DNA from: a virus
Length of the DNA: 40,122 nucleotides
Virus record (IMG/VR): IMGVR_UViG_3300011252_000355
Span: 1 to 40,122 of that record
Direction: 5' to 3' (one strand)
This document shows, in pieces, positions 1 to 40,122 of this stretch; the stretch's first letter is position 1, and each line of letters starts with the position of its first letter. Made by a program: the position numbers and the translations under genes. The notes beneath the pieces were generated by a model, which saw only the letters and a list, made by a program, of their open reading frames with translations, was not told the origin of the DNA and searched no databases.

Positions 1-1194
1 AACGCGAACGCCACGGGCCTTAAAACCCGCAGGTAAATTCGAAAGCGTACCCGCATCAATCAACTGACGCAGCAAGCTTGTCGAGGCACGACCCAACCCA
101 CCAATCATATGCACTAAACCAAAGCCATAGAACCCTAATCCGGGCATAAACTTATAGTGTACGAAGTATTGACGCTTGCGCATCATGGGATCACCCATGT
201 CAAAGTTGCGCCGAATGGACAGAATCTGCCCCGAGTTGTCATCAATCGTAATGATGTACGGTAGCTTTATGCCCGATGGCTCTCCCGTCTGAGGGTTCAT
301 ATCCTCAAAACCCTCAATGTCCATGTCTGCATGCATCTCTAGCACCGTCAAAACATCGTCAGAGTAATTCTTGGACAGCCCCTCTAGCTCATTGACCTTC
401 TGACGAACCGAGTCAGCCTCAACCTCCCCGCCCTCTTTCAAATCAACGTCACGGTACATACCACCAACCTGCATCTTGCGCACATCGTTGATGTCCATAC
501 GCAATACATGCGTAACCCGATTGCTCGTAGCTAAGTCAGACGCAGAGTACGGCACAACCAAGTCTTGTGCTGGTATGAACTGTGCAACGGCACGTTGCTT
601 CGTGGGATCAAAGTAAACCTTCTTAAACGTAGAGCCAGACAACGGGAGATAAAACAGCATCTGATCCATGTCCGGATCATACTCTTCCATGATCTCCGTG
701 ATCTGGTAGTTCATAAAGTGCTCTACCCGATTGGCCTGATCCTCACGAGCTTGGTCCTGCAAACCCATAAGACGAGTTCTAACAGGGCCACCCGCTGGCA
801 AAAGCTCCTTGTATGCCTGTGCCTGAAACTGCGTAACACTCTCGCTAATCATGGGATGCACAATACCGGACGCACCCTCAAACGGAGTCGTGCGCTCCTC
901 TGCCTTTAACCCAAGTAAATCTAAACCCTTGGTGTACGTCTCTTCCCAATCGGACCTCGACTCTAAATCTTCTTCGTATAAGCCGCGAAGATCAGAGGAT
1001 ATCTCGCCAAGAACGCCGTCATCCAAGTATTCTGCCAAGTTAGCGTCAAACGGAATGTCATCAGGTATATCTATAGGCATCTCTTCCATAGACTGAACTA
1101 TCGCCCCGCCCATACCGTCATCAATAACCTCGGCTCCGTTAGGAAACTCCATAGGAACATCAATCGGTACTTCTATGTCTGGTGACATCACCAT
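1..1194 (-). CDS. Phage portal protein (3' part cut by window edge)
   Basis: The portal is the dodecameric ring at the capsid vertex through which DNA is packaged and ejected. Reading leftward from an ATG at 1194 gives 398 codons without a stop down to base 1, so the C-terminal part lies outside the window. The translation has the usual marine-phage portal style: an acidic N-terminal 60 residues, then a region with the segments TPFEGASGIVHPMI, AYKELLPAGGPV, DPDMDQMLFYLPLSGSTFKK and FIPAQDLVVPYSASDL. The start overlaps the terL stop as TGATG, and portal directly after terL is the classic order. Assignment to the P22 gp1-like portal group is by recalled sequence style, not by search. A second ATG at 1188 is possible. 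Confidence 0.85.
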   Translation of the reverse strand, partial: MVMSPDIEVPIDVPMEFPNGAEVIDDGMGGAIVQSMEEMPIDIPDDIPFDANLAEYLDDGVLGEISSDLRGLYEEDLESRSDWEETYTKGLDLLGLKAEERTTPFEGASGIVHPMISESVTQFQAQAYKELLPAGGPVRTRLMGLQDQAREDQANRVEHFMNYQITEIMEEYDPDMDQMLFYLPLSGSTFKKVYFDPTKQRAVAQFIPAQDLVVPYSASDLATSNRVTHVLRMDINDVRKMQVGGMYRDVDLKEGGEVEADSVRQKVNELEGLSKNYSDDVLTVLEMHADMDIEGFEDMNPQTGEPSGIKLPYIITIDDNSGQILSIRRNFDMGDPMMRKRQYFVHYKFMPGLGFYGFGLVHMIGGLGRASTSLLRQLIDAGTLSNLPAGFKARGVRV

Positions 1195-2669
1195 CAGTAA
1201 TACTCCCGTTTACGAGGTTTCCATTCATCCTCTAGGTCATCTTCGCCGTCCAGATAGATAAAACCACCCTGCCGAAAACGCATCAAAGCTAGGGTCATAC
1301 TATCACAATAATCGTCGTTGTCACCATAGGGAAAAGAAACCACCTCTTCGATGACCTCTTCAGGGAACTTCTTGTCCGAAGGATACCAAACAACACCCGC
1401 CTCAAACAAAGGAGCTACCATGTGCATCCTAGTGACCTTATCCTTGCCCCTACCCGGAGAAAAACCCAAAGCAGGAATGCCCTTGAGACGTAATTCGTCT
1501 ATCAAAGGCTGTCCCGTGGCCTTGGCTTCTATAATAACCATGTCGGGGTCCCAGTATTCATGCTCGTCGTAGGCAATTTCCTTTAATTCAGGGAAACTCC
1601 ACCTACCACGCTGCGCATCCATCAAAATTATGTGGTCAGGTCCGCCCTCTAGCGGGTTAAACACGCCCCAAGTCGTAATTGCGCTGTAATCCGCGCTCTC
1701 TTTCTTCGAAAACGCCGTATCATACGACTGCATGACGTATTTTAACGTAGGAACCTTGTCTTCCTCCCACGGTTGCCACCAATCGCGCTTGATAATCGCA
1801 GATTCAGAGGCCGTGGGCGTCTGTTGCCACTGCGCAGACCACTTTGACACGGGCAAAGACGCCTTAATCCCCAGTAATGCGTCCTTTTCCCAAAATTCAG
1901 GCCACAAAGGGTTGCCGCTAGGCATAATCGCAGGAAATTCCACCACTTCCCACTTGTCCGCCATCACATCGCCGCCCTGTCGGGCCAATAAACGACCCGT
2001 CAAGTCCTTCTTACCCCACCGAGTCATGACAATTATGATTGCACCACCCGGTTGTAGACGCTGACGAGGACCAGAAGTGTACCACTCATACGCATGGTCG
2101 AACGCAGTGTCGCTCATAGCGTCCTGCTCCGAGTGTGGATCGTCAATTACAAACAAATCCGCACCACGACCCGTGACCGCAGCACCAACACCCGCCGCAA
2201 AGTACTCGCCGCCCTTGTCAGTACCCCATTTTCCCGCGCCCTTGTTGTCTTCCTTCAAACTCGTGTCCGGAAAAATCTCCCGATACGCAGGATCGTCAAT
2301 TAAATCTCGGACCTTCCTACCAAAACGTACAGCTAGTTCTGTATTATGGGTAGCCTGAATGATCTTTAGTTTAGGATTCCTACCCAAAAACCATGCAGGC
2401 ATCAGGTAACTCGCAAACTCGGACTTAGAATGACGAGGCGGCATGTTAATAATCAACCGCTTTAACTCGCCACGAGCCACAGCCTCTAGCTTCTCCGCAA
2501 TAACCCTGTGATGACGCCCCTCAATGAAGTTCTCATACACATGATGCGCGAACGGCATGAACTTGTTCTGCGCTTCGTCCTGTAAATCAAGACGCCTCTT
2601 GGCCTCCGTTAAAGCCAGTATTTCTTTTAACGCCTCCTCGGGAAGCGCATCAAAGCTCTGAAGGGTCAT
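1194..2669 (-). CDS. terL: Terminase large subunit (packaging ATPase and nuclease)
   Basis: TerL is the motor that cuts concatemeric DNA and pumps it through the portal. The 491-residue length is normal. The ATPase domain has a deviant Walker A (PPRHSKS, about residues 77-83) and a Walker B (LFVIDDP, about 172-178). The RNase H-like nuclease domain shows candidate metal ligands in SYDTAF (Asp317), IIEAKA (Glu381) and DDYCDS (453-457). The gene begins 20 bp inside the preceding zinc-ribbon gene and hands over to the portal gene through TGATG, so the three are translationally coupled. The small subunit is not adjacent; it lies about 10 kb away at 12582-13139 in a separate leftward unit. Confidence 0.95.
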   Translation of the reverse strand: MTLQSFDALPEEALKEILALTEAKRRLDLQDEAQNKFMPFAHHVYENFIEGRHHRVIAEKLEAVARGELKRLIINMPPRHSKSEFASYLMPAWFLGRNPKLKIIQATHNTELAVRFGRKVRDLIDDPAYREIFPDTSLKEDNKGAGKWGTDKGGEYFAAGVGAAVTGRGADLFVIDDPHSEQDAMSDTAFDHAYEWYTSGPRQRLQPGGAIIIVMTRWGKKDLTGRLLARQGGDVMADKWEVVEFPAIMPSGNPLWPEFWEKDALLGIKASLPVSKWSAQWQQTPTASESAIIKRDWWQPWEEDKVPTLKYVMQSYDTAFSKKESADYSAITTWGVFNPLEGGPDHIILMDAQRGRWSFPELKEIAYDEHEYWDPDMVIIEAKATGQPLIDELRLKGIPALGFSPGRGKDKVTRMHMVAPLFEAGVVWYPSDKKFPEEVIEEVVSFPYGDNDDYCDSMTLALMRFRQGGFIYLDGEDDLEDEWKPRKREYY

Positions 2670-2814
2670 CTTCTTCCTCTGCGGGATAATAAACCATTAC
2701 CAAGGTCCTACACTCAGGACACGACAAGTTCGTCTCCATAACATAGTCCTCATCGTCCTCTATGTCATGGTCCCCGCCCCAAATTAACTCAGTACTACAA
2801 TGCCAACACTGCAT
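2650..2814 (-). CDS. Small zinc-ribbon protein upstream of terL
   Basis: This short gene encodes 54 residues beginning MQCWHC and containing two Cys pairs: CWHC at residues 3-6 and CPEC at about 32-35. They are separated by a very acidic stretch (HDIEDDEDY) and followed by an acidic C-terminus. Two CxxC knuckles at this spacing are typical of a zinc ribbon, so it probably binds one zinc ion and acts through nucleic acid or protein contacts; its partner is unknown. It overlaps the terL start by 20 bp and the previous mini zinc-ribbon frame by 20 bp, which suggests stoichiometric coupled translation. The coding call rests on the conserved Cys pattern and the tight overlaps. Confidence 0.7.
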   Translation of the reverse strand: MQCWHCSTELIWGGDHDIEDDEDYVMETNLSCPECRTLVMVYYPAEEEDDPSEL

Positions 2815-2923
2815 TTTTATTTTCCCTTAAAAAGAAAAACCAAGGCAGATAGCAATGGGAACACGAAGGAGCCTTGTCCACCGTATCCTCCTCAATCTCT
2901 CTACCACAATGCCGACACTTCAC
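2795..2923 (-). CDS. Second mini zinc-ribbon protein (GTG start)
   Basis: A 42-residue frame starts at GTG 2923, just after the stop of the 292-residue gene, and begins VKCRHC. It carries CRHC at residues 3-6 and CSHC at about 21-24, then an aromatic stretch (PWFFFL) and a basic/neutral tail. The Cys spacing resembles the next gene's ribbon, so the two may be diverged duplicates. No Shine-Dalgarno is obvious, and translation would depend on coupling to the upstream stop. It could be a degenerate remnant; the intact Cys pairs and the close packing argue for a real gene. Confidence 0.45.
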   Translation of the reverse strand: MKCRHCGREIEEDTVDKAPSCSHCYLPWFFFLRENKNAVLAL

Positions 2924-2925
2924 AC

Positions 2926-3804
2926 CTATACCATAATCGGTGTGAGAGGTATTCCAGCAATGCCTTGAGGTGTAGGAGGCGAGATCGTTGGACTAGTGAA
3001 ATCCATAGGCTGAGTATAACCCGCCATCGGCATCCCCATCGGCAATGCAGGACCACGAGGCGCTGTGTCAGGAAAGGGATCACCAACAAAATTACCCTGA
3101 TACTGAGCAGGAGCCGAAGGAGCCGTGTCATACGCCACACCCATTACAGGAACACACATCCCCGTTACCGGATCAGTCCGATAACCCTCGGGACACGGAT
3201 CATAGTTACCGTAGAAATCATCTCCATCGCCCATTGACGCTGCTTCCGCATCATCCGCCGTTTTGCCAGAACGTGTCCGAAAGTTTGTATAGGCTTGCAT
3301 AGCCTCAGCAGAAGGACTGCCATCATCATTCCTAAAAGTTCCAAAACCCAAACCCTCTAGAGCCTTAGTAAAACCTTCAGGGCCACTCAAAGAACCAAGG
3401 CCCAACTTTAGGTCTGTCGCCATTGATGAACCAAAGTTCCGCAGCCGATCCTTATAGGTTTGATTGTCTTGAGGCGGTCGCATCCGCTTATCACTTTGGT
3501 GATAAGGAACATTACTATAATCTAAATTCTTAAAGTCATCGTCGGTAGGAGCCGCTATTGTAGGCCGAGCTAAAGTAGCGGGGCGCATCTGGGGACGAGT
3601 CCTAGACAAATCCCTGTTGCCTCCAGAAGAACCGCCGCCGCCACTGCCGCCACCTCCAAAAATGCCATTAAAGAAGTTACTGCGCTGCTGCTCGTAACGA
3701 GCCTCACGCTCACGCTCCTTGGACCGCTGACTTGATGCGTAGTCCGAAGGCTTGCTATACGTTCCCTCAGATACCTTTCCGCTACTACCTATCGTAAGTG
3801 GCAT
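2926..3804 (-). CDS. Pro/Gly-rich phage protein with a CPEGY...GMCVP motif, function unknown
   Basis: This encodes 292 residues of low-complexity character. The N-terminal third is charged with a Gly/Ser run (GGGGSGGGGSS, about residues 51-61). A short globular centre follows (RLRNFGSSMATDLKLGLGSL). At about 205-222 lies the motif DPCPEGYRTDPVTGMCVP, whose two Cys could form a disulfide or a metal site. The C-terminal 70 residues are rich in Pro, Ala and Met. The CPEGY...C-P motif recurs in marine-phage structural genes as I remember them, but no function is established. Its place between lysozyme and terL in a late operon suggests a virion or assembly protein. It starts one base after the lysozyme stop. 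Confidence 0.75.
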   Translation of the reverse strand: MPLTIGSSGKVSEGTYSKPSDYASSQRSKEREREARYEQQRSNFFNGIFGGGGSGGGGSSGGNRDLSRTRPQMRPATLARPTIAAPTDDDFKNLDYSNVPYHQSDKRMRPPQDNQTYKDRLRNFGSSMATDLKLGLGSLSGPEGFTKALEGLGFGTFRNDDGSPSAEAMQAYTNFRTRSGKTADDAEAASMGDGDDFYGNYDPCPEGYRTDPVTGMCVPVMGVAYDTAPSAPAQYQGNFVGDPFPDTAPRGPALPMGMPMAGYTQPMDFTSPTISPPTPQGIAGIPLTPIMV

Positions 3805-3805
3805 A

Positions 3806-4681
3806 TCAATTCCCCATCCTAAACATGTTTCCGATACTGTCTTTTAAACTAGCAATGCCGCCCGTAAACCTATCCATAGGATTAGGTGGTCGTTCAGGAA
3901 CTTGCAAGGAACTCGTCTTCTCAAGCGGGTCCTGTATATCCCTGTTCAACATCTCTAACGCCATCTGCATCGCAGGAAAACCCTTGGCACCCCTGTCACC
4001 CTTCTTGGCCTCCATGACAGCCGCAGCTATCGCCTCCATCTGTGGATCAACGCCCGTAGCCGCTGCGCTCGTGATCCCCGAAGCTTGGTTCAAATACTGG
4101 CCTGCAGCGGGTTTCTTAGCCGTGGGAACAAAAGCCTCTAGTACAACATTAGGTTCAACAACACTCGCAAGGTCCAAGTTCGCCTCAGAATCAATGTCCA
4201 ATAAGGCAGATAACTGAGCGTTAATCTCAGCAGGCTTTACTCGCGCAGAGTTCTTAGCCTCACCCTCATAATAAGACATGTCAGGCGTCTTACCCTTCAT
4301 ACTAGGTAAACTCGCATACTCCTTGGATAACCTATGACCGTACTCGTTTAAATCTATCTGACCCGATAAAAAATCATTCAAACCACGGTTCTGCAACAAA
4401 AACAAATGTGCGCGGTCCTGAACCTCCGGAGTAAACTTATCGTCCCTAGACAAAATCTTGTTGTTCAATAACAACTGCATCGTGCTTTTCTTAATCTGAC
4501 CAGCACCCGCAGCACCGCCGTCATTGTCCTTGTTCTTATCCTGAATCGCCATGATCTCAGAAACCGTCAACTCAGTTAAAGGACGCTCCGACCTGATCTT
4601 AGTCTGCGTGTTCCACGCATCATAATTCCGACCAGACTCAGCACTGTATATCAAATCTAATAAATTACGAACCATACTCAT
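3806..4681 (-). CDS. Lysozyme-like peptidoglycan hydrolase
   Basis: The N-terminal 130 residues look like a lysozyme/transglycosylase-fold muramidase. A likely catalytic Glu15 sits in IYSAESGRNYDAWNT, followed by GAAGAGQIKKSTMQLLL in the place of the usual G-x-Y/Q-I segment, then PEVQDRAHLFLLQNRGL and DFLSGQIDLNEYGHRLSKE. This N-terminus matches lambda-type or virion-associated phage lysozymes. The remaining 160 residues are Ala-rich and helical, which is more than a free endolysin needs. With no holin beside it and large ejection-type proteins upstream, a virion-borne enzyme that opens the cell wall at infection is a fair inference, though a lysis role is possible. It overlaps the upstream gene by ATGA (4678-4681). 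Confidence 0.8.
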   Translation of the reverse strand: MSMVRNLLDLIYSAESGRNYDAWNTQTKIRSERPLTELTVSEIMAIQDKNKDNDGGAAGAGQIKKSTMQLLLNNKILSRDDKFTPEVQDRAHLFLLQNRGLNDFLSGQIDLNEYGHRLSKEYASLPSMKGKTPDMSYYEGEAKNSARVKPAEINAQLSALLDIDSEANLDLASVVEPNVVLEAFVPTAKKPAAGQYLNQASGITSAAATGVDPQMEAIAAAVMEAKKGDRGAKGFPAMQMALEMLNRDIQDPLEKTSSLQVPERPPNPMDRFTGGIASLKDSIGNMFRMGN

Positions 4682-5853
4682 AGCATATACCCCATCGAAC
4701 CAAGGCCCGTGAGCCTAGAAGCAACACGACCACCATCCGCATACGGATACTCCGGAGCATCCACCTCTCGTACAATATACTTTTTGCCAGCAATCTCTTC
4801 TACCTTAAACCTCTCTGGCATCTGCTCCGCCTTGGATATCATGATGTCCCTAATAGCGTCTAACTTCTCCTGCGATACTCGACCCGAGGCTGAAGGAGGC
4901 TGTCGATAAATCATTTGTAAACTATCCATGTCTAACTTTGCTATCTCCGAAAGACTCGCATCCGCTACTTCCGCGAACATGCGCTGACTCTCTTTAAAAT
5001 ATTTCTCACGAGCTTCTTTAATCCTAGCCTCAAGATTTACCATCTCATTAGGTTTGGGTGGTAAAATGCCTGCGTCCTTATAGGGGTCCTCAAAAATACC
5101 GTCCTCGTCAGGCAATCTATAATCTCCAGATTGAACTTGATACTCAATGTCTATAAGATCATCCTGTCGCATTAAATCAGGCATCATCCCTTTGCTGATA
5201 GCTTTAAGACCAGCTAACCGAGAAGCCAAAGGCGTGACCGCAGCCTTTACACCAACCTTCTTACCCGCCTGTAAAACCGCCTCCGGAGCAATGGCTAAAC
5301 TACCTATGCCAGCTAATACCTGACGCCGAGTTGGACCCGTTGGAATTTCGCCAACCTCGTCAGAATAACGGCGCTGTAACTCTCCATAAACCTCAACAGG
5401 CATTCGACCAGTGCCTTGACCCGCTAAAATGTTGTTTTCCATTGCAACGCGCTGTAACTCGTCCGACTTAGGAAAAGCACCCGACTCCACCATAGCTTTC
5501 GCTTCCGAAGTCAACGGAGCTTCCGGCTTGGAAAAATTTCTGGACGTAGACACATCACTAGGCGCACCCGTCAATGTCAACGTATCCATCAATACAGCCT
5601 TCGCTGGCTGCTTGGCTAACGCTCCAATAACCCCCATGCCAACAGGCGCTAAAGTCTCTAATGCCGCCTCAATACCCGCAGCCTTCCGCTCCTCAACAGA
5701 TAACTCAGGATCAAAAGCACGACCACTCGCAGCCATGCCACGCATAATCCCCTGCGCAGGATCAACCGCACTCACGAAATCTAAAACCTGCTGACCACTC
5801 GTCCGAAGCTCCTTCTCCCCCGGTAAATACCCAACAGAAAATAATGGATTCAT
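4678..5853 (-). CDS. Putative ejection/virion protein with shared C-terminal tag
   Basis: A protein of 391 residues with no family I can name. It has hydrophobic helices (LAPVGMGVIGALAK, about 88-101; VLAGIGSLAIAPEAVLQAG, about 180-198) separated by charged helices, the make-up of phage internal proteins that interact with membranes. Its last 18 residues, DGGRVASRLTGLGSMGYM plus Leu, are nearly the same as the end of the 767-residue protein encoded just upstream, and the DNA for the two ends is a 55-bp direct repeat with six mismatches. It is joined to both neighbours by ATGA overlaps. Function is inferred from context only. Confidence 0.7.
   Translation of the reverse strand: MNPLFSVGYLPGEKELRTSGQQVLDFVSAVDPAQGIMRGMAASGRAFDPELSVEERKAAGIEAALETLAPVGMGVIGALAKQPAKAVLMDTLTLTGAPSDVSTSRNFSKPEAPLTSEAKAMVESGAFPKSDELQRVAMENNILAGQGTGRMPVEVYGELQRRYSDEVGEIPTGPTRRQVLAGIGSLAIAPEAVLQAGKKVGVKAAVTPLASRLAGLKAISKGMMPDLMRQDDLIDIEYQVQSGDYRLPDEDGIFEDPYKDAGILPPKPNEMVNLEARIKEAREKYFKESQRMFAEVADASLSEIAKLDMDSLQMIYRQPPSASGRVSQEKLDAIRDIMISKAEQMPERFKVEEIAGKKYIVREVDAPEYPYADGGRVASRLTGLGSMGYML
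4684..4738 (-). repeat. 55-bp direct repeat, copy 1 (3' end of 391-aa gene)
   Basis: This segment encodes the C-terminal tag of the 391-residue protein. It matches 5856-5910 at 49 of 55 positions with no gaps. The mismatches cluster in the middle and near the stop codon, which suggests selection on the encoded peptide or a fairly recent copy event. Confidence 0.85.
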
Positions 5854-8153
5854 ATCATATACCCCATAGAGCCAAGGCCCGTGAACCGTGAAACAACACG
5901 ACCACCATCCCTAAACATAGGCAAGCCAACCTCAGAAAGAGCCTTGCGAAAATTATCCGTCATCTTAAAACCCGGAACCATAAACACCTTCTCCGCACCG
6001 TCTTGATCCGCACCGTACATCGGTATGTCCTCAATCTTCGGCATCTCCAACTTCGAATCAGCGCCCAACTTGTTTAATACCTTCTTCAAGGCCCCCGGAA
6101 CAATCTTGTCGTAATACTCTTGCTGTCCACCCAACTCACCATACGTCATGTCCTTCGCCATCTGACCAGTTCCCAACGTGAAAAAATCTGCACCAGAAAC
6201 CGAAGCCTGTTCCAAGGACCGACGAATCGCCATGCGCGTAATCGTAGCCGTGTCATATAACTTACCAACACCTAACTCCGAAGCCGTCTTATTTCCTCGC
6301 GTGTTTCTCAACTCCGTCAACTCAGCCATCAACTTATCAACCTGCTCAGTAATAGGAATCTGGTCAAACCGAGGACCAAAACCCGCTTGAACAGAGGCTG
6401 AAGAATCATTAGCCTCAACTATATTCTTTTTAAAAAGCGTGCCCTCTAATAAACCCAGTATCTCCTGATTCTTGGTTACCGCCTTTTTAAGAATAGGTGA
6501 ATACGAAACCCCTCCGGCGTCATTAGAAACCCCAGTGTAATACATAGATGAAAGCATGTCACTTCTGTCAGAACCAAGGTCCTCCAAAATCTTCCGGTTC
6601 TTCAATATAGTGCGTGAGTTGTTGTTCACATCAGACTGTATCTCGCCCAAATGAAACGTCGAACCACCGCCACCTACTTCATACACAGCAGAACGAGTGT
6701 GGAATAAAGTAGGACCATCCGCAGCCTGCTGAATGTCAGGGTGATGACCCATCGTCTTGTTCTTTAACTTCCTAGAAACATCAGGCCCCAAGTTAGAATC
6801 ACGTAACGTATATACCGTCTCTAAATAATCAGTGCCGCCCTTCGTGAAATACTTATCATATTCAGTGCCTGCATCTCGTAACTCCGTAATCGTAATCGGA
6901 GAACCTAAATTAATGTCATCAGGAAACTTGCCGCCCATCATGCGCTCCTGAAAACCAGACAACATCTTCGCAGCCGCAGTCCCGTCAAAATTCGGTAAAT
7001 CCTTCAAAGACATTAAACCACGAGCCTCTAACTCAGCGTCCGTAACACCCTGACTCTTTAACGCTTTTACCGCAGCCTCCCCGTCAGGAAACTTCAAACC
7101 AGACTTCCTAGAAACAGTCTGTAACGCAGCCTGTAACCCGCGCTCCGGATCATCCAACTCATACGAGGCCAGTGGAGAAAAAGGAACCTGCGTGAAGTCA
7201 ATGAAATCCGCTCCTGCATCCGCTAACGCCGCCTCAGTAGGCCCGTAATCAGCGTCAGTAAGACCAGTATACGCATCGTCATCAGTAAACGCGATGCTAG
7301 GATCATAATCATCAACAATGCCAGCATCGTCACGAGCCTGAGCAAGCGCCTCCGCAGCAAGATACTCGTCAGTGTAAGGCGTGGTGTTTTGATCCAGATT
7401 AGGATCATAATCGGCAGCAGTGCGTACAGTAAATCCGTTGTTCGCAGTAATAACAGGAGTGCCGTCCGGAGCAGTGGCTATAGGAGTGCCACCCTCCATC
7501 TGAAGATTTAAAGCAGCGTCTACCTCTAGTGCCGCCTGATCAAACTCAGGAGTGCTAAAGGTCGAAGGACCAGCATTAACATTTCTTAAATCGTCAATAC
7601 TCGCGCCCTCGCCAGCACGACTAACCTCATCTAAATACTGAGGGCCAAATACCTCATCCAACGATTGACTATCAAGGTCAGTAATAAATCTCTCCGCCGT
7701 GTCCGGATACTCCCGATTAAACATATCAAGAAGCTCAGAATCAGTCATAGACGCAGCATCCAAACTGCCCCTGTCACCCCCGTACATCGCCTCAAAATCC
7801 GTCTTAGGTACAGAACGATCAGTCGTGGAAAACTTGGAGGCATCACCAGAATCAATGCCCAACATAGACATCAAGGTACGACGAATCGGCTCACTTAAAA
7901 AACGACCAACACCAACACCCAATAAAGCCTCAGCAGGACCCATGCCAGCCTCTATCAAATCACTCGTCTCGCGCTTGCCAGTAGGCGAATACTTCTCAGG
8001 CTCAGAATAACGAGCAGCAGCGTCCCTCGGACGCATGAACATACTAACAACAGCATTCATGTTAGACGCATCGTCCAAACCTAACGTAGACGCAATCCCA
8101 CGCAAATTCGGAGGAATAAAACGAGTGGTGTCTATCGTGTAACGATCTGCCAT
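5850..8153 (-). CDS. Large polyvalent-type virion protein
   Basis: A 767-residue protein and the first gene of this leftward unit. The N-terminal 270 residues are acidic and Ala/Asp-rich. A globular domain runs from about 430 to 740 and contains YLETVYTLRDSN, STFHLGEIQSDVNNN (about 495-510), MAIRRSLEQASVSGADFFTLG, and ELGGQQEYYDKIVPGALKKV (about 672-692). These segments match the pattern of a domain common in phage large polyvalent proteins, where an EIQSD motif is followed by a FYD-K-P segment; the biochemical activity of that domain is not known to me. It ends with the tag DGGRVVSRFTGLGSMGYM plus Ile. Such proteins are usually packaged and injected, so a role in ejection or early takeover is inferred. 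Confidence 0.75.
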   Translation of the reverse strand: MADRYTIDTTRFIPPNLRGIASTLGLDDASNMNAVVSMFMRPRDAAARYSEPEKYSPTGKRETSDLIEAGMGPAEALLGVGVGRFLSEPIRRTLMSMLGIDSGDASKFSTTDRSVPKTDFEAMYGGDRGSLDAASMTDSELLDMFNREYPDTAERFITDLDSQSLDEVFGPQYLDEVSRAGEGASIDDLRNVNAGPSTFSTPEFDQAALEVDAALNLQMEGGTPIATAPDGTPVITANNGFTVRTAADYDPNLDQNTTPYTDEYLAAEALAQARDDAGIVDDYDPSIAFTDDDAYTGLTDADYGPTEAALADAGADFIDFTQVPFSPLASYELDDPERGLQAALQTVSRKSGLKFPDGEAAVKALKSQGVTDAELEARGLMSLKDLPNFDGTAAAKMLSGFQERMMGGKFPDDINLGSPITITELRDAGTEYDKYFTKGGTDYLETVYTLRDSNLGPDVSRKLKNKTMGHHPDIQQAADGPTLFHTRSAVYEVGGGGSTFHLGEIQSDVNNNSRTILKNRKILEDLGSDRSDMLSSMYYTGVSNDAGGVSYSPILKKAVTKNQEILGLLEGTLFKKNIVEANDSSASVQAGFGPRFDQIPITEQVDKLMAELTELRNTRGNKTASELGVGKLYDTATITRMAIRRSLEQASVSGADFFTLGTGQMAKDMTYGELGGQQEYYDKIVPGALKKVLNKLGADSKLEMPKIEDIPMYGADQDGAEKVFMVPGFKMTDNFRKALSEVGLPMFRDGGRVVSRFTGLGSMGYMI
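5856..5910 (-). repeat. 55-bp direct repeat, copy 2 (3' end of 767-aa gene)
   Basis: Partner of 4684-4738 with 49 of 55 bases identical. It encodes the tag at the end of the 767-residue protein. Both copies sit immediately before the stop codon. Confidence 0.85.
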
Positions 8154-8171
8154 GCTATCGAACCTCGGACC

Positions 8172-8194
8172 TTGGTTACCGGAACTATAACCAA
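8172..8194 (-). promoter_or_regulatory. Dyad overlapping a candidate late promoter
   Basis: TTGGTTA at 8172-8178 and TAACCAA at 8188-8194 form a perfect 7-bp inverted repeat with a 9-bp spacer, about 20 bp before the 767-residue gene. On the minus strand it contains TATAGT, a fair -10, but the -35 is poor. It could be an operator or a start-proximal activator site. Recognition is by symmetry only. Confidence 0.4.
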
Positions 8195-8377
8195 AGAGAA
8201 ATGAATTTGCACCCAGATTTTTTCCGAACGAAAAAACACCGGAACAATTTTATCGGACTAACACTATAGGACGCCGCACGACCTGCGTACCTCCTAAAAG
8301 GGGGTGATGGGGGTCGAGGTTGTCTAGCTACCGTTGCAATTAGGCATAGTAACCCCCAAGACATGCTTCCAGAAAAC

Positions 8378-8467
8378 ATAGGGTTGTTCTAGGGCCTTGT
8401 GTTTTTCAAGAGGCATGTGCTTTCTCTGGAGCTTGCTTGTCTGGAAAGGCTCGTGCTTTTGCTGGGG
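8378..8467. repeat. Degenerate 18-bp tandem repeat, five units
   Basis: Read on the minus strand, five consecutive 18-base blocks follow one another without gaps: CCCCAGCAAAAGCACGAG, CCTTTCCAGACAAGCAAG, CTCCAGAGAAAGCACATG, CCTCTTGAAAAACACAAG, GCCCTAGAACAACCCTAT. The first four share a C-rich start, a central A-rich tract and a final AAG or similar. In one minus frame (8324-8530) they read as six-residue units such as PQQKHE, PFQTSK and PLEKHK. Whether that frame is translated is doubtful; the period is the firm observation. Confidence 0.6.
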
Positions 8468-8605
8468 CCTATCACGCTGCTGGAAATTTATTACTTGGTC
8501 CTGTGGTTTTTGGAGCATTACTCGCGTCACTCATCAAAGACCGAGCCTGAAGAAGTCTCGGCCAGCAAGCTGGTGAGTACCACGGCTAAAGAGATTCATT
8601 CATGA
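8399..8605 (+). CDS. Possible small membrane protein (weak call)
   Basis: A 68-residue frame from a GTG start. It has one strongly hydrophobic stretch (LVLLLGPITLLEIYYLVLWF, about residues 18-37) followed by a polar tail. Its stop is two bases before a hairpin with a T tract, as expected for a real terminated gene, and a single membrane segment would fit a holin- or superinfection-type protein. Against it: no Shine-Dalgarno, the first part overlaps the 18-bp repeat, and another frame of the same DNA is also hydrophobic. I do not recognise the sequence. Confidence 0.22.
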   Translation: MFFKRHVLSLELACLERLVLLLGPITLLEIYYLVLWFLEHYSRHSSKTEPEEVSASKLVSTTAKEIHS

Positions 8606-8606
8606 T

Positions 8607-8637
8607 TGTGCTTCGCGCATTCTTTTTTTCTTTCTTT
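8607..8637 (+). terminator. Short hairpin with T-rich tail
   Basis: TGTGC (8607-8611) pairs with GCGCA (8615-8619) around a TTC loop, with one G-T pair, followed by a run of seven T and further T-rich sequence. It has the shape of a weak rightward intrinsic terminator placed just before the first 31-bp repeat. Confidence 0.4.
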
Positions 8638-8642
8638 GTTAT

Positions 8643-8673
8643 ATTGAGCGGCTAGTCGCCGCCTGCTTCAAAG
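8643..8673. repeat. 31-bp direct repeat, copy 1
   Basis: The 31 bases starting ATTGAGCGGC and ending GCTTCAAAG recur without mismatch at 12095-12125. Each copy contains the small palindrome GCGGC-TAGTC-GCCGC. The two copies bracket the rightward cassette of small genes. Confidence 0.9.
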
Positions 8674-8727
8674 AGAACAAAAGCTTGCACGGCACAGGGC
8701 CGGGGCAATCTTTCGTATGGGCCATCC

Positions 8728-8958
8728 TTACTTCACATTTCCTTTGTGATTTGCTAGACGATCCAAGAAAATCATGGCAAAGTCACATAGCTTGGTTTGC
8801 CAAGGGATGATTTTCTTGAATCCCGCAACGTCTTCCGCATTTTTAGTTTTAAGATGTTTCGGAAGACTAATCACTTGCGCGTCCCGCGCCGAAGAAGACG
8901 GCCTGCCTTGGCCCATAGGACACACGATATTGAATCTATTAAGTTTTTGTAGCCACAA
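8728..8958 (-). CDS. Possible small protein of unknown function (weak call)
   Basis: A 76-residue minus-strand frame with a TTG start. The composition is protein-like, with basic and hydrophobic residues alternating (QVISLPKHLKTKNAEDVAGF, IIPWQTKLCDFAMIFLDRL). The same frame stays open about 15 codons further upstream without a better start. No clear ribosome site is present, and the frame faces away from the rightward genes. A second minus frame at 9394-9585 ends with the similar words RHSLKTKNVA, so these could be decayed copies of one gene. I do not recognise the family. Confidence 0.25.
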   Translation of the reverse strand: MWLQKLNRFNIVCPMGQGRPSSSARDAQVISLPKHLKTKNAEDVAGFKKIIPWQTKLCDFAMIFLDRLANHKGNVK

Positions 8959-8978
8959 AAACGATCCAACATAGTGCG

Positions 8979-9005
8979 CCCCCTGCGTAGCAAGGAGTCA
9001 GGGGG
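8979..9005. other. Hairpin enclosing a GGAG-type sequence
   Basis: CCCCCTG (8979-8985) and CAGGGGG (8999-9005) form a perfect 7-bp GC-rich stem whose 13-base loop contains AAGGAG. The loop would present or hide a ribosome-binding-like sequence, but no good start codon follows at the right distance. Confidence 0.5.
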
Positions 9006-9059
9006 GACTTATTCCAAACCAAGCAAGAAACTGAGTTTATTGTGCAATTCCTTCTCACA

Positions 9060-9094
9060 ACCGTCTAAGCCGATGAAGAATCAGCTTAGACGGT
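9060..9094. other. Strong 11-bp hairpin, possible terminator or RNA element
   Basis: ACCGTCTAAGC (9060-9070) pairs perfectly with GCTTAGACGGT (9084-9094) around a 13-base loop. Downstream on the plus strand the sequence becomes T-rich from about 9113 (TTATTTTTGTTTCTT), too far for a textbook terminator. A structured RNA, a protein-binding dyad or a site-specific recombination site are alternatives. Confidence 0.5.
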
Positions 9095-9190
9095 CGCTCT
9101 CTTCCTTGCTCTTATTTTTGTTTCTTAAAGAATACCCAAAACGCCTTTTAGAAGATTCCTGAACCGGAATCACATTTGTTTGGCGATTGG

Positions 9191-9236
9191 CCCCCGATCT
9201 GTCGTGGGTGGGGCTGCTGTTGGTTTGCATCGGGGG
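9191..9236. other. 8-bp GC-rich inverted repeat with 30-base loop
   Basis: CCCCCGAT (9191-9198) and ATCGGGGG (9229-9236) are perfect complements, extendable by two G-T pairs. With the two hairpins before it, this makes three stable structures within 260 bp. Confidence 0.45.
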
Positions 9237-9547
9237 TTCTTGTTTGGTGCCCCCCTGACGCACAACACACACACAATTTTTCCGTGCGCGACCGACACTC
9301 GGATCGCCGTTCAGAAAATGGGCCTCAAGCATCACATAGTAGCACGATCAAAGAGTGTATAAACGTCGAGAGCTACGGCCCGTCCAAACTGTTTCAGGCA
9401 ACATTTTTTGTTTTTAAGGAATGCCTGCTCCGTGTTTGTACTCCGAGCTTGACCCCCATTTCCTGCCCAGCAAAAACCGGGTCGCACGGCGCACGCAAAA
9501 ATGTGAGTGCGTTGTTTTTCTTAAACTGTTCAGCAATGGAGTATCCA

Positions 9548-10021
9548 ATGGACATCATCGAACTTAAAGACTTCATCCAAGACACCGAGCAAGCCCTTGT
9601 CGATAAGGGGTATCACCGCGTCGAGGTGACCATCCGGTTGGGCGACCAGCGCCTCGACTCATATCGTCGGGAGTTCCATGTTACAATCTGGTCCGCCAAG
9701 ATCGACAAGTTCGGGCACCTTGAGTCCAAAGAGTTCTCCACCCCAAGCCACGAGGTATGTGGTATCGACAGGATGCGCGAGGTCATGATGCAAGCAACCG
9801 CGTTCGTGGCTAACATGCCCTCTATGGAGATCGCGGTCGCCAACACTCCAATCACCACACTGGAGGACGCGGTAGACTCAATATCAACTGTCGGACTTGA
9901 CAGCGGTTCTGATACCGCAGGGTTCGCAGCCGATGAGTTGACCGCAAGCATTCAAGCTGCCGTGGCTAAATACAAAGCCAACCTGCACGGCAACGGGCTG
10001 CTACTAACAGACCAATCCTAA
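9548..10021 (+). CDS. Phage protein of unknown function (first gene of cassette)
   Basis: 157 residues from the ATG at 9548. That start has GGAG at 9538-9541, six bases away, while an in-frame ATG at 9536 has no ribosome site and is itself part of the motif; the frame runs further upstream, but that part is not protein-like. The N-terminal 100 residues look like an alpha/beta domain (VEVTIRLGDQRLDSYRREFH, VTIWSAKIDKFGHLESKEFS). The rest is Ala/Ser/Thr-rich with a final helix (LTASIQAAVAKYKANL). I do not recognise the family. It heads a set of small rightward genes and ends just before a UUCG-like hairpin. Confidence 0.7.
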   Translation: MDIIELKDFIQDTEQALVDKGYHRVEVTIRLGDQRLDSYRREFHVTIWSAKIDKFGHLESKEFSTPSHEVCGIDRMREVMMQATAFVANMPSMEIAVANTPITTLEDAVDSISTVGLDSGSDTAGFAADELTASIQAAVAKYKANLHGNGLLLTDQS

Positions 10022-10029
10022 TTACCAAC

Positions 10030-10049
10030 GCGGGGGCCTCGGCTCCCGC
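10030..10049 (+). other. 8-bp hairpin with CUCG loop
   Basis: GCGGGGGC and GCTCCCGC pair around CTCG, giving a very stable tetraloop hairpin with one G-T pair. It lies between the stop at 10021 and the Shine-Dalgarno of the next gene. A near twin is at 11773-11790. No T tract follows, so mRNA processing, stability or attenuation is more likely than full termination. Confidence 0.6.
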
Positions 10050-10078
10050 ACCATTCAACCAAACTAGGAGACTACACT

Positions 10079-10381
10079 ATGCTAGACGAAATCATCAAGG
10101 CAGAAGCAAACGAGGTCACACTGGCCGACCTCATATGGAAGATTGTCTCAGTCAAAGTAGACGAGGCCATCGAAGCAAAGGTCAGCAAGATTAAGGAAAA
10201 CCTGCCAGACGAGTGGGATGTCTACGATCACTCCTACGAAATCGGTGAGGCTGCACTAGAACACATTACCTCATACGGCGGCTTTACCGAAATGGTTACC
10301 GAAGTACTAGACGAGTACGACTTCTCCGACAAGGAGACGGGCGTTGCGTCAGGCACAACCTTTACGGTCACGGTAGACTGA
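10079..10381 (+). CDS. Small acidic phage protein, unknown
   Basis: 100 residues, strongly acidic (EVTLADLIWKIVSVKVDEAI, EVLDEYDFSDKETG) and mostly helical with a beta-like Thr/Val-rich end. ATG 10079 is preceded by AGGAG at a good distance. Acidic proteins of this size in phage early regions often bind host enzymes or mimic DNA, but there is no specific evidence here. It abuts the next gene with a one-base gap. Unknown family. Confidence 0.75.
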   Translation: MLDEIIKAEANEVTLADLIWKIVSVKVDEAIEAKVSKIKENLPDEWDVYDHSYEIGEAALEHITSYGGFTEMVTEVLDEYDFSDKETGVASGTTFTVTVD

Positions 10382-10382
10382 G

Positions 10383-10646
10383 TTGGCTTGGCTAGACAGC
10401 AACGTCTGGAAGAGAGGGTCGCGGTGGCGGCTCTCTCACACCAACGGAGAGTGGATCATTTCAACCCAGCACAAAACCAAGACCAAGGCATTAGTCGAAG
10501 GTCGGAGGATGCTGCACGAAGGGAGGACCAAACAACTCAACATCTTCAAAGGAGATGGGACATGGGAGGCGTCAGAGGTATCTGATGTCTCAAATGGAAC
10601 ATCCAACCCAATCGCAACAATCAACCTACTGGGAGACAACGTATGA
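10383..10646 (+). CDS. DUF2188-like small protein (TTG start)
   Basis: 87 residues from TTG 10383; no ATG or GTG lies early in the frame and the frame begins one base after the upstream stop, so a coupled TTG start is the best reading. The core RWRLSHTNGEWIISTQH, then TKTKALVEGRRMLHEG and LNIFKGDGTWE, follows the DUF2188 pattern: a Trp/Gly strand pair, a TK-x-A helix with arginines, and a final strand with DG. That domain's biochemical role is unknown. It overlaps the next gene by ATGA. Confidence 0.65.
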   Translation: MAWLDSNVWKRGSRWRLSHTNGEWIISTQHKTKTKALVEGRRMLHEGRTKQLNIFKGDGTWEASEVSDVSNGTSNPIATINLLGDNV

Positions 10647-10822
10647 CTAGACCAACCCCGCAAGAAGCAGGGCAAACGCTTGGCAACGCCATCAAGTTCC
10701 AACTGGAGTTCATGATGCTGATGCTCCACTCAGACCGCCACAGTCAAGCAGCGCAAGCTTATGACCGCATCATCGCACTGTGCGACCAAGCAGGGCAACC
10801 CGTCAGAAAGGACGCAGCATGA
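10643..10822 (+). CDS. Small helical phage protein, unknown
   Basis: A 59-residue gene starting MTRPTPQEAGQTLG. ATG 10643 overlaps the upstream TGA as ATGA and GGGAG sits at 10631-10635. The protein is helical and Gln/Met-rich (FQLEFMMLMLHSDRHS, AAQAYDRIIALCDQAG). It ends in ATGA with the next start at 10819. Coupled overlaps on both sides are the main evidence that it is real. Function unknown. Confidence 0.7.
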   Translation: MTRPTPQEAGQTLGNAIKFQLEFMMLMLHSDRHSQAAQAYDRIIALCDQAGQPVRKDAA

Positions 10823-11016
10823 GGATAGGTGGCTACTACATGAGCGATGTCGGATACGGCCTCAAGGTCGTAGAACACGAGGGAGGCTGGTCATTCTGGC
10901 TGCAGGGTGATGACGCCCAGCAGTTCCGTGACGAGTGGCAAGCGTACAGCGAACGGGTGGACAACGACTTCCGCCACTTCCTGTCAACGCACGAATATGA
11001 CGGGCTATTCAAATGA
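10819..11016 (+). CDS. Small phage protein, unknown
   Basis: 65 residues from ATG 10819, which has AAAGGA seven bases upstream and overlaps the previous stop by ATGA. An in-frame GTG at 10780 would lengthen it by 13 residues but has no ribosome site. The sequence is aromatic-rich (GGYYMSDVGYGLKVVEHEGG, WSFWLQGDDAQQFRDEW), suggesting a small beta sheet followed by a helix. It overlaps the next start as ATGA. I do not recognise it. Confidence 0.7.
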   Translation: MRIGGYYMSDVGYGLKVVEHEGGWSFWLQGDDAQQFRDEWQAYSERVDNDFRHFLSTHEYDGLFK

Positions 11017-11273
11017 GATCGTGGCCCATCTGGAACGAAGTGCTGGCCTGCGTATATGCGTCTAGCAAATCGTATGGCGTGAAAGCAACAGGCGAGGTGA
11101 CGGTCAAGGTCGGCACCTCTGCTAGAAACTCTCACGTATTCCTGCGACACACGACTACGCATCGGGTGTTGGACAACGGAGACCGAGAGTATCGGTTCTA
11201 CCTAGACGGCGAAGTGATCCGTCGAGCGGTTCTAAAGAAAGGGGCTACCGCGATTGAATACATCACTGACTAA
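11013..11273 (+). CDS. Small basic phage protein, unknown
   Basis: 86 residues, basic and beta-rich (GEVTVKVGTSARNSHVFLRH, REYRFYLDGEVIRRAVLKKG). It begins in an ATGA overlap and ends 20 bases inside the following frame. The strand-rich, Arg/Lys-rich make-up would suit nucleic-acid or protein binding, but this is only a composition argument. No family recognised. Confidence 0.7.
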   Translation: MRSWPIWNEVLACVYASSKSYGVKATGEVTVKVGTSARNSHVFLRHTTTHRVLDNGDREYRFYLDGEVIRRAVLKKGATAIEYITD

Positions 11274-11544
11274 GCAACTGGAGCAGCTACCCCTCAAGGA
11301 GCGGCTGCTCTACCTAGAAGAGGCGTTGCGGGACAACCGCAGCGTTTCTCGACAGTACACAAAGCTGATCGACTACTACCAACAACAAGCGGTCGATCAG
11401 GGGCTGGCAACGTGGGTCTACAAACCATCAAGAGAGCTTGCCCCAACCAAAGATCAGTTCGTTGGCCTCTTCGGTCAAGGGGCCTTCGATCAAGTAAAAC
11501 GTTCATCTAAACCAGAAAGGGACCTAATATGGCTCATCAAATAG
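11254..11544 (+). CDS. Small helical phage protein (TTG start)
   Basis: 96 residues from TTG 11254, the earliest plausible start, overlapping the upstream gene by 20 bases with AAAGAAAGGGG before it. The first half is a charged helix (QLEQLPLKERLLYLEEALRD, a possible coiled coil). The second half includes a globular-looking YTKLIDYYQQQAVDQG segment and APTKDQFVGLFGQGAFDQV. The next gene starts 16 bases before its stop. Unknown function. Confidence 0.65.
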   Translation: MNTSLTKQLEQLPLKERLLYLEEALRDNRSVSRQYTKLIDYYQQQAVDQGLATWVYKPSRELAPTKDQFVGLFGQGAFDQVKRSSKPERDLIWLIK

Positions 11545-11765
11545 ACTTCATCGACTTCGGCACGTTCTGCGCGGACGAGATCAGGGAGTACTACGACAGG
11601 CATCCTGATCTCTCAATCCTCACCTACGCAGGCATGCTGGGCCTGACAGGTGGCGAACTCAAAGACATCCTCATGACAGATGGGTCAGCCATCGACAAAG
11701 AGGAAGAAAAGACAGCGCAGCTAATGTTCGAGGAGGCAGACGAAACCTTCGGCGCAGATATCTAA
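11529..11765 (+). CDS. Small acidic phage protein, unknown
   Basis: 78 residues, acidic, with a likely helix-turn-helix-sized centre (YYDRHPDLSILTYAGMLGLT, then GGELKDILM) and an acidic tail (KEEEKTAQLMFEEADETF). The centre could be a small DNA-binding fold but lacks basic residues. ATG 11529 lies in the upstream gene with AAAGGGA before it. It ends shortly before a UUCG hairpin. Unknown. Confidence 0.7.
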   Translation: MAHQIDFIDFGTFCADEIREYYDRHPDLSILTYAGMLGLTGGELKDILMTDGSAIDKEEEKTAQLMFEEADETFGADI

Positions 11766-11772
11766 ACTAAAC

Positions 11773-11790
11773 GGGGGGCTTCGGCTCCCC
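11773..11790 (+). other. 7-bp hairpin with UUCG loop
   Basis: GGGGGGC and GCTCCCC pair around TTCG, a classic super-stable tetraloop, eight bases after a stop codon. The hairpin and its flank closely resemble 10030-10049: both read G-rich arm, (C/T)TCG, then GCTCCC, followed by a Shine-Dalgarno and a new gene. Confidence 0.65.
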
Positions 11791-11809
11791 ACCACACGGA
11801 GAAACTACC

Positions 11810-12049
11810 ATGAAATATAGAGTTGTCGTAGACCTCGGATGGCATGAAGCAGATAACCCCGAGCAAGCTATTCAGACTGCAACGTCCCAAAAATATAAAC
11901 CAGAACAAATGGGATACCTCGCGGCGAGTGAACATAGGATCATCAAAACTCAAAGCAAACACATTAAATGCTCAAGCAGCGACTGCATCGAACAATCTAA
12001 AGAGGACATGTGGGCCGCATATGAACTAAACGCACCGTGGGAATGGTAG
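11810..12049 (+). CDS. Small phage protein, last gene of cassette, unknown
   Basis: 79 residues starting MKYRVVVDLGWHEADNPEQA. ATG 11810 has CGGAG at a suitable distance. The first part has the strand-then-helix layout of a small binding domain (YRVVVDLGWHEADNPEQAIQ). The later part has two Cys in HIKCSSSDCIE and ends with Trp residues. No family is recognised. It is followed by a hairpin, the second 31-bp repeat and a two-way terminator, closing the cassette. Confidence 0.7.
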   Translation: MKYRVVVDLGWHEADNPEQAIQTATSQKYKPEQMGYLAASEHRIIKTQSKHIKCSSSDCIEQSKEDMWAAYELNAPWEW

Positions 12050-12055
12050 AAAGCA

Positions 12056-12078
12056 GGTGGTCCCAATCAGGGGCCACC
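12056..12078 (+). other. 9-bp hairpin after the last cassette gene
   Basis: GGTGGTCCC and GGGGCCACC pair with one T-G mismatch around AATCA. It sits just after the stop at 12049 and before the 31-bp repeat. No T tract follows directly. Confidence 0.5.
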
Positions 12079-12094
12079 GCATAACTCAAGAAAA

Positions 12095-12125
12095 ATTGAG
12101 CGGCTAGTCGCCGCCTGCTTCAAAG
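12095..12125. repeat. 31-bp direct repeat, copy 2
   Basis: Identical over 31 bases to 8643-8673 and in the same orientation. It lies in the non-coding stretch between the rightward cassette and the convergent nuclease gene. The distance between copies is 3452 bp. Confidence 0.9.
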
Positions 12126-12162
12126 GCTAAGAAAATTGAGTGCTGCGCACACTTTATTTTTA

Positions 12163-12207
12163 AAAACCAACAGCACACGCTCCTTCGTCGCATGTGCTGT
12201 TGGTTTT
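12163..12207. terminator. Bidirectional terminator between convergent genes
   Basis: AAAACCAACAGCACA (12163-12177) pairs perfectly over 15 bases with TGTGCTGTTGGTTTT (12193-12207). The stem ends in A on the left and T on the right, so each strand's transcript gets a hairpin with a U tract. It separates the rightward cassette (ending 12049) from the leftward nuclease gene, whose stop codon overlaps the right arm. Confidence 0.85.
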
Positions 12208-12661
12208 AGTACGCGGATTCCGCGCCGGAAGCCGCAAGACTTGGTTGGAAGCCGCAAGATTCCGATAACCGAATGAACATCCGAGGCCGAAGGTCCACGA
12301 ATAACTCACCAAAACTGCCGTATCGGTTGCAGCAATCGCTCTTGATGCCCGTATCAAGAGCCTTGGACCCGTCACAACCGTCAAATAAAAGAAGCCCCTT
12401 GCTAAGGGGGTCTTTGACCAAGATGTAATTCAAGCCCCCACGCGCCCAATATGCGGCATTCCACGCAATTTGATTGGACGTCAATTTTATCCGGTTACCA
12501 GAAGACACTTTTAGCTCTACCCAAAAGGGTATTCCCTGCCAGATTACATGTACATCGGGTACTCCACCCCCATGCTTGTTCTCAATCCTTGTTGCAAACG
12601 TCTTTTTCGGCAGTGATTTCCTCATTGTATTCCAAAAGTTCGCCTCCGGTCCCTTGCTCAT
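12206..12661 (-). CDS. VRR-NUC-like PD-(D/E)xK nuclease
   Basis: 151 residues whose first 75 match the VRR-NUC/Holliday-junction-resolvase-like PD-(D/E)xK core: Glu27 in RIENKHGGG, the GVPD motif (Asp36), VELKV (Glu49, Lys51) and Gln64 in SNQIAWN. Phages use such enzymes to resolve branched replication products before packaging or to cut host DNA. The C-terminal 70 residues are less conserved-looking; the DNA there has a 13-bp direct repeat (12227-12239 and 12247-12259). ATG 12661 has AAGGA eight bases upstream, so the 80-bp overlap with the upstream terminase small subunit gene appears real. Sharing a unit with terS suggests a role linked to packaging. Confidence 0.8.
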   Translation of the reverse strand: MSKGPEANFWNTMRKSLPKKTFATRIENKHGGGVPDVHVIWQGIPFWVELKVSSGNRIKLTSNQIAWNAAYWARGGLNYILVKDPLSKGLLLFDGCDGSKALDTGIKSDCCNRYGSFGELFVDLRPRMFIRLSESCGFQPSLAASGAESAY

Positions 12662-13139
12662 CGGTTACATCCTTGTACTCGGCCTCAATATCAAACGCTT
12701 GCGGGTATTTTTTCTGCAGATCAGCAAGCCGACCAACAATTTCATCCCGCGACAGTTGATCTATTGTATTTATATTCTCCCTACGGTCTACTGTCAGGCC
12801 CCCCAAAGCTGATCTAATTTTCTCAGCGTTGATTGCTGCAGAATATTGTCCATCATCTTCTGCCCCACGGGATAGCTTTGAGAGCCGTTCAAGCTGGCCC
12901 ATGATGGTGACACCATATCGCCTCTCTCTTTCCTCCCTGAGTTCCTTCACCCGTTCCACAACATGCGGGAAATCACGCCCGTTAAGCAACACAGTGGCCT
13001 GTTTACTAGACAGGCGGTACGCATATCCGGCCTTCCTTGCGCTTTCAGTATTTGTATAGATGCCTTCTGCAACATGCTTGGCAAACGTCTCTTGCCGTGT
13101 TGTCAGAGTAGGACGATGTTTACCCGTTTCTCGTGCCAT
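12582..13139 (-). CDS. terS: Terminase small subunit-like protein
   Basis: 185 residues. The N-terminal segment TTRQETFAKHVAEGIYTNTE, then SARKAGYAYR and later QATVLLNGRDFPHVVERVKE, is the Terminase_2 small-subunit pattern: a helix-turn-helix that binds the packaging site. A central helical region (QYSAAINAEKIRSALGGLTV) would make the oligomeric ring, and the acidic C-terminus would contact TerL. Length is normal. The gene is the first of a short leftward unit that starts beside the octamer array; TerL is about 10 kb to the left. A role as a general DNA-binding regulator is the main alternative. Confidence 0.75.
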   Translation of the reverse strand: MARETGKHRPTLTTRQETFAKHVAEGIYTNTESARKAGYAYRLSSKQATVLLNGRDFPHVVERVKELREERERRYGVTIMGQLERLSKLSRGAEDDGQYSAAINAEKIRSALGGLTVDRRENINTIDQLSRDEIVGRLADLQKKYPQAFDIEAEYKDVTDEQGTGGELLEYNEEITAEKDVCNKD

Positions 13140-13488
13140 ATAACCCCCAAATCAGTGTAATCAGTTTGTACTCACTGTACTCATTTTCACAGAGAAAGAC
13201 CAGTTAAAGGTAGTCCGGCACAACCATAGCGGGAAGCCAAAGTGTCAATTAAAGACCTTTTCCAGAGGTTTTGTACTCATTGTACTCACCCTGTAATCAC
13301 CTAGGGCAGGCTTAGTCCATGTTCTAAAAGGATATTTGTTAGGCTGAGTACATGATTACAAATAATACAGGATTTTTTTTCATTTTTTTTTTTTTTTAAT
13401 TTATCTGGAAAAAGGTCTTTACGTGCTCTTGTAATCACTAACGTACTATGCCATATGAATAAGGTATCATCATTTATGGAGGTTTACG
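13140..13488. promoter_or_regulatory. Divergent control region with nine TGTA(C/A)TCA octamers
   Basis: No gene lies here. Plus-strand octamers: TGTAATCA at 13156, 13292 and 13430; TGTACTCA at 13167, 13176, 13272 and 13281. Minus-strand octamers: TGTACTCA at 13345-13352 and TGTAATCA at 13353-13360. The first two triplets have mirrored order and spacing (11 then 9; 9 then 11). A T-rich tract (T8-CA-T15) lies at 13373-13397. AAAGACCTTTTCCAGA (13251-13266) has an inverted partner with one extra base at 13404-13420. A leftward -35 TTGACA is at 13243-13248 on the minus strand, with TATGGT 14 bases downstream. GGAGG precedes the ATG at 13489. Consistent with a repressor/activator array or an iteron-type origin. 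Confidence 0.8.
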
Positions 13489-14373
13489 ATGAGCAAGCAG
13501 CAAGAACTAATGAAGAATATCGCTGACAATGTTGTTGGCATGATGAAGGAGCACGGTGCGGATTGGGCCAAGCCGTGGCGCAAGGCGGTTGGTGCGACGG
13601 GCGAGCCGTTGAGTGCCAAGAAGCGTCATTACACTGGCATCAACCGGATGAACCTTGGTCTTGTGATCGCGTTGCAAGGTTATTCATCCCCTGTATTTGG
13701 CACGTTCAAGCAGTGGAAATCTTTGGGCGCTAAGGTCAAGAAAGGTTCGAGTGGCATTCCTGTAGTTTTCTATAGTCAGATAAAGATCAAGGACAAGCAG
13801 TCGGATGAGGACCGGATGGTTCCGATGTTGAAGGCATTTTATGTGTTTAACGCAGATCAGGTTGAGGGTTGGGACGGTTCGTGGATCAAGGACCAAGCAC
13901 CGGAGGATCAGGAGTGGGAAGACGCTATTGATGCTGATGCGTTGATAGAGGCATGTGGTGCCACGTTTCATCACACTCAGGGCAATCGTGCTTATTACAA
14001 TCGTGGGTCTGACAGTGTGACGGTTCCATTGCGTTCACAATTCAAGGACGCGAGTGGGTACTATGGCACGGCGTTTCATGAGTTGGTTCATTGGACGGGT
14101 CATAAGTCTAGATTGGATCGTGAGTTTGGCAATCGGTTTGGTGATGCCAAGTACGCTATGGAAGAGTTGGTTGCTGAATTGGGGGCTGTAATGTTGTCGA
14201 TCATCAGCAAGGTTGATGTTGATCCGGCTCCTGACCATGCCAAGTATTTGAACTCTTGGATACGCATGTTGGGTGAGCATCCCAACGCTATCATCAAGGC
14301 CACGTCCGCCGCTCAGAAGGCATCTGAGTACATTTTGCAATCATCTAATGCTCAGGTCGCGCAAGCGGCCTGA
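13489..14373 (+). CDS. ArdC-like antirestriction protein with zincin-like metallopeptidase domain
   Basis: 294 residues with two domains. Residues 1-125 form the ArdC N-terminal (DUF1738-type) ssDNA-binding region: PWRKAVGATGEPLSAKKRHY, GINRMNLGLV, FGTFKQWKSLGAKVKKG, FYVFNADQVEG. Residues about 185-290 form a zincin-like domain with HELVHWTGH (197-205) as zinc ligands and catalytic Glu, plus a downstream Glu in AMEELVAELG (225-234). ArdC-family proteins carried by plasmids and phages protect incoming DNA from restriction. It is the first gene of a rightward operon directly after the octamer array, with GGAGG before ATG 13489, so early expression is likely. Confidence 0.85.
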   Translation: MSKQQELMKNIADNVVGMMKEHGADWAKPWRKAVGATGEPLSAKKRHYTGINRMNLGLVIALQGYSSPVFGTFKQWKSLGAKVKKGSSGIPVVFYSQIKIKDKQSDEDRMVPMLKAFYVFNADQVEGWDGSWIKDQAPEDQEWEDAIDADALIEACGATFHHTQGNRAYYNRGSDSVTVPLRSQFKDASGYYGTAFHELVHWTGHKSRLDREFGNRFGDAKYAMEELVAELGAVMLSIISKVDVDPAPDHAKYLNSWIRMLGEHPNAIIKATSAAQKASEYILQSSNAQVAQAA

Positions 14374-14387
14374 GAGGGGAGGATACC

Positions 14388-14777
14388 ATGAAACTACAGG
14401 ATATATTCAACAAGGCATCGGCTCATTTGACGAGCATGGACGGTCCATCTTTGGACATGGACGGTGACGCTTGCGTCTATCGTGGGTATGACGATGATTG
14501 CGAGTTTAACGGTGAGATGTGCGCCGTGGGCCTGTTCATCGATGACGAGCATTATAGTCCCGATTTAGAGGGGGCAAGCATTAATGACAGTCATGCGATA
14601 TCTAACGCCGTTGCGCAATCTTGGGGCTTAGATGAGTTGAGCAGCAAGCAGCTTGCATTGCTTGATGATTTACAGACCGCGCATGACCGAGGTTCGAGGG
14701 GCGATGATTGGTCTAACTTTATTAGGGTATCTTTGGAGCGCATTCGCATGAAGCATGGGTTGGAAGTCAGCGCATGA
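14388..14777 (+). CDS. Acidic phage protein, unknown
   Basis: 129 residues, acidic, with a first half that looks like a small beta domain (DGDACVYRGYDDDCEFNGEM, CAVGLFIDDEHYSPDLEGAS) and a helical second half (LSSKQLALLDDLQTAHDRGS, WSNFIRVSLERIRMKHG). A strong GGGAGG precedes ATG 14388. It sits 14 bp after the ArdC-like gene and overlaps the next start by ATGA. I do not recognise a named family. Confidence 0.75.
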   Translation: MKLQDIFNKASAHLTSMDGPSLDMDGDACVYRGYDDDCEFNGEMCAVGLFIDDEHYSPDLEGASINDSHAISNAVAQSWGLDELSSKQLALLDDLQTAHDRGSRGDDWSNFIRVSLERIRMKHGLEVSA

Positions 14778-14953
14778 TAAAATCACCGTATGATCGTGGC
14801 AGTTCAGACGCTTATTATTGGCGGCGTCCGGACCCGCATTGGTATCCGGAGGGCATTGTTACGGGTCCGAGGGTTACTGACATGACCGATGAGCAGGTTG
14901 CGGATTACTATCGCGGCTATGAAGAGGAAGACGATAGAAAGGAATGGGAATGA
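14774..14953 (+). CDS. Small protein with YDRGSSDAYYWRRP motif
   Basis: 59 residues beginning MIKSPYDRGSSDAYYWRRPD. The motif PYDRGS-DAYY-R-P-PH near the N-terminus followed by T-EQ-ADYYRGYEE is one I have seen in small uncharacterised proteobacterial and phage proteins; its role is not known. The start overlaps the upstream stop by ATGA, and the stop overlaps the next ATG at 14950 in the same way. The aromatic and arginine content suggests a compact nucleic-acid or protein binder, an inference only. Confidence 0.75.
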   Translation: MIKSPYDRGSSDAYYWRRPDPHWYPEGIVTGPRVTDMTDEQVADYYRGYEEEDDRKEWE

Positions 14954-15129
14954 AGTACAATGTTTGGTTACGTTATGGCACGAGGGGCCAAGACACGAGG
15001 GAAATCTTTCGAGAGGTTGAGGCATTGAGCGAGGGCCATGCTCTTACGTTGGTTCGATCCATGACGCAGGATTATTCGAGGACGTTTGATAGTAACGTGT
15101 CTCCGGTTGAGGAGGTGAGTAATGACTAG
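14950..15129 (+). CDS. Small phage protein, unknown
   Basis: 59 residues from ATG 14950. An in-frame ATG at 14944 abuts the Shine-Dalgarno AAAGGA (14938-14943), which is six bases from 14950, so the second ATG is preferred. The sequence has an N-terminal strand (KYNVWLRYGTRGQDTREIFR) and a helix (EVEALSEGHALTLVRSM). It overlaps the next gene by eight bases. Unknown family. Confidence 0.65.
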   Translation: MKYNVWLRYGTRGQDTREIFREVEALSEGHALTLVRSMTQDYSRTFDSNVSPVEEVSND

Positions 15130-15310
15130 GGTATGCGCTCATTACATTGTGGAGAGGTTGGATGAGATATCCAAGAAGATTGAGGAGGACATTAAGTTAA
15201 ACCCTGATGCTGATATATTTTCTGACGTTGTGGTCGAGGATTTACGGCATGAGATTATTTTTAACATGGGCGTTGATGCCCACAGTGCATGGAAGGGAGA
15301 GAAGGAATGA
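15122..15310 (+). CDS. Small helical acidic protein, unknown
   Basis: 62 residues, mostly helical (YIVERLDEISKKIEEDIKLN, VVEDLRHEIIFNMGVDAHSA). GAGGAGG lies shortly before ATG 15122. It overlaps both neighbours (eight bases upstream, ATGA downstream). No recognisable domain. Confidence 0.65.
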   Translation: MTRVCAHYIVERLDEISKKIEEDIKLNPDADIFSDVVVEDLRHEIIFNMGVDAHSAWKGEKE

Positions 15311-15654
15311 AGGCAACGATTAAGATCACACAGAGGATGCTTAACAAGTGCATCATAGACGCCAATAAGAGCGTTGTAGAATTGTTTTCACGCAACTTGG
15401 CGCACCGAGGTTACGTGAACATAGACAACGGTGCGAAGCAGGTTGTTAGGGCGGTTTATGATGACGGGTCTGGATATACTGAGACCGAGATCAGGCTGTA
15501 TCGGCGTCCTCGTGGCGATAAGCTTCTATCCATCAAGGGCCTGTCAAAACGGGCCACGGCGGGGGACGTAGTAACGATTGAGTATGATGATAAGATAGGT
15601 GCCGTGGTGCGAGTAGCAGCGGCATTACAAGAGATTGTGGAGGTGATTGAATGA
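15307..15654 (+). CDS. Phage protein, unknown, basic beta-rich C-half
   Basis: 115 residues from ATG 15307. An in-frame ATG at 15289 exists, but 15307 makes an ATGA overlap with the upstream stop and has GAAGGA beside it. The first half is helical (QRMLNKCIIDANKSVVELFS). The second is strand-rich and basic (ETEIRLYRRPRGDKLLSIKG, GDVVTIEYDDKIGAVVRVA), plausibly a small nucleic-acid-binding fold. Unknown family. It overlaps the next gene by ATGA. Confidence 0.7.
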   Translation: MKATIKITQRMLNKCIIDANKSVVELFSRNLAHRGYVNIDNGAKQVVRAVYDDGSGYTETEIRLYRRPRGDKLLSIKGLSKRATAGDVVTIEYDDKIGAVVRVAAALQEIVEVIE

Positions 15655-15905
15655 CCCCACATGAGCGGCGAAAGCAGTACCTCACCATAGCGGCGGCGGA
15701 TAACAAGCGCATGATGGATCACAACGGGGGCAGTCAGAAGTTTGGGCAGAAATATCTTTCTGAGAATTCGGGAAGGCAACCGAGGCGTGAGACAGTTGCT
15801 TTCCTTTCTTTGGTGGATGAGGGTGTTGAGGTACAGGAAGCCGCAAGAGCGGCGGGGATAACCATGCGGCAAGCCAGAGACATCTTACGACGAAGGAGAG
15901 AATGA
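15651..15905 (+). CDS. Likely helix-turn-helix DNA-binding protein
   Basis: 84 residues, strongly basic. The C-terminal 35 residues, VDEGVEVQEAARAAGITMRQ followed by ARDILRRRRE, have the layout of a helix-turn-helix of the homeodomain/transposase-Hin type: a short helix, AA-x-AGI turn and an arginine-rich recognition helix. The N-terminal half is charged and may be an arm. Probably a regulator or a small DNA-binding accessory factor; it is one candidate to bind the octamer array. ATGA overlaps on both sides. Confidence 0.6.
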   Translation: MTPHERRKQYLTIAAADNKRMMDHNGGSQKFGQKYLSENSGRQPRRETVAFLSLVDEGVEVQEAARAAGITMRQARDILRRRRE

Positions 15906-16159
15906 TGGTGAGAGTTATTATAGACAAGAGAAAGTGGTCCGAGGAAGAGTTTAAGGACTGTGTTGAGAGATTCGAGGAGTTTCTATCGGAGCTTCACGAA
16001 GAGAAGCATGATCCGGAACTGATGGTTCCAATCATGTTTGGGATATTGGTTGAGATGATGATTGATGTTCACGGGCCGGAGGAAGCTCGTGAGATGATGG
16101 GTCTTAACGTAATAGCTCAGTGTAAAAAAGCGTCTGGTGACGCAACAACAATGCATTAG
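15902..16159 (+). CDS. Small acidic helical protein, unknown
   Basis: 85 residues, acidic (WSEEEFKDCVERFEEFLSEL, HEEKHDPELMVPIMFGILVE) with Met-rich hydrophobic helix faces, as in a small dimeric helical bundle. Two adjacent ATG codons (15902, 15905) can serve as start, with AGGAGAG before them. It overlaps the HTH gene by ATGA, so a partner or antagonist of that protein is conceivable. No family recognised. Confidence 0.65.
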   Translation: MMVRVIIDKRKWSEEEFKDCVERFEEFLSELHEEKHDPELMVPIMFGILVEMMIDVHGPEEAREMMGLNVIAQCKKASGDATTMH

Positions 16160-16167
16160 GAGGAACA

Positions 16168-16755
16168 ATGCAACAATTAAAAGGCTTAATAGAATATCAG
16201 GATGTTTATGTGGAGAAGATGTTTCCGCAGGGGCATGGCTTTGGGGTTAATACAGAGGGCGAAAGTGTTTTCTTTGATCCTATATTTGCAAAGAAGCATA
16301 GCTTGGAGGAGGGTTCGTTTCAAACGTTTGTGGTTGTACCAAACGCCCACGAGCAGAGGGACCGAACTCCTTGGAGGGCCGTTGGATCAGGAGCAAACGG
16401 CACGGCTCCTGCCCCAATACAGGAACCCGCAAGGCGTGTTATGGATTCAGACGAGGTTGATCGCTTGGTGCTAGATATACTAAGTGAGACGCACGACGAT
16501 GTGAACGAGGACGCTTGGTTGTGTGGGGAGATAGCGTATGAACTGCAGGAGGACCATGAAATAGATGGTCAAATGGTGAGCAATTCTTTGCACCGTTTGT
16601 TTAACCAAGGCAGGGTTGTGAAGAGCATTACGCACCAGCGTCCGGGGCTTTCTGCTAGGGGGTCGTTTGTTCGATGGGCCTTGACCTCTGCGCCGTTCTT
16701 TCCTCCGACATCAAAGGAAGTAATAGACATGGAGAAGTCGATTGAAGAAGGCTAA
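16168..16755 (+). CDS. OB-fold-like plus winged-helix-like phage protein
   Basis: 195 residues. The first 70 (EYQDVYVEKMFPQGHGFGVN, GESVFFDPIFAKKHSLEEGS, FQTFVVVPNAH) resemble a cold-shock/OB-fold nucleic-acid-binding domain: strands with aromatic and Gly residues. After a Pro/Ala linker, residues about 92-165 are helical with a wing-like end (MVSNSLHRLFNQGRVVKSIT), like a winged helix. Together this suggests a nucleic-acid-binding regulator; both domain calls are by eye. AGGAGG precedes ATG 16168. The next frame overlaps its 3' end by 14 bases. Confidence 0.6.
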   Translation: MQQLKGLIEYQDVYVEKMFPQGHGFGVNTEGESVFFDPIFAKKHSLEEGSFQTFVVVPNAHEQRDRTPWRAVGSGANGTAPAPIQEPARRVMDSDEVDRLVLDILSETHDDVNEDAWLCGEIAYELQEDHEIDGQMVSNSLHRLFNQGRVVKSITHQRPGLSARGSFVRWALTSAPFFPPTSKEVIDMEKSIEEG

Positions 16756-16939
16756 GGATAAAAAATACGCAACGGTGACGATCATGGCTGAGGATTTAGA
16801 AACCCTTAGAGAGATTGCTGCACAAGAAAAGCGGTCGATGCTTCAACAATTATCGTTGATTATAAACAAGGTTAAGGAGGAACGACATCGGCAATGGGCC
16901 AAGGCGCACTTGAAAGCATTGAAGCTGAATGAGTCGTGA
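16742..16939 (+). CDS. Ribbon-helix-helix (CopG/Arc-like) protein, TTG start
   Basis: 65 residues from TTG 16742. The layout is that of a ribbon-helix-helix repressor: one strand (KYATVTIMAED), a helix (LETLREIAAQEKRS), then a second helix (MLQQLSLIINKVKEER) and a basic tail. Such proteins dimerise and read short DNA repeats with their strand pair, so this too could be a binder of the octamer array. The alternative ATG in ATIMAED would remove the ribbon. A convergent hairpin follows. Confidence 0.6.
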   Translation: MKKAKDKKYATVTIMAEDLETLREIAAQEKRSMLQQLSLIINKVKEERHRQWAKAHLKALKLNES

Positions 16940-16985
16940 AAAGCATGCAGTGATGTAAGTTTTTTTTCTTCTATAAACGACAGAG

Positions 16986-17013
16986 CGAGGCCCGATTTTA
17001 TCGTCGGGCCTCG
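16986..17013. terminator. 10-bp hairpin between convergent genes
   Basis: CGAGGCCCGA (16986-16995) pairs perfectly with TCGGGCCTCG (17004-17013) around an 8-base AT-rich loop. It separates the rightward RHH gene from the leftward 86-residue gene, whose 3' end it overlaps. The U tracts are weak on both sides, so it may work as a roadblock or processing site. Confidence 0.6.
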
Positions 17014-17258
17014 TTCCATTTGCCCTTCTTACCAGCAAGGGCCTCTGGTTTTTCTTTACTGTAACCTCGTATCTGTGTGACGTTGAGGCTAGATTTCTTT
17101 AACCCTTTTAGATAAGCCCTTGCGATATCTTCGGTCAAGCCTGTTTGTTCCGACAGGACCGTGGCCCCAGTGTCGAGGGTCCGCAACCCTTTTTTAAAGT
17201 CCACCATTGTTTCGATGACGTCTTCATGGGTTGCGGGTTTTTTTATACGGTCAGCCAT
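16998..17258 (-). CDS. Small protein encoded after the SNF2 helicase, unknown
   Basis: 86 residues, basic and helical (VIETMVDFKKGLRTLDTGAT, GLTEDIARAYLKGLKKSSLN). The segment around VLSEQTGLTEDIARAYLKGL could be a small helix-turn-helix. The start is 16 bases inside the helicase gene, so the two are co-translated. The link suggests an accessory role with the helicase, but there is no direct evidence. Confidence 0.65.
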   Translation of the reverse strand: MADRIKKPATHEDVIETMVDFKKGLRTLDTGATVLSEQTGLTEDIARAYLKGLKKSSLNVTQIRGYSKEKPEALAGKKGKWNEARR

Positions 17259-18706
17259 TCTCTTGCTTTTTCTCCAAGGACCACGGCACCGATATCGATC
17301 TTGCTTCTCAAAGATTTAACGATCTTTTCATCGATTGTTTTCTCTGTGATTAGATCGACGTATGTTACTGGGTTATGTTGCCCGATGCGGTGAGCGCGGT
17401 CTTCTGATTGTATCCGAGTTTCGAGGTTAAAGTCGTTAGCATAGTAGACCACGAGGTTAGCTTCGGTCAATGTCAGACCGTACCCTGCTGTTGCGGGATT
17501 GCCTACGAAGAACCTGATCGTGTCACCATGCTGAAAGTCCCTGACGATTTGACTTCGCTTATCGTCGGACGTGTCACCGAAGTATGAGGCGGCACAACCA
17601 TCCCCAAATCTTTTGTTGAGGGCTTCGGTGATAGCTTTGATGTCGTGTCTAAACCGTGACCAGATTATGGCTTTGCCTTGGTGCTCTTCTACTATTTCAA
17701 GCAGCGCATCTAGTCTGGTTGAGGGAAAGGTTATCATGTCACCATCATCTGTTTTAAGATGGCCTGACATAACTTGTTGCATGCGCAGGAGTTGGGTGAT
17801 TACAGCGGGGGCCGTGGTCATATCGCCGTTTTCGAATAGGACCATAGCGTTTGCTCGTATCTCTTCATACATGCGCCGTTGCTCGGGGGTCATGCTTACG
17901 TTACGCACCGTGTATATTTTCTCAGGCAAGTCTAGGCAGTCTTTCTTGAGTACCCGAAAGGAGAACGAATCAATCCGGTCGGTTAGTTCATCCAAGTTTT
18001 TATAACCTAGTATCTGCGTGAAAGCAGCGGCACCCATCTTGACCTTTTGCATGACGGCGTATCGGCTTTGGAAACCCCAGTATGATTCGAAGCCCATGAG
18101 TCCCGACCGTAGGAACTCCGCTTGTGACCAGATATCCATCGGGCTTTTGGTGACGGGTGATCCGGTGAGCAGCCGCCTATATCTAAAGTTCTGAGCAATC
18201 TTGAGCAGGGCCTTGGTTCGTTTGGCCTTGGGGTTTTTGATGGTGGTGCTTTCATCCACGGCTATAAGACCACGGGACCCAAAGCGTTTAGCAAACCATT
18301 CCCCTGCGGTTCTGCCTTTGACGGAACTAAAAGCCTCGACGTTCATAACGAAGATCGTCAGGCCCTCGAACGGTTCTTGGACCGATCTCATTTCTTCCTG
18401 TTGCTTTTTGTTGCCGCCTGTAACCCAACGTATTACGCGATAGTCCACGCTATCGGACATATGCTCAGGTATTTCTTTCTCTACCCAGTTTCGATACACG
18501 CCCTTTGGTGCGATGACCAAGGCGAAGTCTATGTCATGCCTTAGAAACAGCATGCCCATATTATCTATGAGAACCTTAGACTTTCCGGTTCCCATCTCCA
18601 TAAAGTACCCGAACTCTGGGCGGGTAAGACCAACCGTCAACGCATCCCTTTGATGGTCGAACGGATTTTTTTTAAAATTGTACTTGAAATCCATGACGTC
18701 CTCCAT
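17243..18706 (-). CDS. SNF2-type superfamily 2 helicase/ATPase
   Basis: 487 residues with the full SF2 set: NPFDHQRDAL (Q-like motif), Walker A EMGTGKSK (37-44), Ia LVIAPKGVYRNW, motif II DEST (151-154) replacing DEAH, motif III LLTGSPVTKSP (179-189), and motif VI QSEDRAHRIGQ near residue 440. SNF2-type translocases move on duplex DNA and remodel protein-DNA complexes; many phages carry one in the replication region. The gene runs leftward inside an otherwise rightward block. An in-frame second Met lies at residue 5. Confidence 0.9.
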   Translation of the reverse strand: MEDVMDFKYNFKKNPFDHQRDALTVGLTRPEFGYFMEMGTGKSKVLIDNMGMLFLRHDIDFALVIAPKGVYRNWVEKEIPEHMSDSVDYRVIRWVTGGNKKQQEEMRSVQEPFEGLTIFVMNVEAFSSVKGRTAGEWFAKRFGSRGLIAVDESTTIKNPKAKRTKALLKIAQNFRYRRLLTGSPVTKSPMDIWSQAEFLRSGLMGFESYWGFQSRYAVMQKVKMGAAAFTQILGYKNLDELTDRIDSFSFRVLKKDCLDLPEKIYTVRNVSMTPEQRRMYEEIRANAMVLFENGDMTTAPAVITQLLRMQQVMSGHLKTDDGDMITFPSTRLDALLEIVEEHQGKAIIWSRFRHDIKAITEALNKRFGDGCAASYFGDTSDDKRSQIVRDFQHGDTIRFFVGNPATAGYGLTLTEANLVVYYANDFNLETRIQSEDRAHRIGQHNPVTYVDLITEKTIDEKIVKSLRSKIDIGAVVLGEKAREWLTV

Positions 18707-18724
18707 TATTGTCTATTTTACGGA

Positions 18725-18753
18725 TTGGTTATTGTTTTACAGATAATAATCTG
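18725..18753 (+). promoter_or_regulatory. Candidate divergent promoter with dyad
   Basis: The 81-bp gap between the leftward helicase and rightward replication genes is AT-rich. It has TTGGTT, then TAATCT 16 bases on, as a possible rightward promoter, and the symmetric element CAGAT-AATA-ATCTG at 18740-18753. The dyad would cover the -10, as an operator does. Confidence 0.4.
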
Positions 18754-18787
18754 ACCCGTCAACCACAACCCTGAAGAGGATGAACTT

Positions 18788-19348
18788 ATGAACGATATTT
18801 TTGATGACATGTTTGACGAAGGCCAAGCGTTGGCTGGAGTTGACACGGACACTGGGAAAAACCTCAGTGATCTAGTGCGTACAATGCGCGGGATCGAAGA
18901 CCAGATGGTCGATGCCGAGGCGCACTTGAAAGCATTGAAGGCTGAGAAGCACAAGCTATCGGTCGAACAAATACCATCACTCATGGATGAGATGGGAGTT
19001 GAGCGTCTTGATGTAGACGGCTTGACTGTGCAGCGTAAGATGATGGTTCACGCCAGCATCCCAGTTGCGCGAAGAGAGGAAGCCTATACGTGGCTTCGGG
19101 AGCAGGGGCTAGATGACATTATAAAGAACGATGTCATATGCTCGTTTGGCAAGGGCCAAGACAACATGGCAAAGGATGTTGTTGGCATCTTAAATGATCG
19201 TGGTTTCGAACCGAACACCAAGACCCACGTTCATCCCTCCACATTGAAGGCGTTTATCAAAGAGCGCGTGACGGACGGGAAGCCTATTGACCTCGACATG
19301 TTTGGGGCATTCATCGCAAACGCAGCAGAAATCCGGAGGAAAGCATAA
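18788..19348 (+). CDS. Replication-region protein with coiled coil, unknown
   Basis: 186 residues. An acidic N-terminus (MNDIFDDMFDEGQALAG) is followed by a likely coiled coil (MRGIEDQMVDAEAHLKALKA, EKHKLSVEQI; about 36-66) and a compact domain to the end. The domain has a central LDVDGLTVQRKMMVHASIPV strand pair and a conserved-looking HVHPSTLKAFIKERV. It begins the SSB-primase-polymerase operon and shares TAATG with the next gene. It may be a replication accessory or SSB partner; that is inference from place. Confidence 0.7.
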   Translation: MNDIFDDMFDEGQALAGVDTDTGKNLSDLVRTMRGIEDQMVDAEAHLKALKAEKHKLSVEQIPSLMDEMGVERLDVDGLTVQRKMMVHASIPVARREEAYTWLREQGLDDIIKNDVICSFGKGQDNMAKDVVGILNDRGFEPNTKTHVHPSTLKAFIKERVTDGKPIDLDMFGAFIANAAEIRRKA

Positions 19349-19557
19349 TGGGTGCTATTAAACAGATGCTCATTGAGCAGATGGAAAAAGACGGTGAGGA
19401 ATACACCGATGAGTACGGTGGATTCATGGACAATGACGAGCCGGAGTTTGATGAGGACCAAGCCATTGAGGATCAGATGATTCAAAAGGCAGAAGACGCT
19501 CTTGAAGATCGGGAAATTGAGCGACAGATTAAAGAGCAGGAGAAAAAAAATGGGTAA
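19348..19557 (+). CDS. Small highly acidic protein, unknown
   Basis: 69 residues, about one third Asp/Glu (EYTDEYGGFMDNDEPEFDED, QAIEDQMIQKAEDALEDREI), almost certainly helical and partly disordered. Proteins of this kind beside SSB genes often act as DNA mimics or adaptors, but nothing specific is visible. TAATG start coupling with GGAGGA upstream; it overlaps the SSB-like gene by eight bases. Confidence 0.65.
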   Translation: MGAIKQMLIEQMEKDGEEYTDEYGGFMDNDEPEFDEDQAIEDQMIQKAEDALEDREIERQIKEQEKKNG

Positions 19558-20347
19558 CGCGGTAGCAAATAAAAAAAGTGCAGAGTTAAGCACAGATGTA
19601 ATGGACGATATCTTTGACACTGCGGGTGAAGGTGCTTCATTTGACAGTAGCGAGATGCAGATACCGTTTGTCCGGTTGCTTCAGGCTATGTCTCCACAGT
19701 TAAACAAGCGCAATGCTGAACACATTGAGGGTGCGCAGCAAGGTGATGCGTTTAACAACGTCACATCTCAGGTGTGGAACGGGGAGGAGGGGATACGTGT
19801 GATCCCTTGTTACCAATGCACCAAGTACCTTGAGTTCGTGCCGCGAGAGTTGGGCGGTGGTTTTCAAGGTGAGATTGCCGCGAATGATCCTGTCCTGACG
19901 CAAACAACACGGTCGGGGTCCAAGGAGATGCTGCCGAGCGGCAATGAACTGGTGAAGTCTGACCAGCATTTCGTGTTGGTTGTAGATGATGACGGCTCTT
20001 ACCAACCTGCAGTGGTAGACATGAAGTCTACTCAACTCAAAGTAAGCCGCCGTTGGAAAACGCAGATCGCCATGCAGAAAGTCAAGCATCCCAAGTCCGG
20101 TGCGATGGTTACTCCGGCGGTCTTTGCCACGGTCTGGCGTCTACGCTCTGTCGAGGAGAGCAATGACCAAGGGACTTGGAATAACTGGGCCGTTGAGAAA
20201 GAAGGCTTGGTTAAAGAGCGAGACCTGTTGCAAGAGGCAAGGCTGTTTAGGCAGTCTGTTGCAGCGGGTGAAGTTAAAGCAGCACCGGAGGGTGAAACCT
20301 CCGCAACTCCGCCTTCCGATAAACGGGACAAAGACATCCCGTTTTAG
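19550..20347 (+). CDS. Single-stranded-DNA-binding-like replication protein
   Basis: 265 residues from ATG 19550, which has GGAG upstream; a longer frame starting at 19502 lies inside the previous gene. The core (FVRLLQAMSPQLNKRN, GIRVIPCYQCTKYLEFVPRE, FVLVVDDDGSYQPAVVDMKS, VFATVWRLRSVEESN) fits phage ssDNA-binding proteins of the pelagic type. The linker is Pro/Ala/Ser-rich and the last six residues, KDIPF with a preceding Asp, copy the acidic DDDIPF tail through which bacterial SSB recruits partners. It probably coats ssDNA and recruits primase, polymerase or host factors. Confidence 0.75.
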   Translation: MGNAVANKKSAELSTDVMDDIFDTAGEGASFDSSEMQIPFVRLLQAMSPQLNKRNAEHIEGAQQGDAFNNVTSQVWNGEEGIRVIPCYQCTKYLEFVPRELGGGFQGEIAANDPVLTQTTRSGSKEMLPSGNELVKSDQHFVLVVDDDGSYQPAVVDMKSTQLKVSRRWKTQIAMQKVKHPKSGAMVTPAVFATVWRLRSVEESNDQGTWNNWAVEKEGLVKERDLLQEARLFRQSVAAGEVKAAPEGETSATPPSDKRDKDIPF

Positions 20348-20417
20348 GCTGCTTTAGAGGGGCGTGGGCTAGGATTCGCACTGCGAAACGCTCCTCACTT
20401 TCTCAAGGATTATCGCA

Positions 20418-21947
20418 ATGACACAAGCTAGTAGGATGCTGGCTATCTTCGCGGGTTCGCGGGTGGCGTATGGCTCTACAAAAATAAAACGTGTGGGACG
20501 GAACGGTAAGACCGAAGCCGATAGTTGGATTGTGCGTGATCCGATTACCGAGGAGGCTATGCAGGAGCATTTAGATGGCTCGTTAGGTGTCGGGTCCATA
20601 CCGATAGACGAGGACAACGCATGCCGCTTTGGTTGCATTGACATTGACGTTTACGATCTGGATCACAAACAGCTTCAACAAAAGATTGCACAGTTAAAGT
20701 TCCCATTGTCTCACTGCCGTTCGAAGTCGGGCGGGGCGCATTTGTATTTGTTTCTTGAGCAACGGGAGCCAGCGGCGGTGGTGCGAGAGTTCCTGACCGA
20801 GATGTCTATTGCGTTGGGTTTCTCTGGGTCAGAGATTTTCCCCAAACAAGACACGATATTATCTGAGCAAGGGGACGTTGGTAACTTTATTAACCTGCCG
20901 TATTTTAAGGCAGAGGAGACGGTTCGATACTGCTTCGATAGCAAGGTTGAGGCGTTGGAGTTAGACGATTTCTTGGATCATGCAGAGAAGTCTGTCACCA
21001 CGATAGATACTCTGGAAGCTTTGAGACTTGGGGGCAAGGAAGATTTCTTTGACGGACCACCATGCTTGCAGCACATGTGTTCTCAGGGTGCAATCGCAAG
21101 TGATAGGAACACAACTCTCTTCAACTGCGGGGTGTACTGCCGTAAGAAGTGGGCCGATGATTGGCCTCAGAAGCTAGAGCAGATGAACAGGGAGCTAACG
21201 GACCAGCCTCTTCCTGCTTCTGAGATGTCTGCGCTGCAGAAATCGGTAGGCAAGAAAGATTATTTCTACACTTGCAAGCAAGAGCCAATCAAAAGCTACT
21301 GTGATCCGGACGTATGCCGCACCAGAAAGTATGGTGTGGGGGATGACATGCCGGACGCGCCCAAGTTGGGCGGTCTTGTAACCATGCTGTCGGAACCTCG
21401 TTTGCATTTCTTGGATGTGACAGGGCGTAGGGTGCAGCTATCAACGGAGCAGCTACAGAACCAGACGCTGTTTCAACGGGCATGCATGGATCAGCTTAGT
21501 ATTATGCCGCCCACTATGCGCCCTGCAAAATGGCAGATGTTGATCTCTGCGTTGATGGTGAACTCCACACGCATAGAGGTTCCGGAAGAGCTAACTTACT
21601 CGGGACAGTTTAAAGATCATCTACGCATGTACTGCACCAGTAGGATACGGGCGGTACAGGCAGAAGAGGTTACGCATGGGAAGCCGTGGACCGAGGACGG
21701 GTTTACCTCGTTCATGATCGCGGGTCTCATGGAGTATTTGCGCAATCGAAACTTCACTCACTACACAAGGGCCGAGGTTACGGAAGCGTTAAAGAAGCTG
21801 AACGGTGGTAAGGATGCAGAGTACAAGCTGAACTATCGCAAGGCTGATGGAAAGAGAACAACGGCGCGTGTTTGGCGTGTGCCTGCGTTCGAGGAAACGG
21901 ATGTAGAATTAGATGTAAAGGAGATTCCAAATGACATCCCCTTCTAA
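20418..21947 (+). CDS. Archaeo-eukaryotic-type (TOTE-like) primase
   Basis: 509 residues. The N-terminal half has AEP primase motifs: FGCIDIDVYD (metal-binding Asp at about 75-77), SKSGGAHLYLF (102-112) with the His that contacts nucleotide, and GSEIFPKQ (137-144), followed by NFINLPYF. This combination is characteristic of the TOTE/phage AEP branch. A middle region has paired Cys (YTCKQEPIKSYCDPDVCRTR), a probable zinc site like other AEP primases. The C-terminal half is helical and may be a PriCT-type domain; no helicase domain is fused. The last residues are EIPNDIPF, another SSB-tail-like end. AAGGA precedes ATG 20418. Confidence 0.85.
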   Translation: MTQASRMLAIFAGSRVAYGSTKIKRVGRNGKTEADSWIVRDPITEEAMQEHLDGSLGVGSIPIDEDNACRFGCIDIDVYDLDHKQLQQKIAQLKFPLSHCRSKSGGAHLYLFLEQREPAAVVREFLTEMSIALGFSGSEIFPKQDTILSEQGDVGNFINLPYFKAEETVRYCFDSKVEALELDDFLDHAEKSVTTIDTLEALRLGGKEDFFDGPPCLQHMCSQGAIASDRNTTLFNCGVYCRKKWADDWPQKLEQMNRELTDQPLPASEMSALQKSVGKKDYFYTCKQEPIKSYCDPDVCRTRKYGVGDDMPDAPKLGGLVTMLSEPRLHFLDVTGRRVQLSTEQLQNQTLFQRACMDQLSIMPPTMRPAKWQMLISALMVNSTRIEVPEELTYSGQFKDHLRMYCTSRIRAVQAEEVTHGKPWTEDGFTSFMIAGLMEYLRNRNFTHYTRAEVTEALKKLNGGKDAEYKLNYRKADGKRTTARVWRVPAFEETDVELDVKEIPNDIPF

Positions 21948-22149
21948 CCGTTTGTTAAGGGTGTCTGAGGTTGCAAAGCTTTTGGGAGTATCGACCTCAA
22001 CTCTCTACAAGTGGGTAAAACTGGGCCAATTTCCACGGCCCATAATGCTTGGGCCTATGAACCCCAAGCAGCGACAGACCAAGCGTTGGGTTCTGAGCGA
22101 AGTGGAACAATGGGTAAACGAAAGGGCTAGGGAAGATGATTACGAATAG
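21931..22149 (+). CDS. AlpA/MerR-like helix-turn-helix regulator
   Basis: 72 residues with a clear excisionase/AlpA-type winged HTH: LLRVSEVAKLLGVSTSTLYK then WVKLGQFPRPI, a typical turn and wing, and a C-terminal WVLSEVEQWVNER. AAAGGAG sits seven bases before ATG 21931. It overlaps the primase 3' end by 17 bases and the SF1 helicase start by 14. Roles of such proteins include transcription control and directionality factor; no integrase is seen here, so a regulatory role is preferred. Confidence 0.8.
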   Translation: MTSPSNRLLRVSEVAKLLGVSTSTLYKWVKLGQFPRPIMLGPMNPKQRQTKRWVLSEVEQWVNERAREDDYE

Positions 22150-23665
22150 TGAACTGATACTGGGACCGCCCGGAACTGGGAAGACTTACACGTTGATGGA
22201 GCGGGTGAACGATTACTTTGAGGATGGCGGTGCGCCCCATAGATTTGCGTTTGTTTCGTTCACTCGCAAGTCAATTCAGGAAGCGATGGAACGGGCTTGC
22301 TTGAAGTTTAACCTCAAGCCAAAGGAGTTGCCGCATTGCAGGACGTTGCATGCCACGGCCTTTCACGGCCTTGGTCTGCAGACGGCTGATGTTATGGGGG
22401 CTGATGACTACAGGAAGCTATCGGGCATCTTGCGTCTTGATCTCTTGGCGAAGGACGGGGTTGATGTGGCAGACGGTCTGCCTAAAACAATGCTCTCAGG
22501 GTCCGGCGCTCAGTACTTAAACATAATCGACAGAGCGCGGTCGCGATTGGTTTCTCTTGAGCAGGAGTTCAATGATTCGGGCAACCATAGTCTTGCCTTT
22601 TCCAAGCTGCAGAATGTCGAGGCCACACTGACCAAGTACAAGACGCAGGAAGCCAAGCTAGACTTTGGGGATTTTATTTCTCGGTATGTAGAGATTGTTA
22701 TTCCTCCGGAGCTAGACGTATTGATTGTTGACGAGGCCCAAGACTTAACGCCGTCACAGTGGCAGATGGTTTCAAAGATGTCGGAGCATGCCAAGCGAAC
22801 TATCATTGCAGGGGATGACGATCAGGCTATCCACGAATGGACAGGCGTTGATGTAAACAAATTCTTGTCAGCATCTAATAAACAGACTGTGTTGAGTCAG
22901 TCGCACCGGATGCCACGGGTAGTGCATGATCTGTCCCAACGCATTGTGAAGCGCATAGACAATCGCATCTCCAAGGAGTTCGAACCAACGGAGCGAGAGG
23001 GTAAGGTCACGTACCACATGAACTTTGAGACGGTGCCTATGGATGAGGGATCGTGGACCTTGATGGCACGTACCAACTCCTATGCTTGGGACATGGCAAA
23101 GCAGGTCAGGGAGTATGGATACCTGTATAGCTTTCGCGGTCGGTCAAGCGTGAGCGAAGCAGTGGCTGATGGTATTGACGTATGGCGGAAGCTGCAAGCT
23201 GGAGAGCGCGTCAGTCGCATGCGTGTTAAGGAGTTGTATAAGAACGTTCCGAAGATGGGGGACTATCGGGTTGTTAAGCGGGGTGCTACTGGGTTGTTGG
23301 ATGCTGCAGCGGATGACGCTATGCTTTCATACGACGAACTTGTTTCTGAGTTTGGTTTGGTTGCTCCGATAGATCGACCTGCTACGGACGTAATGAACCT
23401 CGGGACGGAAGACAGGTTATACATACAGTCGATTGAGGCACGAGGCGAAAGAATTACTGACACGCCTCGTATTAAAATCTCAACCATCCATGCTATGAAG
23501 GGTGGGGAGGACGAGAATTGCTTGGTGTATCTAGGGTCCACGAAGGCTTGTCTGGAAGGGAAGAACCCAGACGCGGAGCATAGGGTGTTTTATGTTGCCG
23601 TGACTAGGACCAAAGAGAACCTACACATTCTGGAATCCGACAAGCGATACAGGTATATGTTGTGA
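22136..23665 (+). CDS. Superfamily 1 (UvrD/Rep-like) DNA helicase
   Basis: 509 residues. Motif I GPPGTGKT (10-17), Ia FVSFTRKS (39-46), motif II DEAQD (199-203), motif III GDDDQAI (226-232), motif IV-like LSQSHRMP (253-260), and a C-terminal motif V/VI region (KISTIHAMKGGEDENCLVYL, FYVAVTRTKENLHIL). This is a 3'-5' UvrD-family helicase, expected to unwind the fork or process recombination intermediates. It overlaps the small gene behind it as GTGA. Confidence 0.92.
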   Translation: MITNSELILGPPGTGKTYTLMERVNDYFEDGGAPHRFAFVSFTRKSIQEAMERACLKFNLKPKELPHCRTLHATAFHGLGLQTADVMGADDYRKLSGILRLDLLAKDGVDVADGLPKTMLSGSGAQYLNIIDRARSRLVSLEQEFNDSGNHSLAFSKLQNVEATLTKYKTQEAKLDFGDFISRYVEIVIPPELDVLIVDEAQDLTPSQWQMVSKMSEHAKRTIIAGDDDQAIHEWTGVDVNKFLSASNKQTVLSQSHRMPRVVHDLSQRIVKRIDNRISKEFEPTEREGKVTYHMNFETVPMDEGSWTLMARTNSYAWDMAKQVREYGYLYSFRGRSSVSEAVADGIDVWRKLQAGERVSRMRVKELYKNVPKMGDYRVVKRGATGLLDAAADDAMLSYDELVSEFGLVAPIDRPATDVMNLGTEDRLYIQSIEARGERITDTPRIKISTIHAMKGGEDENCLVYLGSTKACLEGKNPDAEHRVFYVAVTRTKENLHILESDKRYRYML

Positions 23666-23808
23666 TTAAGATTGTGGACGTTCGCAAGGAGAACGAAGGG
23701 GTTGTTTTGTACGGTTGGGTTGATGGTAAAGAAGTCATACGCAAAGAGCTTACAACAAGAGAAGCTTTAAATCTCATCAAGAATATGGCGGATAAATTAA
23801 ATGGCTAA
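23662..23808 (+). CDS. Small protein between helicase and polymerase (GTG start)
   Basis: 48 residues from GTG 23662, which overlaps the helicase stop as GTGA; the stop is eight bases inside the polymerase gene. The sequence (MIKIVDVRKENEGVVLYGWV, DGKEVIRKELTTREALNLIK) has two strands and a helix, a compact fold. The tight overlaps make it likely real. Function unknown; perhaps an accessory of the polymerase. Confidence 0.6.
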   Translation: MIKIVDVRKENEGVVLYGWVDGKEVIRKELTTREALNLIKNMADKLNG

Positions 23809-25702
23809 AAAAGATAAGACCATAAGCTTCCTTGAGCGAATGGAAATGGATAACTTGGACCCCGATTGGAACATCCCGTTCGAGTTTCCTGATCTGACAG
23901 GCTACAAAGAAATAGCCGTGGACCTTGAGACAAGAGACCCCAACCTTACCACCCTTGGCCCCGGATGGGCTAGGGGTGACGGGAATATCGTGGGCATTGC
24001 GGTAGCAGCGGGGGATTACGCTGGCTACTTTCCTATTCGTCACCAGAACGGACACAATCTTGATCCTAAGATGACGCTGCGCTGGTTTAAAAAGCAGATG
24101 GCTACACCTCGGATTGATAAGATCATGCACAACGCAACCTATGATGCAGGTTGGCTATACGCGGAGGGCATAGAGGTACAGGGCCGGATCATCGACACGA
24201 TGGTTGCCGCTCCTTTGATAGATGAGAACAGGTTTTCTTACAGCCTCAACAATCTAGGCCGCGATTGGATTGACATGCGTAAGAACGAGAAGATGTTACG
24301 CGCTGCGGCAAAAGACTTTGGCCTTGATCCTAAGTCAGAGATGTGGCGTCTGCCTCCGATGTACGTTGGTGCGTATGCAGAGCAGGACGCAATCATGACG
24401 TTGAAGCTTTGGCATCGGCTCAAGATAGAGATTGGCGAACAAGACTTGGGCGCAATCTTTGATCTCGAAACGGGCCTCATACCTTTGATGTTAGAGATGC
24501 GTAAGAACGGGGTGCGTGTTGATCTGGACAAGGCGGATCAAGCTAGGGATGGCTTGCGAAAGCAAGTCAAGAAGCTGAAAGATTTTATCAAACACAAGAG
24601 CGGGGTGAAGATAGAACCGTGGGCTGCAGAGTCAGTGAAGAAAGTCTTTGAGGCTTTGGACCTATCGTATCCAAGCACGGAAGCTGGCGCACCGTCCTTC
24701 ACCAAACAGTACCTGTCCTCTCACCCGAACGAAGTGGCTCAGGCTATCGTTAAACTGCGCGAGTTTGACAAGGCAGACGGTACGTTTATTGAAACCATAC
24801 AGCGGCACAGTCACAAGGGCCGCATACACTGCGAGTTCCACCAACTACGGAGCGATGACGGAGGCACGGTAACCGGACGGTTCTCATCCTCAAACCCGAA
24901 CCTGCAGCAAATCCCTGCGCGTGACCCTGACATCAAGAAGCTGATACGAGGCTTGTTCATTCCGGAGGACGGATGCCAGTGGGGTTCGTTTGATTATGCT
25001 AGTCAGGAGCCAAGGCTCTTGGTTCACTTTGCGGCAAGCGTGTCCGGTGTGCATAGGCATGACATGGTGGATCAGATTGTTAAAGAGTACCATTCGGGGG
25101 ATGTCGATCTGCACCAGATGGTGGCAGACTTCGCAGGGATTACACGCAAGCAAGCTAAGACTGTGAACCTTGGGATCATGTATGGCATGGGAGTTGCAAA
25201 GCTGGCTGCTCAGTTGTCGATCACGCCAGACGAGGCCAAGGCATTGCTGGCTACGCACCATTCGAAGGTGCCGTTTGTTAAAGGGCTTGCGGAACTGGCA
25301 TCGGTACAGGCATCCAAGCATGGTTCGATACGCACGTTGCTTGGTAGGCGGTGCCGCTTCCATTTATGGGAGCCGCGCACCTATGGGTATGAGAAGCCGC
25401 TCCCGTTAGAGGATGCGCAGAAAAAGCACGGCATGAACTTACGCAGGGCGTTTACATACAAGGCACTCAACAAGTTGATCCAAGGATCAGCCGCCGACCA
25501 AACCAAACGGGCAATGTTGGATTGCTATAACGAGGGTCTGGTTCCATCGCTCACGGTGCATGACGAACTGTGCTTTTCGGTACAGGATCAGAAGCAGGCG
25601 TCACGCATTACCGAGATCATGGAGCACGGTCTTGATGACGTTCTGAAAGTACCGTCCAAGGTGGATGAGGAGTTGGGTAGTAACTGGGGCGAGGTAGGGT
25701 AA
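23801..25702 (+). CDS. polA: DNA polymerase A with 3'-5' exonuclease
   Basis: 633 residues. The exonuclease domain is intact: DLET (Asp41, Glu43), NATYDAG (Asp115) and YAEQD (Tyr192, Asp196). The polymerase domain has motif A SFDYASQEPRLL (Asp398), motif B RKQAKTVNLGIMYGMG and motif C VHDE (His587, Asp588, Glu589). In motif B the position equal to Phe762 of E. coli Pol I is Leu457, where Phe or Tyr is usual. There is no 5'-nuclease domain, as in most phage enzymes. It is the last gene of the rightward replication operon, followed within 10 bp by a strong hairpin. Confidence 0.96.
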   Translation: MAKKDKTISFLERMEMDNLDPDWNIPFEFPDLTGYKEIAVDLETRDPNLTTLGPGWARGDGNIVGIAVAAGDYAGYFPIRHQNGHNLDPKMTLRWFKKQMATPRIDKIMHNATYDAGWLYAEGIEVQGRIIDTMVAAPLIDENRFSYSLNNLGRDWIDMRKNEKMLRAAAKDFGLDPKSEMWRLPPMYVGAYAEQDAIMTLKLWHRLKIEIGEQDLGAIFDLETGLIPLMLEMRKNGVRVDLDKADQARDGLRKQVKKLKDFIKHKSGVKIEPWAAESVKKVFEALDLSYPSTEAGAPSFTKQYLSSHPNEVAQAIVKLREFDKADGTFIETIQRHSHKGRIHCEFHQLRSDDGGTVTGRFSSSNPNLQQIPARDPDIKKLIRGLFIPEDGCQWGSFDYASQEPRLLVHFAASVSGVHRHDMVDQIVKEYHSGDVDLHQMVADFAGITRKQAKTVNLGIMYGMGVAKLAAQLSITPDEAKALLATHHSKVPFVKGLAELASVQASKHGSIRTLLGRRCRFHLWEPRTYGYEKPLPLEDAQKKHGMNLRRAFTYKALNKLIQGSAADQTKRAMLDCYNEGLVPSLTVHDELCFSVQDQKQASRITEIMEHGLDDVLKVPSKVDEELGSNWGEVG

Positions 25703-25764
25703 AAAAACGCTCTCAAAGGCGGGATCTCCTATTAATATATATATAGGGAATCCCGCCTTTGAGA
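25701..25764 (-). terminator. Strong terminator of the leftward late operon
   Basis: TCTCAAAGGCGGGAT (25711-25725) pairs perfectly over 15 bases with ATCCCGCCTTTGAGA (25750-25764); an inner CCTAT/ATAGG pairing shortens the AT-rich loop. On the minus strand the hairpin is followed by a run of seven T (the A run at 25701-25707), the textbook intrinsic form for leftward transcription. It also blocks rightward readthrough from polA. Confidence 0.9.
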
Positions 25765-25772
25765 CGCTAAAT

Positions 25773-28700
25773 CTACTGTCCCATCCCAAGTCTTCGGGCA
25801 ATGTCGATATTGCGGAAGTCCCCGAGTAACGTAGACGGAATGAACTGACGCAAGCCTGTATCCGCTTGCTGCACTGGAGCCGCTGCAGGGACCGTAGGAG
25901 CGGGGTTAGCTGCAACAGGAGGGGTAACCTGCATTTCTACAGGAGCAGCCTCTACAGGCACTTCCACAGGCTCCTCTGTGCGTTCAGCTAGAGGCATAAG
26001 CCTGCGTTCGTTTGACAGCCTATTAAAATCTGCATATGGAGGGTTATCAGTCACCCTTGCTTGGCCCTCTCGAACCTCAAGGTTGATGTCTTTTATTAAG
26101 TCTCTGCTTGCAAGCCCCGGAGCAAACTCCCCTCGCATGATTATAGTTGCTTCTCTTCGACCAAGCCCCGCTACTTGCACGAGATTTTTTCGTATCTCGG
26201 GATCAGATAGACCAATCTTTTTAGCTGCTTTTATGTCGGCATAAAGTTTGCTTTGATCCCGATACAGATTATTCAAGTAAGAGTTCCACGAACTTATCAT
26301 CTCTTGGGACGTTGTATCGTTGTCCCTGATGGCGCGAGAAGCTGCAGTCTTGGCGCTAGAACGCAAGCTCAAATACTCTTTGCCCTTAAAATTAAAATCC
26401 TTTCGGAGATCAAGAGTGATGGGCGTAAACCCTGATATTATACGGGCCAACTCTTCTTCAGAAGTGTATTGAAGTCCCTGCGCAGTGGGGGTGCCAGTAA
26501 TAGAACGAACTAAACGCCCTTCTTCTAACTCACCCTTACGTTCTTCGCCAAACATCTTAACATATGCAGGTATAAATCCTCCAAGAACATGAGTTACGCC
26601 CTTAGCTACCTTATCCCCCAAGGGATCACTGTCTCTCCATATTGGAGTTCCCAATGAAGTTTTACCGCCACGACCGATTGGATTATCAGAGGGCAGAGAA
26701 TCACGCAGACGTTCGAAAGCCATAGACTCAGACCCAAACGGCTCTGCATAGGATGTCAAACCAGCCCATGCTCCCGATGCAATACGCTCCGCTGCACCCT
26801 TGTCTAGCTCACCTTTCTCAGAGTATTCCCTAAGAGCCGCACGAACAGGATCGTAAACAAACGAATACGGAGCAACGTAACTCTGATCTACAAGCTGCAT
26901 TTTGCCGCGTTGGTCGTTGTTCAAAACAATGAACTGATGACCCGCAGTGTATGGAGCCAGTTGAGTTTGAGCCGCGTCCATCTGCTCTTGAGTTGTGCCT
27001 GTTGCTCTCATGGATGCTTGAGTTGCAGCATACGGAGCGATACCAGCAACAGAGATGTATGAGGTCAATCTCTGTGATCCAATAGCCCTCATAGAACGTT
27101 CAAGCTGTCGGGCTTTCTGCTCACCTATCTCTTGTTTCAACTGGTCAGACGCTTTGAAGCTTAGTTCCTTTAAGCCTCTAGTCATGGTGTTTACAGAGTT
27201 GCGAATATTTTCTGATGCAAACGAAGTAAAGCTACCCAAGAAGGGAACTTTGTCCAAGGCCTTCACCGCTGAACCAACACGAGAGTATATTGGCATCGTG
27301 TCCTTAACAGTATCAGCCGCAAGAACATCTAAAAACAACATGTCGCCACGAGAGTTTGTGCTGCGTTTAGCAATACCTTGATCTATCAATTCCCGTTGAA
27401 CAGAAGACATCATTGCTGCGTCCTCAATATCCACCGCCTTACTAATAGCTGTAGCATAGCGAGATCGCTCACCCAAAACACTCATGACTTTAAAGAAAGA
27501 GTCAGATTCAGAATAAGTTTTTTCAAAAAACTTCATTAAAGGAAGGCTGTCAAAAAACTTGGTTGAGACTTCGCCAACTTTACCAGCAACACTCAAGTCT
27601 TTACCAACCGATTGCAACTCTTTCACAGCTTTAACCAAGAGGCTAGAGTCTCGAACTCCCATCTCGCCCATCATACGAGCCATACTTTGAACGCCCTCTT
27701 CGTCCAACGTTGCTAAGTTTCCAGAGTGCATTCGTGCTGCATCTACAAAATCCATGTCCCGTCCAAACAAACCGTTTGCAGCAAGCATCTGCATGTTGCC
27801 CAAAATGTTTCTTATTTGTGAAAGAGGGTTTGGAATAATAGCCAACTTCTGCACGAGACCCTTGGCTTGAACGGCTAAAGCAGCCGCTTCATTCATCGGG
27901 CTTTGACCCATACGAGCGCCAACAGATATTGCATCCGCTATCTCAGGCGCAACATACGCCCCTGACAGATCGCCATACGATCCGTTAAATGTAGCAGCGT
28001 TGTCAAACTCTCCTAGTTTAACGTATCCCAAAGTCTGCAATTCTTTTTCTGCACCCTCAATACTCTCTCTGGTTGCCATGCTTCCAAAGCTGCTAGGTGC
28101 GGTGGTCGATTGCATCTCTCCGAGTTCATCTAGCTTTATGACTGAGGGCCGACCTCCACTGCGAAGTAAATCAAGTCCCACTCCCTGAGACTTTGTTAGA
28201 GCAGGGTCTTGTGCCATCTGACGATAGAACCGTAGGCCCCCGCTTGTTTGAGCAAGGTTGTCTATTGTAAAAATAAAATTTTCTTTGAGATCGTCTCGTA
28301 CACCCATTAACTTTTGTAGGTTAGGGGACGCATCCATCAGAGGTTTACGTTTAATAAACATATCATCAGCCACATCAAGAAGAGGACCGCCCAACCTTAC
28401 GTTGTCTGCACGGCCTTTCTTTAATGACTCAACCATAACTTTAGCCGCTGCCTTGGGGTCCATGCCGTGATACACCGACTCCATACCAAGGGAACTAAAC
28501 AGGGTTTTACGCGCCTCTTGCTCCAACCCTTGTTCGCTCAATCCCAGATTTTGGTTTCGAAGGTTTGTTTTAATCTCGTTTAGAGCTTCCTTGTATACGG
28601 CGCTGTCCGGATCAATGCCTTTAGAATAAAAACTAACAGGGTTCTCATGAACATCAAATCGTCTACGCAAGTAAACCCTTTGTGCTTTTTGGTTTTTTAA

Positions 28701-30089
28701 TATTTCCTCACGGGCTATTTCTAAAGACTCTTTCTTAGCTTGCATTGCAGCCGTGGCTTGTTGTCCGCCCATCCTAATAGGGATAGATCGCAGACTGCGT
28801 TCTATATCAAACAGCATATCATCTTGCATGCGAAGATTAAGGTCTAATAGTTTTTCACCAGCCCGTTGAGCTTGCTTGGAAAAACCATCTAAGGCAGTTG
28901 AGTCTCCGTTTAAAAACCCTTCTAATGCAGCCCTAGCTCTTGTTGCTTTTTGCCGTCGAAACTTAGGAAGTTTTAAAGCATCAATAAAGCTGGACGTAGC
29001 ATTATCAAACGCAGAGAAGTATTGAACCCCCTGTCTACGAGCTTCCTCGCTAGTAGATATTTCATCTTGCAAGTTTTCAAAAATCTGGCTGTCGGCACCA
29101 CCGCTGGCCTTGAGATATTTATTATATCCCTTGCCGATCCCCTCACCAATCCGAGTGCTTCCTAAATAAGTAGAGGCTATCGTAAAAGCATTTGTTGTAG
29201 CTCGACTAACGGCAGACGCAGCATCGCCAATAACAGGGAGGGAACCCACTCCTCGAACGGTTGCGCCAACTACAGGAAGAGCAGTATCAAAAGCTAGGCT
29301 CATGATTCCGCTTTCTGTGCCTCGACGTAACTTGTTGCGTAACCTACGAAACGCTTCTTCGCTTCCCTCTAATCCAACGTCTGCCTCTGTTCGTAAAAAG
29401 TCTGGCAACACATCATAGGTATCTGATAACGTTGCCCTGTTGGATGGAGTTACCAGAGTCTCATAACCTACCGTTCCAAGAGCCGTGGCCCCCGCGAGTT
29501 TAGCTCTGCTACCAAGCAACGCTTTTCCTGTGGAACTTCTGCCGAAGCTATCTGCAGATTTAAAAAACCCACTCTTAGGTTTAGCGATGGTCCTACCTGC
29601 TTTTGCCGCTTTCGCTACAGAGTTAGCTCGTCCAAGCCAGCCAGCTATTGGTATAAACCCAAGTCCAAAAGAAACAATCTCTTCGGTTATCTGTCCCGCT
29701 GCTGTGTAGGGATTAAGATCGTTTTCTTTTTTAAATTCTTCAAAGCTATCAGAGACACTAGACGCATAGTTTGTATCCATTGCTGCATCATATGCAGCGG
29801 CTCCCGATTCTAACAAGCCTTGAGCGATTGTAACAGGCGCAGCCTTAATGCCCCGACCTATTCCAGTAAAGGCAGATTCGGTCATACCCTTCTGGATAGA
29901 AAGAGCCTGATCCCTTAGATCGACAGCCAACTCTTTATCACCAGCTTGGTAAGCTTCGTTCGATTGAGAACGTAGTGTCTCAAACTCCCTAGCTTGAAGA
30001 GCATCAGCCTTAATCCGCTTGGCTCTTTCTACTTCACCAGCTTGGTAAGCTTCGTTTGATGCTTGCCTTAACTCTTCAAAAGTAACCAT
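25773..30089 (-). CDS. Giant internal virion / ejection-type protein
   Basis: 1438 residues, the longest gene. Mostly helical, with a Gly/Ala-rich N-terminal third containing hydrophobic helices (EEIVSFGLGFIPIAGWLGRA) and a middle such as LAIIPNPLSQIRNILGNMQM that resembles large polyvalent internal proteins of marine podoviruses. The C-terminal 80 residues have a Pro/Val/Ala linker (VEVPVEAAPVEMQVTPPVAA) and a short end domain. The N-terminus starts with two 32-residue units containing SNEAYQAG (DNA copies at 29938-29960 and 30034-30056). Packaging into the virion and entry with DNA are inferred from size and place; no enzyme motif was recognised. Confidence 0.75.
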   Translation of the reverse strand: MVTFEELRQASNEAYQAGEVERAKRIKADALQAREFETLRSQSNEAYQAGDKELAVDLRDQALSIQKGMTESAFTGIGRGIKAAPVTIAQGLLESGAAAYDAAMDTNYASSVSDSFEEFKKENDLNPYTAAGQITEEIVSFGLGFIPIAGWLGRANSVAKAAKAGRTIAKPKSGFFKSADSFGRSSTGKALLGSRAKLAGATALGTVGYETLVTPSNRATLSDTYDVLPDFLRTEADVGLEGSEEAFRRLRNKLRRGTESGIMSLAFDTALPVVGATVRGVGSLPVIGDAASAVSRATTNAFTIASTYLGSTRIGEGIGKGYNKYLKASGGADSQIFENLQDEISTSEEARRQGVQYFSAFDNATSSFIDALKLPKFRRQKATRARAALEGFLNGDSTALDGFSKQAQRAGEKLLDLNLRMQDDMLFDIERSLRSIPIRMGGQQATAAMQAKKESLEIAREEILKNQKAQRVYLRRRFDVHENPVSFYSKGIDPDSAVYKEALNEIKTNLRNQNLGLSEQGLEQEARKTLFSSLGMESVYHGMDPKAAAKVMVESLKKGRADNVRLGGPLLDVADDMFIKRKPLMDASPNLQKLMGVRDDLKENFIFTIDNLAQTSGGLRFYRQMAQDPALTKSQGVGLDLLRSGGRPSVIKLDELGEMQSTTAPSSFGSMATRESIEGAEKELQTLGYVKLGEFDNAATFNGSYGDLSGAYVAPEIADAISVGARMGQSPMNEAAALAVQAKGLVQKLAIIPNPLSQIRNILGNMQMLAANGLFGRDMDFVDAARMHSGNLATLDEEGVQSMARMMGEMGVRDSSLLVKAVKELQSVGKDLSVAGKVGEVSTKFFDSLPLMKFFEKTYSESDSFFKVMSVLGERSRYATAISKAVDIEDAAMMSSVQRELIDQGIAKRSTNSRGDMLFLDVLAADTVKDTMPIYSRVGSAVKALDKVPFLGSFTSFASENIRNSVNTMTRGLKELSFKASDQLKQEIGEQKARQLERSMRAIGSQRLTSYISVAGIAPYAATQASMRATGTTQEQMDAAQTQLAPYTAGHQFIVLNNDQRGKMQLVDQSYVAPYSFVYDPVRAALREYSEKGELDKGAAERIASGAWAGLTSYAEPFGSESMAFERLRDSLPSDNPIGRGGKTSLGTPIWRDSDPLGDKVAKGVTHVLGGFIPAYVKMFGEERKGELEEGRLVRSITGTPTAQGLQYTSEEELARIISGFTPITLDLRKDFNFKGKEYLSLRSSAKTAASRAIRDNDTTSQEMISSWNSYLNNLYRDQSKLYADIKAAKKIGLSDPEIRKNLVQVAGLGRREATIIMRGEFAPGLASRDLIKDINLEVREGQARVTDNPPYADFNRLSNERRLMPLAERTEEPVEVPVEAAPVEMQVTPPVAANPAPTVPAAAPVQQADTGLRQFIPSTLLGDFRNIDIARRLGMGQ

Positions 30090-30092
30090 GCT

Positions 30093-32573
30093 TTAACCCT
30101 CAGTTTCTTCATCCACAGCGAAATCTTGAGAACCAGTTTGGGATTGCCCAATAACAGCTTGTTCCGCAAACATAGCGGCCCTTCTAAATGCGCCTTGAGC
30201 ATCTTCACTAAACGTACCTAACGCATCGAATGCGTTCTTACGAACTACATCTAATTGTTGACTCTGTGCTAAACCGTCCGAAAGGATTTTAACATAAACT
30301 TCTTTCATTAGCTTGCCCGTAGGTGTCTCAAGAAACTCTTTTGCTGGTTTAAGACCAGCCCTATACAAAGCTAAATCTTTTGCATCATCTAACTTCTGTG
30401 TCCTGTCTTCTTTTCTTACCCTAGCAGCCTCATTACGTCCCTCTTCCGCTACCGCTAGTTCAAGCCCTTTGAGACCGATGGTGTCATCACGTTTCTTGCG
30501 GGTGGTGCGGTCTTGGATCGCGGCCTTAGCACCGATCTGCAAGGCATCACCGATATTGGTCAGGGCATTCGAAGACTTGCCCGACATCAACGCCGCACCC
30601 ATAAGCATGAACAACTCGCCCTTACGCGCAGCCTTGTCCTCGTCCGACTCTCCAAGCAGGCTCTTGAGCAGCTTTACATAATCCTTGGTTAAGTCTCCAA
30701 TGCTGCCGTCACCACCAAAGCCTTTGCCCAAGTCTGCCTCTTCGCCTAACGTAGTAATTTTTTCTGTAACCGCTGGTGCGATTTTAGGGGCTACAGGAGG
30801 TGAAACAACCTTTTTGTCTCCTTCCGCTTCCATTTCTACCTGACGCTGTTCTTGTTGGTTAGCAGCCCTTTCCGCAGAAAGTTCTTTCAACAAATCCTCA
30901 GCCGAGTCTTGCGCGGAGACTTGCTCCTCGGCTAGTTGTTGGTCTGCGTCTCCAACCGATTTAGAAACACCTTTTACATCCCTGCCTTGAATAATACGAA
31001 CCACCTTATCCGTTGCGTCAGCTATTTCTTGATCAACATCACCATAAAGTGGGTTAGATAAAGCGCCATCGCCTATTTTTCTTACATCTACTCCAGTAGT
31101 TTCTGCGATAGCATCTAATGTATTGGTTAAAAAAGGAGGCAACGTTCCATAAAGCGGATGACCTTTTTTATTTTCAGGCTTCGCTGTTTCAACCACTTCA
31201 GGGACTGCTTCAACCTTTGCTCCTACGACCCCTTCGGGAACATCCGAGGTGGTTTTAATGGCGGAATCCTCTGTTACGTCTGGCATTATAAACGTTTCTA
31301 ATGCCGCATCTCTAATTGCTGTTGCATTTTCAACATCGGATAATCTGCTTTCAGTAGTTGGAACAGCCTTTGGAACAACCACTTCAGGCTCTGCCGTGTT
31401 AGTTAATGCAGCAATAGCGTTCGCAGCATCAGCGGCCCTGTTCTCCGTTTCAGTCCCAGTAAATGCTTCGGGCAACGGACCGGAAACACCAATTAATTCT
31501 TCAGCAGGAGATTTAACCACCTGCTTAGTACTGGAGGGGAGACTAAACTTATCAATAGCGTTAAGGACAGCAAGCTGTTCACTACTCAACACATTTTCCG
31601 GAACAACAGCCTCACTTGTTGGAACCACCCGTTCATTTTTAGACGGGAGACTAAACTCATCAATGGCGTTAAGGATAGCGTTTTGTTCACCGCTCAACAC
31701 ACTTTTTGGAACAACAGCCTTCGCTATGCCCGACTCAAGCGGAACACTAAACGCCTCGCGTGTGTCCGCTGCATCCCGCATTATTCTTCCGGCTTCAATG
31801 CTGTCAGCCCGTTGCTGCGCAATCTCTTCCCGTCTTAACGTGTTCCTAAGCGTTTCTTGATTACGGGCTATCTGTGACGGAGACAACTCACCGCTGAAAG
31901 GATCGCTGTTTAAAAGAGCCTCCGCAATACTCGTGGAATAAGACCCCCTGCCTTCAGGATACTTTGCACCAAGAATACCTCCGGGTTGTCCCTGTGCATT
32001 GTTAGGCGCTAGGCTTTCAATTAAAGCAGCCTCCGATCTTTTTGCATCAGAGTCTCTAATCCTTCGGACAGTCTCAATATCCACCCCGTTTATAGACGCA
32101 ATGTTAGCTTGTGTAGACGGAGAACTTATCTGTGCTGTCTCAGGAGGAATAGGAACAGGGGCTAAGTCAGGGGCTGCAGCACTATCTGCTGCGCGTTGCT
32201 CCAACAAACGGTTGACCCTAGTGCCAATTAAAGCATCGCCCTCTCTCGCTAATGCAACAAGCGCAGAGTTGCGCTCGTCCATCATAAGCTCCACGGACTT
32301 AACCTTATCCCCATGCCGTGCCATAACTTCAGGAATGGCGTTGTTTAACCCCTCCAAAGTTTTGCCTGAGATTTTTACAAACTGCCCCTCACGAATACCT
32401 AACTCTGGTATGTTCGTAAGAATAAACTTCGTGTCTAAATCAGCACCACCACCGTTCGCAAACGTCATGGCTGTTTCCTGTAGCTCCGGTGACGAGCTAA
32501 GAATGCCACCCATTTGAGCCAGCCTGTTTCGAGAATCACGGTTCCTGAACATGTTCCGGTTTAATACGTTCAT
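30093..32573 (-). CDS. Large internal-virion-type protein with tandem repeat
   Basis: 826 residues. A globular N-terminus (MARHGDKVKSVELMMDERNS) is followed by a long acidic, Ala/Val/Pro-rich region that contains a 36-residue tandem repeat (VLSGEQNAILNAIDEFSLPS and VLSSEQLAVLNAIDKFSLPS; DNA period 108 bp from 31537). The C-terminal 190 residues are helical, including ELFMLMGAALMSGKSSNALT and NIGDALQIGAKAAIQD, a pattern of phage internal proteins. The DNA for that part (about 30480-30710) is clearly richer in GC than its flanks. Likely a virion or ejection protein; no function is proven. Confidence 0.75.
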   Translation of the reverse strand: MNVLNRNMFRNRDSRNRLAQMGGILSSSPELQETAMTFANGGGADLDTKFILTNIPELGIREGQFVKISGKTLEGLNNAIPEVMARHGDKVKSVELMMDERNSALVALAREGDALIGTRVNRLLEQRAADSAAAPDLAPVPIPPETAQISSPSTQANIASINGVDIETVRRIRDSDAKRSEAALIESLAPNNAQGQPGGILGAKYPEGRGSYSTSIAEALLNSDPFSGELSPSQIARNQETLRNTLRREEIAQQRADSIEAGRIMRDAADTREAFSVPLESGIAKAVVPKSVLSGEQNAILNAIDEFSLPSKNERVVPTSEAVVPENVLSSEQLAVLNAIDKFSLPSSTKQVVKSPAEELIGVSGPLPEAFTGTETENRAADAANAIAALTNTAEPEVVVPKAVPTTESRLSDVENATAIRDAALETFIMPDVTEDSAIKTTSDVPEGVVGAKVEAVPEVVETAKPENKKGHPLYGTLPPFLTNTLDAIAETTGVDVRKIGDGALSNPLYGDVDQEIADATDKVVRIIQGRDVKGVSKSVGDADQQLAEEQVSAQDSAEDLLKELSAERAANQQEQRQVEMEAEGDKKVVSPPVAPKIAPAVTEKITTLGEEADLGKGFGGDGSIGDLTKDYVKLLKSLLGESDEDKAARKGELFMLMGAALMSGKSSNALTNIGDALQIGAKAAIQDRTTRKKRDDTIGLKGLELAVAEEGRNEAARVRKEDRTQKLDDAKDLALYRAGLKPAKEFLETPTGKLMKEVYVKILSDGLAQSQQLDVVRKNAFDALGTFSEDAQGAFRRAAMFAEQAVIGQSQTGSQDFAVDEETEG
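31537..31735 (-). repeat. 108-bp tandem repeat inside the 826-aa gene
   Basis: Two in-frame units begin at 31537 and 31645. Both encode VLS-EQ-A-LNAID-FSLPS with a variable Thr/Val-rich spacer between. The start of each unit is marked by GGGAGACTAAACT on the plus strand. Confidence 0.8.
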
Positions 32574-32583
32574 GACGAACCTC

Positions 32584-33651
32584 CTAGTTAAACATGCCTG
32601 ACTGTTGCAAACCGTATAGACCTAAGCCAAGGCCACCGATCTGAGAGATTGCACTCGGGCTTGGTTGCTGTTGTTGCGAGAATGTCTGCTGCGCCGTGGG
32701 CATGCCCTGATAAATGTCCGAGTAGAACCCAAGCTGCTGATACGGAGCCATAACGTTCTGGTATTGATTTTGACGGGTAGCATCAAGAATGGCTTGTTGC
32801 TGCGTCTGCTCTTGACCGCCCATCGTACTAAGCATGTTAATGTCTTTAAACCCAAGACCCTGAGCCGCCTCGCCAAGCTGCGCTTGTTGCATGCCCAAGG
32901 ACCCAAGCCCACGGCCCAAGGAACCGTATTGACTAGCCATGCCAAGACCCAACTGCCCCGCCGTCTGACCGCCCTGTATGCCCATCTGTGCGCCACCCAA
33001 AGCTGCGCGTTGTTGACGGCCCATAGCCTGTTCATACGCCCCTTGCGCACGTCTTGCAGCACTCTCGTAACCTGCCTGTCGCATGCCAGCCGCAGTCCGG
33101 CCCTGCTGGTTTAGAATACTCTCGTCCAACTGACCCTGACGGACAGCCTGTCGTGACCCGCCCATAGCTCCAGCCGCAGTAGCTTGAGCGTCAATGCCAG
33201 CACGTTGCTGCTCACCCTGACGGCGAATGTCCATCATGGCTTGCTGAACAGCCTGATCCTCATATGGGTCCATAAACTGTTGAATGCCACTTGGATCAAA
33301 CTGTGCGCCCGTTCCTGCAAGGTCCGAGTACCCTTGACCAACCGCGCCCTGAACACCGCTGATTGCTTGGTTAGTTTGACCAAGAGCGCCTGCACCTCCG
33401 TACATGGTGCCGATGCCAGCGCCCAATGTGTTAGCTCCCGCCTGCAGCATGGGAGCATACGCGCCTAGACCGGAAGCCGTAAGGTCAGATGCCTTTTGCT
33501 GAAGAGGACTTCGACTTGCAACATTATATTCTGGCAGAACAAACCCAGCGTCCTTGCCTAAAGCCTGCGCCCGAGTAAGTATCTCTTCTTGATACTTGCG
33601 AAGGTAGTCAGGAATCTCGGTCCTGCTAATCTGTGTTACAGTTTCAGACAT
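32584..33651 (-). CDS. Gln/Gly/Ala-rich virion protein
   Basis: 355 residues. A short N-terminal helix (TEIPDYLRKYQEEILTRAQA) leads into Ala/Gly/Gln-rich helices: IRRQGEQQRAGIDAQATAAG, MGGSRQAVRQGQLDESILNQ, GMRQAGYESAARRAQGAYEQ. The C-terminal tail is QQQ- and Ser/Pro-rich. The pattern of alternating Gly-rich loops and long amphipathic Gln/Arg helices is common in podoviral ejection or internal proteins. It overlaps the next gene by eight bases. Exact role unknown. Confidence 0.7.
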   Translation of the reverse strand: MSETVTQISRTEIPDYLRKYQEEILTRAQALGKDAGFVLPEYNVASRSPLQQKASDLTASGLGAYAPMLQAGANTLGAGIGTMYGGAGALGQTNQAISGVQGAVGQGYSDLAGTGAQFDPSGIQQFMDPYEDQAVQQAMMDIRRQGEQQRAGIDAQATAAGAMGGSRQAVRQGQLDESILNQQGRTAAGMRQAGYESAARRAQGAYEQAMGRQQRAALGGAQMGIQGGQTAGQLGLGMASQYGSLGRGLGSLGMQQAQLGEAAQGLGFKDINMLSTMGGQEQTQQQAILDATRQNQYQNVMAPYQQLGFYSDIYQGMPTAQQTFSQQQQPSPSAISQIGGLGLGLYGLQQSGMFN

Positions 33652-34468
33652 TTTTAAATTCCTGCATGTTTCTAAATAGCTTGGCGGCTACCGCTCCTCG
33701 GGTGCCATTGGGAGCATCCCCAATCATCTTGCCTGCCTTCTCCGCGTCTCCGCCACCTATGTTTCTCAAGTCCTTTAGAGACAGAACAACCTCTCCGTTT
33801 GAAAGCATTGCTTCCTGAACGGGCTTGCCATCCTGATAGATCATTGCAGGGATATCATCACTAGTCCCTGTTCCGGGGCCTTCGATTAGGCCACCCATTA
33901 GGCCACCCCTTGCCGCGTATTGTGTAGGAGGGTTAATACCCACCCCATCTTCCATATTCCTGTCGTACTCGTCCCGTTCTGCAGCGGTGTTAAACCTCGT
34001 GCCATCGAACCGACTTGCGTAGAGGTTGTCTAAAAACCCAGACCTGTCGATGCTTGATCCATCGTATCCCTCAGAATTTCCAGTGCCTGTGTAGGTAGTA
34101 GGTTGCTCTGGTTTCCCTACTGCCGCCGTTAGAATACCCGCTTGAACGAAGGGGTTTGAAAGCAAGCCCTTCTTCGCTGCCGATTTAGCGCCTATAGTCC
34201 CGTCTGCCGCTAAAGGTCCACCGCCAAGGCCAGCCTCAGCCAGTTTATTACCTAAAGAGGCACCCATTGGTGTGCTTCTAAGGGCATTACCAACACCAAA
34301 AGCTGTGTTTGCACCACCAGCCAAAAGCGCGTACTTAATAGCGTTCTTAGAGCTTCCTCCACCAGCTAACGTGCCTAACCCTGCACCAATAGCAGGAGCC
34401 AAGAACCCCGCTCCGGGGATTAAAGCCCCAGCAATGCCGCCTAGAATGCCACCAATGTTAATGCCCAT
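33644..34468 (-). CDS. Gly-rich virion protein with GTGTSDDIPA motif
   Basis: 274 residues. The N-terminal 45 are Gly/Ala-rich and hydrophobic (GGILGGIAGALIPGAGFLAP, AIGAGLGTLAGGG), able to span a membrane. The middle is polar. At about residues 205-242 lies GPGTGTSDDIPAMIYQDGKP and LSNGEVVLSLKDL, a module (GTGTSD-IPA...S-GE-V) that recurs in phage tail or internal proteins; its role is unknown to me. A membrane-active part of the ejection apparatus is a fair inference. Confidence 0.75.
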   Translation of the reverse strand: MGINIGGILGGIAGALIPGAGFLAPAIGAGLGTLAGGGSSKNAIKYALLAGGANTAFGVGNALRSTPMGASLGNKLAEAGLGGGPLAADGTIGAKSAAKKGLLSNPFVQAGILTAAVGKPEQPTTYTGTGNSEGYDGSSIDRSGFLDNLYASRFDGTRFNTAAERDEYDRNMEDGVGINPPTQYAARGGLMGGLIEGPGTGTSDDIPAMIYQDGKPVQEAMLSNGEVVLSLKDLRNIGGGDAEKAGKMIGDAPNGTRGAVAAKLFRNMQEFKNV

Positions 34469-34501
34469 ACCAAACCACCACTATGAATTGACCGCACATT
34501 A

Positions 34502-34822
34502 TCAGGTAATCTCCAAAATACTAGCTACAACATGCAACCTGTTTGCTGTCCCTGCCGTGACTTTTAAGATTTCATCTGCCTGAACCACAAGCGGTGCCGT
34601 TAATAACTCAACCGTACCCTTGGCCCCAACAGCCTTGTCCTTGTATAAACTAAAAACGCTTGCTCCGCTAGTCAACGTTAGCGTCAAAGTGTCCGCGTTG
34701 TTGCTGTCCTCAGACACAACAATAGATTTTACAATCGCAGTGGTAAACTGACCACACGTATAAAGTGTGGTTACGTCCGTTGTTGTGAGATCAACCTTTG
34801 CGTTTACATATGCGTTAGCCAT
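34502..34822 (-). CDS. Small beta-rich virion protein
   Basis: 106 residues, almost all beta strand by composition (AIVKSIVVSEDSNNADTLTL, TLTSGASVFSLYKDKAVGAK, LKVTAGTANRLHVVASIL) with no Cys, like a small decoration, adaptor or tail-associated protein. It begins in a TGATG overlap with the gene at 34822-34989 and precedes the Gly-rich virion gene by 33 bp. Confidence 0.7.
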   Translation of the reverse strand: MANAYVNAKVDLTTTDVTTLYTCGQFTTAIVKSIVVSEDSNNADTLTLTLTSGASVFSLYKDKAVGAKGTVELLTAPLVVQADEILKVTAGTANRLHVVASILEIT

Positions 34823-34989
34823 CAGCCCATAAACCAGCTTAGGGCAGTCGTGTCATCGTCTGCCACTTGTTGAGTGTTGTTGAACTGATTCAAAAACACA
34901 GAGAAAGATCGAACCACCTCGTTTAAATACTCTTGCTGGTATTGTTGAGGCGGTATTGGAAAGAACGGTACAGGAGTGTTGGTAGCCAT
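34822..34989 (-). CDS. Small linking protein, unknown
   Basis: 55 residues starting MATNTPVPFFPIPPQQYQQE. The frame has TAATG coupling to the stop of the 734-residue gene and TGATG coupling to the next start. A Pro/Gln N-terminus precedes one helix (YLNEVVRSFSVFLNQFNN) and a short tail. Tight coupling on both sides argues that it is real; it may be a small tail or assembly component. Confidence 0.7.
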   Translation of the reverse strand: MATNTPVPFFPIPPQQYQQEYLNEVVRSFSVFLNQFNNTQQVADDDTTALSWFMG

Positions 34990-37193
34990 TATCGTTTCCC
35001 GTCTGGTCTAATATCTACACGAGGCACACCCAATCTCCAAAGGACGTTTGCATCTGTAGATTGTAGCTTGAGTGTAAAGCTACGGCCCCGTAACCGTGTA
35101 AAGTATTGGTTCGTGTATTGATCTACAGGCGTACTAGATGTTTTGGACACAGTGTTTGTTGAGGAGTTTTGATCGGCTTGCCCCGGAAAACTCTTGGTCT
35201 CCAAGATGAAATCTAACGAAGACGTATCAACAGTTTCTCTAAAGTTAATGTCCGGTATTACCCTGTTAATAAAAGAAAACTGATTGCCTTCTGTAATAGA
35301 CATATCCCCCGATTCAATAAACGAAGTCATAGCCGCGCCGTCATCTTGTGCGCCCACCTCTTGATTATACAAAAAGTTGTTAGTTCCCGCCGCAAGAGGC
35401 AACGAAGAAATACCACGATCCAACCACGCCGTTCTAGCTAGGTTTCCTATAAACCAAAGCTTCTCAAGGTAATTGTAAACTACATACCTGTCGTTCTCGG
35501 TTGAGTCCGCAGATGGATAAAACCACCACACCTCGGAGAAGGACACGTTGGCTCCCGCAACAATCTTGTCAGACTGAGAAGTGTTAATATCATCAAATAC
35601 ATAGTCCCTAACAGTGCAGGGTATTCTTTGAACCGCACCCGTGAACGCATAAAACTCTGCCGATCCCATCCAAAACACCGCATCGTCCACCGCAACCGCA
35701 GCCTTGGGACTAGCAATAGTAATGTTTTCAGAGATTAAGTTTATACCAAAGGTAAACGGTGGCCCAAGGAACTGCATTGCGTGAATAGAAACGTCTGTAA
35801 ACACCAGTATCTGTTGCCGTGTTTCAAGTGCTTGAATAATCTTAGAGCCAGAACTTATACGCAAATCACCCGCTGTATTGGTAGAGGTAGGATACCAATC
35901 GACAGGGTTTTCCTGACTGCTAAACCGTATCAACAAAGGGTCTTGAACCCCATTGCCGTCTGTCGAAGAGGACGTAAGACCAAGACTATCCGCGCCAAAT
36001 GCAATCACATGCCTGTCTCGGTCAGACAAAAGAACCTGTGTGGCTATAGTAGGAACCGAGGTCCGTGTGCCGAGGCCCAAGGCGCTGTCTGTTAAGAACT
36101 TGGCTCGTGTACCTACACCATTTGTTTTGTCCCAATAGTAAATCTTACCGTTTCTTTCGTTCAACAACAGGTCTTCGCCAAAGTTGTCTTGTGTCCAAAT
36201 GCGTAGGTTTGCAGAGGGCGTGATTGTTCCTGAAACAAGAGCCAATCCCCAGCCAGAAAAGTCATCCGCTGTAAGCGCGTTGCCTGTTGCAAGTCGAACC
36301 GAAGATTGGTTTGCATGTGTCGCGGCGGCGGTGCCTTTATGACCTCTGGTACAGCCCGTTAAGTCGTTAGAGCTTATACCCCCTACCAAAATAAGTTCGT
36401 CATCTATTAAAACGATATCGCTGGCTACAATACCCGCAGTGTTAGCCACGGTGATGGTTGTATCACTAGAAGAAAGTGTGCCGCCCTCGTTTACCGTTGT
36501 AGTAAGAGCGCCCGTAGTTGTGCCACCCCAAGCTCCCGCGCCCCAACCAGTACCAAACACTGAGCTATTAAGACCCGTACCAATTTGATAGGTTCCTACA
36601 ACACTACTACCACCGTTACCCGTATCACTAGCGTTAGCAGAGACGGCAGTAACGCTTATACCACCAGAAACTGTAACGCTTTCTATAGTACTGACGGTCC
36701 TCGCAGATATCTTGTATGTGTTTCCATCCACAACTTCTGTGACCTGATACTCTTGGTTAAGAACGTTTGCCGTGACGTTGCCGCCCAAAGAAGCCGCACC
36801 AGAGAAAGTAACAAAGTCATTAGCCACACAACCATGATTAGGGTCCGCTACTGTAATTACGGACGAGCCGTTTGTAGCAGAAAAGGTTACGTCTCCCGCA
36901 GATGTTGTCTGCCTAATCGGAGTAACGTCCTTAAAATCAACACCCTCTTTAATGTAGAATTTTAATTCTGTCCCAAGGCCCAGAAACTTTTCGCCGCTCA
37001 ATGCTACAAACTCATGCATCCCACGGCATATTCCTAAGAAAGCGTTGTTGGTGTTTTTTTCCCAACCGTTTAATTTCTCAGGATACCCAAACCGAAACCG
37101 CACTTTGTCACAATCCACCCAACCGTTTTCTTCAGAATACGGAGTAGTTTCTTTGTTAATTCCGGGTTTAAATTTTAAGTTGGCTAATGGCAT
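34989..37193 (-). CDS. Large beta-rich virion protein (P22 gp10-like?)
   Basis: 734 residues, strongly beta. It starts FKPGINKETTPYSEENGWVD and FRFGYPEKLNGWEK, an opening typical of podoviral tail-stabilising proteins, and later has DRDRHVIAFGADSLGL, FTDVSIHAMQFLGPPFTFGI, YVVYNYLEKLWFIGNLART and WLDRGISSLPLAAG, a layout suggesting a propeller-like repeat. About residues 97-300 look like an inserted domain rich in Ser/Thr/Gly (TTTVNEGGTLSSSDTTITVA). Similarity to P22 gp10 (DNA-stabilising tail factor) is a weak memory-based call. Confidence 0.75.
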   Translation of the reverse strand: MPLANLKFKPGINKETTPYSEENGWVDCDKVRFRFGYPEKLNGWEKNTNNAFLGICRGMHEFVALSGEKFLGLGTELKFYIKEGVDFKDVTPIRQTTSAGDVTFSATNGSSVITVADPNHGCVANDFVTFSGAASLGGNVTANVLNQEYQVTEVVDGNTYKISARTVSTIESVTVSGGISVTAVSANASDTGNGGSSVVGTYQIGTGLNSSVFGTGWGAGAWGGTTTGALTTTVNEGGTLSSSDTTITVANTAGIVASDIVLIDDELILVGGISSNDLTGCTRGHKGTAAATHANQSSVRLATGNALTADDFSGWGLALVSGTITPSANLRIWTQDNFGEDLLLNERNGKIYYWDKTNGVGTRAKFLTDSALGLGTRTSVPTIATQVLLSDRDRHVIAFGADSLGLTSSSTDGNGVQDPLLIRFSSQENPVDWYPTSTNTAGDLRISSGSKIIQALETRQQILVFTDVSIHAMQFLGPPFTFGINLISENITIASPKAAVAVDDAVFWMGSAEFYAFTGAVQRIPCTVRDYVFDDINTSQSDKIVAGANVSFSEVWWFYPSADSTENDRYVVYNYLEKLWFIGNLARTAWLDRGISSLPLAAGTNNFLYNQEVGAQDDGAAMTSFIESGDMSITEGNQFSFINRVIPDINFRETVDTSSLDFILETKSFPGQADQNSSTNTVSKTSSTPVDQYTNQYFTRLRGRSFTLKLQSTDANVLWRLGVPRVDIRPDGKR

Positions 37194-37200
37194 AACACCC

Positions 37201-38010
37201 TCACGATTGTGACCCGTAAATAGTACCGTTGTTCGTCAGTGTAAAACTATTGCTGTTGGATTCAATGCCTTTGCCACCAGCAGAACCAGAAGAAGCTATG
37301 CCGTTGCCGCCCCCCGCCGCGCCCCAACCTCCGCCGCCACCACTAGAGTTAAGAGGTCCACCAGCGTCATTACCACCACGGGTTCCGTTTCCACCTACGT
37401 TTCCAGCGGAACCACCTGCACCACCCGATCCATAACCAGAACTACCGCCAGCACCACCCGATCCGGGAAGTATATAGCCACCCTGACCACCGCTACCTGT
37501 ACCAGTAAAAGTTGTAGCACCGCCGCCGCCTCCAGCACCACCGCCGCTACCGGAGCTTGCTCCAGAGCCAGCAGCACCCGCAGCCCCTAACGTTGGTGTT
37601 CCAGATTGACCGCCACCGCCAGCACCGTAACCAGCAGAGCCATTTCTACCCTGCGAACCGCGTCCACCGCCACCCGCGATGTACGCACCAGAGTTGTTAA
37701 TAATCGTAACGCCTGAAGCGGTTATACTAATAGCGTCTCCGCCAGCACCATCACCGCCCTTACCGACAATATTTCCAGAATTTTCTATCGTTGCGTTTTG
37801 TGTGTCTACAATTAACGCCGCCGTCCCTGTACTACTGGCCCATAGCCAAAAGTCGGCAGGTATAATTAACGTGCCACTTGGAAGTATAAAACTAGAAGTC
37901 GTAACGTTACTTCTATTACTAAGGCTGTTTATTAACGCGGTAGAAGTTAAGGTAACAGGGCCACCTCCGCTTACACCAAACCCTAGTATGTCATATCCAA
38001 AAGAAGTCAT
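37201..38010 (-). CDS. Glycine-rich tail adhesin
   Basis: 269 residues. An N-terminal beta part (TLIIPADFWLWASSTGTAAL, IVDTQNATIENSGN) and strand-rich linker lead into a domain of about 150 residues made mostly of Gly runs with Ala, Ser and Asn (GAGGGGQSGTPTLGAAGAAG and similar). This is the polyglycine-sandwich composition of T-even gp38-like receptor-binding tips, with the same N-S-G/N-N-G pattern before the Gly domain. It likely sits at the tail-fibre tip and sets host range. The opposite strand has a spurious Pro-rich frame caused by the Gly codons. Confidence 0.75.
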   Translation of the reverse strand: MTSFGYDILGFGVSGGGPVTLTSTALINSLSNRSNVTTSSFILPSGTLIIPADFWLWASSTGTAALIVDTQNATIENSGNIVGKGGDGAGGDAISITASGVTIINNSGAYIAGGGGRGSQGRNGSAGYGAGGGGQSGTPTLGAAGAAGSGASSGSGGGAGGGGGATTFTGTGSGGQGGYILPGSGGAGGSSGYGSGGAGGSAGNVGGNGTRGGNDAGGPLNSSGGGGGWGAAGGGNGIASSGSAGGKGIESNSNSFTLTNNGTIYGSQS

Positions 38011-39356
38011 TAGGCATCATTCTTTGCGTCTGTTGTGTAAAACAGTTTTATCCCTAAAAGCCTAGCGTCCCCTGTTTGATTGTCTGCCGATACGTCCCGC
38101 ATGATCTGAAAGTATGTCTGCGTATCTACCGCAGCACTAGCAACAGTTACTGGGCCACTTACCGCAGAAACAGTCATGTCGTTGGACGTTCCGCTAAAGG
38201 CTTTTGCCGTAGCTACCACGTTAGTTCCAAAGGCCGTGTTGATAGAAACATCGTCAGCAATAGAAACGCCTGACAAACCCCAAGCTACGGTGCCAGTATC
38301 TGTTCCCGTGACTGTCCAAAACGCTTGAAACGTAATAGTTCCTTCGTTCCATGACTTGGGAAAGCACACGGTAAACTGCGCGTTCTCATCAGAGCTTGCA
38401 TCAAAGTCTAACACTCTAAGTTCTGGGCCATTTGACAGTTCTACTTGAGCCAAACCAGCGCAACCGTTTGTGGTGTTGGGGGACATTGCACCCGCTGGAA
38501 CGTAAATGGTTTCTACACCCGCGACCTTTACCGCTGCGGAGTTGTTGGTCAGCGCCCCTGCAACGTCACCCGCCCCTGATATATCTAACGTTGCTGCGTC
38601 TAACTCACCTGTAAGCGTCAGGTTACGCAGGCTTGCTACATCCTTGTTGGCATCAGCCGTAACCGTTTTACTAGCAACAACCGTTCCAACCGCAGCGCCC
38701 GTGTCATTGTAGTTTAACTCTGCCGCAGTTGCAGATACCGCTGTACCATCTATAGAAAAAGCGTCTGTCTCTAATGTACCGTCAATATCAACGTCACCAC
38801 TAACATCTAAGGTCGCAGCATCTAACTCACCCGTGAGCGTAACATTTCTAAAACCTGTAATGTCCTTGTTGCTGTCAACAACAACCGCTTTGCTAGCACT
38901 AACCGTACCCGCTGTAACATCTAGCTCCGTAATGCCACCAAGAACACTGGTAAAGTCAGTGACCGCTGCCCCTGAACCAGCCCCATCAGCTAAAATAACT
39001 GCAGACTTATCTGCAGCTATAGTGACATTGGCCCCCGACCCTTGCGTGATAGACAAAGATTGATTGGTGCTGTTCAGAATCATATAGATTCTGGCCTTGT
39101 CGTTTTGCTGCAACGTGACAGTGCATGTGCCACCCGGAGTTCCTGTAAACTTTATTGCCTTATAATGACCGTTGGATAAAACTGCCGTAGTCGATAGCTC
39201 CAAAGTATACGAAGTGCTAGACAGAGCAATCGAAGCAAACCCGTTTGAAGCGCGGTCTATAATGTCAAAGTTATTATTGGTGCTGTTGCCCCATGTACCC
39301 GACTCATCGCCCGTGGTTATTTTCTTGAGCGCATTTGCTGCAGTGTATGTAGCCAT
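38010..39356 (-). CDS. Tail fibre protein
   Basis: 448 residues. N-terminal 120 residues give a beta-domain with a GTWGNSTNNNFDIIDR attachment-like motif seen at the start of many phage fibre proteins. It is followed by two copies of a beta-helix-like unit: VVVDSNKDITGFRNVTLTGE-LDAATLDVSG and TVTADANKDVASLRNLTLTG-ELDAATLDISG. C-terminal 170 residues form a beta-sandwich-like domain (FPKSWNEGTITFQAFWTVTG). This layout fits trimeric fibres. It shares TAATG with the adhesin gene, so the two are probably joined in one fibre. Confidence 0.8.
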   Translation of the reverse strand: MATYTAANALKKITTGDESGTWGNSTNNNFDIIDRASNGFASIALSSTSYTLELSTTAVLSNGHYKAIKFTGTPGGTCTVTLQQNDKARIYMILNSTNQSLSITQGSGANVTIAADKSAVILADGAGSGAAVTDFTSVLGGITELDVTAGTVSASKAVVVDSNKDITGFRNVTLTGELDAATLDVSGDVDIDGTLETDAFSIDGTAVSATAAELNYNDTGAAVGTVVASKTVTADANKDVASLRNLTLTGELDAATLDISGAGDVAGALTNNSAAVKVAGVETIYVPAGAMSPNTTNGCAGLAQVELSNGPELRVLDFDASSDENAQFTVCFPKSWNEGTITFQAFWTVTGTDTGTVAWGLSGVSIADDVSINTAFGTNVVATAKAFSGTSNDMTVSAVSGPVTVASAAVDTQTYFQIMRDVSADNQTGDARLLGIKLFYTTDAKNDA

Positions 39357-39414
39357 GATGTGACCTCAAATATAAATTTAGTTGGACTATACCCATACTT
39401 CTGCTTCTAAGCAA

Positions 39415-39747
39415 CTACGCAGCGATCTCCTCCCAGCTTGGAGATTGAGACGGCGTAATAGCAGAGAATCCTGAAGATTGACTCGGGGTGATTTGATCCC
39501 AAACGTTGACTGAACCTACCGCGCCCGTGGCAGAAACCCCCGTAACAGAAAAAATGTTTTGATTGTCGATTGTTACCGTTCCAACGGAACCCGTTGCGGC
39601 AATCCCTGTAGGGGACACGTTAGCAATGCCTTCGATTGTCACCGATGTAACGGCACCCGTTGCGGCAATCCCTGTAACTACGAGGTCTACAGGAACATTA
39701 CCAAACCCCGCTATGGAGTTGTCAGCTAGTGGGGCAAATCCTAACAT
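39415..39747 (-). CDS. Small repeat-rich tail protein
   Basis: 110 residues built from three repeats of the form VTGIAATGAVTSVTIEG, with later copies VSPTGIAATGSVGTVTI and VTGVSATGAVGSVNV, then two ITPSQS units (ITPSQSSGFS, ITPSQSPSWEEIA). The repeats suggest a beta-helical or fibrous stalk. In DNA two 27-base copies (39584-39610 and 39650-39676) differ at one position and lie 66 bp apart. Probably a tail-fibre or neck part. TAATG overlap with the next gene. Confidence 0.75.
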   Translation of the reverse strand: MLGFAPLADNSIAGFGNVPVDLVVTGIAATGAVTSVTIEGIANVSPTGIAATGSVGTVTIDNQNIFSVTGVSATGAVGSVNVWDQITPSQSSGFSAITPSQSPSWEEIAA

Positions 39748-40106
39748 TAGCTAGGCTCTGTGGGCCAATCGCCCCCGCTACCGTCCATATTTGGCCCTGT
39801 TAGGTTGGGCCAGTTGGCATGTGTGGTAATATCACGTAAGGCTGTACGGTAAGTTACCCATGCATTAGGTACAGACCCACCAGCTTCCAATGCTTTAGTT
39901 ACAACCCAATCACAACTTGCCAGCCGCTTGTCACGCTCTGCGCGGTTGCGCTGTGCTATCGCTGCGTTAGCCTCTGTTACCACCGCCGCACGTTCATCGC
40001 TGGTCATGTCAGTGACACGGCGCGTATAAACCTTGCCGCCCGACAGATAAGGCGTGACTGCCTCATTCTTCTGCGTGGCTGAGTCATAAGCTAGGAACAC
40101 CACCAC
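39747..40106 (-). CDS. XkdW-like tail protein (fibre chaperone type)
   Basis: 119 residues. The C-terminal half RLASCDWVVTKALEAGGSVP then AWVTYRTALRDITTH and ANWPNL matches the domain found in many small phage tail proteins of the XkdW group, commonly next to tail-fibre genes, where an assembly or chaperone role is assumed. Three GTG codons in a row (40104-40106 down) can serve as start; GAGG lies just upstream. The ORF ends in a TAATG overlap with the repeat-rich gene. Confidence 0.75.
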   Translation of the reverse strand: MVVFLAYDSATQKNEAVTPYLSGGKVYTRRVTDMTSDERAAVVTEANAAIAQRNRAERDKRLASCDWVVTKALEAGGSVPNAWVTYRTALRDITTHANWPNLTGPNMDGSGGDWPTEPS

Positions 40107-40122
40107 CTCGGCACAGCTATTA

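Follow-up and report, generated by a model that had tools for sequence, protein, structure and literature searches.

Type-specific pairing of initiators and origins is known from plasmids ColE2 and ColE3, whose Rep proteins discriminate between the two origins, and from lambda and its relatives, in which related phages likewise carry distinct pairs of O protein and iterons; O, whose iterons are situated within its own gene, does not belong to the primases. Each ColE2-type Rep primase works on its cognate origin (PMC5304414, PMC10345425), and RepA-PFP relatives comprise primase, PriCT and helix-turn-helix (HTH) domains (PMC5304414). In PLE, the RepA domains covary with the iterons under pressure from Odn, an origin-directed nuclease of phage ICP1 which copies the specificity of RepA and is a documented cause of switching (PMC8263062). 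The text consulted on NrS-1 describes a phage primase-polymerase of the archaeo-eukaryotic primase (AEP) type which depends on an 8-nt recognition sequence and whose C-terminal region is a hexameric ring, and mentions no variable triplet code (PMC7102993). Short iterons and AEP-related primer synthesis are also combined at the mobile-element origin of SCCmec, equipped with CCPol-MP and the Cch2 helicase; there, however, the AAGTG iterons are bound by the C-terminus of the helicase and not by the primase (PMC7581432).

Here, we describe an octamer array and an AEP primase in IMG/VR virus record IMGVR_UViG_3300011252_000355, whose 40,122 nucleotides are referred to as the window. The record is classed as linear and is therefore probably incomplete; its TerL is 54–60% identical to those of phages HTVC027P, HTVC023P, 023Pt_psg01 and DSL-LC04, and no DNA similarity to named phages was found at the array. 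Although similar to the ColE2 Rep/ori or PLE RepA/ori pairs, the system is a variant of its own. In ColE2 and ColE3 (class C theta replicons), an AEP-type primase doubles as the initiator, and the same is proposed here. In contrast to these plasmids, the replicon is a phage and, instead of one small origin within or directly behind the rep gene, has 7–9 octamer iterons with an inverted repeat at a distance of ca. 7 kb from the gene of the primase. The triplet types number at least eight and are proposed to be read by a wing hairpin. With PLE the locus shares an initiator DNA-binding domain (as proposed here) which covaries with the iterons between close relatives. PLE, however, uses a RepA_N initiator, swaps the whole domain and has two origin types with semi-palindromic iterons of ca. 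30 bp, whereas many types and point changes in a primase wing are found here, and RepA_N is absent from the Pfam hits of the primase. New features are a triplet with multiple alleles, which switches repeatedly in near-identical phages, and a residue-base code.

Architecture of the octamer array

Nine exact copies of the octamer TGTA(C/A)TCA are present between positions 13156 and 13437 of the window, in the divergent intergenic region between terS (12582..13139, minus strand, Terminase_2) and a gene for an ArdC-like anti-restriction protein (13489..14373, plus strand, PF08401 and PF18818), near both start codons. They start at 13156, 13167, 13176, 13272, 13281, 13292 and 13430 on the plus strand and at 13345 and 13353 on the minus strand, with a spacing of 8–11. 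The end of terS is overlapped by the gene of a small nuclease-like protein (12206–12661, phrog_2165), which is kept beside terS in the relatives.

The array begins with an outer left triplet TGTAATCA-TGTACTCA-TGTACTCA (13156..13183, plus strand) upstream of terS, which lies outside the inverted repeat. The left arm AAAGACCTTTTCCAGA of the latter (13251..13266, plus strand) pairs with the right arm TCTGGAAAAAGGTCTTT (13404..13420, plus strand), forming a 16/17-base repeat with a one-base bulge. Between the arms, a core direct triplet TGTACTCA-TGTACTCA-TGTAATCA (13272..13299, plus strand) is followed by the inverted iterons TGTACTCA and TGTAATCA (13345..13360, minus strand) and by a T8-CA-T15 tract (13373..13397), the candidate unwinding element; a single outer iteron TGTAATCA (13430..13437, plus strand) follows the right arm. 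A third inverted iteron, present in most relatives, is degenerate in the window, which thus has two. Two hallmarks of iteron origins are present at this site, namely short repeats clustered in a single region of the genome and an adjacent A/T-rich tract as candidate unwinding element.

These data agree with the initial annotation with respect to the nine copies within 282 bp, the mirrored triplet spacing (11-9 and 9-11), the two minus-strand copies and the T8-CA-T15 tract. The inverted repeat, listed there with 16 bp, is correct apart from the bulge; as a correction, the array lies between terS and ardC with its first triplet outside this repeat. No copies had been noticed elsewhere; two further ones lie within the ArdC gene (14325) and an SNF2 gene (17797), at chance level. 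In the window-wide count proposed there as a check, 11 copies were found, whereas 100 dinucleotide shuffles averaged 2.1 and never exceeded 7. A second proposed check, GC-skew mapping, gave a divided outcome: the cumulative minimum lies within ca. 200 bases of terS and the array in four of eight genomes (the window, G007, G005 and G044; G and L numbers denote relatives) and the global minimum lies elsewhere in the other four, the skew being confounded with gene direction and hence suggestive at most as a sign of an origin.

Conservation in related phages

The array is conserved, as had also been put forward for examination, in 18 close relatives (TerS identity 92–99%), where the octamers occupy identical offsets and number 8 or 9 wherever the contig spans the region; one sub-group carries the pure TGTAATCA form. 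At loci with a TerS identity of 65–75% the array is found at the same place with a different octamer, near-uniform in each array, namely TGTAAACA, TGTACTCA, TGTTCTCA, TGTCCTCA, TGTATCCA, TGTAAATA or the one base shorter TGACTCA (array types TGACTCA and GTAAATA were missed by the automatic motif caller and read by eye). The plan common to the relatives consists of an arm, three direct copies, a GGGC-spacer, three inverted copies, the A/T tract, the second arm and one or two direct copies. Their arms, of the CTATAGACA..TTTTTCCAGA type, are located as the left arm in the window and retain TATA-like words. The A/T tract is always present, with A-runs on this strand in most relatives and T-runs in the window, such that its composition is kept and its strand sense is not. 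Every relative examined has terS next to the array, while other genes may take the place of ardC. One array was seen per genome, no extra octamer copies covarying with it were found elsewhere in the genomes, and own-type octamers outside the arrays are at or below chance, except for G044 with 14 copies versus 6.9 naively expected.

The layout of the inverted repeat, including an A/T tract, recurs in the named complete genomes of 023Pt_psg01 (L462, 13618–13861; iteron TGTGCCA) and DSL-LC04 (L461, 24415–24636). L487 and L488 (ca. 1831–2170) show GTGACAA iterons in this layout and possess a very different primase wing (Tyr468, Lys470, Asn480).

The location by two divergent start codons and the TATA-like words in the arms would also suit an operator, through which the primase, or a protein with the same reading head, controls the terS and ardC promoters while replication starts elsewhere. 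We consider this rather unlikely, because the right-hand neighbour gene varies between relatives, further octamers are not enriched in genomes other than G044, the A/T tract persists irrespective of its strand sense, and the proposed reader is a replicative primase (see below). Between the two options of the initial annotation, an operator or an origin composed of iterons and an unwinding element, the fixed layout across phages and the co-evolution of the iterons with this primase favour the origin.

Concerted switching of the central triplet

Comparison of the arrays reduces the octamer to TGT-NNN-CA, whose central triplet is near-uniform inside an array and, over hundreds of relatives, switches as a unit between phages (AAA, AAT, ACT, TCT, CCT, CAT, ATC, CAA); with its variable first base, the iteron takes the general form (T/C)GT-NNN-CA. 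The 113 unique array regions are distributed among AAA (39), AAT (30), ACT (9), CCT (9), ATC (8), TCT (4), CAT (2) and CAA (1), the remainder being two called TTA and nine left unclassified by the script. Seven triplets occur within a single lineage with 97.6–100% identical terS and nearly the same flanks, consisting of L288 (CCT), L289 (CAT), L290 (ACT), L291 (AAT), L292 (CAA), L293 (TCT), L299 (AAA) and L177 (AAA). Most of the change in their alignment is confined to the six core triplets, while spacers and flanks mostly stay. Mixed arrays are found in the window (ACT/AAT), in L249 (AAT left, AAA right) and in L289 (CCT left, CAT right); the contigs are metagenomic, so that an isolated odd array like that of L289 may be a chimera.

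Within an array, the first base often varies more than the triplet, which is therefore apparently read by something. Gene conversion, or pairing of direct and inverted copies in RNA or a cruciform, might create uniformity with no reader at all, and such copies could indeed pair. We nevertheless give this explanation hardly any credence, since the triplet mostly changes without its spacers and flanks, the triplets of the left and right side need not agree (L289, L249), and the contradicting covariation with the primase would be left without a reason. The two octamer versions of the window had been suggested to mark two affinities or two proteins. A second protein is unneeded: C and A at position 5 are alternative readings of a single variable triplet, which occurs in pure or otherwise mixed form in relatives, and the primase wings of the window and G007 differ solely in the matching residue 470 (Lys versus Val). 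We conclude that the mixture is a tolerated or an intermediate state between the AAT and ACT types.

Candidate readers

Several neighbouring proteins named as possible binders in the initial annotation do not follow the triplet. Between G001 (TGTAAACA) and G002 (TGACTCA), the TerS and ribbon-helix-helix (RHH) proteins are identical and the replication genes 97–100% identical. TerS is moreover 99–100% identical across seven triplets, and no TerS column tracks the triplet. The same observations render a packaging (pac/cos) site bound by the adjacently encoded TerS highly improbable, even though terS adjoins the array in all relatives examined. The RHH protein is identical across triplets; an omega-type heptad array was dismissed as well, RHH specificity having no link to the repeat and the spacing of 8–11 departing from contiguous 7-bp repeats. 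The AlpA-like HTH protein (21931–22149) is 100% identical in several phages whose arrays differ (ca. 40–97% to other relatives) and was rejected as reader; it could bind the arms of the inverted repeat. SNF2, helicase and polymerase do not follow the triplet either, and the presence pattern of the methyltransferases dcmA and dcmB does not fit. In the L184/G032/L186 lineage, no gene tracking TCT versus AAA was detected from −1.7 to +9.2 kb; the L184 contig stops inside the primase, whose C-terminus it thus does not show. Orphan cytosine methyltransferases with a target-recognition part that varies between close relatives are encoded near the putative origin or after the polymerase in G044 (35079–36077), G046 (9856–10866), G031 (23099–24274), G033 (27012–28319) and G009 (L128) (positions in the oriented contigs).

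The first candidate was an S1/CSD-like plus HTH protein (16168..16755, plus strand). This protein and its homologues (G001, G002, L175, L181, G022) have a PF22707-like N-terminus and a C-terminal HTH which is repeatedly swapped, lost or duplicated among close relatives. Its C-terminal half is replaced between G001 and G002, and the window and G007 proteins are 62% identical in comparison with 91–97% for most neighbours, which had favoured this protein. However, L208 and G001 share the recognition helix despite ACT and AAA arrays, several lineages with only the N-terminal domain, that of L184/G032/L186 among them, switch arrays too, and no column corresponds one-to-one to the triplet. The candidate was dropped, and we judge its role as reader to be very unlikely.

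The AEP primase and its predicted wing

The gene at 20418..21947 (plus strand) codes for an AEP primase, the proposed initiator, identified by its AEP-TOTE domain (PF22548, E 1e-16 in Pfam). The catalytic half has the AEP fold according to structural matches with CAPP prim-pol (pdb-code: 7nqf, E 1e-10) and RepB′ (3h20, E 5e-5). Compared to the ColE2-type succession of AEP, PriCT and C-terminal HTH domains, PriCT_1 gives only a weak Pfam match (E 0.13), and the C-terminal part, residues 429–489 (21702..21884, plus strand), is predicted to be a winged helix. In the AlphaFold2 model (pLDDT 80), helices 434–443 and 451–461 precede a hairpin (468–474/480–489). Modelled in isolation (pLDDT 72), the domain adopts a like fold, whose best match is PadR-like and weak (E 0.17); searches of the C-terminal domain against Pfam and the PDB yielded no significant match.

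The near-identical genomes G001 and G002 with their different iterons have primases differing in 14 of 507 residues, 12 of which are located at 460–489. The primases of G032 and L186, both with AAA arrays, are identical; those of G032 and G033 (ACT) differ at 467–470, among other places, and those of G044 (CAT) and G046 (ATC) mainly at 469–481. The wing segments of L251 (ACT) and L243 (CCT) are distinguished by a single Thr to Asn exchange.

Covariation of wing residues and triplet bases

The correspondence was tabulated from all contigs holding both array and primase. Residues 468, 470 and 480 of G032 are equivalent to 470, 472 and 482 of the window, encoded as Lys470 (21825..21827), Asn472 (21831..21833) and Thr482 (21861..21863), all on the plus strand; all three reside on the predicted wing hairpin. 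In G032 numbering, Ala, Asn and His at 470 correspond to A, T and C as third triplet base (NNN3), and Thr is found at 480 if the first base (NNN1) is A, and Asn, Lys or Ile otherwise; each rule holds for 25 of 25 unique primase/array pairs, five of whose array types were set manually (L285 as ACT, G010, G005 and G039 as AAA, G049 as AAT). Residue 468 largely tracks the second base (NNN2), with Val/His for A, Lys/Arg for C and Ser/Ile for T, apart from the two exceptions L302 and L224, both with Lys480.

Permutation, which ignores kinship, reproduced the NNN3 rule in 0 and the NNN1 rule in 1 of 100,000 cases. Because of this neglect, changes were counted on a primase tree built from residues 1–435, i.e. 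excluding the columns under test. On this tree, NNN3 and residue 470 undergo 8 changes each, in parallel, and NNN1 and residue 480 undergo 5 each. All seven separate pairs differing in NNN3 also differ at residue 470 according to the rule, and eight pairs agreeing in NNN3 agree at 470. An open scan along the whole primase places the best-matching position of every triplet base on one and the same hairpin, and among ca. 2,600 variable columns of 12 proteins primase residue 470 alone matches NNN3 one-to-one.

The rules were fixed in writing before the later scans. Tested thereafter, L455 and L459 obey all of them; L473 (CAT, Asn470, Thr480) conforms to the rule for NNN3 but breaks that for NNN1, and L479 (GTATGCA iterons, Asn470, Ser480) breaks both, provided that its array is read in this register. 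Since such distant primases, ca. 50–56% identical to the scan query, partly deviate, the exact code appears to be clade-bound and the array plan wider. The primases of L373, L392, L458 and L460 carry Ser at the position corresponding to NNN3; no array was found on those contigs. Contacts of Asn with A, of His and of Lys/Arg with G, and of Ala, as a small aliphatic residue, next to the methyl group of T are established in protein-DNA recognition. The observed residue-base pairings would fit a wing reading the complementary strand.

Proposed mechanism and implications

On the basis of these sequence comparisons, the octamer array is most likely the replication start site of this marine phage. 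We infer that it is probably an iteron origin read by the wing of the AEP primase, which would act as initiator, with window residues 472, 470 and 482 reading NNN3, mostly NNN2, and NNN1, respectively. The origin would consist of the (T/C)GT-NNN-CA iterons flanking the A/T-rich tract inside the long inverted repeat. The C-terminal winged-helix domain of the primase might bind the iterons via its hairpin, in the window by Lys470, Asn472 and Thr482 on a mixed ACT/AAT array, and the bound primase would bring itself and the helicases to the origin and start DNA synthesis, the A/T tract presumably serving as the unwinding site. As wing and iterons change together, each phage type would possess a private origin.

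Why the origins diversified is addressed by a more tentative proposal, to which we would not yet give even odds: many private origin types may coexist in the phage population, like blood groups, the amino-acid-to-base code of the wing permitting origin and initiator to switch together, and this diversity might be maintained by selection because it prevents co-infecting relatives, satellites or origin-directed nucleases from cross-use.

Few cases are known in which initiator and origin repeatedly change specificity among almost identical genomes. Here, three bases are tracked by a few hairpin residues, one of which has changed eight times in parallel. This provides many natural specificity swaps and, as a putative, naturally evolved recognition code, an existing set of variants on which DNA recognition by wings can be studied. 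Origin compatibility between phages may become predictable from sequence. The system offers an opportunity to ask why replicons diversify their origins, be it due to superinfection, satellites or origin-targeted defence, and a widespread group of uncultured aquatic phages thereby gains a putative origin together with a probable initiator.
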